Shown here: positions 1-51,652 of the stretch, one piece after another
Numbering within the stretch: the first letter of the stretch is position 1
Layout of the letters: the number at the start of each line of letters is the position of its first letter
Assembly: GCA_024398595.1 (NCBI GenBank)
Contig: JAKSIX010000010.1
Location: 1 to 51,652 of the forward strand
DNA from: Bacteroidaceae bacterium
GTDB taxonomy: Bacteria > Bacteroidota > Bacteroidia > Bacteroidales > Bacteroidaceae
Direction: 5' to 3'
DNA: 51,652 nucleotides
Position numbers and translations under genes: made by a program
The notes under the pieces: model-generated
What the model saw: the letters and a program-made list of their open reading frames with translations, nothing else
Told to the model about the DNA's origin: nothing
Databases searched by the model: none

Positions 1-18
1 CCTTTCGGAAAGCGGGTG

Positions 19-50
19 CAAAGTTACGCCTTATTTTCTCCACAAACAAA
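19..50 (-). promoter_or_regulatory. promoter firing leftwards out of the window
   Basis: On the minus strand there is TAACTTTG (19-26), matching the Bacteroidota -7 consensus TAnnTTTG, and TTTG at 47-50 with a 20-base spacer. Transcription would start near position 12 and serve a gene lying left of the window. This is inferred from motif and spacing only. Confidence 0.5.
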
Positions 51-120
51 CTTTTGAGTAAAAAAAACACATATTTTTTATAGAAAACTATGCCTCAAAA
101 GCGAACTTGCTGTATATAAG

Positions 121-159
121 CCATATATCCCTGCCATGAATTCTGGCAGGGATATATGG
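121..159 (-). terminator. 16-bp perfect hairpin after rprY
   Basis: The arms 121-136 and 144-159 are exact reverse complements (16 bp) around a 7-base loop that contains GAATTC. It lies 20 bases after the rprY stop. There is no T-run directly behind the stem on the minus strand, so it could be a terminator of an unusual kind or an RNA-stabilising 3' end rather than a textbook intrinsic terminator. Confidence 0.5.
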
Positions 160-178
160 CAGTATCATTTCAGGCGAA

Positions 179-880
179 TCACCCCTCCACGTCCGGAGTG
201 ACAAGCTTGTATCCTTTCCCATGAATATTTATTATCTCTACATTCGGATCCTTCTTCAGATGTTTTCTCAGCTTTGTGATATACACATCCATACTACGCG
301 CATTGAAATAGTTGTCATCAACCCAAATAGCCTTGAGGGCATAGTCGCGCTGGAGAATATCATTCTTGTGAGAACACAAGAGCGCAAGGAGTTCAGACTC
401 CTTTGTAGTCAGCTTGACCGTATCCGCTCCGATTGACAGCAGCTGCTTCTTCGTGTCAAACACATACCCACCTATATCATATACCGACATCTCGTGATTC
501 TTCTTACCGTTGACCCTACGCAGAATCGCTTCAATACGGAATGTAAGTTCCTCCATACTGAACGGTTTGGTAATATAGTCATCGGCCCCGACCTTGAATC
601 CCTCCAGGATATCGTCCTTAAGATTCTTCGCCGTAAGGAACACAATGGGGACTTCCGAATTGACGGCGCGAACCTCCTGAGCCAAGGTCAGACCATCCTT
701 CTTCGGCATCATCACATCAAACACGCAGATATCAAACTTTCTGGCGATAAAGGCCTCGTACCCAGCCTCACCGTCCGGGCAAAGTTCAGCGTTATAACCT
801 TTTGCCTGCAGATACTCACGCAAAAGCATTCCCAAATTCTCATCATCCTCGCAAAGCAGGATATTCAATTTTTCTTCCAT
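179..880 (-). CDS. rprY: RprY-like response regulator (OmpR/PhoB family)
   Basis: A 233-aa transcriptional regulator with an N-terminal receiver domain (about residues 5-120) and a C-terminal winged-helix DNA-binding domain (about 130-230). The acidic pair E11/D12, the phospho-acceptor D55 (context FDVMMPKKDG), T83 and K105 (TKPFS) are all present, so phosphorelay should be intact. The GKGYKL ending is typical of OmpR-type winged helices. It lies 16 bases downstream of the histidine kinase and is transcribed with it, so RprX is the expected phosphodonor. The name comes from resemblance to the RprXY pair of Bacteroides; the target genes are not visible here. Confidence 0.88.
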   Translation of the reverse strand: MEEKLNILLCEDDENLGMLLREYLQAKGYNAELCPDGEAGYEAFIARKFDICVFDVMMPKKDGLTLAQEVRAVNSEVPIVFLTAKNLKDDILEGFKVGADDYITKPFSMEELTFRIEAILRRVNGKKNHEMSVYDIGGYVFDTKKQLLSIGADTVKLTTKESELLALLCSHKNDILQRDYALKAIWVDDNYFNARSMDVYITKLRKHLKKDPNVEIINIHGKGYKLVTPDVEG

Positions 881-896
881 ATCAAAAACTTTTTTA

Positions 897-2432
897 TTAA
901 TCCTTAACTAATGGCAACGATATTACAAACCGTGTGCCTACTCCAAGCTCACTATCAGCCCTTATTGTTCCACCGTGATCCTGAATAACCCTTCTGACGT
1001 AGGCCAGGCCAAGGCCAAATCCCTTGACATCATGCAGATTACCTGTATGGACACGATAGAATTTCTCAAATATTCTTTTCAAATCATCCTTTCCTATTCC
1101 TATACCGTTATCAGATATTGACACGTACAGTCTGCCGGACTCGTTCCACGTGCAGACCTCAAGATGGAGATTATCATCCGGTCTCCTGTATTTCACAGCA
1201 TTATCCATCAGATTGAAGATGACATTGGTAAAATGCATCTCGTCTGCCAACACAAACGGATTCTCCGCCTCAAATTTGGAATCTATCTTACCGCCACAGC
1301 TCTCAACTTTAAGGGTAAATGTCTTGACCACGCCGGATATCAGCTCATTGGCATCAGTATCCTTAAGTTTCAGATTGCTGGCATTGCGCTCAAACATTGA
1401 CATCTGCAGAACCTTCTCCACCTGAAAGCGCAGACGCTTTGTTTCATCGCCTATTACACCGGAGATATGCTGGAACAATTGGGGAGACTTGGCTACAGAA
1501 GGATCTCCAAGCATCTGCGCTGCAAGTGATATCGTAGATATAGGTGTCTTGAACTCATGGGTCATGTTATTGATAAAGTCATTTTTAACCTCAGAAAGCT
1601 TTTTCTGGCGGAATATGACTATCAAAGTGAATATGAACGTGATGAGAAGAAATACAGTAAAGATGAGCGACGGTATCAGGAAACGTACCGAACTGTATAT
1701 ATAATCCCTGTAAGTCGGGAAATATACCCGCAAGACACCCATTCTGTTCGGCTGGCCATTGCTGAAAAGCGTTTGGGAATAGGAATTCTTCTGATTCTTG
1801 TAATTAAAGTCATTGCAGTTACATCCTCCCACTACCCTGCCGCTGTTGGTAGTTACAATGTAATGGAAGGGTATTGATATTCCGTTATTCTGCAATTGAG
1901 CCGTCAGTTCATTGGCCAGCAATGAAAAATCCATCTTTTCACGTAAAGGCTTGTCATTGGAGTTATACAACATTGTATAAATGACCTCTTCCATCAGAGC
2001 ACGCTGTCTGATATATCTCTTGAGCAGTTCTTCCTGCAGCGACTTGTTTCTTTCCGATATTGTGGTATTGCCGCCGGGTCTGGGTATCTGCAATGACGGA
2101 ATCTGCGTATATGATGCAGGCGGCGGAGTCTGTATACTCTGTTGGATGGACATGGATGAACCGTCGGGAAATGTATATACCTGCTGGACTATATTCTGCC
2201 TTGCGCTCTGCTCGGCATTCGAGATTGCATTCATATCCTCCTCCAGATATTTTCTGGTCTCTTCCATCTCCAGCGTATGAGCGACCTGATAAAGTCCGCG
2301 CTTAACCGACTCCTCAAACTGATGTTTGCGCATAGAGACCATATCACGCATATATCCTACCTGCAAATACAGAAGTATCAGGAAAGACAGACCCATTACG
2401 CCTCCAAGCAGCCATATTGTAGTTTTCTTCAT
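897..2432 (-). CDS. rprX: RprX-like sensor histidine kinase
   Basis: A 511-aa membrane histidine kinase. Segment 4-27 is the first membrane span, about 28-248 is an extracytoplasmic sensor region (its middle is Pro/Ser/Gln-rich and it has a CNC motif), and 249-274 is the second span. The H-box is NNMTHEFKTP with the phosphorylated His at 292, followed by an N-box (FNLMDNAVKY), G1 (DNGIGIG), an F-box (FEKFY) and G2 (GFGLGLAY), so the kinase core is complete. An in-frame extension to 2486 exists, but the ATG at 2432 (MKKTTIW) directly precedes the first membrane span and lies just inside the predicted transcript, so it is chosen. It is co-transcribed with rprY. Confidence 0.87.
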   Translation of the reverse strand: MKKTTIWLLGGVMGLSFLILLYLQVGYMRDMVSMRKHQFEESVKRGLYQVAHTLEMEETRKYLEEDMNAISNAEQSARQNIVQQVYTFPDGSSMSIQQSIQTPPPASYTQIPSLQIPRPGGNTTISERNKSLQEELLKRYIRQRALMEEVIYTMLYNSNDKPLREKMDFSLLANELTAQLQNNGISIPFHYIVTTNSGRVVGGCNCNDFNYKNQKNSYSQTLFSNGQPNRMGVLRVYFPTYRDYIYSSVRFLIPSLIFTVFLLITFIFTLIVIFRQKKLSEVKNDFINNMTHEFKTPISTISLAAQMLGDPSVAKSPQLFQHISGVIGDETKRLRFQVEKVLQMSMFERNASNLKLKDTDANELISGVVKTFTLKVESCGGKIDSKFEAENPFVLADEMHFTNVIFNLMDNAVKYRRPDDNLHLEVCTWNESGRLYVSISDNGIGIGKDDLKRIFEKFYRVHTGNLHDVKGFGLGLAYVRRVIQDHGGTIRADSELGVGTRFVISLPLVKD

Positions 2433-2456
2433 AACCCGGCGATACTTTTTACATCG

Positions 2457-2491
2457 CAAATGTACAACAGTTCTCCAATCGCGCAAGCAAA
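2457..2491 (-). promoter_or_regulatory. rprXY promoter
   Basis: On the minus strand TACATTTG (2457-2464) fits TAnnTTTG exactly, with TTTG at 2488-2491 and a 23-base spacer. The implied start near 2450 gives a leader of about 18 bases before the ATG at 2432, which also argues against the longer reading frame. Confidence 0.6.
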
Positions 2492-2499
2492 ATCTAAAA

Positions 2500-2552
2500 A
2501 AATTATATTAAATAAATAAAAAATTGGCGTTGATTTAACAACCAACGCCAAT
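2500..2552 (-). terminator. intrinsic terminator of the EF-G2 gene
   Basis: A perfect 10-bp stem (ATTGGCGTTG at 2523-2532 with its complement at 2543-2552) is followed on the minus strand by a T-rich stretch (2500-2522). It lies 20 bases after the EF-G2 stop and separates it from rprXY. Confidence 0.8.
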
Positions 2553-2572
2553 ATAAGTTATCAAATAGACAA

Positions 2573-4732
2573 TTATTCTTCGTCTTTCTGCTTTGATTCG
2601 AATTCTTTGATAAGTTCGTTCTGGACATCAGTCGGAACAAGTTCATAATTGGCAAAAACCATTACAAACGAACCGCTGCCGCCAGTGATTGAACTCAGGG
2701 AGGTTGAGTAAGTTGACATTTCCTTCAAAGGCACCTTAGCTTTCAATACCTGATAGCTGCCTTCCGTCTCCATACCCATAATCATACCGCGACGGCCTTG
2801 CAAATCACTCATGACATCGCCCATATACTCCGACGGGACAAGAACCTCAACATCATAAATCGGTTCAAGAATCTTCGGACCGGCATCCTTGAATGCAAGG
2901 CTGAATGCATTACGTCCGGCCAGAAGGAATGAAATTTCATTTGAATCAACCGGGTGCATCTTGCCGTCATATACTATAACACGCACATCACGGGCGTATG
3001 AGCCTGTCAGAGGACCCTGCTCCATACGTTGCATTATACCTTTCAATATGGCAGGCATGAAACGGGCATCAATGGAGCCACCGACAATACTGTTGACGAA
3101 CACCAGCTTGCCACCCCAATCCAAAGGATACTCATCCGTTCCCTTGACACTCATCTTGAACTCCTGATTTCCGAACTTGAACATTTCAGGCAGCGGCTTG
3201 CCTTCCTCGTACGGCTCGACGATAAGATGAACCTCACCGAACTGACCTGCGCCACCAGACTGCTTCTTGTGACGGTAATCAGCACGTGCGGCCTTTGTGA
3301 TAGTCTCACGATAAGGAATCTTCGGTTCATCGAAATTGATCATCAGCTTGTCATTATTCTCGATACACCATTTGAATGTACGCAGATGGAACTCGCCCTG
3401 ACCACGAAGTATGACCTGACGAAGTTCCTTGGACTGTTCCACCACCAATGTCGGATCCTCCTCACGCATACGTGCCACGATAGACATCATCTTCTCCATA
3501 TCAGCCTCATTGACCGGTTTGATGGCACGTGAATACTTGTAGTTCGGGAACTTGATGAAATTGAAACTGTTGTCAGCACCCTTCGCATTCAATGTGTTGC
3601 CGGTCTTGACATCCTTCAGCTTGACGGTGCAACCCATATCACCGGCACACAGTTCTGATACCTGAGTACGGATAGAACCGTTGCTTGTAAACAGCTGGGC
3701 AATTCTTTCCTTGGAGCCACGATCCGCGTTGGTATAATCCTCACCCTCGCGTACAGTACCGCACATCACCTTGAAATATGATACGGCACCGATATGGGGT
3801 TCCATTGATGTCTTATAGAAGAAGAGGGATGTAGCACCGTCAGACGCGACCTCAACCTTCTCGTCCTTGGTGTTGCTTGCAGGAATGACATCCACCGGAC
3901 TTGGAGCCAACTGGCATACAAAGTCAACAAGACGGCTTACACCTACATTCTGAGCTGCCGACAAGCATAGTACAGGGAAGAAGCTGTTTGATACGACACC
4001 CTTCCTGAGTCCTGTAACAATCTCATCCTGTGAAAGCTCACCACTATCGAAGAACTTATCCATCAAAGCCTCATCGTTCTCGGCCGCAGCCTCGACAATA
4101 GCATCGTGAAGTGTCTGAGCCTTGTCTGCCAGTGACGCTGGGATATCCTCAATCTGAGGAGCCGCACCATCAGCAGTATAGGTATATTTCTTCATTTCAA
4201 GGACATCAATCACGCTGTTGAATCCCGGACCTGCATTTACAGGGAACTGCACCGGATAGATACCGCCACCGAACTGTGAACGGAGCTGTTCCACTATATT
4301 GTCGTACTCGCACTTTTCATTGTCAACATAATTGACTGCGAAGAACAGTGGCTTTGCAAGTTTTCCCGCAAGTCTGCGATTGTTGATTGCACCTACTTCC
4401 ATCGTATATTGGCCGTTCATGAGAAGTATTGCAGAATCGCACATATTCAAAGCCGTAACTGCCGCACCGGAGAAATCGTCCGAGCCCGGACAGTCAAAGA
4501 AATTCAGTTTCTTATCACCGCACTCCACTGAGCATACTGTAGAATAGACAGAGTAGCCGTATTCCTGCTCGACAGTGGCAGTGTCACTGACCGTATTCTT
4601 GGCATTCACATTGCCACGGCGCCTTATTACACCGGCATTAAGCAAGATACTCTCCGTAAGGGTGGTTTTTCCAGAACCCGAGCCACCGACAATGGCTACG
4701 TTTCTGACATCCGCAGACTTATAATTTTTCAT
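2573..4732 (-). CDS. EF-G paralogue EF-G2 (degenerate GTPase)
   Basis: A 719-aa protein with the full EF-G layout (G domain, domains II-V). The P-loop GGSGSGKTT (16-24) is intact, but switch II reads DCPGSDDF, so Ser84 stands where canonical EF-G has the catalytic His (DTPGH), and the G4 motif is NYVD (134-137) instead of NKxD. Bacteroides carries a second EF-G, EF-G2 of B. thetaiotaomicron, reported to support translation without GTP hydrolysis and to matter for gut colonisation. The changes seen here fit that paralogue rather than the housekeeping fusA. That assignment is by family knowledge and visible motif losses; biochemical behaviour is inferred. It is a single gene with its own terminator, divergent from hemW. 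Confidence 0.85.
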   Translation of the reverse strand: MKNYKSADVRNVAIVGGSGSGKTTLTESILLNAGVIRRRGNVNAKNTVSDTATVEQEYGYSVYSTVCSVECGDKKLNFFDCPGSDDFSGAAVTALNMCDSAILLMNGQYTMEVGAINNRRLAGKLAKPLFFAVNYVDNEKCEYDNIVEQLRSQFGGGIYPVQFPVNAGPGFNSVIDVLEMKKYTYTADGAAPQIEDIPASLADKAQTLHDAIVEAAAENDEALMDKFFDSGELSQDEIVTGLRKGVVSNSFFPVLCLSAAQNVGVSRLVDFVCQLAPSPVDVIPASNTKDEKVEVASDGATSLFFYKTSMEPHIGAVSYFKVMCGTVREGEDYTNADRGSKERIAQLFTSNGSIRTQVSELCAGDMGCTVKLKDVKTGNTLNAKGADNSFNFIKFPNYKYSRAIKPVNEADMEKMMSIVARMREEDPTLVVEQSKELRQVILRGQGEFHLRTFKWCIENNDKLMINFDEPKIPYRETITKAARADYRHKKQSGGAGQFGEVHLIVEPYEEGKPLPEMFKFGNQEFKMSVKGTDEYPLDWGGKLVFVNSIVGGSIDARFMPAILKGIMQRMEQGPLTGSYARDVRVIVYDGKMHPVDSNEISFLLAGRNAFSLAFKDAGPKILEPIYDVEVLVPSEYMGDVMSDLQGRRGMIMGMETEGSYQVLKAKVPLKEMSTYSTSLSSITGGSGSFVMVFANYELVPTDVQNELIKEFESKQKDEE

Positions 4733-4784
4733 TCGTCAATTGATTAATATGTTTTTGATTTTTCAATTTTTCCGTTTTGAGTGG

Positions 4785-4815
4785 CAAAATTAGCAAACAT
4801 TAGCAAATAAACAAG
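4785..4815 (-). promoter_or_regulatory. candidate EF-G2 promoter
   Basis: Minus-strand TAATTTTG (4785-4792) matches the -7 consensus. The best -33 partner is CTTG (4812-4815) at 19 bases, one base off TTTG. The leader would be about 47 bases. The same spacer holds a plus-strand TAATTTTG at 4836-4843 that may serve hemW. Confidence 0.4.
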
Positions 4816-4849
4816 TTGCGTATTGACGTTTTTTATAATTTTGGGAGAA

Positions 4850-5980
4850 ATGTCAGGATTGTATATTCATATTCCATTCTGTGCCAGCCGATGCATATAC
4901 TGTGCCTTCTACTCGACCACCAGACACGAACTGAAAGACAGATACGTTGACGCGCTGTGCCGCGAGATGGCGATGCGCAGAAACGATGGAGAATCACCCC
5001 ATCCCAGAACGCTGTACATAGGCGGTGGAACACCGTCGCAACTGTCAGCATTGCAGATTCACCGGATACTTGACAACGCCGATTCCGTATTCGGACTGTC
5101 AGGAATTGAGGAAGCTACTATCGAATGTAACCCGGACGATATAAACGGAGAATTCCTGTCTGGAATAAGGGACACGGCAATAAACAGAATAAGCATAGGC
5201 ATACAGAGTCTTGATGACGGCATATTGGAACTGATTCACAGAAGGCATACCGCTGCAGAGGCATTATACGCCATAGAATTATGCAAATCAGCCGGATTCA
5301 GCAATATAAGCGCAGACCTCATATACGGTCTTCCGGGGCAGACGTGTGATTCATTCCAGAGAGACCTGCAGACATTGGCAGACTTGGGAACGCCCCACAT
5401 ATCCGCATATTGTCTGTCATACGAGGAAGGAACCCCATTGCACATGATGCTTGCTGACGGCAGGATACATCAGGCACCGGACGATGTATGCGCAGATATG
5501 TACACGATATTGTGTAACACATTGAAAGACAACGGCTACTGGCATTACGAAATATCAAACTTCTGCAGGCCGGGCTACAGGTCACAGCACAACAGCAGTT
5601 ACTGGAACAGGACAGAATATATCGGACTGGGAGCGGCCGCGCACTCCTTTGACGGAATCATAAGACGATGGAACATCAGCGACATTGACAAATACATCAC
5701 AGGAATTCTCTCGGGCAATCCATCCTTCGGTCAGGAGCGTCTGACCGATTCAGACAGATACAATGAGACCTTAATGCTCTCGCTGAGAACATCCGACGGC
5801 CTGTCAATAAACGACATACAGCATGATTTTGGCAAAGATGCGGTCGGGAGACTGCTCAGTTCCGCCGCGGAATGGATAGAAAGCGGAGACCTGATTCTAA
5901 GCGATGACGGCAGAATGCGTCTCACAGAATCAGGTCTGTTCAGAAGTGACGGTATTGTCAGTTCAATGTTTATTGACTGA
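4850..5980 (+). CDS. hemW: HemW-type radical SAM haem chaperone
   Basis: A 376-aa radical SAM protein of the HemN/HemW family. The [4Fe-4S] motif is C11-x3-C15-x2-C18 in the context YIHIPFCASRCIYCAF, and GGGTPS follows. The residue after the third Cys pair is Phe rather than the extra Cys of true coproporphyrinogen dehydrogenase HemN, which points to HemW, a haem-binding/transfer protein. The C-terminal HemN_C domain (about 300-370) is present. The ATG at 4850 is chosen over an in-frame ATG at 4823 because the conserved YIHIPFC block begins at once after it. A TAnnTTTG element ends at 4843, so the transcript may be nearly leaderless. It is the only plus-strand gene in the first 23 kb. Confidence 0.85.
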   Translation: MSGLYIHIPFCASRCIYCAFYSTTRHELKDRYVDALCREMAMRRNDGESPHPRTLYIGGGTPSQLSALQIHRILDNADSVFGLSGIEEATIECNPDDINGEFLSGIRDTAINRISIGIQSLDDGILELIHRRHTAAEALYAIELCKSAGFSNISADLIYGLPGQTCDSFQRDLQTLADLGTPHISAYCLSYEEGTPLHMMLADGRIHQAPDDVCADMYTILCNTLKDNGYWHYEISNFCRPGYRSQHNSSYWNRTEYIGLGAAAHSFDGIIRRWNISDIDKYITGILSGNPSFGQERLTDSDRYNETLMLSLRTSDGLSINDIQHDFGKDAVGRLLSSAAEWIESGDLILSDDGRMRLTESGLFRSDGIVSSMFID

Positions 5981-6000
5981 AGTTTCGCGTAGCGGGACTT
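5980..6000. terminator. bidirectional hairpin between hemW and glmM
   Basis: AAGTTTCGC (5980-5988), GTA loop, GCGGGACTT (5992-6000): a 9-bp stem with two G-T wobbles. It shares its first base with the hemW stop and its last with the glmM stop, the only space between the two convergent genes. Confidence 0.5.
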
Positions 6001-7382
6001 CAAATCATCTTCCTGATGACATCCATTACGGACTTGCCGATTTCATCGGCAGCCTGCATTGACGAAGCCTCGGAATACACGCGGATTATCGGTTCCGTAT
6101 TGCTCTTACGCAAGTGAACCCACTTGTCCGGAAAATCAATCTTCACACCATCAATGTCATTTATCTCCTCTCCGGCATAGTTCTCCTTCACCTTTCGGAG
6201 TATGGCATCCACATCCGTACCGGGTTTCAGGTCAATACGGTTTTTGGCTATAAAATACGGCGGATATGTTTTCCTGAGTTCGCTCACAGTCTTCTTCTCA
6301 TGAGCCAGATGACTGAGGAACAGCGCAATACCCACCAGCGCATCACGGCCGTAATGCAATTCGGGATATATGACACCCCCATTGCCCTCGCCGCCGATGA
6401 CAGCACCTGTTTCCTTCATCTTCGTGACAACATTAACCTCACCTACGGCTGCCGCATTGTATTTCCGGCCGTACGCCAAAGTCACGTCACGCAGAGCCCT
6501 GGTTGAACTGAGATTCGAGACTGTATTTCCGGGAGTATGTTTCAGAACGTAATCCGCGACAGTGACAAGAGTATATTCCTCTCCATACATATTGCCATTT
6601 TCATCAATAAAGGCGAGCCTGTCGACATCAGGATCCACTACAAGCCCCAAGTCATACCCTCCACCACGGATAAGTCCCATAATATCACCAAGGTTCTTCT
6701 CCAACGGTTCCGGATTATGCTTGAAGTCACCGGTAGGCTCACAATACAGTTTCTTCACGTTCTTCACGCCAAGCCTTTCAAGCAATTCGGGCAATACCAC
6801 CCCACCGACAGAATTCACGCAATCAATGGCCACGCTGAAATCGGCCTTGCGTACAGCATCCACATCGACAAGATTCATGGCAAGTACGGCATCAACGTGC
6901 TTTTTGTTCATCCCGTCATTTCTGATATACCGGCCTATATTATCCACATCGGCATACAGGAAATCCTCTGCATCGGCAATGCGGAGAACCTCATTACCAT
7001 CGGCAGCACTCAGGAATTCCCCCTGTGAATTGAGTAATTTCAAGGCGTTCCAGTGACGCGGATTATGGCTGGCTGTCAAGATCAGTCCACCGTCTGCCTC
7101 AAGCCACGTGACCGCCAATTCCGTAGTAGGCGTGGAAGCCATCCCTATATCTATGACATCAACTCCCATTCCCATAAGCGTACCACACACTACATGACGC
7201 ACCATCTCACCTGATATGCGGGCATCACGTCCCACAACGACTCTCCCGGCCGATGGATTTCCAGCCTTCATCCACGTCACGTATGCAGACACGAATTTCA
7301 CTATGTCCATAGGAGTCAGACCCTCTCCGGCACGTCCGCCAATCTCTCCGCGTATTCCGGAGATTGATTTAACCATTGTCAT
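6000..7382 (-). CDS. glmM: phosphoglucosamine mutase (phosphohexomutase family)
   Basis: A 460-aa alpha-D-phosphohexomutase, most likely converting glucosamine-6-phosphate to glucosamine-1-phosphate for UDP-GlcNAc synthesis. The phosphoserine loop TASHNP (Ser105), the metal-binding loop DPDVDR (250-255), the sugar-binding loop GEGNGG (331-336) and the phosphate-binding SNTEPIIR near the C terminus are all present. The sugar loop GEGNGG differs from the GEQSGH of proteobacterial GlmM, so a phosphomannomutase activity cannot be excluded. The start at 7382 overlaps the previous stop as ATGA, implying translational coupling to the DUF4827 lipoprotein; a second ATG lies at 7376. Confidence 0.82.
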   Translation of the reverse strand: MTMVKSISGIRGEIGGRAGEGLTPMDIVKFVSAYVTWMKAGNPSAGRVVVGRDARISGEMVRHVVCGTLMGMGVDVIDIGMASTPTTELAVTWLEADGGLILTASHNPRHWNALKLLNSQGEFLSAADGNEVLRIADAEDFLYADVDNIGRYIRNDGMNKKHVDAVLAMNLVDVDAVRKADFSVAIDCVNSVGGVVLPELLERLGVKNVKKLYCEPTGDFKHNPEPLEKNLGDIMGLIRGGGYDLGLVVDPDVDRLAFIDENGNMYGEEYTLVTVADYVLKHTPGNTVSNLSSTRALRDVTLAYGRKYNAAAVGEVNVVTKMKETGAVIGGEGNGGVIYPELHYGRDALVGIALFLSHLAHEKKTVSELRKTYPPYFIAKNRIDLKPGTDVDAILRKVKENYAGEEINDIDGVKIDFPDKWVHLRKSNTEPIIRVYSEASSMQAADEIGKSVMDVIRKMI

Positions 7383-8032
7383 TTTTTCTGCGATGTTATT
7401 ATCAATTCATAATAGTAAGGCTGTACGGCATTCATAGCCGTTGTCGTGCCCTGATCGTGAGGCACTATAATCTTTATCTTGGAAGCATTGAGTCCGTTGT
7501 ACACGAAACCCGGAGTTATGAACGGCATCGGTACAAGCCATCCGGACGGAACAGAGTTTCCGTATCTGGCCATACGGCTCCCGGGAAGAAGTACGGCAGT
7601 ATAATAACTTCCGGTACGTGTACATTTGACAACCTCACTGTCGTTTGTATGCAGACTCATATCAATCGTATCGCCGGTCGCTATATTATACTCCAAGAAG
7701 CGGACATTGAACAATCTGGTTTCCCCATCATCCAATGCTGTACCCTCGCCACGACGCACAATCTGCATATATACGCCGTTCTCCGGGAAGAGAACATACT
7801 CGTTCAATGTCTTGTCAGGTCCTTCTTCCGGATTGTCCGTAATCGTGTCCTTCAGAAACTCATCAAGTTTTATGACCTTGATATTCCTTTCCGAGATAAA
7901 ATCCTGTATCTGTTCTGACTCTCTTGCTTTTTTCTCTGCATAAGTCTCTGTCTTATTGCAGCTTGCAACTGATATTGCCAAAGTCAGCAATATCAGCGAT
8001 GGCATTTTGAATCTCTGCATATTATCTGTCAT
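7379..8032 (-). CDS. DUF4827 family lipoprotein
   Basis: A 217-aa predicted lipoprotein: a short basic N terminus, a hydrophobic stretch and a lipobox ending in ...SVASC, then a soluble domain. It resembles the Bacteroidales DUF4827 family, which has FKBP-like features; no catalytic role is established. The start at 8032 overlaps the nrnA stop as ATGA, and its own stop overlaps the glmM start the same way, so it sits inside a translationally coupled string. A longer frame to 8074 is rejected because it would run into nrnA and push the signal peptide inward. Confidence 0.75.
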   Translation of the reverse strand: MTDNMQRFKMPSLILLTLAISVASCNKTETYAEKKARESEQIQDFISERNIKVIKLDEFLKDTITDNPEEGPDKTLNEYVLFPENGVYMQIVRRGEGTALDDGETRLFNVRFLEYNIATGDTIDMSLHTNDSEVVKCTRTGSYYTAVLLPGSRMARYGNSVPSGWLVPMPFITPGFVYNGLNASKIKIIVPHDQGTTTAMNAVQPYYYELIITSQKK

Positions 8033-9081
8033 CTGAATAACTGTATAATACAATCCTCGTCCGATTTTCTCCATTCCTCCAGTCCACGTTCAAGTTCCCT
8101 CACGCATTCATCCAAAGTGCCTATAAACTCTCCGCCTGATGCGCTCCTATGCCCGCCTCCGTGGAAATAATCTCCTGAGAACCTGTCACATGGAACGCCT
8201 TGCGTAGAGCGTAGCGACACCCTGATTTTTCCGTTGCCGAACTCGCGCATAAATACGGAGAACAGCACCCCCGATATCTGTAATGGCATATTGGCAAAGC
8301 CCTCCGTGTCACCGCTCTGACAATGATAGCGTTCCTGCTCTGATTGGGAGAGCGTAATCAAGGCTGTACGACAGCCTTCATATATACGCATTTTTTCCGT
8401 CAGTACGAACCCTGTCAATCGGAGTCTGTATTCTGAGTAATTATTGAATACCTTTCTGAAAAGCGCATCCTTATCGACATTCTTGTCTATCAACTGACTT
8501 ATGATATAGAAGAATTGCGATGAATTGCTGTTATATGCGAACCCTCCGGTATCCGTAATCATTCCGGTGCAGATACATTCCGCAATCTGTCTGGTAACAT
8601 TGCCCCACTCTCCAAGCGCACACAGCAGGTGGAATACCAACTCTGAAGTTGACGATGAATCCGGGTGCGACAATATCACATCGCAGAATCCGGATGGATT
8701 CGGATGATGGTCGATCATTATTTTCTTTGCACGGCTATACAATAGCGGGGCCGCCATCCCTTCAACACGACCCGGGGAATTAAAATCGAGACAGCAGAGC
8801 ACATCCGCCTTATATATCATATCCGATATCCCGTCAGGATTACTGTCGTATGTCATTATTTCAGATGCGCCAGACATCCACATAAGAAAATCAGGAGGGC
8901 AGTCGGGAAATACGACTTTCACATTTTTTCCCTTAGACTGCAGGAACAGACATAACGCAAGAGACGAACCGACGGCATCCCCATCGGGAGACTTATGCGC
9001 CATAATCACATAGTTGTCAGCCCACTCCATCCACACACGGAATTGCGCTACATCCTCGGAACTGAAATAATTATTGAGCAT
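8029..9081 (-). CDS. nrnA: NrnA-type DHH/DHHA1 phosphoesterase
   Basis: A 350-aa bifunctional oligoribonuclease / 3'-phosphoadenosine-5'-phosphate phosphatase. The DHH domain shows HKSPDGDAVGSS (motif I), a CCLDFN aspartate, the signature IDHHPN and a HPDSSSTSE block; the DHHA1 domain ends in GGGHRSASGG. It should degrade nanoRNAs (2-5 nt) and possibly pAp. The open frame extends to 9180, but the ATG at 9081 (MLNNYF) places the start after the comEC stop and just ahead of the conserved domain, so it is preferred. It lies between comEC and the DUF4827 gene in one transcript. Confidence 0.85.
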   Translation of the reverse strand: MLNNYFSSEDVAQFRVWMEWADNYVIMAHKSPDGDAVGSSLALCLFLQSKGKNVKVVFPDCPPDFLMWMSGASEIMTYDSNPDGISDMIYKADVLCCLDFNSPGRVEGMAAPLLYSRAKKIMIDHHPNPSGFCDVILSHPDSSSTSELVFHLLCALGEWGNVTRQIAECICTGMITDTGGFAYNSNSSQFFYIISQLIDKNVDKDALFRKVFNNYSEYRLRLTGFVLTEKMRIYEGCRTALITLSQSEQERYHCQSGDTEGFANMPLQISGVLFSVFMREFGNGKIRVSLRSTQGVPCDRFSGDYFHGGGHRSASGGEFIGTLDECVRELERGLEEWRKSDEDCIIQLFR

Positions 9082-9152
9082 TGCCTGTCTGTCGTGAAAA
9101 ACGGAAACTACCCGCAAAGATAGTAAGAATCTGTTTGGAAACGATTCTATTT

Positions 9153-10694
9153 TCACGAAATCAATGATATTGCCATCCACACATCTGCAACGCAGGCCAT
9201 CCAGATTAAGAATCTTGGCTTACGGCAGACAATCCACACAGAAGCCGCTACAACCATGGCATATATCATCCACACGTCAGTAACGCTGTCTATGGATGTA
9301 TTCATCACCGAACCGGGCGTATCAACTATATACCTCATGGCATCATCAAGGAAATCAACAGCAAATGTTATGACCGCAGCCAGCAGTCTTCCTGCAACCG
9401 GGACAACAGACACCACCGACATCAGCATGGCACAGGCAACTATGATGAACATAACCGGAATGGCGACGATATTGGTTATGAGAAAATATGAAGGCAACGC
9501 ATTGAACACATACGCGACAAGCGGAGCCGTACCGATCTGGGCGGACACCGATACCGTTACAAGATTCCACAGATAAGCGACTACCGGATTTTCAGGCCGT
9601 ACAAGCTGTGAAAGCGACGGTTGCAGGAACAGTATGAAAAAAACAGCCAGAAAAGACAGCTGGAAACCTATATCATACAATCCGTTCGGATCAATGAAAA
9701 GAATCACAACGGCTGCCACAGCCAGACTGTTCAACGGAGAACTGTCCCGTCTCAGGGAACTGCATACGAATGCCACTGAAAACATAATAAGCGAACGTAT
9801 TATGGACAGAGGCGACCCTATCATGACAGCGTATGCCCACATTACCAGAATTATGGCCAATTCCCTCAGCACTCTGCCATACGCAGACATCAGCGAAGGA
9901 ATAATCATAGACAGACAAGCGTAGATAATGCCGACATGAAGTCCTGATACGGCCAGAAGATGACTTGCTCCGGATGCCGAAAAAGCATTGCGCGTATCTT
10001 CATCCAGCCGGGATTTGTCGGCAAGTATTACAGACCTGACCACAGCCAGAGCCTTGTCGCTCAGTCCACATTCCGCATACATCGCGGATATTCTTCCACG
10101 GAGTGCGGCAAGACGATACTTCAATCTGCCACTGTTGTATGAATCCAGTTTTTGCCAATCGGAAGAATTCACCCACAATGTACCGCTTACACCTTTACCG
10201 TACAGATACGAGTCATATCCGGAGTCATCAGACTCTCCAGTGCCATTAACCCTACCGTTAAAGCACAGCACATCACCGGGACGAAGCGTAAACACGGAGT
10301 CATTCTCCGGTACATACAGATATACTTCCGAACCATCAATCTGTCCGTTACAGTCAGCCAGTCTGATTTTCAGGAGGAAACTTCTATTGCGCCCAACCGG
10401 ATATTCCTGCAGCACACCCGCATAAATGCGGCTGTCATCGCCCCAGTCAACATGTACAGACCTGTCGTATTGGCAATAGTCCGTCAAGCCCAATACAAAA
10501 GCCATTGAAAACACACAAATGCCACAAGGCACCGCTGAATGTATCCTCGTAAGGACACAGAGCAAGAGCCATAATGCCAGTGCCACTGCAAGCATCACAG
10601 ACAGCGGAATCCCGCCTATGGACTTCGATACAATTATTCCGCAAATAAATGGGAAAGCCAGCCTTACGGCCGGATAATATGTAAGCCAGTGCAA
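9153..10694 (-). CDS. comEC: ComEC/Rec2 family membrane protein, short form
   Basis: A 513-aa polytopic membrane protein. The N-terminal part (about 1-170) is the OB-fold/DUF4131-type region with two membrane spans; the competence domain with the signature LLAVSGLHVG lies in the middle, followed by many hydrophobic helices. The C-terminal metallo-beta-lactamase-like domain of classical ComEC is missing, as is common in Bacteroidota. The start codon appears to be TTG at 10694, six bases after the rpe stop. No in-frame ATG lies upstream within the open frame, and the nearby ATG at 10699 is in another frame. The likely role is DNA uptake across the inner membrane. Confidence 0.8.
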   Translation of the reverse strand: MHWLTYYPAVRLAFPFICGIIVSKSIGGIPLSVMLAVALALWLLLCVLTRIHSAVPCGICVFSMAFVLGLTDYCQYDRSVHVDWGDDSRIYAGVLQEYPVGRNRSFLLKIRLADCNGQIDGSEVYLYVPENDSVFTLRPGDVLCFNGRVNGTGESDDSGYDSYLYGKGVSGTLWVNSSDWQKLDSYNSGRLKYRLAALRGRISAMYAECGLSDKALAVVRSVILADKSRLDEDTRNAFSASGASHLLAVSGLHVGIIYACLSMIIPSLMSAYGRVLRELAIILVMWAYAVMIGSPLSIIRSLIMFSVAFVCSSLRRDSSPLNSLAVAAVVILFIDPNGLYDIGFQLSFLAVFFILFLQPSLSQLVRPENPVVAYLWNLVTVSVSAQIGTAPLVAYVFNALPSYFLITNIVAIPVMFIIVACAMLMSVVSVVPVAGRLLAAVITFAVDFLDDAMRYIVDTPGSVMNTSIDSVTDVWMIYAMVVAASVWIVCRKPRFLIWMACVADVWMAISLIS

Positions 10695-10699
10695 TTCAT

Positions 10700-11350
10700 C
10701 TATAGATTTTTAAGTCTCCGTATAGCTTCCTCCGGATTGGAACTGCTGAAGACTGTGTTTCCCGATACCAGTACATCGACGCCTGCCTCAACCAGACGTT
10801 TTCCCGTTTCAAAATTTACGCCGCCATCAACTTCTATCAAGGTATTATATCCACCGCGGTCTATCATCTCGCGCAGACGCGCCACTTTTTCTATTGAATG
10901 CTCTATGAATTTCTGCCCGCCGAAGCCCGGATTCACCGTCATCAGCAGCACCATCTGCACATCGCCGAGTATATCCTCCAGCACATTTATCGGAGTGGCA
11001 GGATTAAGTGTGACCGCCGCTTTCATTCCACATCTTCTGATCTCGTATATTGTACGATGCAGATGCGTGCAGGCTTCATAATGGACGTTCAATGACATCG
11101 TACCGAGTGCTGCGAACCGTTCAATGTAATTATCCGGATTAACTATCATCAGATGCACATCCAGCGGCTTACTGCAAAGAGCAACTACTGATTTGAGCAC
11201 AGGAAATCCGAATGAGATATTCGGCACGAATACGCCATCCATGACATCTATGTGAAGCCAATCCGCATCACTGCGGTTTATCATATCCAAATCGCGGTCA
11301 AGATGACCGAAATCGGCCGACAACAATGACGGAGCGACAATAACACCCAT
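10700..11350 (-). CDS. rpe: ribulose-phosphate 3-epimerase
   Basis: A 216-aa TIM-barrel enzyme interconverting ribulose-5-phosphate and xylulose-5-phosphate in the pentose phosphate pathway. The family blocks APSLLSADF, HIDVMDGVFVPN, VNPGFGGQ and EVDGGV are all present, including the metal-binding His and catalytic Asp residues. Length matches the family. It is followed immediately by comEC and preceded by a small ORF and an ECF sigma gene on the same strand. In this organism it would also handle xylulose-5-phosphate made by the arabinose genes at 36-40 kb. Confidence 0.93.
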   Translation of the reverse strand: MGVIVAPSLLSADFGHLDRDLDMINRSDADWLHIDVMDGVFVPNISFGFPVLKSVVALCSKPLDVHLMIVNPDNYIERFAALGTMSLNVHYEACTHLHRTIYEIRRCGMKAAVTLNPATPINVLEDILGDVQMVLLMTVNPGFGGQKFIEHSIEKVARLREMIDRGGYNTLIEVDGGVNFETGKRLVEAGVDVLVSGNTVFSSSNPEEAIRRLKNL

Positions 11351-11384
11351 ATCTGAAATTATTCTACTGCAAAAATAGAAAATT

Positions 11385-11540
11385 TCAAGACAGATTCTCA
11401 GAATTACGCGATGTAATTGAATAATTTCTTATGAAATCCAGCACTCTATCGGAGGGAGAGCCATAGCTGGCACTTATTATGGCCTTGCGGATCAGATTTT
11501 CAAAAGTTAAAGAAGAAGATGATGTAGAGGTTATATCCAT
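11385..11540 (-). CDS. 51-aa ORF between sigma factor and rpe
   Basis: An unlisted small frame starting at ATG 11540 and ending TGA at 11385. It begins MDITS, has a Ser-rich run, then an amphipathic-looking stretch (FENLIRKAI... and ...DRVLDFIRNY). It fills most of the 260-base gap between two same-strand genes, with ordinary codon use. Small proteins of this general shape occur next to ECF sigma genes in Bacteroides, from memory. No function is known, and it may be chance. Confidence 0.4.
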   Translation of the reverse strand: MDITSTSSSSLTFENLIRKAIISASYGSPSDRVLDFIRNYSITSRNSENLS

Positions 11541-11610
11541 AGGCTTTTGTTAGTTTTTATATTAAACGCAAGCCCACCGGTATTAGTATGTAAGAACAAA
11601 TCTTTTTTTA

Positions 11611-12204
11611 CTATTCTCCGGTAAGGGAGATGTTCCTGTCCGATGCCATTTTCCTGATATTGATCAAGGCATAGCGCATACGGCCGAGAGCCGTATTGAT
11701 TGACACACCGGTAATATCAGCTATTTCCTTGAAACTCAAATCCTGATAATAGCGCATGAACACAACTTCGCGCTGATTGTCAGGAAGTTCATTCACAAGT
11801 CCGCGCAAGTCCTCCAATGTCTGGCTGTCCACCATATCGTCCTCGGCATTCCGTTCGCACAGGTCAGCATTGTTCAAGATATCAGTCCCGCAAGTGTCGC
11901 TGGACACCAGATTTTCCTTGCGGTCCTGTCTGAACGAATCAATTATAAGATTATGTGCAATCCTTGTAAGCCACGCTCCAAAGCGGCCGTTACAGGTATA
12001 ACCACCCTTCCGCAATGTCACAATTGCCTTTACAAACGTATCCTGGAAAATATCATCGGACAAGTCCTTCCGACGCACGATAAAATTTATGTACGCGAAC
12101 AATTTGTCCTTATACCTGTCAAGGAGAATACCAAATGCCTCATTCTCACCACTCAAATACAGACTGACAAGTTCGTCATCCGCACACAGTGTCCAATTTT
12201 TCAT
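11611..12204 (-). CDS. ECF-type sigma-70 family factor
   Basis: A 197-aa sigma factor. Region 2 (about residues 22-95) includes DDIFQDTFVKAI and the -10-recognition/melting part ending WLTRIAHNLIIDSFR. Region 4 (about 130-190) has LPDNQREVVFMRYYQDLSFKEIADITGVS, a helix-turn-helix. There is an acidic linker between them. No anti-sigma gene follows; instead there is a 51-aa ORF and then rpe. It has a strong promoter of the housekeeping type at 12286-12318, so it need not be autoregulated. Confidence 0.85.
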   Translation of the reverse strand: MKNWTLCADDELVSLYLSGENEAFGILLDRYKDKLFAYINFIVRRKDLSDDIFQDTFVKAIVTLRKGGYTCNGRFGAWLTRIAHNLIIDSFRQDRKENLVSSDTCGTDILNNADLCERNAEDDMVDSQTLEDLRGLVNELPDNQREVVFMRYYQDLSFKEIADITGVSINTALGRMRYALINIRKMASDRNISLTGE

Positions 12205-12285
12205 TACTTATCAAGTATGGTTAACCGGGTAATGATTTTTCTATAGGCGTATGGTTTTAAATGTGAACAAATGTTATTTTCTGCG

Positions 12286-12318
12286 CAAAAGTACACAATA
12301 ATTTCAGTGATATACAAA
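12286..12318 (-). promoter_or_regulatory. promoter of the ECF sigma gene
   Basis: Minus-strand TACTTTTG (12286-12293) and TTTG (12315-12318), spacer 21, a full match to the Bacteroidota consensus. The transcript would start near 12279 with a leader of about 75 bases. Confidence 0.65.
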
Positions 12319-12341
12319 TTTTCGGACTGAAAAATGACATT

Positions 12342-13307
12342 TCACTCAAAACGGCATTCGTCCGTAAGATGTGTTCCGCACAGGAAAGCCTGCACCGGCA
12401 TCCTCTTTTTTCCAGCCATCTGAACCTCCACAAGACGCACACACAGTCCGTCCGCAGCAGCCACATCTATATATGTCTTGCCGTCAGTCATCACTGAACC
12501 GGGAGCCATACCATCGGACTTTTCTGATACTGACACCTTGAATATCTTGAAATCCACCGCAGTACCGTCTGCCAGATGCAGCACTGACCACGCTGCAGGA
12601 TATGGAGAAAGTCCGCGCACCCTGTTCTTTATTACTGCCGCATCACTGTTCCAGTCAATACGGCAAGTATCCTTGAATATCTTAGGCGCATAGCAGACAT
12701 CACTCAGGACCGGTTGTGGGTACGATGTCGCATTGCCGTTTATTACGGAGTCGGCGGTTTTCAGCAACAGTTCAGCACCGGTCTCCATCAGACGGTCGTG
12801 GACAACACCTGCGTCATCATCATCGCCAACATGGACTCTCACCTGGTCGATTATGTCACCTGCATCAATATCATGCTGAAGGAAAAATGTCGTGACACCA
12901 GTCTCACGCTCCCCGTTTATCACAGCCCAGTTTATCGGGGCTGCACCCCGGTATTTAGGCAGGAGCGAGGCGTGCAGGTTGAACGTACCCATACGAGGCA
13001 TAGCCCAGACCTCCTCCGGAAGCATTCTGAATGCGACAACAATCTGCAAATCTGCTTGCAGTTCCCTGAGCGATGTCAGAAAATCAGGGTCCTTCAGTTT
13101 ATCAGGCTGAAGCACAGGCAGGCCACAGGACAAAGCATACTGTTTCACAGGACTAGGCTGCAGGACGCTGCCGTGCCGGCCAATGGGCTTATCCGGAACG
13201 GTAACCACCCCAACTACATTAAAACCGCCCCCAACCAACTTCCTGAGCGAATACTCCGCAAACTCCGGAGTTCCCATAAACACGATTCTTACAGACTTCC
13301 TATCCAT
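12342..13307 (-). CDS. fmt: methionyl-tRNA formyltransferase
   Basis: A 321-aa enzyme that formylates initiator Met-tRNA. The formyltransferase domain shows MGTPEFAE at the N terminus and the catalytic block FNLHASLLPKYRGAAPINWA, with the downstream HDIDAGDI; the C-terminal tRNA-binding domain (about 215-310) is present. The ATG at 13307 is chosen; an in-frame TTG two codons upstream is possible. It follows the ClC gene after 14 bases and ends the run that starts with prfC or earlier. Confidence 0.93.
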   Translation of the reverse strand: MDRKSVRIVFMGTPEFAEYSLRKLVGGGFNVVGVVTVPDKPIGRHGSVLQPSPVKQYALSCGLPVLQPDKLKDPDFLTSLRELQADLQIVVAFRMLPEEVWAMPRMGTFNLHASLLPKYRGAAPINWAVINGERETGVTTFFLQHDIDAGDIIDQVRVHVGDDDDAGVVHDRLMETGAELLLKTADSVINGNATSYPQPVLSDVCYAPKIFKDTCRIDWNSDAAVIKNRVRGLSPYPAAWSVLHLADGTAVDFKIFKVSVSEKSDGMAPGSVMTDGKTYIDVAAADGLCVRLVEVQMAGKKRMPVQAFLCGTHLTDECRFE

Positions 13308-13321
13308 TTTCAAACAGTCTC

Positions 13322-15121
13322 CTACTCTTCTGAAATTTCCAACAGCACATTTCTGTAAGTGCTGAAGATTTTGGATTTTGATACGAATCCAAGATATTTT
13401 CCATTCTCATCCTCTACAGGAAGATTCCAGGCTCCGGTATCATCAAATTTCCGCATCACGGCATCCATTGTGTCCGTTATCGCAAGACGTGCCCTTGGAG
13501 ATTCCATAAATCTCTCCACCTTGAAGCGGTGATACAGTTCACGGCGGAACATGATATTCCTGATGGAGTCCAGATTGACCACACCGATAAGCCTTCCGGA
13601 AGCATCCAATACAGGGAACAGATTACGGCTGGATTTTGATATGACATTTACAAGCTGGCCGAGATCCATATCGGTGGTCAATGATATGAAATTGGTCTCG
13701 ATGACACTGTCGATACGCATAAGCAGCAGCACCGACTGATCCTTATGATGTGTCATCAGATCGCCCCTCTGAGCCAACCGCATTGAATATATGCTGTGAG
13801 GCTGGAACAGCCTGACGGTAAGATATGACGATATCGACACCATCATCAGCGGAAGGAACATAGAATAGCCTCCGGTCAGTTCCGCAATAAGGAAAATTCC
13901 AGTAAGAGGCGCATGCATTATACCGGACATGAGTCCGGCCATTCCGAACAACGCAAAATTCTGCGTTGATATACTCACGGCAGGAAACATATACTTCAAC
14001 ATCTCGGCGAACACAAAGCCTGAAATACAGCCCATGAAAAGACTCGGTGCGAATATTCCGCCGCATCCCCCACCGGCATTGGTCGCTGTCGATGCAAGGA
14101 CCTTGAACAGCATTACCAGGACAAGATATATTATCAGCATCGTGCCCTGGCCATTGAACAGAGAGTTATCCAATAGCGTCAAAGACAAGGCGTCCATATT
14201 CTTCCCGCTTGACAGCAGTATTCCTATAGTATCATAGCCTTCACCATAGAGCGAAGGAAATAGAAATATCAATGTACTCAGAATGACAGCTCCGGATATG
14301 AAACGCAGACTGTTCTTCCTGATTTTCCCGAAAACAGTCTCTACACGGTACATTGTCTGTGAAAAATACAATGACATCACGCCACAGAAAACGCCCAGAA
14401 GCAGAACGTATGGTATCCTGTCCAGCGAGAACTGATCCGCCGCTACAAAATGAAAGAGGGAATCCGTACCTGTGATGACATACGATATGGTTGCAGCAGT
14501 CACCGATGACAGGAGAAGCGGTAACAGGGAGCCCATACTCAAATCCAGCATAAGCACCTCAAGCACGAATACCAATCCTGCTATAGGAGCCTTGAAGATA
14601 CCTGCGATGGCGCCTGCCGATCCGCAGCCTATCATAAGCATCAGGGTCTTATGCTCCATCTTAAACAGCCTGCCAATATTGGAACCTATGGCTGAACCTG
14701 TCAGAACTACCGGCGACTCAGCACCTACAGATCCTCCGAATCCTATTGTGATAGCGCTCGCGACCATAGATGTCCACATATTGTGCGGCTTGATACGGCC
14801 GTTCCTACGGGCAAGGGCATACAATATCTTTGTCACGCCATGTCCTATGTCATCGCGCACCACATATTTTATATATAGTCCGGAAAGCAATATGCCAAGT
14901 ACAGGGAAAAGCAGGAGCATCCAGGTCCATCCGGACACATCAATTCCGTACTCTACGGCATAATGTATCTTTTCAATAAGCCATTTCAGCAGCAAGGCCG
15001 CAAAAGATGTCAGTACGCCGACCACAAGGCTCAGAAGCAATATGAACTGACGCTCACTGATATGTTTCTCGCGCCAGTTTATAAAACTCACCAACGGCGT
15101 ATTATGATCTCTATCACCCAT
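13322..15121 (-). CDS. ClC-family chloride channel/transporter with CBS pair
   Basis: A 599-aa ClC protein: about ten or more membrane helices (25-430) followed by two CBS domains (about 455-595). The pore motif GSVGAESP (130-137) keeps the gating glutamate E135, and GGIFAPSLFMG is the second anion-binding motif. Two features stand out. The position of the internal proton glutamate of ClC-ec1 (E203) is Val189 in the string FVLEV, as in animal ClC channels. The selectivity loop GSGIP is replaced by GHGVT, with His94 in place of the anion-coordinating serine. Whether it is a channel or an exchanger is therefore open. It starts one base after the tsaC stop. Confidence 0.88.
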   Translation of the reverse strand: MGDRDHNTPLVSFINWREKHISERQFILLLSLVVGVLTSFAALLLKWLIEKIHYAVEYGIDVSGWTWMLLLFPVLGILLSGLYIKYVVRDDIGHGVTKILYALARRNGRIKPHNMWTSMVASAITIGFGGSVGAESPVVLTGSAIGSNIGRLFKMEHKTLMLMIGCGSAGAIAGIFKAPIAGLVFVLEVLMLDLSMGSLLPLLLSSVTAATISYVITGTDSLFHFVAADQFSLDRIPYVLLLGVFCGVMSLYFSQTMYRVETVFGKIRKNSLRFISGAVILSTLIFLFPSLYGEGYDTIGILLSSGKNMDALSLTLLDNSLFNGQGTMLIIYLVLVMLFKVLASTATNAGGGCGGIFAPSLFMGCISGFVFAEMLKYMFPAVSISTQNFALFGMAGLMSGIMHAPLTGIFLIAELTGGYSMFLPLMMVSISSYLTVRLFQPHSIYSMRLAQRGDLMTHHKDQSVLLLMRIDSVIETNFISLTTDMDLGQLVNVISKSSRNLFPVLDASGRLIGVVNLDSIRNIMFRRELYHRFKVERFMESPRARLAITDTMDAVMRKFDDTGAWNLPVEDENGKYLGFVSKSKIFSTYRNVLLEISEE

Positions 15122-15122
15122 C

Positions 15123-15698
15123 TCACTCTCTTATAACCTTCACCAGACCTCCGGCTCCCAGTTTCACGATACCGGAAGGTTTGGCCTTAATACTGTCATC
15201 ACGCCTGTATTCTACCACGTAATCTACCGCGTCAATGATTTCCCGGGATATTTCAGCATAGACTGCCGCCGACGGCTGACCGCTTATATTAGCCGATGTA
15301 GATACCACTGCACCACGCATACGGGCACACAGATCGCGGGAAAAAACCTCACGTGTCACGCGGATTCCAACGCTGCCGTCCCCGGCAATCAGTTGCGGAG
15401 CGAGTCTGCGGGCACCGTCATAGATTATAGTGAGAGGCTTCTCTGACATCCCAATCATATCGTATGCCAGATCAGGGACATCCTCTACATAATACTTAAG
15501 TTTGGATTCTGAATCGACAAGCACCAGCATCGACTTGCTGTCACTGCGTTTCTTTATCTGAAATATGCGCTTGACAGCATCCTCGCAGGAGGCATCACAG
15601 CCGATTCCCCATACCGTATCTGTAGGATACAGTATCACTCCGCCATCGCGCATCACCTGACAGGCACGTTCCAGATCCGCCTTATCATACCCCGTCAT
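15123..15698 (-). CDS. tsaC: L-threonylcarbamoyladenylate synthase (Sua5/YrdC)
   Basis: A 191-aa YrdC-domain protein with the signature ILYPTDTVWGIGCDA near the N terminus, KKRSDSKSM, and VSTSANISGQPSA. It makes threonylcarbamoyl-AMP for the t6A37 modification of ANN-decoding tRNAs. It is the short form, without a Sua5 C-terminal domain. The ATG at 15698 comes one base after the prfC stop; a GTG at 15710 would overlap prfC and is less likely. It lies in the run with prfC and fmt, all translation functions. Confidence 0.88.
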   Translation of the reverse strand: MTGYDKADLERACQVMRDGGVILYPTDTVWGIGCDASCEDAVKRIFQIKKRSDSKSMLVLVDSESKLKYYVEDVPDLAYDMIGMSEKPLTIIYDGARRLAPQLIAGDGSVGIRVTREVFSRDLCARMRGAVVSTSANISGQPSAAVYAEISREIIDAVDYVVEYRRDDSIKAKPSGIVKLGAGGLVKVIRE

Positions 15699-15699
15699 A

Positions 15700-17268
15700 T
15701 CAGAACTCACTTGTAAAATGGAACTTTATATTCTTGAAATCAATCTGTGCCATCTGCAGCACATAGTTGCTGTCTGCGAGGAACACGTCACGTCCGTCCT
15801 TATCGACAGCCATAAACTGATACTTGCGCTTCTTGAATGCCTCCAGTTCAGCCTCATCATCACTCTCTATCCAGCAGGCCTTATACAGGCTCACCGGTTC
15901 CCAGCGGCAGAAAGCATTGTACTCGTGCTCCAGTCTGTATTCAATCACCTCGAACTGCAACTGGCCGACAGTGCCTATCAGCTTGCGTCCATTGAAAGTA
16001 TTCGTGAACATCTGGGCAACACCCTCGCCCATCAGCTGATCCAGACCCTTTGCCAACTGTTTTGAACGCATTGGATCCGCATTGTCTATATATTTGAAAA
16101 GTTCCGGCGAGAAGCTCGGCAGGCCCTTGAAATGAAGTTTCTCCCCCTCTGTCAATGTATCTCCGATCTTGAAATTGCCGGTATCCGGCAGACCGACGAT
16201 GTCACCGGGCCACGCCTCGTCAATAGTACTCTTGCGTTGCGCCATAAACTGCGTTGGCGATGAAAAACGCAGCGTCTTGTCAAGACGTATATGCAGATAC
16301 GGCTCATTGCGTCTGAAGCGCCCGGAACATACCTTGCAGAACGCTATCGATGAACGGTGGTTCGGATCTATGTTCGCAGTCATCTTGAAAATGAACCCGG
16401 TGAATTTGTCCTCCTCAGGAGCAACAATACGCTCTTCGGCAACGACAGGACGCGGTGAAGGCGCTATCTCGACAAAACAGTCCAACAGTTCTTTGACGCC
16501 GAATGTGGTAAGTGCAGAACCGAAGAATACCGGAGCCAGATGTCCGTCCAGATATTCCTGACGGTCAAACGGTTCGTAAACGCCTGATATGAGCTCCAAA
16601 TCGTCACGCAGTTTTGCAGCATTGGCCTCACCTACCTTGCTATCCAGTTCCGGTCCGTTCACATCGACCTCGACACGTTCCGTCACTGTCTGCTTGCTGG
16701 GATTGTACAAGTCCAGTTTTTCCTCATACAGATTGTAAACGCCCTTGAATCTGGCACCTTTCTCAATGGGCCAACTGAGAGGACGCACCTTTATCTGCAG
16801 TTCCTCCTCAAGTTCATCGAGCAGATCAAACGGGTCGTTTCCCTCACGGTCCATCTTGTTGACAAACACGATTACCGGAGTATTCCTCATACGGCACACC
16901 TCCATCAGCCGGCGTGTCTGCATCTCGACGCCTTTCGCGCAGTCTATCACAATTATAACGCTGTCCACCGCTGTCAGAGTACGGAAAGTGTCCTCCGCAA
17001 AATCCTGATGACCGGGTGTGTCCAGAATGTTTATCTTGTAGCCGCGATAGTCAAATTCCATAACGGAAGTCGTTACAGAAATGCCTCGCTGCTTTTCAAT
17101 ATCCATCCAGTCCGAAGTGGCAGTTTTGCGTATCTTGTTGGACTTGACGGCACCCGCTACCTGTATCTGTCCTCCGAACAGCAGAAATTTTTCGGTCAGC
17201 GTAGTCTTTCCGGCATCCGGATGAGCGACTATGGCAAAAGTTCTTCTCCTATCTATTTCCTCATTCAT
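15700..17268 (-). CDS. prfC: peptide chain release factor 3
   Basis: A 522-aa translational GTPase that recycles RF1/RF2 from the ribosome after termination. Motifs: G1 [10 protein letters not shown]3 DTPGHQDF with the catalytic His kept (compare EF-G2 at 2.6-4.7 kb), and G4 NKMD. Length and domain layout (G domain, beta-barrel, C-terminal RF3 domain) fit RF3 rather than EF-G. It follows the DUF4924 gene after 6 bases and precedes tsaC. Confidence 0.94.
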
Positions 17269-17274
17269 ACATAT

Positions 17275-17823
17275 TTATTTTTCCTTTTCCAAATCAAGCT
17301 GTCCGTTACAATCCAACTTATAATATGCTGCCAACTGTGCCAGAAATGCTGATACCCGGGCGGCAGCGTCAACTGTTCCGTCTGACAATGTCTTTCCCTG
17401 CAATTTCAGCATCCATACGCCATACATAAATTCAAAGCAGCTCTCCAACTCACCCTTTTCCAAGCTGTCGGATTTTGCCCTATACCCGACAATCATAGGC
17501 AATGCATTATAATACAATTGCTTATATTTATCACAACCATCACATTTCATAATCCTCTCATGCAGGTCAGACATAAGTATGAGGATATTGTCGTTTATCT
17601 GCAGATGTCCGTTCTCACGCACACCCTCGCGCGACATCATATCAATCAGATTGACATACCAGTCACGCAGTGAGTCCATACCGGTGCTGCCATTACATAT
17701 ACAGGAAGCAGCAACCAGTTTCTCCACATCGAACCCGTTGGCACGTATCAGATCTTCAACCTGCCACATATACAGGAGATATTCCGCTATATTGTTTTTC
17801 CTCAGTTCCTCAGACACAAACAT
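17275..17823 (-). CDS. DUF4924 family protein
   Basis: A 182-aa cytosolic protein, largely helical, matching the Bacteroidales DUF4924 family by its N-terminal block IAEYLLYMWQVEDLIRA. Function unknown. There is no signal peptide, although a CDGC pair occurs mid-protein. The ATG at 17823 is preferred to a TTG at 17850 because it falls one base after the LysE stop and starts at the conserved part. It lies between a LysE-type exporter and prfC in a continuous run. Confidence 0.78.
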   Translation of the reverse strand: MFVSEELRKNNIAEYLLYMWQVEDLIRANGFDVEKLVAASCICNGSTGMDSLRDWYVNLIDMMSREGVRENGHLQINDNILILMSDLHERIMKCDGCDKYKQLYYNALPMIVGYRAKSDSLEKGELESCFEFMYGVWMLKLQGKTLSDGTVDAAARVSAFLAQLAAYYKLDCNGQLDLEKEK

Positions 17824-17824
17824 A

Positions 17825-18475
17825 TCAATAGACACACAGCATATAGACAAACCATATTACAGCAACCAGAATGAGCACGCTTCCCAATATTCTGTTGATG
17901 ACCCATATTCCCTTCAGGTCAAACCTGTTTCTGAGCTTGTCAATAAGGGAACTTATAAAGAACCACCAGAGTACATCACCGATATATGCCGATATATATC
18001 CCTGAATCCTCAATCCCGGCTCCAGTTCGCCCAATGCCAGATGGAGATATGCGAACAGAGTCATATAGATGGCTATCACCATCGGATTGACTATTGCGAC
18101 CAGAAATCCCGACAACGATGCGTATGGCAGTGATGATCCAGCAGTCTGCTGAGGCGAACGCAGCTTCTTCAACGGATTATTCCGTATTGTAAATATGCCG
18201 AATGCCAGCAGCAGACAACAGCCTATCATACCGAATATGGCCGATGTCCTGTGGTCATTTATCATGTCCATCAGAAACGCCAGACCGACAGAAGAGCATA
18301 CAATATAAATGGCATCACTTACAGAAATGCCAAGCCCTGTGAAGAATCCGTACCAACGGCCCTTATCCAGCGTCCGTTCTATAACCAGAACACCGGAAGG
18401 ACCCGTAGGAGCTGCAGCAATAAAACCTATTATCAGTCCCTTCAGCAGAATATTTATGCTAATAATTCCAAACAT
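17825..18475 (-). CDS. LysE/RhtB family exporter
   Basis: A 216-aa inner-membrane protein with about six hydrophobic helices and the family N-terminal motif GFIAAAPTGPSGVLVIERTL. Relatives export amino acids or related small molecules; the substrate is not predictable. It lies 40 bases downstream of the DUF5723 gene and one base upstream of the DUF4924 gene. Confidence 0.8.
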   Translation of the reverse strand: MFGIISINILLKGLIIGFIAAAPTGPSGVLVIERTLDKGRWYGFFTGLGISVSDAIYIVCSSVGLAFLMDMINDHRTSAIFGMIGCCLLLAFGIFTIRNNPLKKLRSPQQTAGSSLPYASLSGFLVAIVNPMVIAIYMTLFAYLHLALGELEPGLRIQGYISAYIGDVLWWFFISSLIDKLRNRFDLKGIWVINRILGSVLILVAVIWFVYMLCVY

Positions 18476-18515
18476 AGAAAATCACCCCACCATACAGCAC
18501 TCAAATCTGTGATTC

Positions 18516-19883
18516 TCACATGTCACCGAGAGGGAACCGCATACCAAGAACGATGTTTGCAGATGTCGCCTCTGTCGGAATATTATTGCTCAGTTTAACT
18601 TTCAAGCCATCACTGCCGATATAGAAGTTGAATCCTTTCGGATGGAAGTTAACCACCCACCCCATATTGGTGGCATAGCTTGAGAAAGCCAGATTGAGAG
18701 ATGCATCAAACCACTTGGCCGGAGCTATATTGACAGATGTTCGGGACTCGAAGTTATTGTAGCCGGTCATGTATGTCAGCAACTCACCGGCGCTGATCCA
18801 ATCCACCCACGGCAGACGATAGAGTATGCCGAGACGGAGCGTCGCAGTCGGATTACCCGAGAATGAGCCGGACTCTGTTTCATACAGATTGGTCATTGAC
18901 TTGAAATCCTCACCAATCTTATTAAATTGGTCTTCAATATCTGAGGTCTTGGACACATCGTGGAATCCGTCAAACTCAACAGTCTTGTTCGGATCCGTTG
19001 CGAATGTCTTTCCCTTTGACCAATTGATAAAACCGAAATCAGTTACAGATGCAGACAGGCTCAAGCCATCAACGATATCAGACATATCATACGCTGCACC
19101 CAAATCGAAGGCGAGGCCAAGCCCACTCACACCCGGAAACTTATACTTGATATCGTTCAAATCAACAGCTCCGTCGTTTTTCCTACCGTATGTGATTTCT
19201 CCGCTGGCATTCACGGTTCCGTTCATTCGGATGTTCCACCTTGATGCCATGGTTGTAGCTTCGATATGGCTGACGTTCATATCCAGATACTCCGCTCCGG
19301 CAAGAAGATGCAATGTAGCTCCAAATCTGAGTCTGTCGCCAACCATTCTGGAATGTCCAAGAGCCAGATCTGCATAGGTATTAGACCTTACACGTACATC
19401 ATCAATTGAGTATTCGCCGGGAACCAGGCCGGATTTCATAAATTCAAACAACTCTTTCGGCAGGCTTACGGTCTCATTATTCCTTACCCTGAATTCCACG
19501 GTATTGTAACCGCCGAACGAAGTGAATCCGAAAGAAAACACATTCACTGAAATTCCTGTATTCAGTTTTGTGATATCTTTCAAACCATTCAGGAACTCCA
19601 CCCTATCAACATCACCACTCATGAACGTGGTAAGTTTTCCAGGATAACTTTTAGAATTGTATATAAAGTTCGAAGCTCCGGCATTTGAAACAAAATCCGT
19701 ACCGAAGCCTCCTATTACAGGCAATGAAAAATAGTTTCTCTCCGGTGCGAAAGCAGGATTCATCTCATGTCTGGAGAAAGATCCGGAAAGGAAATATGCA
19801 CTATTCAGTCCTTGTCCGCATACAGCCAGTGTGAATGCAGATAATGCTGTTGCAAACAACAATTTTCTATAATTTCTTGCCAT
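18516..19883 (-). CDS. DUF5723 family outer-membrane beta-barrel protein
   Basis: A 455-aa protein with a signal peptide (cleavage near ...AVCGQG) and the start block NSAYFLSGSFSRHEMNPAFAPERNYFSLP typical of DUF5723 proteins. The rest alternates short amphipathic strands and ends in a strand with a terminal hydrophobic pattern (NIVLGMRFPLGDM), as for an outer-membrane barrel. Function unknown. It follows a large lipoprotein gene after 5 bases, suggesting a surface or periplasmic pair. Confidence 0.75.
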   Translation of the reverse strand: MARNYRKLLFATALSAFTLAVCGQGLNSAYFLSGSFSRHEMNPAFAPERNYFSLPVIGGFGTDFVSNAGASNFIYNSKSYPGKLTTFMSGDVDRVEFLNGLKDITKLNTGISVNVFSFGFTSFGGYNTVEFRVRNNETVSLPKELFEFMKSGLVPGEYSIDDVRVRSNTYADLALGHSRMVGDRLRFGATLHLLAGAEYLDMNVSHIEATTMASRWNIRMNGTVNASGEITYGRKNDGAVDLNDIKYKFPGVSGLGLAFDLGAAYDMSDIVDGLSLSASVTDFGFINWSKGKTFATDPNKTVEFDGFHDVSKTSDIEDQFNKIGEDFKSMTNLYETESGSFSGNPTATLRLGILYRLPWVDWISAGELLTYMTGYNNFESRTSVNIAPAKWFDASLNLAFSSYATNMGWVVNFHPKGFNFYIGSDGLKVKLSNNIPTEATSANIVLGMRFPLGDM

Positions 19884-19888
19884 ATACC

Positions 19889-21700
19889 CTATTCTTTATT
19901 TTTGTCCGACAAATCGATATTCACATTACTTATAAATAACTGTGCGTTCTTTAGAGATACGCTTTCTGTACGCTTAAGTTCAACAGCCACATCCGATTTG
20001 CAATAGCACTGTATTTTCATACTATGCCATTCCTGTATACCATCATTCCTAACCACTCCGACTATATTCACATTTGTAGTCTTCGGTTTCTCCAAAGTTC
20101 CGGCAGAAACCGTCACTTCCCTGAAGTACATTATATCCTCAGGCAATTCCTTTCCATTACCGTCCAAAGGAATAAGCTTTATCCGAACATCCATCGGCAC
20201 GGTGCTGATGACATCCGTATTGATGCGCAAATCTGCGCAAACCAGTTTGTCACGGACATCTTTCAAATCGTCATAGACATCTTGGGATTTAAGATAATTC
20301 AGCTTGATTGAATTGAACTTGAATGGTACCAGGACTTCATAATTCCCTTTTACATACAATGTAGTTCCAAAATGCACTGAATGATTTTCCGAAGTTGTAT
20401 CAACCTCAGCATCAATATCAAATGATACCGTATCCGGAACTGTCGCAAGCAACTGGTCAAGATTACTTACAAGAACATTTATCTCATCCCCCTCCGGATA
20501 GGGAACAGGGTGATTGTTCAGGACCACACTTTGGTTAAGGATTCCACCATCTGGGGCAGCAGGTATTCCAAAAGGTCCGTCATCAGGCCTGATATCATTT
20601 CCGATGACACCGCCATCTGCCGATTTTGAAGAAACGGACATGTCCACAATCAATGGAGCCGAAACATTGTCCTCCAGATTTATGTTGATTCTGACATCAC
20701 TGACTTCAAATTCGTTGTCCTTTGATTTCAAGAAAGCAATATCATCGTCCAAATTAATCGGGAACTTCTCTCTGACCTTGTCAATTGAAGGGAATGCCTT
20801 GCCTACGAAACGGCTGGCACAGAGCCTTTCAGCCGAGACCTTCATCTGCAATGCTACATTGCCGAGCTGCGATATGTCAATTCCTGCACCTGTAACAGAT
20901 ATTGTGCCGTAATAGTCTATATCGGACGAGAATACGATTCTTCTGCCGGTGTCTGAAACGACCGACCTGAGAGATGGATTGAATGACAGTCCCGACAGAC
21001 TGATTCCATTTACGCAGAAGCAACCGTCTTCAAGCTCACTGGCACTGACTACGCCATTAAGTTCTATTGACTTGCCGTTGACAGCGACTCTGCTGTCAGT
21101 TCCTGAATAGACGAGTTCTATACAATCAGGAAATTTCAGGACCATCTCTATTGACATTGTTGACAGGCCGGATGGCAGTCCATTGAATGAAAGCGAAAAA
21201 TTGACCGCAGCAGGTTCTTTCACCTCAAGCTTACAGACGCTCAACACAGCCTTGTCTACCGGCTCATCGATTTTCAGTACGGATTCTCCGCTAAACGATG
21301 CGCTCAAAGTACCACTGATCACCCCTTTTGTCAATACAGGTTGAATACCTGCAAACGTAAGATTTATCGGAGCGAACTGGGGATCCGGAATCTTTATATC
21401 CAAAGGAGAAATCACGACCTCTGTATTCTTTATGTTTCCACGTTTGCGGATTCCATACAGGTCATCATCCAGAATCCGTATGAGTGAGGCCGTGTCGGAC
21501 GGATTCACTTTAATCAACGAATCAAGCGTATATTTTCCCAAATCGTTCAGAGGCAGGATTATCTCTCCCTCCTTACCGAAGTTCATATCCAAGCTTATCT
21601 TCTTGGAAAGATCAAGATTGCCATCATGCGTTATGCACGAAGACAATGATGACAGTACTGCTACACACAGTACAAGCGTTAACGGAGACTTTTTCACCAT
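19889..21700 (-). CDS. large lipoprotein, unknown function
   Basis: A 603-aa predicted lipoprotein: MVKK, hydrophobic core and a lipobox ending LSSLSSC. The mature protein is beta-rich with repeated sandwich-like stretches and no motif I recognise; several segments read like Ig-like domains (for example VKEPAAVNFSLSFNGLP and the later VNIVGVV). It is probably surface- or periplasm-exposed and partnered with the DUF5723 barrel. The ATG at 21700 is chosen because it begins the signal peptide; an upstream TTG at 21733 is unlikely. Confidence 0.68.
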   Translation of the reverse strand: MVKKSPLTLVLCVAVLSSLSSCITHDGNLDLSKKISLDMNFGKEGEIILPLNDLGKYTLDSLIKVNPSDTASLIRILDDDLYGIRKRGNIKNTEVVISPLDIKIPDPQFAPINLTFAGIQPVLTKGVISGTLSASFSGESVLKIDEPVDKAVLSVCKLEVKEPAAVNFSLSFNGLPSGLSTMSIEMVLKFPDCIELVYSGTDSRVAVNGKSIELNGVVSASELEDGCFCVNGISLSGLSFNPSLRSVVSDTGRRIVFSSDIDYYGTISVTGAGIDISQLGNVALQMKVSAERLCASRFVGKAFPSIDKVREKFPINLDDDIAFLKSKDNEFEVSDVRININLEDNVSAPLIVDMSVSSKSADGGVIGNDIRPDDGPFGIPAAPDGGILNQSVVLNNHPVPYPEGDEINVLVSNLDQLLATVPDTVSFDIDAEVDTTSENHSVHFGTTLYVKGNYEVLVPFKFNSIKLNYLKSQDVYDDLKDVRDKLVCADLRINTDVISTVPMDVRIKLIPLDGNGKELPEDIMYFREVTVSAGTLEKPKTTNVNIVGVVRNDGIQEWHSMKIQCYCKSDVAVELKRTESVSLKNAQLFISNVNIDLSDKNKE

Positions 21701-21763
21701 CTTTTTATAAATTAAATTCCGCGAATATAACAAAAAAAACGCTATCCGTAAAAGAATATAGAT

Positions 21764-21780
21764 AAAGGCGCGGCGCCTTT
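21764..21780 (-). terminator. hairpin at the PPTase stop codon
   Basis: AAAGGCGC-G-GCGCCTTT is a perfect inverted repeat that begins on the last base of the PPTase stop codon. On the minus strand it is followed by a moderately T-rich stretch. It probably ends the PPTase transcript before the lipoprotein gene. Confidence 0.5.
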
Positions 21781-22400
21781 CATGATACCCACGTCAGGAC
21801 ATAATCATTATCGATACAATAATTCACATCGCAGCAACCATTGCTCCGGTTCCCGCACAGTCCGACACGCAGTATTCCCGACCTGGCAGGAGAAAAAGAA
21901 CGTATATGCATAGTCTTTCTGAAATCGGAAAATTCCTCCCCTAACAATTTGAACACGCACTCCTTGGCAGACCAGCATACTGTTGCAGAATCAGGGTCCG
22001 CATATTTCCCCCCTTCAGCCTCGAATCGGGGAACAAGCTTCAAGGCCCGTGGAGAACGTGTTTCAATATCCACCCCGACTGGAATTCCAGTATTCAGGAA
22101 CACGGCCGCGTAGCCATCTGTATGGGATATGCTGATGAACAGCTTACCGTCAAGATAAGGACTGCCGTCCTCACGATAATGAATGCGCATTGCACAGTTC
22201 TTCTCTCCGATATGCTGCAGCATACAGTAAAGCAGCGCACGCACGGCGCATTTCTCACGAAGCCTCTTGGGAGAAGAGACACCAGACAGATCATCGCACA
22301 TACCTGCACCCGCCAGCCCTGTCAGTTCGCCAGCAGTCTCATCTATTTTCCACACGCCGACACAGCCGGCACCGGATGTAATCAATTTTATCAGTGGCAT
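21780..22400 (-). CDS. 4'-phosphopantetheinyl transferase superfamily protein
   Basis: A 206-aa Sfp-like enzyme expected to load phosphopantetheine onto carrier proteins. The metal-binding GVDIE motif and the WSAKECVFKLLG block (WxxKE) are in the right order, as is the SISHTDGYAAV motif. No carrier-protein or synthase gene lies in the window, so it probably serves acyl carrier protein or a distant pathway. It starts next to the ssb terminator and may depend on read-through or its own unseen promoter. Confidence 0.82.
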   Translation of the reverse strand: MPLIKLITSGAGCVGVWKIDETAGELTGLAGAGMCDDLSGVSSPKRLREKCAVRALLYCMLQHIGEKNCAMRIHYREDGSPYLDGKLFISISHTDGYAAVFLNTGIPVGVDIETRSPRALKLVPRFEAEGGKYADPDSATVCWSAKECVFKLLGEEFSDFRKTMHIRSFSPARSGILRVGLCGNRSNGCCDVNYCIDNDYVLTWVS

Positions 22401-22401
22401 A

Positions 22402-22444
22402 ATAAAAAACGGCTAAGGTGGATACAAGCGTATCACTTTAGCCG
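22402..22444 (-). terminator. intrinsic terminator of ssb
   Basis: The stem CGGCTAAGGTG-G-ATAC (22410-22425) pairs with 22430-22444, with one bulged G and one wobble. It is followed on the minus strand by a T-run (22402-22409). It is a good intrinsic terminator 20 bases after the ssb stop. Confidence 0.78.
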
Positions 22445-22463
22445 TAATCAGACCTGTCAAATA

Positions 22464-22889
22464 TCAGAACGGCATTCCATCCGTCGGAGTTTGGCTGACA
22501 CCAGCCTCATCCTGACCGGAAGTCTGCTGATCCTGCACATTCTGCTTCGGATTCGCACGTGAGGAAAGCATCTCCATGTTGTCAACATAGACTTCGGTAA
22601 CATACCGTTTGATACCATTCTGGTCATCATACGAATGTGAGCGAAGGCTTCCCTCCACATAGAGTTTGTCACCTTTATGTACGTATTTTTCAACGGTCTC
22701 AGCCAATCCGCGCCAGAAGACGAGATTGTGCCACTCTGTTCTCTCCGGTACCTGTGTACCGTTCGGCAACGTTCTTGCCCTGTCTGTAGTCGCCAACGTG
22801 ACACTGGCTACGCAATAACCGTTATCACGATACCTTACATCAGGATCCTTACCGACATTGCCAATCAACATTACTTTGTTTAAAGACAT
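22464..22889 (-). CDS. ssb: single-stranded DNA-binding protein
   Basis: A 141-aa SSB: an OB fold from MSLNKVMLIGNVGKDPDVRY through about residue 105, with WHNLVFWRGLAE and KGDKLYVEGSLR. A short Gln-rich linker and an acidic-type tail ending DGMPF follow, the docking tip for partner proteins. The ATG at 22889 fits the conserved N terminus; the longer open frame is not used. It is divergent from the HU gene, with a -7-like TATATTTG at 22919-22926. Confidence 0.93.
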   Translation of the reverse strand: MSLNKVMLIGNVGKDPDVRYRDNGYCVASVTLATTDRARTLPNGTQVPERTEWHNLVFWRGLAETVEKYVHKGDKLYVEGSLRSHSYDDQNGIKRYVTEVYVDNMEMLSSRANPKQNVQDQQTSGQDEAGVSQTPTDGMPF

Positions 22890-22918
22890 GATTTTTGGTA
22901 TTAATGAATTTACAGTTA

Positions 22919-22926
22919 CAAATATA
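22919..22926 (-). promoter_or_regulatory. candidate ssb -7 element
   Basis: TATATTTG on the minus strand fits TAnnTTTG. No good TTTG lies at the usual 20-23 bases, so this is a partial promoter match only. Confidence 0.35.
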
Positions 22927-22994
22927 CGACAATTCGTCAAAACAAGCGTCGAAGACGCAAAAACATAAGCAATTCAGTTAAAAAATAAGTTGTT

Positions 22995-23028
22995 TTTGCA
23001 GCAACTACTAAAATAAAGCGTATATTTG
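22995..23028 (+). promoter_or_regulatory. promoter of the HU operon
   Basis: TTTG (22995-22998), 22-base spacer, TATATTTG (23021-23028), an exact Bacteroidota match. Start predicted near 23035, giving a leader of about 33 bases before the HU ATG. Confidence 0.7.
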
Positions 23029-23067
23029 CGGACTCAAACAAACATTATCATTTAATAAATAGAAATT

Positions 23068-23343
23068 ATGACTAAAGCAGAAATTGTAAATGAGATTGCG
23101 AAGAGAACCGGTTTGGATAAAGTTGACACGCTTGCATGTGTTGAGGCTTTTATGGCTGTAGTCAAGGATTCTCTGAAGGAAGGTGAGCCTGTATATCTTC
23201 GCGGTTTTGGCAGTTTCATAATCAAGAAGAGGGCAGCAAAGGCCGCTCGCGATATTCTCAAGAACACGACAATCACCGTTCCTGAGCACGATATTCCATC
23301 ATTCAAGCCAGCAAAGACATTCGCTGCAGCTGTAAGAAAGTAA
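23068..23343 (+). CDS. HU family DNA-binding protein
   Basis: A 91-aa histone-like protein of the HU/IHF family, nucleoid-associated. It starts MTKAEIVNEIAKRTGL, has the helical dimerisation body and the beta-arm region around GFGSFIIKKRAAKAARDI, then the PSFKPAKTFAAAV ending. Length is typical. It is probably co-transcribed with the 29-aa basic protein 22 bases downstream, and the pair is closed by a terminator. Confidence 0.92.
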   Translation: MTKAEIVNEIAKRTGLDKVDTLACVEAFMAVVKDSLKEGEPVYLRGFGSFIIKKRAAKAARDILKNTTITVPEHDIPSFKPAKTFAAAVRK

Positions 23344-23365
23344 TCAACTATAAATACGTTTCATT

Positions 23366-23455
23366 ATGCCAAGCGGAAAGAAGAAAAAAAGACACAAGAT
23401 GTCAACCCACAAGCGTAAGAAAAGACTGAGAAAGAACAGACACAAGAGCAAATAA
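23366..23455 (+). CDS. 29-aa basic protein, mS38/bS22-like
   Basis: A tiny frame MPSGKKKKRHKMSTHKRKKR... ending RHKSK, more than half Lys/Arg/His. It matches a small protein conserved across Bacteroidota that carries the AURKAIP1/COX24-type signature (basic K-R-H block with RKKRLRKNRHK). Relatives are the mitochondrial small-subunit protein mS38 and mycobacterial bS22, so a structural role on the 30S subunit is likely. The assignment is from pattern memory. It lies between HU and an intrinsic terminator, so it should be expressed strongly. Confidence 0.75.
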   Translation: MPSGKKKKRHKMSTHKRKKRLRKNRHKSK

Positions 23456-23479
23456 ATCAGTCTTGCTTGGGACAGAGTT

Positions 23480-23527
23480 CAAAAAACAAACTTGCCGGGT
23501 ATTCCGGACTATCAAGTTTGTTTTTTG
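23480..23527 (+). terminator. intrinsic terminator of the HU operon
   Basis: CAAAAAACAAACTTG (23480-23494) is an exact inverted match to 23513-23527, with an inner CCGG/CCGG pair in the loop and a T-rich 3' arm continuing to 23531. It is strong and potentially bidirectional. Confidence 0.8.
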
Positions 23528-23563
23528 TTTTAGGAACACATTCGTACAGACATAGAAACAACG

Positions 23564-25135
23564 ATGACCAGTCAGCTATTTGTAGATGTACAGCCCGATG
23601 ATATTTCCATAGCCATTACAGAAGACAGTACTTTGGTGGAGTATCAGAAAGAAAGCCGCGAAATGGCATTCTCTGTAGGGAATATCTATCTTGGCAGAGT
23701 CAAAAAGCTTATGCCTGGCCTCAACGCGTGCTTCATTGACATAGGCTCCGAAAAAGAGGCTTTCCTGCATTTTCAGGATTTGGGGGAGCAGTTCACATCT
23801 ATCCAGAAATACCTGAAGCAGGTGTCGTCCAACAAGAAAAAGCTATATCCGTTTGACAATGCCACAAGACAGCCGCAATTGCCCGACAGTGCGGGCATTA
23901 CACAGGCTCTCCAACAGGGTGATGAGATTCTGGTTCAGATAGCGAAAGAACCTATATCCACAAAAGGCCCCAGACTGACAGGAGACATATCATTTGCCGG
24001 CAGATATCTGGTGCTGATTCCATTCGGAGACAAAGTGTCGGTATCGACGAAAATAAAGAATTCTGCAGAAAGGGCGCGATTGAAGCAGCTGATGCAAAGC
24101 ATAAAGCCAAAAAACTGCGGAATAATAGTGCGTACTGTAGCCGAGGACAAACGCGCTGCCGATCTGGACGCAGAACTGTCTGTGCTGATACACAGATGGG
24201 AAGGATGTATGGCCGAAGTACACAAATCCCAAAAGCCCCCTACTCTCGCATACGAGGAAACGAGCCGTACGATAGCGTTGCTGCGCGACCTGCTGAACTC
24301 TTCATACGAATCCATATATGTAAATGATGAGAAGACGTACGGCGAAATCCGGGACTACGTATCCCTTATTGCGCCTGAGAGTCTGGACATTGTCAAGCTG
24401 TACAAGGGAGACCTGCCGATATTCGACAATTTTGCAATAACAAAGCAGATCAAATCCTCCTTCGGCAGGATTGTATCTTACAAAAACGGTGCATATCTGG
24501 TCATTGAGCACACAGAGGCACTGCACGTAGTCGATGTTAACAGCGGGCACCGCGTGAAATCAGACAATCAGGAGGACAATGCCCTGGAGGTCAACCTCGG
24601 AGCGGCCGATGAACTTGCCAGACAGTTCCGGCTACGCGACATGGGCGGTATCATAGTCATTGATTTCATTGACATGGACCGGGCCGAAAACAGACAGAAG
24701 CTGTACGAGAGAATGTGCAGCAACATGCAGAACGACCGTGCCAAGCATAACATTCTCCCTCTGAGCAAGTTCGGGCTGATGCAGATTACACGGCAGAGAG
24801 TGCGTCCTGTAATGGATGTGCCCGTAGACGAGACATGTCCGACCTGTTTCGGGAAAGGCATAGTAAAGCCGTCAATACTCTTCACGGATCAGTTAGAGAG
24901 TAAAATAGAGTGTCTGGTCAGGAAAAACGGTGTCAGAAAATTCAAGCTGTTCGTACATCCTTTCGTTGACGCATATCTGAGCAAAGGCATCATATCCACA
25001 AAAAAACGATGGAAGCTGAAATACGGTTTCGGAATAGACATTTACCCGGATCAGAGTCTTCCCCTGCTTGCCTATAAATTCAAGGATTCCCAGGGTAAGG
25101 AATTTGACATGAAAGAAGAGCAGGAACTTATCTGA
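23564..25135 (+). CDS. rng: ribonuclease E/G family
   Basis: A 523-aa endoribonuclease of the RNase E/G family. The S1 RNA-binding domain is at about 37-130; the DNase I-like catalytic core has the two expected aspartates (VDVNSGHR and IVIDFIDMD). The Zn-link motif is CPTCFGKG, with both cysteines that join protomers. There is no long disordered C-terminal scaffold, so it resembles RNase G rather than full RNase E. The role is rRNA maturation and mRNA decay. It follows the HU/ribosomal-protein operon and overlaps the convergent glucosaminidase gene by 8 bases. Confidence 0.88.
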   Translation: MTSQLFVDVQPDDISIAITEDSTLVEYQKESREMAFSVGNIYLGRVKKLMPGLNACFIDIGSEKEAFLHFQDLGEQFTSIQKYLKQVSSNKKKLYPFDNATRQPQLPDSAGITQALQQGDEILVQIAKEPISTKGPRLTGDISFAGRYLVLIPFGDKVSVSTKIKNSAERARLKQLMQSIKPKNCGIIVRTVAEDKRAADLDAELSVLIHRWEGCMAEVHKSQKPPTLAYEETSRTIALLRDLLNSSYESIYVNDEKTYGEIRDYVSLIAPESLDIVKLYKGDLPIFDNFAITKQIKSSFGRIVSYKNGAYLVIEHTEALHVVDVNSGHRVKSDNQEDNALEVNLGAADELARQFRLRDMGGIIVIDFIDMDRAENRQKLYERMCSNMQNDRAKHNILPLSKFGLMQITRQRVRPVMDVPVDETCPTCFGKGIVKPSILFTDQLESKIECLVRKNGVRKFKLFVHPFVDAYLSKGIISTKKRWKLKYGFGIDIYPDQSLPLLAYKFKDSQGKEFDMKEEQELI

Positions 25136-26027
25136 CGCGAAGTTCCATACCGACAGAAAGAGGATTATCCTGACTGATACGATTCTTGCGGATCAGACAA
25201 TTCATCCGCACGCCATACAGTTGCGATATTGACCAGAGACTTTCATCCGGTCTGACCACGTGTGTGCCGTACTCTTTGGATGCTCTGCATTTCTTTTTCT
25301 CAAGATATATGACACTGCCTTCCGACGGGACGAATTTCCTGTCTATCTCATTATAACGGCGCAGTTTCCCACGCGATGTATGAAACTCCCGCGCTATATT
25401 CTTCAGAGTCTCATCATATCCTATACGTACATATAGCAATCCATTGGACAGATACGTCTGACGGGAAATCTGATTTGACGGCGATTGTTTCCCGGCTCTG
25501 CGGGAGCCTTTCCTTCCATCGTACCTGTCCAGTCCGTACAGTTCAATGATTTCTATCAGTTTCCTCGCATAATTCGGATTAGTGGCATAGCCGGCTTTCT
25601 TGAGCCCGTTGGCCCACCCCTTGTAGTCTGTCAGCTTCAATTCAAACAATGAAGCATATCTTGAACCTGATGCCAGAAATTTTGAATGATCCTCAAACGA
25701 AGCCTGCACCGATCCGTATTTGCGGAAGCAATCACCGCGACGGTCATCATCATAATACATCTTACGGCCTTTCCAGTCAGAATGGCACTTTATGCCGAAA
25801 TGGTTATTGCCCTCGACAGCCAGCATACTGCGTCCTGCATCCGACTCTATAAGTCCCTGCGCCAGAGTAATACTTGCCGGCACATGGTACTTGTGCATCT
25901 GATCCACAGCCATATCCTTGTATTTGCCGATGTATGCTTCGTAAGCACTGTTCCGGGTCTGCGCAATGGAGCAGAGCGGAATAATGGAAAAGAACAGCCA
26001 TACAGACAATAAAAACCTACAAGACAT
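25128..26027 (-). CDS. N-acetylglucosaminidase with LysM domains
   Basis: A 299-aa secreted peptidoglycan hydrolase. The signal peptide (1-23, cleavage near SIAQ) is followed by a glucosaminidase domain (about 30-165) with ITLAQGLIESDAGRSMLAVEGNNHFGIKCH, including the catalytic Glu in LIESD. Two LysM-type segments (about 185-235 and 255-298; the second reads THVVRPDESLWSISQLYGV) bind peptidoglycan. The ATG at 26027 is taken; a GTG one codon upstream is possible. Predicted activity: cleavage of GlcNAc-MurNAc linkages in the periplasm during growth or division. Confidence 0.88.
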   Translation of the reverse strand: MSCRFLLSVWLFFSIIPLCSIAQTRNSAYEAYIGKYKDMAVDQMHKYHVPASITLAQGLIESDAGRSMLAVEGNNHFGIKCHSDWKGRKMYYDDDRRGDCFRKYGSVQASFEDHSKFLASGSRYASLFELKLTDYKGWANGLKKAGYATNPNYARKLIEIIELYGLDRYDGRKGSRRAGKQSPSNQISRQTYLSNGLLYVRIGYDETLKNIAREFHTSRGKLRRYNEIDRKFVPSEGSVIYLEKKKCRASKEYGTHVVRPDESLWSISQLYGVRMNCLIRKNRISQDNPLSVGMELRVR

Positions 26028-26053
26028 CACGCTATGGACAAGTTTTCATAAAC

Positions 26054-26095
26054 CACGGCAAATATACACAAATTCAAGATTCGCCGTGTTCCAAA
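26054..26095 (-). promoter_or_regulatory. putative glucosaminidase promoter flanked by an inverted repeat
   Basis: Minus-strand TATATTTG (26059-26066) fits the -7 element; the nearest TTTG (26092-26095) is at 25 bases, slightly long. The element is bracketed by CACGGC (26054-26059) and GCCGTG (26083-26088), which could be an operator or chance. Confidence 0.35.
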
Positions 26096-26184
26096 CAACT
26101 GCCATTCAAGGTCTGTCAGGGTTAGAATCTGTTTTGCAGGCAGATTTTTGCCGGAGGATAATTGTCATTGTCCAAGCTTATTGG

Positions 26185-26192
26185 TAACTTTG
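26185..26192 (+). promoter_or_regulatory. -7 element of the binding-protein gene
   Basis: TAACTTTG is an exact TAnnTTTG, 26 bases before the ATG at 26218. No clear TTTG is present at the expected distance, so the promoter may need an activator. Confidence 0.4.
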
Positions 26193-26217
26193 CAGACTCT
26201 AACAATCTATATGTGAT

Positions 26218-27165
26218 ATGAAGAAGACTTTATTATTTATGGCTATTCCAATGTTTGCCTTATTGTTTGCGGGATGTTCAAATAACGGGGAGGACAATGC
26301 AGAAGATGCCGTTATGGTAATTCTCAAAAAGAAGGACCTGAAAGGTGTAGGCTACTGGGATCAGGTAGCATCTGCAATAGACAAGGAATGCGCAATCAAA
26401 GGCGTGAAGGCTGTAATCAGATATACAGGCAGCGATGCTGACTATCAAAGCCAGATCAACGCCATTGACGAGATGAAAAAGCTCAATTATCGTTTCAAAG
26501 GCATAGTAGCTGTTCCAATCTATTCCAAAGGCCAGCATGAAGTTGAGGAAAGCATACTTGAAGTAGCGGAGGAGTCCAACATACCTATCGTCATCATAGA
26601 CACTCCTGTCAGTGAAGACGAAAGTCCGCTTAAAGGCAAATACCGCGCGTATGTAGGTACAGACAATGAAGCGGCAGGACGGTTGCTTGCCCAAAAAGTA
26701 AATGCAACGAGTGACAATATTCTATCCGCGTGTTCAAAAGCAAGCAATGCCGGTCATCTCCGCTACAAAGGGTTCTGCTCCGTCAAAGAAGAAACAGCAC
26801 TTTGGGAAGCGACGGAAGACGAAGCAATCAATATTGTTCAGAAGCTCAAAGATTTTCCAAATGTCACAGACATTGTTTATTTCAACGGCAGTTTGTCCGG
26901 CAATGAAGAAGTTCTGAATTCACTTGAAAAAGACAACAAGTCCGTTTATACTTTCGATGTCTTTGAACCAACGCTCCAGAAACTCATCAACGGCAATGTA
27001 ATAAAGGGGATACTGGCTCAGCAGACATTTGAAATGGGAAAGGAGGCAGTAGATGCATTATTCAACAGCCACGTAGAAAGCCCAATCTACATTAACCCGA
27101 TTTACATAACCAAGGACAATCTGGAATCAGACGATGTGAAGCCTTTCCTGGATTTCTTCAAATAA
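26218..27165 (+). CDS. sugar-type substrate-binding lipoprotein (orphan)
   Basis: A 315-aa periplasmic binding protein of the RbsB/Peripla_BP_4 type with a lipobox (LLFAGC, Cys20). Typical elements are the early DADYQ-like stretch (TGSDADYQSQINAIDEM), VPIVIIDTPV, YVGTDNEAAGR near the hinge and VYTFDVFE late in the second lobe. No ABC permease, ATPase or sensor partner is adjacent. The next gene, 31 bases on, is cytidine deaminase, which raises the possibility of a ribose or nucleoside ligand; that is inference. It may act as a sensor ligand-binder rather than part of a transporter. Confidence 0.78.
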   Translation: MKKTLLFMAIPMFALLFAGCSNNGEDNAEDAVMVILKKKDLKGVGYWDQVASAIDKECAIKGVKAVIRYTGSDADYQSQINAIDEMKKLNYRFKGIVAVPIYSKGQHEVEESILEVAEESNIPIVIIDTPVSEDESPLKGKYRAYVGTDNEAAGRLLAQKVNATSDNILSACSKASNAGHLRYKGFCSVKEETALWEATEDEAINIVQKLKDFPNVTDIVYFNGSLSGNEEVLNSLEKDNKSVYTFDVFEPTLQKLINGNVIKGILAQQTFEMGKEAVDALFNSHVESPIYINPIYITKDNLESDDVKPFLDFFK

Positions 27166-27196
27166 TGTCCGCAGGCAGTAGGAACCTGTTTTGAAA

Positions 27197-27667
27197 ATGG
27201 ACAGTCTGGAAATCAGCATACACTACACAAAATGCTCCTACGATGAGCTGAATGAGGAAATTCGCAAGCTGACTGACGCTGCAAAAAGAGCCACCGGTGG
27301 CAGTTACTCGCCATATTCCGGATTCAAGGTCGGTGCTGCCGTATTGTTGGCCGACAATACCATTGTGACAGGTTGTAATCAGGAAAACATCGCATATCCG
27401 TCAGGACTGTGTGCTGAACGTACGGCATTGTTCTCCGCAGGTGCCACCCACCCCGACACACCTGTCACTGCCATAGCCATAGCAGCATTTCACAACGGAG
27501 AGTTTACAGCAGAGCCCGTCACACCGTGCGGTGCATGCCGTCAGGTTCTGGCCGAGACGCAATCCCGTTACGGCAGGCAGATCAGTGTTCTGCTATACGG
27601 AACGGAATACTGTATTTTCATCAAGGACGGGATATCCGCTCTCCTGCCATTTTCATTCTCATTCTGA
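27197..27667 (+). CDS. cdd: cytidine deaminase
   Basis: A 156-aa zinc enzyme that deaminates (deoxy)cytidine to (deoxy)uridine. Both catalytic blocks are present: SGLCAERTALFSAG (zinc Cys and catalytic Glu) and TPCGACRQVLAE (two zinc Cys). The earlier YSPYSGFKVGAAVL is also typical. The ATG at 27197 is preferred to the TTG two codons upstream. It sits 31 bases behind the binding-protein gene, probably in the same transcript. Confidence 0.92.
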   Translation: MDSLEISIHYTKCSYDELNEEIRKLTDAAKRATGGSYSPYSGFKVGAAVLLADNTIVTGCNQENIAYPSGLCAERTALFSAGATHPDTPVTAIAIAAFHNGEFTAEPVTPCGACRQVLAETQSRYGRQISVLLYGTEYCIFIKDGISALLPFSFSF

Positions 27668-27723
27668 GCATATCCGGATTTGCGCTATGGTCTGCCACAC
27701 TGTCATACGGCAATACGGACAAA

Positions 27724-27749
27724 GTGGCAAATACGTATTGTGGCAAATA
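27724..27749. repeat. direct repeat and palindrome upstream of grpE
   Basis: GTGGCAAATA occurs at 27724-27733 and again at 27740-27749, flanking and overlapping the 10-bp palindrome AATACGTATT (27730-27739). It lies 41-66 bases before grpE, where a heat-shock control site would be expected. No consensus -7 element with proper spacing is seen. Confidence 0.35.
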
Positions 27750-27789
27750 TTTTGCATATAGGACAATATAATTATTAAAGAGAAAGAGG

Positions 27790-28383
27790 ATGTCTAAGAA
27801 AAGCAAAACCGACACTAAAGAGAAAATGGACAACGAGGAACAGAATGTCAACGCAGAAAATATTGAAGAGACTGTTGCGGAGCCTGCGGAAGAGGCAGAA
27901 CCGAATGATAATGTGACAGATACTGGCATCGAGGAGAAACTGGCAGCAAGCGAGGCCCGTGTGGAACAGCTCATTGACCAGAACTTGCGCCAGATGGCGG
28001 AATTCGACAACTACCGCAAGCGCACTGTCAAGGAGAAGGCAGAGCTGATAAAGACCGCGTCGGCTGACATACTGACAAAATTGCTGCCAGTCATAGATGA
28101 TCTGGAGCGCGCCATCACAAACAACGGGAAAAGCGATGACATCACAGCCATAAAAGACGGTACAAAGCTGATATACAGCAAACTGATGCATATACTCGAC
28201 GGTGAAGGACTTAAAAAGATTCCTGCCAAGGGCGAGGAATTCAACACAGACATTCACGAGGCGATAGCCACTATCCCGGCCACGGACGATGTTGCCAGGA
28301 ACACCATCATAGACTGCACACGCGACGGATATATGCTGAACGGCAAGTTACTGCGCACATCGCAGGTAGTAGTAGCCAACTGA
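27790..28383 (+). CDS. grpE: GrpE nucleotide-exchange factor
   Basis: A 197-aa co-chaperone that releases ADP from DnaK. A long acidic N terminus (1-55, with many Glu) is followed by the coiled-coil (about 58-110: RQMAEFDNYRKRTVKEK) and the beta-domain with the signature FNTDIHEAIATIP. It is first in the run grpE-dnaJ-folC; dnaK is not in the window. Confidence 0.93.
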   Translation: MSKKSKTDTKEKMDNEEQNVNAENIEETVAEPAEEAEPNDNVTDTGIEEKLAASEARVEQLIDQNLRQMAEFDNYRKRTVKEKAELIKTASADILTKLLPVIDDLERAITNNGKSDDITAIKDGTKLIYSKLMHILDGEGLKKIPAKGEEFNTDIHEAIATIPATDDVARNTIIDCTRDGYMLNGKLLRTSQVVVAN

Positions 28384-28416
28384 TTGCCGTTACCAAACAA
28401 CTAAGACTCAAGCAAA

Positions 28417-29580
28417 ATGGCAAAGAGAGATTATTACGAAGTGCTGGAGGTTCCGAAAAACGCCACTGCCGACGAGATAAAGAAAGCTTACCGCAAGAAA
28501 GCCATACAATACCATCCGGACAAAAACCCGGGTGACAAGAATGCCGAAGAGAAATTCAAGGAAGCAGCTGAGGCATACGGAGTACTGAGCGATCCTGACA
28601 AACGTGCCAAATACGACCAGTTCGGATTCGACGGACTGAACAGTGCCGGAGGATTCGGAGGAGGCTTCTCCGGACAGGGAATGTCTATGGATGACATTTT
28701 CTCCATGTTCGGCGATATTTTCGGAGGAGGCGGATTCGGAGGATTCAGCGGTTTCGGCACAGGTGCCAGGTCTTCACGCGGAGAACGCAAATACAAAGGC
28801 TCCGATGTACGTATCAAGGTATCGCTGACACTGGAAGAAATCAATTCGGGAGTAACCAAGAAATTCAAGGTGAAGAAGCAGGTTCCGTGTACCCATTGTG
28901 GCGGAAGCGGTGCTGAGAAAGGATCAGGAGTACAGACCTGCCCTGACTGCCACGGCACAGGTACGATAACACGCACGCAGAACAGCATCTTCGGCATGAT
29001 GCAGACCCAGAGCATCTGTCCGCGATGCAACGGCCAGGGACAAATAATAAAGGACAGATGCCACGCCTGCAACGGAGAGGGAACCGTACTCGGCGAAGAA
29101 ATCGTCGAGGTGAATATCCCTGCCGGCGTAGCCGATGGAATGCAGCTTGCCGTAAGCGGCAAAGGCAATGCCGGACGCAACAACGGATATTCCGGAGATT
29201 TGCTGATATTGATTGAGGAGCAGCAGCATCCCGAACTCATACGGGAGGAAAACGATTTGATATACAATCTGCTGCTCACCATTCCGGAAGCGACATTGGG
29301 TGGAGCTGTGCAGATTCCGACACTTGACGGAGCCGTAAAGGTCAAGATAGAGCCAGGGACACAGCCAGGAAAGGTATTAAGGCTGAGGAACAAAGGCTTG
29401 CCTGTACTTCACAGCAACCGTCGCGGCGATTTGCTGGTAAACATAAGCGTGTATATCCCGGAATATCTGTCACGCGACGAGAAAGCCGCCATTGAAAAGA
29501 TGGCCGACTCAGAGCATTTCAAACCATCCCCAAGCGCAAAGGAGAAAATCTTCCGTAAGTTCAAGAACTACTTCGAGTAG
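28417..29580 (+). CDS. dnaJ: DnaJ chaperone
   Basis: A 387-aa type I J-protein. The J domain (1-70) has the HPD motif ([11 protein letters not shown]), followed by a Gly/Phe-rich linker (about 75-115). The zinc-finger domain has four CxxCxGxG repeats ([32 protein letters not shown]), and the C-terminal substrate-binding domain is complete. It stimulates DnaK ATPase and delivers clients. It is 33 bases after grpE. Confidence 0.95.
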
Positions 29581-29581
29581 T

Positions 29582-30889
29582 ATGACCGCATATCAGGAAG
29601 CCATTGATTATCTATGCCGGCAGATGCCGATGTTCCAACAGATTGGAAACAGCGCATACAAGGCCGGAATGGACACGTCATTACGGCTTGACGAGCATTT
29701 TGGACATCCGCACAGGCAGTTTCACACCGTACATATCGCCGGCACAAACGGAAAGGGAAGTACAGCCCACACCATTGCGGCTATATTTCAGGCAGCCGGA
29801 TATGACACAGGCCTCTATACCTCGCCTCATCTCACTGACTTCAGGGAAAGAATACGTGTCAACGGCGTTCCGATAAGCAAGGATTTTGTAATTGAATTTC
29901 TAAACCGCAACAGATACTTTTACGAGCCGTTGAAGCCTTCATTCTTCGAGCTGACCACATCAATGGCATTCTGCTATTTCAGAGACAGGAAAGTTGATAT
30001 TGCAATCATCGAAACCGGTCTTGGAGGCCGGCTTGACTGCACCAATATCATAATGCCGGACTTGTCTGTCATCACAAACATAGGGTTCGACCACATTTCC
30101 ATTCTTGGTGACACATTAGGCAAAATAGCATACGAAAAAGCAGGAATAATCAAGCAGGAAGTACCTGTCGTCATAGGAGAGGATTGCGGCGAGACCAGAC
30201 CCGTATTCATGGGCAAAGCTGGAGAATGCAATTCAAGAATAGTGTTCGCACAGGACAAATGTAAAATTTTATCTTCGCATAAAGATTCTTCCGGAAAGCT
30301 GTTTTACGATGCAGACGGGTACCGGAATCTCGAATCAGAACTGCAGGGATTCTGTCAGGCACGCAATGCCAACACCATACTGCACGCAGTCAGCGAGCTT
30401 GGAAAAGCAGAATGGAATCTGCCAGAGAGCGCTGTGCGGGAAGGTTTCAGGAACGTGTGCGGGCTGACAGGGCTGAGAGGCCGCTGGCAGACATTGCAGA
30501 ACAGCCCTACAATAGTATGCGATACAGGGCACAACAGTCACGGACTACATTATATTGCAGAGCAGCTGGACAGCATTTCGGCAGCCGATGGAGCCGGGAC
30601 CCTGAGAATCGTTTTCGGTATGGTGAACGACAAGGACACCGTCACTGTACTGAAACTGATGCCGAAAAACGCCGTGTGGTATTTCACCCAGGCAGGCGTA
30701 AGCAGAGCCATTCCGTCAGACGGACTGCAGAGGATGGCAGGAGAAGCCGGGCTTTACGGAAAAACATATCATTCCGTAAGCGATGCCGTGAAGACTGCGG
30801 TAAGGGAATCTTCGCCAAATGATTTCATATTCGTCGGAGGCAGCACTTTCGTCGTGGCAGATTTGCTGTCCATGTCTGAATTTCAATAA
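29582..30889 (+). CDS. folC: dihydrofolate/folylpolyglutamate synthase
   Basis: A 435-aa Mur-ligase-fold enzyme. The ATP loop is GTNGKGST, then YTSPHLTDFRERIRVNG and a DCTN/ITNIGFDH block. It should add glutamate to dihydropteroate and/or folates. The ATG at 29582 is one base after the dnaJ stop; an open frame back into dnaJ is ignored. Translation is probably coupled to dnaJ. Confidence 0.92.
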   Translation: MTAYQEAIDYLCRQMPMFQQIGNSAYKAGMDTSLRLDEHFGHPHRQFHTVHIAGTNGKGSTAHTIAAIFQAAGYDTGLYTSPHLTDFRERIRVNGVPISKDFVIEFLNRNRYFYEPLKPSFFELTTSMAFCYFRDRKVDIAIIETGLGGRLDCTNIIMPDLSVITNIGFDHISILGDTLGKIAYEKAGIIKQEVPVVIGEDCGETRPVFMGKAGECNSRIVFAQDKCKILSSHKDSSGKLFYDADGYRNLESELQGFCQARNANTILHAVSELGKAEWNLPESAVREGFRNVCGLTGLRGRWQTLQNSPTIVCDTGHNSHGLHYIAEQLDSISAADGAGTLRIVFGMVNDKDTVTVLKLMPKNAVWYFTQAGVSRAIPSDGLQRMAGEAGLYGKTYHSVSDAVKTAVRESSPNDFIFVGGSTFVVADLLSMSEFQ

Positions 30890-30902
30890 AACCACCATTT
30901 TA

Positions 30903-30934
30903 TTTGCACGGGAGCCATAATTTTCATTAATTTG
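30903..30934 (+). promoter_or_regulatory. promoter of the galactose/arabinose operon
   Basis: TTTG (30903-30906), 20-base spacer, TTAATTTG (30927-30934), one base off TAnnTTTG. The start would fall near 30941, inside the palindrome at 30936-30963. Confidence 0.6.
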
Positions 30935-30935
30935 C

Positions 30936-30963
30936 CTAATTAAACAATAATTACGTTAATTAG
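30936..30963. promoter_or_regulatory. palindromic operator candidate of the gal/ara operon
   Basis: CTAATTAA (30936-30943) and TTAATTAG (30956-30963) are exact complements 12 bases apart, starting two bases after the -7 element and ending eight bases before the galM start codon. The position over the transcription start suits a repressor site. No regulator gene is in the window; in B. thetaiotaomicron the arabinose genes are controlled by a Nudix-type AraR, but I cannot test whether this site matches its motif. Confidence 0.45.
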
Positions 30964-30971
30964 ACATAAAG

Positions 30972-32057
30972 ATGGCTGACTATTTCGTTAAGGACAATCT
31001 GTCCGGACTCAAAAGAGAGGATTTTCAGAAAACAGTTCAAGGCAAGCAGACAGACCTGTACATTCTCAAGAACAGTACAGGCGCAGAAGTGGCCATAACA
31101 AACTATGCAGGTGCCCTGCTGACTATAATGATGCCGGACCGCAACGGCAGATACGCAAGCGTCATAGGCGGACACGACAGCATTGACCACGTGGAGAACA
31201 GTGCGGAAACATATCTCAGCACTCTTATCGGCAGGTACGGCAACAGAATTGCAAAGGGAAAGTTCACACTGGACGGAAAGCAATACACCCTCGCCACCAA
31301 CGATGGTCCCAATTCCCTTCACGGCGGCCCTACAGGATACCACAAACGCGTATGGGACGCTGAGCAGACCGATGCACAGACATTGCACCTGCATTACCTG
31401 TCAGCTGACGGCGAAGAAGGTTTTCCCGGCAATCTGGACATCAACGTGACCTATCACCTGACAGACCGGAACGAACTGGCAATCGAATACGAGGCCACTA
31501 CCGACAAGAAGACAGTCATAAACCTGACCAATCACGCATATTTCAACCTGACGGGACTCTGCCAGGACAGCAAGCCTGTGACAGACTATCAGCTGACGGT
31601 CAATGCAGACCACTATCTGCCAATTGACGACACCTGCATTCCACTGGGCAATATAGACAAAGTTGAAGGTACAGCCTTTGATTTCCGCACTCCGCACCGT
31701 GTAGGAGACCGCATAGACAGCTGCCAGCAGACAGCAAACGGTCACGGATATGACCATTGCTGGGTTCTCAACAAGCGTGAGCCGGGCGAATTGGCTCTTG
31801 CTGTGAAATGCGTGGATCCGGCAAGTGGCCGCACCTTGGAATGCCTCACTACGGAGCCTGGAGTTCAGGTCTATTCCGGCAACTGGTGCAACGGCAGCGT
31901 ATGTGCGCACGGCACCACCCTGCCCCGCCGCAGTGCAATCTGCTTTGAGGCGCAGCACTTCCCGGACAGTCCGAACAGGCCGTACTTCCCATCCACGACA
32001 CTTAATCCTGGCGAGGTATATACACAGACTACAATTTACAGATTCGGAGTAGAGTAA
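30972..32057 (+). CDS. galM: aldose 1-epimerase (cytosolic mutarotase)
   Basis: A 361-aa galactose mutarotase-fold enzyme without a signal peptide, so cytosolic. Family blocks: GRYGNRIAKGKF, NSLHGGPTGYHKRVWD (His), NLTNHAYFNLTG (catalytic His), and FEAQHFPDSPN (catalytic Glu). It interconverts alpha and beta anomers of galactose, arabinose or related sugars. It is first in the operon and 30 bases ahead of galK, which needs the alpha-anomer of galactose. Confidence 0.9.
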   Translation: MADYFVKDNLSGLKREDFQKTVQGKQTDLYILKNSTGAEVAITNYAGALLTIMMPDRNGRYASVIGGHDSIDHVENSAETYLSTLIGRYGNRIAKGKFTLDGKQYTLATNDGPNSLHGGPTGYHKRVWDAEQTDAQTLHLHYLSADGEEGFPGNLDINVTYHLTDRNELAIEYEATTDKKTVINLTNHAYFNLTGLCQDSKPVTDYQLTVNADHYLPIDDTCIPLGNIDKVEGTAFDFRTPHRVGDRIDSCQQTANGHGYDHCWVLNKREPGELALAVKCVDPASGRTLECLTTEPGVQVYSGNWCNGSVCAHGTTLPRRSAICFEAQHFPDSPNRPYFPSTTLNPGEVYTQTTIYRFGVE

Positions 32058-32087
32058 CCACACACGGCGCAAGCCTCCTGTGACACA

Positions 32088-33230
32088 ATGGATTTGAAAG
32101 GGATTTTTGAGAAGCGGTTCGGTCACGAGGGAATATTGTACTTCTCTCCCGGCCGCATAAATCTTATCGGCGAGCATACGGACTACAACGGAGGATTTGT
32201 CCTTCCGGGAGCCGTTGACAAAGGCATCACAGCCGCTGTTGCGCCTAACGGATCGGAAAAATGCCGGGTATTTGCCGCAGATATAATGGACGAGAACCCA
32301 TACGTGGAGTTCGGATTGTCCGAAGAAGACAAGCCCGAAGAGCATTGGGCATCGTACATTTTCGGTATAAGCCGTGAGATGACAAAGCGCGGTGTCAATG
32401 TCGCCGGATTCGATGCAGTCTTTTCCGGTGACGTTCCGCTTGGAGCCGGAATGTCATCGTCGGCTGCAATAGAAAGTGTATTCGCATTCGCATTGAATGA
32501 CTTATTCCAGGGAAGCGTTGACAAGTTCGGGCTTGCCAGGGCCGGACAGGACACGGAGCACAACTACTGCGGTGTGAAATGCGGCATTATGGACCAGTTC
32601 GCATCGGTTTTCGGCAGGAAAGGCTGTCTGATACGTCTGGACTGCCGTTCTCTGGAATACGAGTATTTCCCATTCGACCCGAAAGGCTACAGGCTTATTC
32701 TGCTGAATTCCTGCGTGAAGCACTCGCTCGGCAATGAATACAACGAGCGTCGCGCCAGCTGTGAGAATGTCGTGGCGGAAGTTGCGTCAAGGCACTCCGG
32801 TGTATGTACCCTGCGGGATGTCACCTACCGGATGCTGGAGGAGATACAGGGGCTGGTAAACGACACCGACTTCAGACGTGCCCGATACATACTTGACGAA
32901 AAAGAGCGTGTACTTGCCGTATGCGCGGCCCTGCAGAACGGAGATTATGAACTTGTCGGAAAGAAGATGTACGAGACACACCAGGGTCTGAGCCGCGACT
33001 TTACAGTAAGCTGTGCCGAACTGGATTATCTGGTCGATACGGCACGCGAATGCGGAGTCACCGGCAGCCGTATGATGGGTGGCGGTTTCGGCGGATGCAC
33101 GATAAATCTGGTCCGTGACGGTTTATGCGACACATTCATTGAAAAAGCGATGAAGAGATTCGAGGACAGATTCGGGCACAAACCGCTCAAATACGAGGTA
33201 AATATAGGAGATGGATCAAGGAAACTTTAA
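32088..33230 (+). CDS. galK: galactokinase
   Basis: A 380-aa GHMP kinase phosphorylating galactose at C1. The galactokinase signature is PGRINLIGEHTDYN (21-34), the ATP loop LGAGMSSSAA (118-127) and the third motif GGGFGGCT near the C terminus. No galT, galE or pgm gene is in the window, so the rest of the Leloir pathway must be elsewhere. Its place inside an arabinose operon is unusual. Confidence 0.92.
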   Translation: MDLKGIFEKRFGHEGILYFSPGRINLIGEHTDYNGGFVLPGAVDKGITAAVAPNGSEKCRVFAADIMDENPYVEFGLSEEDKPEEHWASYIFGISREMTKRGVNVAGFDAVFSGDVPLGAGMSSSAAIESVFAFALNDLFQGSVDKFGLARAGQDTEHNYCGVKCGIMDQFASVFGRKGCLIRLDCRSLEYEYFPFDPKGYRLILLNSCVKHSLGNEYNERRASCENVVAEVASRHSGVCTLRDVTYRMLEEIQGLVNDTDFRRARYILDEKERVLAVCAALQNGDYELVGKKMYETHQGLSRDFTVSCAELDYLVDTARECGVTGSRMMGGGFGGCTINLVRDGLCDTFIEKAMKRFEDRFGHKPLKYEVNIGDGSRKL

Positions 33231-33258
33231 CAACAATAAATAACAAAACATTAACATT

Positions 33259-34419
33259 ATGAAAAAGAGTATTTTAGCTGCAATGATCTGCGGTATGGGC
33301 TTAATGACAGCCTGTGCTCCAAAGCAGGTACAGGAGGATGTATTGGGCAAGGAAGATTTCCAGGGTACTGATTTCTATGGAAAGCAGACCGACCTCTGGA
33401 AGCTCACCAACGCCAACGGAATGGAAGTCTATGTAACCAACTTCGGTGCCCGTATCGTGGCAATTATGACTCCCGACAAGGACGGAAAAATGCAGGATGT
33501 CGTTATCGGCTTCTCCAACATCAAGGACTACACCACACTGGCAAGCGATTTCGGCTCATCAGTAGGCCGTTATGCCAACCGTATCAATCAGGGCAAGATT
33601 ACACTTGACAATGTTGAGTATCAGTTGCCGCAGAACAACTTCGGCCATTGTCTGCACGGAGGCTGCACACTGGAGCCGGAGCCAATGGGTTGGCAGAACC
33701 TCGTATATGACGTGGAGAGCGCCACAGAGAACAGCATCGTTCTCGTGATGAACTCAGCTGACGGCGAGGCAGGTTTCCCCGGCAATGTCATTGCAAAGAC
33801 CACCTACACCCTTACCGATGACAACGCAATCGACATCAAGTGGACTGCCACAACAGACAAGAAGACTGTAATAAACCAGACAAACCACAGTTACTTCAAT
33901 CTGCACGGTGACCACTCAATGCCTATCACAAACCACATTCTCATACTGAATGCAGACTATTTCACTCCGTGTGATGACACATATATGACAACAGGCGAGA
34001 TTCTGCCGGTAGCAGGTACTCCGATGGACTTCACATCACCTAAGGCAATCGGTAAGGAAATCACCAACTTCGACTATGAGCAGCTCAAGAACGGTAACGG
34101 CTACGACCACAACTGGGTTCTCAACTCAAAGTGCGACGAGACGATCTGCGCAGCCAAGCTGTACAGTCCTGTCACCGGCATCTATGTTGAGGTTTATACC
34201 AACGAACCGGGCATCCAGTTCTATTCAGGCAACTTCCTGGACGGCACAGGTACCGACAAGCAGGGTTGCAAGATGGAACAGCGTACAGGCTGCTGCCTTG
34301 AGACACAGAAGTTCCCGGACAGCCCGAACAAGTCAGATCTGGAAGGCTGGTACAGCGCAGAGCTCAATCCTGGCGAGGAGTACTACAGCCATTGCATCTA
34401 CAAGTTCGGCGTAGAATAA
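33259..34419 (+). CDS. galM: aldose 1-epimerase, lipoprotein form
   Basis: A 386-aa mutarotase with an N-terminal lipoprotein signal (MKKSILAAMICGMGLMTAC, Cys19). The enzyme domain is complete: GRYANRINQGK, LHGGCTLEPEPMGW, NQTNHSYFNLHG and CLETQKFPDSPN. It should act on the periplasmic side of a membrane. Codon use here (AAG, AAC, CGT, TTC dominant) suggests high expression, in contrast to galK before it. It lies 28 bases after galK and 34 before the symporter. Confidence 0.88.
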   Translation: MKKSILAAMICGMGLMTACAPKQVQEDVLGKEDFQGTDFYGKQTDLWKLTNANGMEVYVTNFGARIVAIMTPDKDGKMQDVVIGFSNIKDYTTLASDFGSSVGRYANRINQGKITLDNVEYQLPQNNFGHCLHGGCTLEPEPMGWQNLVYDVESATENSIVLVMNSADGEAGFPGNVIAKTTYTLTDDNAIDIKWTATTDKKTVINQTNHSYFNLHGDHSMPITNHILILNADYFTPCDDTYMTTGEILPVAGTPMDFTSPKAIGKEITNFDYEQLKNGNGYDHNWVLNSKCDETICAAKLYSPVTGIYVEVYTNEPGIQFYSGNFLDGTGTDKQGCKMEQRTGCCLETQKFPDSPNKSDLEGWYSAELNPGEEYYSHCIYKFGVE

Positions 34420-34453
34420 GAATCGAAATACAAACCAATAAATCAAACGACAA

Positions 34454-36403
34454 ATGCTTTTACAATCAGTTTCAGTACTGGACGGCCTTAAAAACAACGG
34501 CTTCCAGACAATCGACTACATTGTAGTTGTCGCCTATCTGGCACTTCTGATTTTCCTGGGATTTTTCCTGTCCCGCAGTAAGAACGGTAAAGAAAAGGAC
34601 TCCAAGGACTACTTCCTGGCAGGTAACACCCTGACATGGTGGGCAGTCGGTGCATCTCTGATCGCCGCCAACATTTCGGCAGAGCAGTTCATCGGAATGT
34701 CCGGAACCGCTTTCGCTTCAGGTATCGCCATCGCAGCCTATGAGCTTATGGCAGCCGCCACACTTATCGTAGTCGGCAAGTTCCTGCTTCCAGTTATGAT
34801 TGAGAAGAAGATATTCACCATTCCGCAGTTCCTGCGTGACCGTTACAATCCCGGAACAGGTCTGGCATTCTCCATCTTCTGGCTCTTCCTCTATGTATTC
34901 ATCAACCTGACATCAGTGGCATGGTTAGGCGCTTTGGCCATTGAGCAGATTCTGGGTCTCCGTGGCTGTATGCTTGTTATCGGAAGCTCAGAGATTTCAA
35001 TCCGTCTGGTCATCATTCTGATTCTCTACATCATCGCAGGTGTGTATTCCATCTATGGCGGTCTGTCATCAGTTGCATGGACTGATGTAATGCAGGTAAC
35101 ATTCCTCGTAGGCGGCGGCCTGATCACAGCTTACGCTGCTTTAGACGTAATCGCTGACAAGCTCGAACTGAGCGGCGGCGCACTCTCAGCCCTCGGCAAG
35201 GTATATGAAAGTCTGAAGAATGTACCGGGCGACACCCACTTCAATCTGGCAGTTCAGCGCAACACTGCACTTTATCCGGGCATCACCGATGACCCATACT
35301 TCACTCTTCCGGGCATTGCCCTTATCGTAGGTGCTCTGTGGCTGACCAACCTTGGCTACTGGGGCTTCAACCAGTACATCATCCAGAAGGGTCTTGCAGC
35401 AAAGAGTCTGAGCGAGGCAAAGAAGGGTATGATTTTCGCAGCTTTCCTGAAGATATTGATCCCGTTCATCGTATGTATCCCGGGTGTATGCGCATTCTAC
35501 ATCAAGACCCAGCAGCCTGAGCTGTTCGCAAGTCTGGCCGGCGGCATCTCAATCTCTGACGATGCATATCCGTTCCTAATCCGCAACTTCACTCCGGTAT
35601 TTGTAAAGGGCCTGTCATTCGCAGCACTTGCAGCCGCTGTAATCTCGTCACTGGCTTCGATGTTCAACTCGACATCAACCATCTTCACAATGGATATTTA
35701 CAAGCAGTACATCAATAAGAACGCATCCGAGAAGAGCCTCGTATCTGTAGGCCGTATCACCTCAATCTGCGCTCTGATTATTGCTATGATTGCCGTATAT
35801 CCTATCATGGGCGGTGCCGACCAGGCATTCCAGATCATTCAGGAGTACTCAGGCTTCGTATATCCGGGCGTAGTGGTAATCTTCGGTCTCGGCCTGCTCT
35901 GGAAGCGCGCTTCCGGTCCTGCAGCCGTTGTAGCCGCCATCGGTACATTCGTATTCTCCATAGCTTTCAAGCTGCTTCTTCCGGAAGTACCGTTCCTGCT
36001 CCGTATGGGTTACGTATTCATCGCATTGGTTGTCATCTTCGTTCCTATGTCACTCTGCAACAAGAAGAGTGCTGTCAAGGCTGACGAACTGGATCAGCAC
36101 ACCATTGACACTCAGCTCAAGTGGTCAAAGATTCTGTTCATCGCGTCAGCAGTTTCATTCGCAGTGTTCATCTGGGGCATGTGCTCACCGGTTCTCCGTT
36201 CTTGGGGCTTCGAGGCAATGCTGTTCTTCACAGCCATCCTGAGCGTTCTCGGTCTGTACCTGCGTTCAAATGCAAAGGACAAAGTTCAGAATGCCAAGGC
36301 TGTCGGCATTGACCTGACACTGTTCCGCACCGACCGCACATTCAACATCGGTGCCATCTGCGTAATCGTAATTCTGGCTATCCTCTACGTATTCCTGTGG
36401 TAA
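34454..36403 (+). CDS. SGLT-type sodium/sugar symporter
   Basis: A 649-aa inner-membrane transporter of the solute:sodium symporter family with roughly 14-15 hydrophobic helices. Typical blocks are [26 protein letters not shown] near helix 2, the WGFNQYIIQ stretch and [17 protein letters not shown], near the sodium site. From its position between the lipoprotein mutarotase and araD, L-arabinose and/or galactose are the likely substrates. It is the only sugar importer in the operon, and ends one base before araD. Confidence 0.9.
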
Positions 36404-36404
36404 T

Positions 36405-37100
36405 ATGTTGGAAGAACTGAAAGAAAAAGTCTTCAAGGCTAACCTGGATCTCGTAAAACAGGGCCTGGTCATATTTACCTGGGGCAATGTCTCCGGTATT
36501 GACCGCGAGAAAGGTCTGGTTGTAATCAAGCCCAGCGGCGTCAGCTACGATGAGATGAAGGCTTCCGATATGGTTGTAGTCTCCCTCGAAACCGGCAAGG
36601 TTGTCGAGGGGAATCTCAACCCTTCGTCAGACACCCCTACCCACCTTGTATTGTACAGAGCGTTCCCGAATATAATGGGAGTTGTCCACACACATTCCAC
36701 ATACGCCACAGCCTGGGCTCAGGCAGGAATGGACATCCCAAATATCGGAACCACGCACGCTGACTACTTCTACAAGGATATCCCCTGCACGGAGGATATG
36801 ACGGAGTCTGAGGTAAAAGGTGACTACGAATTGGAGACCGGCAACGTAATCGTAAGGCGTTTCGAAGGCATCAATCCGGATCATACGCCGGGAGTTCTTG
36901 TGAAGAATCACGGTCCTTTCTCCTGGGGTACGAGCCCTGCCAACGCAGTGTATAATGCAAAAGTCATGGAACAGTGTGCCAAGATGGCATACATCTCAAA
37001 GACACTGAACCCTGAGACGACTATGAACCCGCTCCTCATCGAGAAGCACTATATGCGCAAGCATGGTCCGAACGCCTATTATGGGCAAAAGAAAAAATGA
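36405..37100 (+). CDS. araD: L-ribulose-5-phosphate 4-epimerase
   Basis: A 231-aa class II aldolase-fold enzyme turning L-ribulose-5-phosphate into D-xylulose-5-phosphate. Blocks: [26 protein letters not shown], the zinc ligands in [23 protein letters not shown] and [10 protein letters not shown]. It is full length. It is the last step of the arabinose route, with araA and the kinase directly downstream. Confidence 0.93.
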
Positions 37101-37102
37101 AT

Positions 37103-37131
37103 AACGCCTCCGGCGTTTCGCCGCAAGCGGC
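37103..37131 (+). other. two tandem hairpins between araD and araA
   Basis: AACGCC-TCC-GGCGTT (37103-37117) is followed by GCCGC-AA-GCGGC (37120-37131). There is no T-run, and the operon clearly continues, so this may be a processing or stability element that sets the araD/araA ratio rather than a terminator. Confidence 0.5.
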
Positions 37132-37170
37132 TCATTTACAGAGTACAAAACAAATTATTACAAATAAGTT

Positions 37171-38703
37171 ATGTTCGATAATTATGAAATATGGTGGGTG
37201 ACCGGTGCTCAGCTTCTGTACGGAGGCGATGCAGTCGTAGCAGTTGACGGTCATTCAAAGGAGATGGTCGCCGGTCTGAACCAGAGCGGAAACATCCCAG
37301 TCAAGATAGTATATAAAGGTACTGCCAATTCCAGCAAGGAGGTTGAGGCCGTAATGAAGGCTGCCAATAACGACGGAAAGTGTATCGGTATCATAACCTG
37401 GATGCACACCTTCTCACCGGCCAAGATGTGGATAAAGGGTCTGCAGGCACTGGAGAAGCCTCTGCTGCACTTCCACACCCAGTACAACACCGACATTCCT
37501 TGGGATTCCATCGATATGGACTTCATGAACCTGAACCAGAGCGCTCACGGCGACATCGAGTTCGGTCACATCTGCACACGTATGCGTGTAGCCCGCAAGG
37601 TTGTCGTAGGGCACTGGAAGAGCGAAGCTGCCCAGAAACAGATTGCAGTATGGAGCCGTGCAGCCGCAGGTTTCGCAGACGCTCACGACGTACGCTGTCT
37701 GATGTTCGGTATGAACATGAACAACGTGGCCGTTACCGACGGTGACCGCGTAGAGTTCGAACAGCGTCTGGGCTATCACGTTGACTACTATCCTGTTTCA
37801 TCCTTGATGGAATACTACAGAAAGGTCACAGACGCTGAGGCTGACGCTCTTGTAGAGGAGTACAGGAAGCTCTACACCATCAAGATTGATGAGAGCGGAG
37901 AGGCTGTATATTGGGAGAAAGTGAAGAATTCCGCCAAGGCTGAGATTGCACTGCGCCGCGTCCTGAAGGATGAGAACGCAAATGCCTTCACAACCAACTT
38001 TGACGATCTGGGCGGAGCTGACATCGACGCTCCTGACTTCCTCGGATTCGACCAGATTCCAGGCCTGGCATCACAGCGCCTTATGGCCGAGGGTATCGGC
38101 TTCGGCGCCGAGGGTGACTGGAAGACCGCTTGTCTGTACCGCACTCTCTGGGTAATGAACCAGGGACTCTCCAAGGGCTGTTCATTCCTCGAGGACTACA
38201 CGCTCAATTTTGCAGCTGACTGCACGTCAAGCCTCCAGAGCCATATGCTCGAGGTCTGCCCGCTCATTGCCAGCGACAAACCGAAGCTCGAAGTTCATTT
38301 CCTGGGCATCGGCATCCGCAAGCAGCAGACTGCACGTCTGGTCTTCACATCCAAGACCGGCCACGGCATCAAAGCTACCGTAGTTGACCTGGGCAACCGC
38401 TTCCGTCTGATTACCAGCGAGGTGGAGTGCATCGAGCCGAAACCGATGCCAAAGCTCCCTGTCGCATCAGCTCTCTGGGTTCCGCAGCCGACATTCGAAA
38501 TTGGTGCAGGTGCATGGATTCTTGCCGGCGGCACACACCACAGCGCATTCTCATACGACATCACCGCAGAGTACTGGGAGGATTTCGCAGAGATGACCGG
38601 CATCGAATACGTCAACATCGACAAGAACACTACTATCAGCAGCTTCAAGCAGCAGCTTCGCAACAACGAGGTTTATTACCTATTAAATAAAGCTCTTAAA
38701 TAG
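37171..38703 (+). CDS. araA: L-arabinose isomerase
   Basis: A 510-aa isomerase converting L-arabinose to L-ribulose. The start FDNYEIWWVTGAQLLYGG, the block TWMHTFSPAKMWIKGLQAL, LLHFHTQYNTDIPWDSIDMDFMN and the later EDYTLNF and GGTHHSAFS are family hallmarks, including the metal-binding Glu/His residues. It is full length for the family (about 500 aa). Confidence 0.95.
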   Translation: MFDNYEIWWVTGAQLLYGGDAVVAVDGHSKEMVAGLNQSGNIPVKIVYKGTANSSKEVEAVMKAANNDGKCIGIITWMHTFSPAKMWIKGLQALEKPLLHFHTQYNTDIPWDSIDMDFMNLNQSAHGDIEFGHICTRMRVARKVVVGHWKSEAAQKQIAVWSRAAAGFADAHDVRCLMFGMNMNNVAVTDGDRVEFEQRLGYHVDYYPVSSLMEYYRKVTDAEADALVEEYRKLYTIKIDESGEAVYWEKVKNSAKAEIALRRVLKDENANAFTTNFDDLGGADIDAPDFLGFDQIPGLASQRLMAEGIGFGAEGDWKTACLYRTLWVMNQGLSKGCSFLEDYTLNFAADCTSSLQSHMLEVCPLIASDKPKLEVHFLGIGIRKQQTARLVFTSKTGHGIKATVVDLGNRFRLITSEVECIEPKPMPKLPVASALWVPQPTFEIGAGAWILAGGTHHSAFSYDITAEYWEDFAEMTGIEYVNIDKNTTISSFKQQLRNNEVYYLLNKALK

Positions 38704-38793
38704 TAACTATGAATTGTAGAGCAACCCGAGAGCAGAAGAACTTGTTCCTATGCCGAGGCGCAGCCTACAATGCATAAAACTCGTGAAAATTTT

Positions 38794-40392
38794 ATGAACG
38801 AATATAATAAATCCATAATTGAGCAAGGCAAGGCCGTACTCGGTATCGAATTCGGTTCCACCCGTATCAAGGCCGTTCTTATCGATCCTGAGTTCAGACC
38901 GATAGCACAGGGCAGCCACACCTGGGAGAACCAGCTCATCAACGGGCTATGGACATACAGCGTGGAGGAAATATGGTACGGCATACAGAACTGCTATGTC
39001 AATCTCCGCGAAAACGTAAAGGCTCAGTACGAAATTGAAATTGAGCAGCTTGCAGGCATCGGTATCAGTGCAATGATGCACGGCTATATGGCCTTCAACA
39101 AGAATGAGAAGATTCTGGTACCCTTCCGCACATGGCGTAACACAAACACAGGAAAAGCCGCTGCCGAACTTTCCGAGCTGTTCTACTTCAACATTCCTCT
39201 CCGTTGGAGCATCTCACACCTGTACCAATGCATTCTTGACGGTGACGAACACGTGAAGGACATCGACTATCTGACAACGCTGGCCGGTTATGTTCATTGG
39301 CAGCTCACCGGTCAGAAGGTTCTGGGCGTAGGCGATGCATCAGGTATGATTCCGGTTGATCCGAACACCAAGACCTACAATGCCGAAATGGTTGGGAAAT
39401 TCGATAAGCTGATTGCTCCGAAGGGCTATGGCTGGAAACTTCTGGACATCATGCCGAAGGTTCTGGATGCCGGCGAATTTGCAGGAGTACTGACCGAAGA
39501 CGGTGCCCGCAAACTCGATGTTTCAGGCCGTCTGAAACCGGGCTGTCCAATCTGTCCTCCGGAGGGCGATGCAGGTACCGGAATGGTGGCTACAAATGCT
39601 GTACGTCCGCGCACAGGTAACGTATCAGCCGGTACATCATCATTCTCGATGATAGTACTGGAGAATGACCTGAAGAAACCGCACGAGGTAATCGACATCG
39701 TAACCACCCCTGACGCAAAGCCGGTAGCAATGGTTCATTGCAACAACTGTACGTCAGACCTCAATGCCTGGGTAAACCTGTTCAAGGAGTACGAGGAAAT
39801 TATGGGTATGAAGGTGGATATGGGACGTATCTTCACAAATCTGTTCAACCACGCGCTCAAGGGCAATCCTGACTGTGGCGGAATTATGAGCTACAACTAC
39901 GTGTCCGGCGAGCCTGTCACAGGTTTTGCAGACGGTCGCCCTCTCTTTGTACGCTCGGCAAATGACAAGTTCACTCTCGCCAACTTCATCCGCGCCATCA
40001 TAAGCGGTGCAGTTGCAGTGCTGAAGGTCGGCAACGATATCCTATTCAATGAAGAGAAGATCAAGGTTGACCGCATCACCGGTCACGGAGGTCTGTTCAC
40101 TACTCCAGGCGTTGGTCAGCGTATTCTTGGTGCAGCCCTGAATTCACCGATTTACTGCATGGAGACTGCTGGTGAAGGCGGGCCGTGGGGTATGGCAATA
40201 CTGGCAGCATTCGCAGTGAACAATCCTAAAAAGATGGCACTTCCGGACTATCTGGACGAGGTGGTATTTGCAGGAAACACTGGCAATGAGGTCGCTCCTA
40301 CTCCAGAGGATGTGGCAGGTTTCAATGCCTACATCAAGAACTACATAGCCGCACTTCCTGTAGAGGAGGCAGCAGTAAAGTTCAAGAAGTGA
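38794..40392 (+). CDS. araB: FGGY-family kinase, likely L-ribulokinase
   Basis: A 532-aa sugar kinase. The ATP-binding start GIEFGSTRIKAVLID and later GHGGLFTTPGVGQRILGAAL and GEGGPWGMAIL fit the FGGY fold. It is more like xylulokinases in sequence feel than classical AraB, but it occupies the araB position (after araD and araA), as in Bacteroides arabinose operons, so L-ribulose is the likely substrate. The ATG at 38794 is chosen over one at 38770 because it precedes the conserved N terminus closely. The leader between araA and this gene holds ATTGTAG (38713-38719) and its complement (38765-38771), a possible long-range hairpin. Confidence 0.82.
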   Translation: MNEYNKSIIEQGKAVLGIEFGSTRIKAVLIDPEFRPIAQGSHTWENQLINGLWTYSVEEIWYGIQNCYVNLRENVKAQYEIEIEQLAGIGISAMMHGYMAFNKNEKILVPFRTWRNTNTGKAAAELSELFYFNIPLRWSISHLYQCILDGDEHVKDIDYLTTLAGYVHWQLTGQKVLGVGDASGMIPVDPNTKTYNAEMVGKFDKLIAPKGYGWKLLDIMPKVLDAGEFAGVLTEDGARKLDVSGRLKPGCPICPPEGDAGTGMVATNAVRPRTGNVSAGTSSFSMIVLENDLKKPHEVIDIVTTPDAKPVAMVHCNNCTSDLNAWVNLFKEYEEIMGMKVDMGRIFTNLFNHALKGNPDCGGIMSYNYVSGEPVTGFADGRPLFVRSANDKFTLANFIRAIISGAVAVLKVGNDILFNEEKIKVDRITGHGGLFTTPGVGQRILGAALNSPIYCMETAGEGGPWGMAILAAFAVNNPKKMALPDYLDEVVFAGNTGNEVAPTPEDVAGFNAYIKNYIAALPVEEAAVKFKK

Positions 40393-40403
40393 CAATACAG
40401 GGA

Positions 40404-40426
40404 CAGGAGAGCCGATTACTCTCCTG
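40404..40426 (+). other. hairpin between araB and the last mutarotase gene
   Basis: CAGGAGAG (40404-40411) pairs with CTCTCCTG (40419-40426) around a 7-base loop. It is not followed by a T-run. It could be a partial terminator or an mRNA stabiliser. Confidence 0.4.
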
Positions 40427-40458
40427 CCTCACAATTTTACAACCAAACAAACAATAAA

Positions 40459-41556
40459 ATGAAACGAACTCTTCTACTGATGGCAGCCATCTGCCTCAGT
40501 TTCGTGGCATTCGCACAGAATGCGCAGAACGGTCTGCTTGACAAGGCAGCATTCGACACAATCATCGCAGGCAAGCCTGTATCTCTCTACACCATCAGCC
40601 GTGGCAATATCATAGCGCAGATTACCAACTACGGCGGTTTCGTCGTTACCGTGATGGCTCCAGACAAGGATGGAAACATTGCGAACCTTGTACCGCATAT
40701 GGACAATGTGAAACGCTATCTCAACTACAATATGGGACAGTATGGTCCGGCTCTCGGCCGCTACGCCAACCGCATTGCCAATGGCACATTCTCCATTGAC
40801 GGTGTTGAATACCAGATTACCAGGAACAGCGGCCAGCACACACTGCACGGCGGCAAGGAAGGTTTTGACCATACCGTATGGACTGTCGAGAAAGTTGCGG
40901 AGGACAATCTGGTTCTGAGCTGCGTTCTCCCGGACGGAATGGACGGATTCCCAGGCACACTGAAGACCACCCTCACCTACTCCATTACCAAGGATGGCGG
41001 TCTGTCAATCGACTATGTCGCAACCACGGACAAGAAGACTGTCGTCAATCTCTCCAACCACACCTACTTCAACCTGAACGGTGCCGGCAACGGTGATGTG
41101 ATGAACCATCTGCTCACAATCAATGCCGACAAGATTACGGAGACCGACCGCAGCAACATACCTACCGGCAACTTCACAGATGTCGAAGGAACCCCGTACG
41201 ATTTCCGCACAGCCCACACAATCGGTGAGCGCACCATGCAGGGCGGCGGTTTCGGATTCGGCCAGCCACAGGATCCCAACAAAGTCCGTAACTACGACAA
41301 CAACTTCGTACTGAACCACACAAAGGCCGGCAAGATTGAGAAAGTCGCTACTCTCTACAGCGAAGAGTCAGGCCGTCAGATGGAGGTCTATAACAACCAT
41401 CCGGGCCTTCAGGTCTATACGGGAGCCCGCAATGCCGTTGCAATGGAATCACAGCAGTTCCCGGATGCCCCGAACCACGACAACTTCCCCTGCACGATAC
41501 TTGAGCCGGGCAAGACCTACAAGCACACTGTCATCTACAAGTTCTCCGTAAAGTAA
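40459..41556 (+). CDS. galM: aldose 1-epimerase, secreted form
   Basis: A 365-aa mutarotase with a cleavable signal peptide (MKRTLLLMAAICLSFVAFAQ), so periplasmic and soluble. Blocks: GRYANRIANG, HTLHGGKEGFDHTVW (His), NLSNHTYFNLNG (catalytic His) and ESQQFPDAPN (catalytic Glu). It is the third mutarotase of the operon and the last gene; only a weak TAAGAA/TTCTTA hairpin with a short T-run follows (41555-41595). The following 215 bases to 41771 hold no gene I can support. Confidence 0.88.
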   Translation: MKRTLLLMAAICLSFVAFAQNAQNGLLDKAAFDTIIAGKPVSLYTISRGNIIAQITNYGGFVVTVMAPDKDGNIANLVPHMDNVKRYLNYNMGQYGPALGRYANRIANGTFSIDGVEYQITRNSGQHTLHGGKEGFDHTVWTVEKVAEDNLVLSCVLPDGMDGFPGTLKTTLTYSITKDGGLSIDYVATTDKKTVVNLSNHTYFNLNGAGNGDVMNHLLTINADKITETDRSNIPTGNFTDVEGTPYDFRTAHTIGERTMQGGGFGFGQPQDPNKVRNYDNNFVLNHTKAGKIEKVATLYSEESGRQMEVYNNHPGLQVYTGARNAVAMESQQFPDAPNHDNFPCTILEPGKTYKHTVIYKFSVK

Positions 41557-41771
41557 GAACCATTTCAAAACAGATTCTAATAATTCTTATTTTTTACGCT
41601 TACAGACAGTTTTCACAAGTAATCATATAGCTTGAAATGACGCTACGGTTTATCTATGTGAAAGACGGAAAATCGTGGCGGCCCAGCGAGGTATCTCTGT
41701 CGTGTACTGTTTTGCCAGTTGTCCTTCTGAAAATGGCCCGCACATTGAATAACTCTGCCATTGATAAGTCG

Positions 41772-42098
41772 TCAGAGTGATGTAACGAGCAATGAAAGAT
41801 TAACATCGTTCTGAGCAATGCTACAGCAGGTGTCAGCATAGTTGAATGCACATTGTCGGTCCGTGCCATTGGTCCCATGGCCTGGCAATATGAAACCGAT
41901 GGCAATACCAACGACCATTGCTGCCACGGCTACCCACGACGGAATTCTGTATCTCATTATTCCCATGCGGTTATCTTCAATGTCAAGCGCAGGCAGTGTC
42001 ATTTCCAAGTCCTGAGAATCGGCCTTGGCTTTTATAGAGGAGAGCAGTTCCTGACTGTCTTTCTCAAGTTCTTCAAGTTTGTCCATATTATCATTCAT
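41772..42098 (-). CDS. small single-span membrane protein next to ECF sigma
   Basis: A 108-aa protein with an acidic, charged N-terminal part (1-52, LEELEKDSQELLSSI...), one membrane span (about 55-73, VAVAAMVVGIAIGFILP) and a short extracytoplasmic tail ending NVNLSLLVTSL. It overlaps the sigma gene by 8 bases if the ATG at 42098 is used (another ATG lies at 42086). Position and topology suggest an anti-sigma-type regulator of the upstream sigma factor, but no anti-sigma domain is recognisable; that role is inference. Confidence 0.7.
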   Translation of the reverse strand: MNDNMDKLEELEKDSQELLSSIKAKADSQDLEMTLPALDIEDNRMGIMRYRIPSWVAVAAMVVGIAIGFILPGHGTNGTDRQCAFNYADTCCSIAQNDVNLSLLVTSL

Positions 42099-42594
42099 TT
42101 GTTTTACAATAATTGCGTACGGCTGTTAGAGCAGTGAATAGACGCGACTTGACTGTACCTTCCGGTATGTCGCAGATTTTTGCTATTTCTGATAAGGGAA
42201 GTTCCTCTTCATATCGAAGCATGAACACTGCCTTCTGCTGTTGCGGCAATCCCTGTACCGCGTTATGAATCATTTGTCCAAGTTCCTGCCGCTCAATGGC
42301 ATCGGACTCGATTGCCGGTTCAGTATTATCAAAACTTTCAGTATATTCCATTACCACAGCTTTGTGCCGGTATTCATTTTTCAACAAATTGTATGCAACG
42401 GCAAACATCCACGTTCTGAATGGCTTGCCAGAATCGTAACAGTCCCGTTTTGCCCACAGACGCATAAAGAGATCCTGTGTCAGGTCACGGGCCAGTTCCC
42501 TGTCATAGCCGGTCATTCTCAGAAAGAAGCCCTGGGCACGGGGGCCGTGCTCAATGTACAGGCGTCTGAAATTGTCAGCGTTCAATCTCATCAT
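42091..42594 (-). CDS. ECF sigma factor
   Basis: A 167-aa ECF sigma. Region 2 shows ARDLTQDLFMRLWAKR and FRTWMFAVAYNLLKNEYR; region 4 shows LPQQQKAVFMLRYEEELPLSEIAKICDIPEGTVKSRL. It overlaps the end of the upstream secreted-protein gene by about 20 bases (ATGs at 42594 and 42591) and the following small membrane-protein gene by 8, so the three are translationally coupled. A FecR-type anti-sigma and a TonB receptor, the common partners in Bacteroidota, are absent. Confidence 0.87.
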   Translation of the reverse strand: MMRLNADNFRRLYIEHGPRAQGFFLRMTGYDRELARDLTQDLFMRLWAKRDCYDSGKPFRTWMFAVAYNLLKNEYRHKAVVMEYTESFDNTEPAIESDAIERQELGQMIHNAVQGLPQQQKAVFMLRYEEELPLSEIAKICDIPEGTVKSRLFTALTAVRNYCKTNE

Positions 42595-43762
42595 AATAGT
42601 ATTTGAGCGTTTCGGCATCCACCAATCCCTTGCACTTGGAAAGTATGTTTGTCATAAGTCCGTGCAGTTCGTCGTATTCCTTTTTCATGCCTTCAGCCTT
42701 GTAGAACTTGAGAAGGGATTTGAAACTTGGTATGTAGTTCAGATTAAGTTTATAGGCCGATGCGTCATACGTTTCCGGCACAAATGTTTCATAAAGATAA
42801 TCCGTACGATAGACTGATTCAAAGTTCCTCCGTTTGACGGCCAGATTGTCGTATTTTTTGGGACTATAGCGTATAACAAGACCTTCAGAATACATCTGGT
42901 CACTAAGTACTGGATGATTGTCCAGACTTGAGATATAAAGCGGCCTGCCGGTTTTCTCTGAAATCGTTGTAATCAGATCGGCCTCCCATTTCTGCATTCC
43001 TTCATCGCTTCTGTCTGCCGGTCCTTCAATTGGGCTTATTCCAAGTTTTCCGCATATTGACTTCATGTACTCCGGAATAATCAGCAAAGTTTTGTTGATA
43101 ATCAGTATGTCCTTGAACATGTCTTTCCCATATTGGACAAGAAGGCTGGAATAAGTCGGGACATCCCCGTAAGTTAAGAGAATACCGTTCTTTTCCATTC
43201 CGGCTAAAGAATTGAAAGCATATGACAGAATCACATATGAATACTCGCCAGTATTGTACCAGCGTTTCAGGATGTCTGCCATCATATCTTCGTGCCCGGT
43301 TTGCCAAAGGTATATCACATACATAGGGTACAGTTCTTCAAAGTCCGGACGCATCCTGATAGCCTCAAGCATGTGATCCTCCAGACCATCACAATCATGC
43401 AGTTTCTGACGGCATTCATTGTCAATATAATAGCGTGCAAAACTATTTGGGCGTTTCCCGTGAAGTATGTATGCAATATCTTTTAGGGGAGTTTCATCAA
43501 ATTCAGTATTAGCATCGCCCTTTTCCGATGCCTGGAACATCAGTTTATAACGTGTTGCGGCGAACCAGAATATCCAGGCGTCATCATTTTCGGGATTGCG
43601 TTTCACCTCCTTTTCCCACAGGCCGGCCTGATGTGCATACCACTTTGAGTCATGCCCGGTCTTGACAAACGTGACTATCCGTTCAGGCTTCCCGGTCTGG
43701 GAATGTACTGCATTGGGAACTGACAACAGCATGACAAGTATTGGAACTAATAACTTATTCAT
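42575..43762 (-). CDS. secreted protein, unknown, first in the sigma operon
   Basis: A 395-aa protein with a signal peptide (MNKLLVPILVMLLSVPNAVHSQ). Early repeats read like tetratricopeptide-type helices (NPENDDAWIFWFAATRY; MRPDFEELYPMYVIYLWQ). The mid part NGILLTYGDVPTYSSLLVQYGKDMFKDILIINKTLL resembles the GDNDTYP...VRVVNLSLL stretch found in DUF2723-type membrane proteins. No enzyme motif was recognised. The ATG at 43762 starts the signal peptide. Being first in an overlapping operon with an ECF sigma, it may be part of the sensing path. Confidence 0.7.
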   Translation of the reverse strand: MNKLLVPILVMLLSVPNAVHSQTGKPERIVTFVKTGHDSKWYAHQAGLWEKEVKRNPENDDAWIFWFAATRYKLMFQASEKGDANTEFDETPLKDIAYILHGKRPNSFARYYIDNECRQKLHDCDGLEDHMLEAIRMRPDFEELYPMYVIYLWQTGHEDMMADILKRWYNTGEYSYVILSYAFNSLAGMEKNGILLTYGDVPTYSSLLVQYGKDMFKDILIINKTLLIIPEYMKSICGKLGISPIEGPADRSDEGMQKWEADLITTISEKTGRPLYISSLDNHPVLSDQMYSEGLVIRYSPKKYDNLAVKRRNFESVYRTDYLYETFVPETYDASAYKLNLNYIPSFKSLLKFYKAEGMKKEYDELHGLMTNILSKCKGLVDAETLKYYYDEIER

Positions 43763-43774
43763 CTTTTCACTTCG

Positions 43775-43836
43775 TTTTGAATTGGAATTATAATTTTGAA
43801 TTGAAGCTTCAAATTTGCATACACTCCAATTCAAAA
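43775..43836. promoter_or_regulatory. 12-bp perfect dyad in the leader of the sigma operon
   Basis: TTTTGAATTGGA (43775-43786) is exactly complementary to 43825-43836, and the palindrome TTGAAGCTTCAA (43801-43812) sits at the centre. A minus-strand TATTTTTG (43832-43839) overlaps the outer arm, so the dyad would cover the transcription start and the first 60 bases of the leader. It could be an operator or a leader hairpin. The whole 43763-44088 spacer (326 bases) otherwise holds only the sites listed here. Confidence 0.5.
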
Positions 43837-43955
43837 ATAGTTCATTTGTATCAAATATTTTTCAGATGCTACTCCCTTCGAACCAGCAAGCTAAGACATA
43901 CAGTTAAATCTGAATATTCCGCTTCGCACGAACTTCAGCAAATGTATATCTATGA

Positions 43956-43977
43956 TATGTGTGATGACTTACACATA
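43956..43977. promoter_or_regulatory. inverted repeat in the divergent spacer
   Basis: TATGTGT (43956-43962) and ACACATA (43971-43977) form a 7-bp inverted repeat with an 8-base gap, between the sigma operon and the ATPase gene. It is a plausible regulator site; no factor is suggested. Confidence 0.3.
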
Positions 43978-44045
43978 ATAGCTATGTTCCTTGTGACATT
44001 TTACACATTTTACATAGATACACTTTTGTTATTGAAAAAATTGTA

Positions 44046-44053
44046 TAATTTTG
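44046..44053 (+). promoter_or_regulatory. -7 element of the DUF4143 ATPase gene
   Basis: TAATTTTG matches TAnnTTTG 36 bases before the start codon. A TTTG at 44025-44028 is 17 bases away, shorter than at other promoters here. Confidence 0.4.
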
Positions 44054-44088
44054 CACCCATATTTGCATTGTTGTAAAAAAGCAGGGGT

Positions 44089-45447
44089 ATGGAACTGAAA
44101 CGTGATGTACTGGACCCGATGATTGCGTGGAAAACAAAGCGTAATCGCAAACCTATGTTACTGCAAGGTGCCCGTCAGGTGGGTAAGACGTGGTTACTGA
44201 AGAAACTTGGTAAACAGGTTTTTGACAATTGCGTTATTGTAAATATTGACCGTGAACCAGTCATAGCTGATATTTTTGCAAAAACGAAGGATCCACACCG
44301 TATAATTGAACAGATTGCGCTCATCAAAGGACAACCGATACAACCTGAAAAGACGTTGCTTGTTTTGGACGAAATACAGGATTCGGACGAAGTTCTTAAC
44401 GCATTGAAGTATTTTAATGAAGATGCTCCAGAGTATGCCGTAGCTTGTGCCGGTTCGTTATTAGGTGTAGCTCTGCGGAGGAAAGGACATTCGTTTCCCG
44501 TAGGCCAGGTAGATTTTATGACACTCTATCCATTGACGTTCGTAGAATTTCTAGAAGCGACAGATGTCCGTCTGGCTGGTATAGTACGTTCTTGGAAGAC
44601 AGATGATCCGTTACCGGAAATGCTTCGGGAGGAACTGCAGGATAAGTTCAAGCTGTATATGCTGGTAGGTGGTATGCCAGAAGCTGTTGCCGGTTGGGTT
44701 GAGACAGGTGACATACGTGAAGTTGACAAAACACTTGAAGGCATATTGCGTGCCTATCCGTTAGATTTTTCCAAGTATGCCACAGCGGCAGAGGTAATCC
44801 GCATCAATCGGGTATGGAACAGTATGCAAAGACAGCTGGCAAGGGATAACAAACGATTCAAATATTCCGATGTGCAGAAAGGAGCACGTGCCAGAGAATA
44901 TGAAACTTCGGTTGATTGGTTATGCAAGGCAGGATTAGTGCATAAGGTCTGCAATACAGAGACCGTCCGATTGCCGTTAATGGCGTACAAGGACGAAAAT
45001 GCATTTAAGCTTTATCTTAACGATGTAGGCTTGTTGCGCAGGATGTTTAACCTTGAAAGCACATCTGTTATGCAGGAAAGCCGACTGTTTATGGAATTCA
45101 AGGGCGTACTTACAGAGAACTACGTACTTATGTCCATACTCTGTCAAGGTTATGAACCGCTTTATTGGACTTCCGGCAATCAGGCAGAGGTTGAATTTGT
45201 CATTGAGGATACGGGGCGCATTATCCCTATAGAAGTCAAGTCGAAGGAAAGTATCCAGTCAAAAAGTCTCAGCGAGTATCGCAAGAAGTTCAATCCCGAA
45301 CTGGCAATCCGCTGTTCGCAAAAGAATCTGCAGATACGAGACGGACTTCTCAATCTGCCTCTTCCTCTTGCAGACAGAATGAAAGATTACGTTATGACAA
45401 CGCCTGGAGATATCATAGAGTATCGTCCGGACAATATCGTCAAATAG
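44089..45447 (+). CDS. AAA-type ATPase with DUF4143 domain
   Basis: A 452-aa protein of the widespread AAA_14/DUF4143 family. Walker A is GARQVGKT (about residues 27-34) and Walker B is LLVLDEIQD. After the ATPase domain (to about 165) comes the DUF4143 part, which ends in a restriction-endonuclease-like fold (YWTSGNQAEVEFVIED...IPIEVKSKES), with the D/E-xK spacing of PD-(D/E)xK enzymes (EVEFVIE, EVKS). Function in the cell is unknown. It stands alone between unrelated genes. Confidence 0.85.
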   Translation: MELKRDVLDPMIAWKTKRNRKPMLLQGARQVGKTWLLKKLGKQVFDNCVIVNIDREPVIADIFAKTKDPHRIIEQIALIKGQPIQPEKTLLVLDEIQDSDEVLNALKYFNEDAPEYAVACAGSLLGVALRRKGHSFPVGQVDFMTLYPLTFVEFLEATDVRLAGIVRSWKTDDPLPEMLREELQDKFKLYMLVGGMPEAVAGWVETGDIREVDKTLEGILRAYPLDFSKYATAAEVIRINRVWNSMQRQLARDNKRFKYSDVQKGARAREYETSVDWLCKAGLVHKVCNTETVRLPLMAYKDENAFKLYLNDVGLLRRMFNLESTSVMQESRLFMEFKGVLTENYVLMSILCQGYEPLYWTSGNQAEVEFVIEDTGRIIPIEVKSKESIQSKSLSEYRKKFNPELAIRCSQKNLQIRDGLLNLPLPLADRMKDYVMTTPGDIIEYRPDNIVK

Positions 45448-45476
45448 CAGGAACAAACAGGGATAGTCATCACCTG

Positions 45477-46067
45477 TCACGATTCTCCATAGATGATCAT
45501 CCAGTCCTGCGAATTGCGGGGTATTTCTATCTCGTAAATAAGGTCATGTCCAGTCAGCACCGATTCCGGCAGACCGTTGTCTATCAAGCTCTGGCGATAT
45601 TCAGGATGAGCACCGCGGGAACATCCGTAAGGACACCGGTAGTGCCATACGCCTGATTCATCGAAATAGTGCCACAGCCATATCCTGTTCTGACTTTTCA
45701 CACCATTTTCGTCAATAAAGCTGTCCGTCGGAAGCTCTATCCTGCATAATGAGTCAAGCTTGTTGTAGAAAATGCTGTCCGGCATCTCGTCAAAACGCAC
45801 CAGTACAGTGTCCATAAAATCGGGGAGAAAAGTCGCAGGCATATACTTGTACTCCATCATTCTATACGGCGGAAATTCAACTCCGCCGGCAAATGCCTGC
45901 ACGTATTCGCGGCTGGCGCAGGGCGGATTCTTGAGATACTGGTTATGCCGTATTCTGCAATATGTGACATATCCCGCAATAATGATGGCAATAACGCAGA
46001 ATACTATGAGACCAACTTTCAGACAGCCGTTGTTGCAACGTTTAGGATTTTCCTTACCTTTTTGCAT
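45477..46067 (-). CDS. hypothetical single-span membrane protein
   Basis: A 196-aa protein: a basic cytosolic start (MQKGKENPKRCNNGC), one membrane span (about 18-38), then an extracytoplasmic domain with several Cys (PPCASREY, HYRCPYGCSRG) and many aromatic residues. Not recognised. The ATG at 46067 is chosen because it starts just before the membrane anchor; an upstream ATG at 46121 would give a second hydrophobic stretch. It is convergent with the ATPase gene. Confidence 0.6.
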   Translation of the reverse strand: MQKGKENPKRCNNGCLKVGLIVFCVIAIIIAGYVTYCRIRHNQYLKNPPCASREYVQAFAGGVEFPPYRMMEYKYMPATFLPDFMDTVLVRFDEMPDSIFYNKLDSLCRIELPTDSFIDENGVKSQNRIWLWHYFDESGVWHYRCPYGCSRGAHPEYRQSLIDNGLPESVLTGHDLIYEIEIPRNSQDWMIIYGES

Positions 46068-46203
46068 ATACTTCAGAAGTACTTTGTGCCATAAAGTTAT
46101 TATCAAAATTCCAACTTTCACCTATTCACCTTGATTATTTGCAGGCGATCAATCGGTTAATCCGTTTATAACTACAACAAAAATCATAAAAAACGTAAAA
46201 ATG

Positions 46204-46235
46204 TTTGGTAGTAATTACAATATGTAGTTTATTTG
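46204..46235 (+). promoter_or_regulatory. blaI promoter with BlaI-type operator
   Basis: TTTG (46204-46207), 20-base spacer, TTTATTTG (46228-46235), one off the consensus. Inside the spacer lies TACAATATGTA (46216-46226), a TACA/TGTA dyad of the kind bound by BlaI/MecI repressors, with a 3-base centre instead of the usual 2. Binding here would block the polymerase, so autoregulation is likely. Confidence 0.6.
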
Positions 46236-46258
46236 CAGCGTAATCAATTTGCAAAAGG

Positions 46259-46618
46259 ATGAAAAAGCTCACTGACAAGGAATTGGAGATTATGAACGTG
46301 CTCTGGGAGAACGGGGCACTGTCAATGCGTGACTTGGTTGAGAAGTTGCCGCAGCCGCAGCCTCACTTCAATACAGTATCGACTTTCGTACGCCGTCTGG
46401 AGAGAAGCGGGATGGTCATCCACAAGGAACTGGGCGCAAGGTTCTTCCTGTACGAAGCAGCTATGACAAAGGAGAAGTATGCCGAGATGCTGAACCGCGA
46501 CAGCGTGAGCAAGCTCTTTGCCGGTTCTTATATGGACTTCATCTCCTGTCTGGTGGAACAGCAGGAGGTCAGTATCGATGAACTGAAGGAACTGATCCGT
46601 ATGATTGAAGACAAATAA
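46259..46618 (+). CDS. BlaI/MecI/CopY family repressor
   Basis: A 119-aa winged-helix repressor. LTDKELEIMNVLWENGALSMRDLVEKL is the first helices, FNTVSTFVRRLERSGMVIHKE the recognition helix and wing region, and the C-terminal helices dimerise. The M56 gene starts 10 bases downstream. In the classical system the membrane protease triggers cleavage of the repressor; here the pair probably senses an envelope signal, not necessarily beta-lactam. Confidence 0.88.
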   Translation: MKKLTDKELEIMNVLWENGALSMRDLVEKLPQPQPHFNTVSTFVRRLERSGMVIHKELGARFFLYEAAMTKEKYAEMLNRDSVSKLFAGSYMDFISCLVEQQEVSIDELKELIRMIEDK

Positions 46619-46627
46619 TCACGCGCT

Positions 46628-48799
46628 ATGGGCAATGTATTCCTGTTTATACTGATGTGGGCTATGACGCTCATCCTGCTGCTGGCAGTCTATAAGCTCT
46701 GCTTCAGCGGCACCACTCTGCACCGTTTCAACAGGTGCTACCTGCTGGGCGCGACAGTGCTGTCAGCAATCATTCCGCTTACGCATCTGTCCGTACCGCA
46801 GACTGCGGTTGTACCCATTCACGAGACCTATTTCGCTCAGACCCTTCAGGAAGTGACCATTTACGGCAATGCTGCCAGCGCAGCAGAGGCCCTTCAGACG
46901 ACATCCGGATTCTCGTGGGCATGGCTGCTTGTGGGTTGCTGGACAGTATATGTGATTGTCCTGATTACGGGCTGGACACGCTCCATCATCAAGACAAGAC
47001 GGTTTCTGAAAGGCAAAACAATGCACAGACTGGGACACATCCGCGTGGTATCGCACGACGAGCAGTTCGGCCCGTTCAGCTGGATGAACTACATCGTCAT
47101 CTCACGTGCCGAGAGCGGATTCGCACGCCGTGCCAGTATCCGTCACGAGATATCGCACATCAGGCTCGGTCACTACGCTGACCTGGTGTTCCTGCTTGCC
47201 TGTACCATTGTCAACCCGGTATGCTGGCTGATAATGAAGGAAATAAAGATAGTCCACGAATATGAGGCCGATGACGAAGTGATCAACCGTTACGGAATAG
47301 TAGAAAAGGATTACCAGAGACTTTTGATAATGAGAACCGTTGGTGCAGAGGCCTATGCGCTGGCAAGTTCTTTCAATTTGAACATTAAACAACGTATTAT
47401 TATGATGAAGAAAGAAAAGACAATGAAAAGGAGAATGCTGTATCTGCTTGCGGTGATTCCGGCAATAGGACTTATGTCACTGCTCTGCGCGAACAATGCC
47501 AGTGCTGCCGGACTGCAGTCTCAGGAAGCTGTAGAGCAGCAGCCGGCACCTAAGGCCGGAGACATTATAAGCGGTACAGTCACCGATGAGAAAGGCCCTA
47601 TGGCGATGGCATCTGTCAACGAAGTCGATCTTGAAGACCGCATATATGCCAGTGCGCTTACCGATAAGGACGGAGAATACTCGTTCAAACTGGCAGGTGA
47701 GGGACATTTTCTTAAAATCGCCTATGTGGGATACGAGGAAGTGAAGGAGCCCATCCATGCAAGCAATATGGACATAAAGCTCATCAACAGCGAGAATGTG
47801 ATTATGATTTATATTGATGAAGTAATAGCTTATCAGTTCCCTGAGTCCAAAACATCAAAATCCCCCGTTAAAGTCAGCAACGTGCAGGAACTGGGCAAGG
47901 TCATCAGAAAAAGAAAAGTCCGCAAAGCCAGAATTGCTATCGGTGAGAAAGAGAAGATGGAAACATTATCGGCAGTCAAGGACATTCTGCGCGAAAATAA
48001 CTGTCTGAATATTGTGTATCAGTCTGTCTTAGGTACTCCGTTGTATGATGAGATACATCGTGCTATGGGTCAGGAGCCAGAGAAGGACAGTGAAGGCTAT
48101 GCAATCGTAAATGGACGAAGAATCACCAAGGTACTTGTAAACGGAAAGGAGGAAATTCCGGCAGACCTTATAGAAGAGATTTTGGAGATTATGGCAGCAG
48201 AACAGAAGGATATCGAAGAAAAAATAGCAAACGACGAGCCGCTTATGCAGGTGGAGAATATGCCGGGATTCCCCGGTGGCAGTATGGCGATGATGCAGTA
48301 TCTGTCAGGCAATATCAAATATCCGGAGGAGGCCCGCGACAATAACATTCAGGGGCGTGTGCTGATACAGTTTGTCGTTGAGAAGGACGGCAGCATATCC
48401 AATGCGGAAGTCGTCAAAAGCGTGCACGAGCTGCTTGACTCGGAAGCTTTGAGATGCGTTTCCGCAATGCCCGCCTGGACACCGGGAACCCAGCAGGGAA
48501 TGCCGGTTCGTGTCCGCTATACGATTCCTATCAATTTCAAGTTTAAAGATAGCGACTCTGATTTCAAGTCTGTCAGAGTGTCCTATATGAAGGAGATGAA
48601 TGTGGCTCTGTTCAAGTCCTGCAAGACTCCAGCCAATGCCGCAATGACAGTCACGCTTGAGAATCTGGACAATGCCATTGACGATGTGATTAACGGACGC
48701 CGCGAATTCTTCGAGATGGACTATTCGAACTATAGCAGCATCCAGGACGCTCTGGGAAACCACGGCATCGACCGGATAAAGTACTCCGCAGACAAATAA
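46628..48799 (+). CDS. BlaR1-like M56 peptidase fused to carboxypeptidase-regulatory and TonB domains
   Basis: A 723-aa membrane protein. The first 270 residues hold several membrane spans and the M56 metallopeptidase with HEISH (H173, E174, H177) and the downstream zinc Glu in YEADDE (about 213). After another span (about 272-295) comes an extracytoplasmic carboxypeptidase-regulatory-like beta domain (about 309-375, ISGTVTDEKGPMAMASV), a charged stretch, and a TonB C-terminal domain (about 555-640, YPEEARDNNIQGRVLIQFVVEKDGSI...). No penicillin-binding sensor domain is present, so the signal differs from that of BlaR1. Confidence 0.85.
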   Translation: MGNVFLFILMWAMTLILLLAVYKLCFSGTTLHRFNRCYLLGATVLSAIIPLTHLSVPQTAVVPIHETYFAQTLQEVTIYGNAASAAEALQTTSGFSWAWLLVGCWTVYVIVLITGWTRSIIKTRRFLKGKTMHRLGHIRVVSHDEQFGPFSWMNYIVISRAESGFARRASIRHEISHIRLGHYADLVFLLACTIVNPVCWLIMKEIKIVHEYEADDEVINRYGIVEKDYQRLLIMRTVGAEAYALASSFNLNIKQRIIMMKKEKTMKRRMLYLLAVIPAIGLMSLLCANNASAAGLQSQEAVEQQPAPKAGDIISGTVTDEKGPMAMASVNEVDLEDRIYASALTDKDGEYSFKLAGEGHFLKIAYVGYEEVKEPIHASNMDIKLINSENVIMIYIDEVIAYQFPESKTSKSPVKVSNVQELGKVIRKRKVRKARIAIGEKEKMETLSAVKDILRENNCLNIVYQSVLGTPLYDEIHRAMGQEPEKDSEGYAIVNGRRITKVLVNGKEEIPADLIEEILEIMAAEQKDIEEKIANDEPLMQVENMPGFPGGSMAMMQYLSGNIKYPEEARDNNIQGRVLIQFVVEKDGSISNAEVVKSVHELLDSEALRCVSAMPAWTPGTQQGMPVRVRYTIPINFKFKDSDSDFKSVRVSYMKEMNVALFKSCKTPANAAMTVTLENLDNAIDDVINGRREFFEMDYSNYSSIQDALGNHGIDRIKYSADK

Positions 48800-48814
48800 G
48801 GAACTGCTCAACGT

Positions 48815-48846
48815 CTTAGGGATTGCAGTCACCTGCAATCCCTAAG
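48815..48846 (+). terminator. 14-bp terminator stem abutting the IS
   Basis: CTTAGGGATTGCAG (48815-48828) pairs perfectly with 48833-48846 across a 4-base TCAC loop. The last paired base is also the first base of the insertion sequence, and the preceding TAA is its target duplication. The natural 3' flank of the hairpin has therefore been pushed 901 bases away. Confidence 0.65.
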
Positions 48847-49746
48847 AAGCTGTTTAAATTTCAATCGTTAATTTTATTATACATGAGCCGGCAGAAAGCG
48901 AGTTGAACCATCGCCACTCCGGTTTCTGAGTAAAATTCGTAGTCCATGGCAATCCTTCTGAAGTTTTCCAACCACGAGAAAGACCTCTCCACGATCCATC
49001 GCAGGGGAAGAACCGCGAGCTTCTTTGAGGATTCGTCAGGTCTGAGGACGACTTTGAACTCGGCACCGAGTTTTGTCCGGGCATCATCAATGAGTTTCTG
49101 CCCCTTGTATCCTCCGTCTGCAAGAATCTTCTTCAGTCGTGGGAAGTTGCCTCTCATAGAATCTATAACTGTATGAGCACCGACACTGTCATGAATATTC
49201 GCCTCGTGGACAACAACACCCATAGGGAGTCCAAGTGTGTCAACTACAATATGTTCCTTGCGCCCCTTGATCTTCTTGTTGCCGTCAATGCCACGGTCGG
49301 TATCCACGTGATGGGACGACTTGATGCTTCTGGAATCTATGATTCCAAGGCTGGGCGTGTCTTCTCTGCCCATCAAATTCCGGACAATGACATGAAGTTT
49401 ATCCATAAGCTCGTCAAAAACACCTTCAAGCTTCCATTTGTTGAAGTAGTAGAAAACGGTGTTGTAAGGCGGAAAGTCCTTCGGGAGCATCCGCCATTGG
49501 CATCCTGTTTTAACCAAATACATGATTGCATTCATTGTCTCTCTGAGAGGGTATTTTCTTTTGCGATGATACGGATCCAAAATTTTTTCTGTAACTTGCC
49601 ACTGTTCATCAGTGAGGTTAGTTGAATATTGACTCATAACTTGTAATGATTTGGTACTCATAAAGTTACGAAAAATATTTCAATTAACCTACTGATTTTC
49701 AAATAGTTATACGGTTATATAACATTAATAAAATTTAAACAGTTTC
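48846..49746. mobile_element. 901-bp IS5-family insertion sequence
   Basis: The ends are GAAGCTGTTTAAATTT (48846-48861) and, inverted, GAAACTGTTTAAATTT (49731-49746), 15 of 16 identical. Flanks are TAA (48843-48845) and TAA (49747-49749), a 3-base duplication as for IS1031-type members of IS5. It encodes one transposase on the minus strand, apparently intact. Left of it is the blaI/M56 operon terminator; right of it is a broken NVEALA-type gene. Confidence 0.88.
48861..49661 (-). CDS. IS5-family DDE transposase
   Basis: A 266-aa transposase. The N-terminal helix-turn-helix region LTDEQWQVTEKIL...YPLRETMNAIMYLVKTGCQWRMLP is typical, and the catalytic triad is D109 (IIDSRSIK), D182 (LADGGYKG) and E225 (RWIVERSFSWLENFRR). 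The frame is uninterrupted, so the element may still be mobile. An alternative start is ATG 49637. Confidence 0.93.
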   Translation of the reverse strand: MSTKSLQVMSQYSTNLTDEQWQVTEKILDPYHRKRKYPLRETMNAIMYLVKTGCQWRMLPKDFPPYNTVFYYFNKWKLEGVFDELMDKLHVIVRNLMGREDTPSLGIIDSRSIKSSHHVDTDRGIDGNKKIKGRKEHIVVDTLGLPMGVVVHEANIHDSVGAHTVIDSMRGNFPRLKKILADGGYKGQKLIDDARTKLGAEFKVVLRPDESSKKLAVLPLRWIVERSFSWLENFRRIAMDYEFYSETGVAMVQLAFCRLMYNKIND

Positions 49747-49747
49747 T

Positions 49748-49959
49748 AATTCTTCAAATGAACTTATCAAAATCAATGTAGAAGCACTAGTGGCTTCGGA
49801 GAGTGGTGACGTACCAAAGCAATACGACTTATACATGACTACCGAAGATGGGAGTTCGGTTATTGTGGAGAAATTACCATAGGGAATCCGAATTTTACAT
49901 GGTGCTCTAATTGGCTGAAGACTGATATAGATACTAAGCATGATATCTGCTATAAATAA
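49748..49959 (+). pseudogene. broken NVEALA-type peptide gene
   Basis: Directly after the IS an open frame without a start reads NSSNELIKINVEALVASESG..., containing the NVEAL(A) motif that ends the leader of a Bacteroidales family of short Cys-containing peptides. The frame stops at 49880-49882, but the +2 frame then reads FGYCGEITIGNPNFTWC... to a stop at 49957-49959, with three Cys, like the C-terminal half of such peptides. So the gene lacks its 5' half (signal/leader) and seems to have a frameshift near 49850. It lies just ahead of a BF3164-like lipoprotein gene, the usual partner. The family call is from memory of the motif. Confidence 0.6.
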
Positions 49960-49990
49960 ATAAATAATAATGAGATACAAACTGTCATAT

Positions 49991-51094
49991 ATGAACAAAA
50001 GAGAACTGTTGTGTTGTTTTGTAATAAGCATATTCCTATGCTCTTGTTTTTCAAACAAACACTATTCATATAGTGTAAACGAAATTGATTTTGCCAATAG
50101 GGCAGAAACTAGGATAGCAGGAGAAAAGATTGCCATTGACGAGATGGGACTTGATGAGGTTATTGCCATAGACAGTTTCATAATTCTTCTTTCTGGCAAT
50201 CCGGAGGGATATGTTTCCGTATATGATAAGAATACACATGACAGATTGGCACATCTGTGTAAAGAAGGTCGTGCAAAGAATGAGTTTATGCATTGTGTGT
50301 TTCCAACCAAACAAACTTTTTACCGTAACAATGATCTTCTATTACCCATTGTTGACAATACCCAGTTTGTGAAGGAACTGAATATTACTGAGTCTATCAG
50401 GAAGGGTAGTGCCGTTGTAGAAAAAACAGATGAATGCATCTCTGTCATAGATGGTTTTGACATTTTTCTGGACAATGATATTGAGAGAAGATTTGAATAC
50501 AGGGATTGTAAGCATGATCCTGTGATAGAGAATCAATACTTACTACCAGAGTACTATCTGATTTCATCGACAGGCAATAAAGAAAAGATTAATGTCTTTC
50601 CCAAAATGATGGATTTCGAGGATACACAAAGAGCAACTGCATTCTATAGCGGTTGTCTTTATAAACATCCCGAAAGAAATCTTGTTGTTCAGCCGTTCCA
50701 GTATATGGATTATATCCTGTTCTTTGACCTTGATAGCGGAAAAAACTTTGCGATACATCAGCCAGGATCTTTGTCTTTTGATGATATTATTCCAATGAAA
50801 CATGGAAAATCAGTTTACCATTTTTGTGACTGCGCTGTTTCATCCGAATACTTCATTGTCTTGTACAAAGCAGGTGATTATACGTTAAGTTTTGAAGATT
50901 ATTCAAGGGCCAATCCTGAAATAATAGTATATGATTGGGAAGGTAATTATATCAATAGTGCCCAGCTGGACAATGTTGTTCATTCAATTACTTATGATCA
51001 TGAAAGGAAAATTCTGTATGGAATTGATCGGAGATATGACAGTTTGTATTCATTTGATATTGGTAGTTTAGTTCCTAATCAAAATAATGAATAA
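49991..51094 (+). CDS. BF3164-like lipoprotein, six-bladed propeller type
   Basis: A 367-aa predicted lipoprotein (MNKRELLCCFVISIFLCSC, Cys19). The mature part resembles BF3164/TolB-like six-bladed beta-propeller lipoproteins of Bacteroidales: blades such as VIAIDSFIILLSGNPEGYVSVYDKNTHDRL, DYILFFDLDSGK and IIVYDWEGNYINSAQLDNVVHSITYDHERKILYGIDRR. The ATG at 49991 is preferred; an ATG at 49970 would add seven residues before the signal. Base composition is lower in GC than the genes left of the IS. Such genes usually sit beside NVEALA peptide genes; function is unknown. Confidence 0.78.
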   Translation: MNKRELLCCFVISIFLCSCFSNKHYSYSVNEIDFANRAETRIAGEKIAIDEMGLDEVIAIDSFIILLSGNPEGYVSVYDKNTHDRLAHLCKEGRAKNEFMHCVFPTKQTFYRNNDLLLPIVDNTQFVKELNITESIRKGSAVVEKTDECISVIDGFDIFLDNDIERRFEYRDCKHDPVIENQYLLPEYYLISSTGNKEKINVFPKMMDFEDTQRATAFYSGCLYKHPERNLVVQPFQYMDYILFFDLDSGKNFAIHQPGSLSFDDIIPMKHGKSVYHFCDCAVSSEYFIVLYKAGDYTLSFEDYSRANPEIIVYDWEGNYINSAQLDNVVHSITYDHERKILYGIDRRYDSLYSFDIGSLVPNQNNE

Positions 51095-51545
51095 AAATTA
51101 TTTACTGTTGGCAGTACTTGTTATGTTGATGAATTCAAGCTGTATCGATAGTAAAAAACATATGATTAGAAAACTATATGGAAAGACTATTAATCTGACT
51201 TGGATAACAGATTATGTAGGACAGAGCGAGGAGTTTATAGGGAATTCAGATAATTCGTATCTCATAGTCACAAAAATTGACTCTTCTTTTTGCACACCAT
51301 GTACTGTGAATTATCTCAAAGCCGCAGAATTATTTATGGAACAGTTAAACAATGATGATATTGGTTTTATTTGTATCATACAACCAAAATCACTCGTTGA
51401 TTTGGAAAATGACATAAAAAATCTTAATCTATCTAAGTTGTTGCTTGTGCTTGACCAATCAGATATTTATTCCAAAGTAAACCATCTTGAGCAATATAAC
51501 AGTCTGATGTCTTCATTTTTATTGAATCAAGACTGTGGTATATAA
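51087..51545 (+). CDS. thioredoxin-like lipoprotein, probably truncated
   Basis: A 152-aa protein starting inside the end of the propeller gene (8-base overlap). The signal leads to a possible lipobox Cys19 (MNSSC), then IDSSFCTPCTVNYL carries a CxxC (C69, C72) at the start of a helix, as in thioredoxin-fold proteins. The frame ends abruptly after SSFLLNQDCGI, where relatives continue for some 30 residues (last strands and helix of the fold). So the C terminus looks lost; what follows in another frame is a Cys-rich tail (51526-51597). Confidence 0.6.
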   Translation: MNKNYLLLAVLVMLMNSSCIDSKKHMIRKLYGKTINLTWITDYVGQSEEFIGNSDNSYLIVTKIDSSFCTPCTVNYLKAAELFMEQLNNDDIGFICIIQPKSLVDLENDIKNLNLSKLLLVLDQSDIYSKVNHLEQYNSLMSSFLLNQDCGI

Positions 51546-51597
51546 TTGGTGTTGTGATAGTTGTCCTTCAACAACCTATTGTGGTATTGATGATTGA
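51526..51597 (+). pseudogene. Cys-rich tail fragment after the thioredoxin-like gene
   Basis: In the +1 frame relative to the preceding gene, 23 codons open after a TGA and end at 51595-51597. They read ...VVYNWCCDSCPSTTYCGIDD with four Cys, like the C terminus of an NVEALA-type peptide. No start codon is available, so it would be a remnant joined to the truncated gene by deletion. From 51598 to the window end nothing else is recognisable. Confidence 0.35.
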
Positions 51598-51652
51598 TTT
51601 CATTCGTAAAGTAGTTATATGTGAACCACCCCTAGAGGCAGTTCTGTTAAAC

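Follow-up and report, generated by a model that had tools for sequence, protein, structure and literature searches.

A decayed peptide, propeller lipoprotein and CxxC lipoprotein locus in a Bacteroidaceae genome is a piece of a recurrent gene system

We found that the right end of contig JAKSIX010000010.1, from a gut bacterium of the Bacteroidaceae, carries the real but decayed remains of a recurring gene system; the literature searched gave no description of it. The window, which is the whole stretch of 51,652 nucleotides that was analyzed, is the entire contig C2 of the source genome (2.2 Mb, 95 contigs). The locus contains what is left of an NVEALA-type peptide gene, a full-length gene for a propeller-like lipoprotein and an overlapping gene for a thioredoxin-like CxxC lipoprotein. 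Because the start of the peptide gene has been lost, the CxxC gene is truncated and an insertion sequence lies adjacent, the window copy looks dead or dying in this genome and has probably lost its function.

The left edge of the locus is formed by an IS5-type insertion sequence (IS) on the minus strand (positions 48,846 to 49,746), whose transposase ORF (48,861 to 49,661) matched the NCBIfam model transpos_IS5_3 with an E-value of 5.5e-65. The inverted ends of the element are 17 nt long (48,845-48,861 and 49,731-49,747), and reading of the sequence revealed TAA on both sides. A terminator-like hairpin is located at 48,809-48,852, behind a gene for an M56/TonB-domain protein, and the IS fits a clean insertion at this hairpin; the 5' half of the peptide gene would therefore have been lost before the IS arrived. 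The alternative is an IS-adjacent deletion combined with a chance TAA. The DNA to the right of the IS is AT-rich, as the sequence-only reading had stated: the G+C content drops from 0.42-0.54 over positions 46,250-49,499 to 0.30-0.36 (30-36%) from position 49,500 onward.

The first piece to the right of the IS is the peptide remnant, located at 49,748-49,879 on the forward strand. Its frame-1 translation, NSSNELIKINVEALVASESGD... up to the stop, includes ELIKINVEALVASESGD with the KINVEAL motif, and a start codon is absent throughout; the N-terminal signal or leader part is gone, as the window does not include the 5' half. A Cys-containing stretch in another frame of the same strand (49,880-49,959; two Cys, stop at 49,957-49,959) is probably the remainder of the same broken peptide gene. 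The sequence-only reading had described a peptide gene without its 5' half that still shows INVEAL, and had named an NVEALA profile search of 49,748-49,959 as a check. The Pfam NVEALA model (PF14055) failed this check, with an E-value of 0.21 and a score of 11.8 bits against a curated cut-off of 27 bits. A custom profile gave a different result: it was built from 72 distinct peptides of other genomes whose genes precede a propeller or CxxC gene, with the loci of the own genome excluded, and was run against all 1423 six-frame window segments of at least 20 residues. The remnant ranked first of the 1423 segments (E 0.0073; runner-up 0.95), and its match falls at the place predicted by synteny; since the profile peptides had been chosen by an NVEAL-like pattern, the profile is partly the motif itself, but nothing fixed where in the window its best match would fall. 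The description of the broken gene thus holds for the missing start, the motif and the custom-profile match, but not for a Pfam-grade NVEALA match. At the corresponding place in G070, a genome of the same genus, a propeller gene is preceded by a gene for an NVEA-bearing peptide that retains its start. Intact relatives match the NVEALA model, for example the peptide of G147 (E 3.7e-4, below the cut-off). Compared with the NVEALA family, the remnant shares the motif and the position upstream of a propeller lipoprotein and differs in its score below the cut-off and its missing 5' half. To our knowledge, the NVEALA family has no assigned function.

The propeller-like lipoprotein is encoded at 49,970-51,094 on the forward strand. 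The ORF is complete (374 aa, lipobox Cys26), with a second in-frame ATG at 49,994. Residues 194-343 matched the Pfam TolB_like family (PF15869) with an E-value of 3.1e-6 and 27.2 bits, just below the cut-off of 29.2, so that the complete propeller lipoprotein of the earlier reading is borne out in its ORF, lipobox and family resemblance, but at a sub-threshold score. Related propellers in the arrays described below match TolB_like, DUF5128 (PF17170) or DUF4221, and the G070 propeller is 33% identical to that of the window. A sequence search of the PDB returned no relative at an E-value of 1, and the NCBIfam scan returned no match under the name BF3164. We also examined the residues that follow the lipobox. 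An acidic surface-export signature on the propellers was rejected, as the six positions after the lipobox Cys held 0.83 acidic residues compared with 0.86 in other lipoproteins; the values for the transglutaminase-like and CxxC proteins were 0.97 and 1.6, respectively.

The CxxC lipoprotein (51,087-51,545, forward strand; 152 aa, motif CTPC) overlaps the propeller ORF by 8 nt and lacks its C terminus. The window protein ends at FLLNQ..., whereas 14 of 14 aligned relatives run on beyond this point, and a thioredoxin-like fold would be incomplete in it, with the C-terminal strand and helix missing. The lipobox Cys and both CxxC cysteines were invariant in all 15 alignment rows. Upon a phmmer search of the ORFs of the fetched loci, which form a small set, a 199-aa lipoprotein of G070 matched at 9.8e-17, and array-associated CxxC proteins matched at 3e-8 and weaker. 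The thioredoxin models in Pfam and NCBIfam did not match the window protein. We assigned the family as thioredoxin-like because its profile matched StoA (PDB 3erw) with an E-value of 0.0016, the sole other match being an octaheme reductase at 0.28. Of the overlapping thioredoxin-like CxxC lipoprotein that had been proposed, the overlap and the CTPC motif are confirmed; its thioredoxin-like character is a putative, family-level assignment from the match to 3erw, and the gene is not intact. ResA and TlpA are thioredoxin-like thiol oxidoreductases, and a cis-proline is usual in such enzymes. The CxxC family resembles StoA, ResA and TlpA in comprising lipoproteins with an invariant CxxC, its profile match being to 3erw, and the window copy differs from them in its truncation and its lack of a thioredoxin-model match; by reading, no clear counterpart of the cis-proline was found in the 15-row family alignment.

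Beyond the CxxC ORF, we read from the sequence a further open stretch, in a third context, that contains four Cys (51,526-51,597, forward strand). We note it as a lead to a second peptide gene, of which it may be the 3' end. It was not among the matches of the custom peptide profile up to an E-value of 20, and with four Cys it lies outside the count of stretches with at least five Cys, which were present in 6 of 1816 tails. The contig ends in a 54-nt exact repeat (51,599-51,652) that is also located at the right end of contig C81 (L135) and the left end of contig C76 (L136). Since the window is a whole contig and its last 54 nt recur at two other contig ends, the locus has also been cut by the assembly. 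In C76 and C81, the repeat directly precedes an ORF start (a TolC-like protein and a small membrane protein). It may represent a promoter region that is shared or invertible, or else the border of a repeat element. A genus-wide element was rejected, as a search over 44 nt that allowed 3 mismatches gave no copy in 36 other genomes of the genus. An Rfam search of the window, C81 and C76 returned one tRNA only.

To place the locus in its family, we surveyed 151 genomes, including the own genome. NVEALA matches were present in 27 genomes and TolB_like matches in 30, with both in 22 (Fisher 2e-15). A TolB_like match was found within 3 kb of the start of 79 of the 128 NVEALA matches, compared with 1.7 expected under uniform placement. 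The CxxC family was present in 26 of the 151 genomes, 20 of which also contained NVEALA, and 44 of the 72 CxxC-family matches were within 5 kb of an NVEALA match, again compared with 1.7 expected. No such neighbour was found at these limits for 28 of the 72 CxxC matches and 49 of the 128 NVEALA matches. The neighbourhood check that had been suggested earlier therefore came out positive, with a grouping of the three families far above chance. The NVEALA model was insensitive in the genus of the window, which appears to be one of ruminant Bacteroidales: the peptide of G147 scored 20.6 bits (E 3.7e-4) and gave no match in the genome survey, and genomes such as G088, G119 and G147 had propeller matches but no NVEALA matches at an E-value of 0.001. 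The association counts are thus lower bounds. Many propellers of the genus had no recognised adjacent peptide, and none was found beside the propeller in any of the five nearest named relatives.

We also mapped 65 stretches, which had been chosen for having matches and are therefore not an unbiased sample, with peptides called by motif. Twelve triads with the order peptide, propeller and CxxC gene were found, from the seven genomes G108, G070, G047, G087, G091, G052 and G147. Eleven were identified on the maps themselves (L056 twice, L062, L076, L077, L082, L083, L084, L085, L089 and L090); in the twelfth, L098, the CxxC gene was recognised separately (E 3e-5, motif CAAC). In some genomes the peptide-propeller unit was repeated, with up to 20 NVEALA matches per genome, many of them 1.4-2 kb apart. 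These arrays consist of tandem units with conserved leaders and divergent tails, and contain genes for CxxC/DUF1573, transglutaminase-like, S26 signal peptidase and O-antigen-ligase-like (O-ligase) proteins within them or nearby. In a Bacteroides fragilis record (S82, L073), two peptide-propeller pairs lie beside a CxxC gene and a transglutaminase-like gene. The number of Cys after the motif was even in 57 of the 72 peptides, two of which had zero Cys (binomial p 3e-7, ignoring relatedness).

A separate class of NVEALA peptides has a CxxxGxxxCP....KV-like tail (L048:7856, L051:889, L053:2966, L055:2966, L060:5739 and L054:17443), and a CxxC protein is encoded by the next gene downstream in five of the six, L054 being the exception. 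L057 (G075:C2, 7410-9239) contains five consecutive NVEALA peptides with nearly identical leaders and differing tails, followed by one propeller and RND genes. In L079 (G000:C34), a CxxC-family gene (9957-10874) stands on its own, surrounded by housekeeping genes and away from any recognised peptide or propeller, and a shorter CxxC-family ORF occupies a similar place in L080 (G050:C34, 9305-9562).

A larger run of genes was found in the same-genus contig G147:C2 (L098), where the triad heads a single same-strand run. The peptide is NVEALA-like (Pfam E 3.7e-4, below the cut-off) and the propeller matches DUF5128 at 2e-8; a CxxC protein and then DUF1573 (1e-7) come after the propeller. The run also contains an O-antigen-ligase-like protein (local profile 4.5e-118; Pfam finds no Wzy_C there), an S26 signal peptidase (8e-27), two transglutaminase-like lipoproteins (the one scanned matched Transglut_core at 0.003, below the cut-off), an outer-membrane efflux protein of the TolC type (2e-34), HlyD (6e-15) and the first part of an RND pump, which was recognised by similarity and is cut by the fetched stretch. 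A similar run in G050:C45 comprises an 80-aa peptide-like ORF (by motif only) and O-ligase, S26, transglutaminase-like, TolC, HlyD and RND genes. Pump genes were present at the further NVEALA loci L057, L058 (TolC, HlyD), L060 (HlyD, RND) and L087. Of these genes L065 has only TolC, and L052 has a fragment of RND at its edge. In the genome of the window, two parts of the system survive on other contigs: a second peptide-propeller pair on C56 (NVEALA 24 bits, below the cut-off) and a TG-TG-TolC-HlyD-RND-RND half on C45, with an O-ligase gene about 9 kb away.

In the transglutaminase-like family, one His is invariant over 10 rows and a Cys nearly so. Its relatives were found in 113 of the 151 genomes and O-ligase relatives in 92, and 38 of 53 selected transglutaminase rows were not within 15 kb of an NVEALA match; the genes of both families thus also serve other settings. 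In genomes of the same genus, transglutaminase-like pairs also come after small secreted proteins (about 118-132 aa) that lack NVEALA (L099, 6646-7002; L100, 6500-6898; L102, 11068-11463). One of them matches DUF3244, and they are possibly other clients of the same enzymes. L102 (G119:C21, 1665-11009) additionally encodes four short peptides with GG and Cys pairs, together with a C39 ABC exporter and a thioredoxin-like protein of the AhpC/TSA type; this cluster adjoins a propeller-like gene and the transglutaminase-like pair, which provides a link to a second peptide type. The NVEALA system resembles double-glycine/C39 export systems in its small Cys peptides, dedicated transporter and thioredoxin-like helper. 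It differs from them in that the transporter in L098 is RND/HlyD/TolC and the leader ends in NVEALA or NIEAL rather than GG. Among the scanned proteins of L098 and L062, a subset of their ORFs, neither a GG leader nor a C39 exporter was found, whereas both are present in L102.

A comparable cluster is listed for B. thetaiotaomicron, in tables that give an O-antigen ligase (BT0662), a 6-bladed propeller (BT0664), lepB (BT0667) and an RND adaptor (BT0669) (PMC10434189). At the level of these table entries, the same kinds of genes are present as in the runs described above; the tables report iron-dependent expression for genes of the cluster without a function, and their entries do not mention NVEALA (PMC10434189). 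A literature search that covered few subscription papers and no preprints returned no paper naming NVEALA and, in the same scope, none with DUF4221; BF3164 appeared in one paper, as a table row.

We regard the chances as about even that this locus is a degenerate peptide-propeller-CxxC module from a Bacteroidales peptide system that works as follows. The NVEALA precursor would enter the periplasm via Sec and would be trimmed by a dedicated paralogue of the S26 signal peptidase. Thioredoxin-like lipoproteins with CxxC, of which some carry a DUF1573 domain and others lie beside one, would then form or shuffle the disulfides of the peptide, which transglutaminase-like lipoproteins and the O-antigen-ligase-like membrane protein may modify further before an RND/HlyD/TolC pump exports it. 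Each propeller lipoprotein would pair with the peptide whose gene lies immediately upstream, and would either retain that peptide in the periplasm or shield the producing cell. The scheme is supported by gene content, order and association, by the invariant CxxC, the conserved transglutaminase Cys and His and the mostly even Cys numbers, and by the full same-genus run; we infer the order of the steps, the peptide as pump cargo, glycosylation or crosslinking and the role of the propeller. The earlier proposal of an export or maturation system for small disulfide peptides is strengthened by the run of S26, DUF1573, transglutaminase-like, O-ligase-like and TolC/HlyD/RND genes outside the window, but its mechanism, including an action of the CxxC protein on the peptide disulfides, is still a matter of interpretation. 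Weak co-variation, propellers that often have no recognised peptide, and the broad transglutaminase and O-ligase families speak against a tight one-to-one scheme.

The peptides could also act like bacteriocins on related cells, with the adjacent propeller as the immunity protein and the arrays as collections of such pairs. This reading is compatible with a maturation and export pathway and differs in the purpose of the peptide and the role of the propeller. The tandem units with conserved leaders and divergent tails, reaching 20 matches in a genome, are consistent with it, as are propellers without the acidic surface-export signature and the finding that very alike tails go with alike propellers (0.98/0.98 and 0.84/0.88). 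Overall, however, peptide-propeller co-variation was weak: over 44 pairs, the within-genome Spearman coefficient was 0.115 (p 0.019, 83 comparisons) and the between-genome p was 0.20, and therefore co-evolution is not claimed. Peptide-less propellers are also common in the genus, and PADLOC, a phage-defence library of weak relevance here, found nothing in seven proteins; we consider the bacteriocin-like role possible but rather unlikely. A role in signalling or surface variation, in which secreted peptides are signals or decoys and propellers are sensors or binding proteins, appears considerably less probable. It draws on the same pairing and array data and on the iron-dependent expression in the B. 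thetaiotaomicron tables (PMC10434189), but scans of selected proteins recognised no regulator in the loci, and the propellers, which are predicted to be lipoproteins, lack a surface-export signature. That the three window pieces are unrelated neighbours with a chance INVEAL string is very improbable, and largely contradicted by the neighbourhood counts: despite the weak Pfam match and a remnant without a start that is split over two frames, a profile made from peptides of other genomes picked the remnant as the best segment of the window, at the syntenic place, and the gene order is kept in G070 and elsewhere.

The gene set of which the window keeps a degenerate module is common in relatives of this genome, where it appears to serve the synthesis, maturation and export of small cysteine-rich peptides. 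Their loci make the export and maturation idea concrete and testable. We tentatively propose, with doubt outweighing confidence, a Bacteroidales pathway for gene-encoded Cys-rich peptides in which S26, CxxC/DUF1573, transglutaminase-like and O-ligase-like proteins and an RND rather than an ABC pump would serve interchangeable peptide-propeller cassettes, gathered in arrays of up to about 20 as modular weapons or signals, each with its periplasmic partner. NVEALA, TolB_like, DUF5128, DUF4221 and DUF1573, all Pfam families with no assigned function, are united in one recurring gene set that also includes RND pumps and paralogous signal peptidases, and the 'hypothetical' genes of gut and rumen Bacteroidales would become one pathway that is testable gene by gene.
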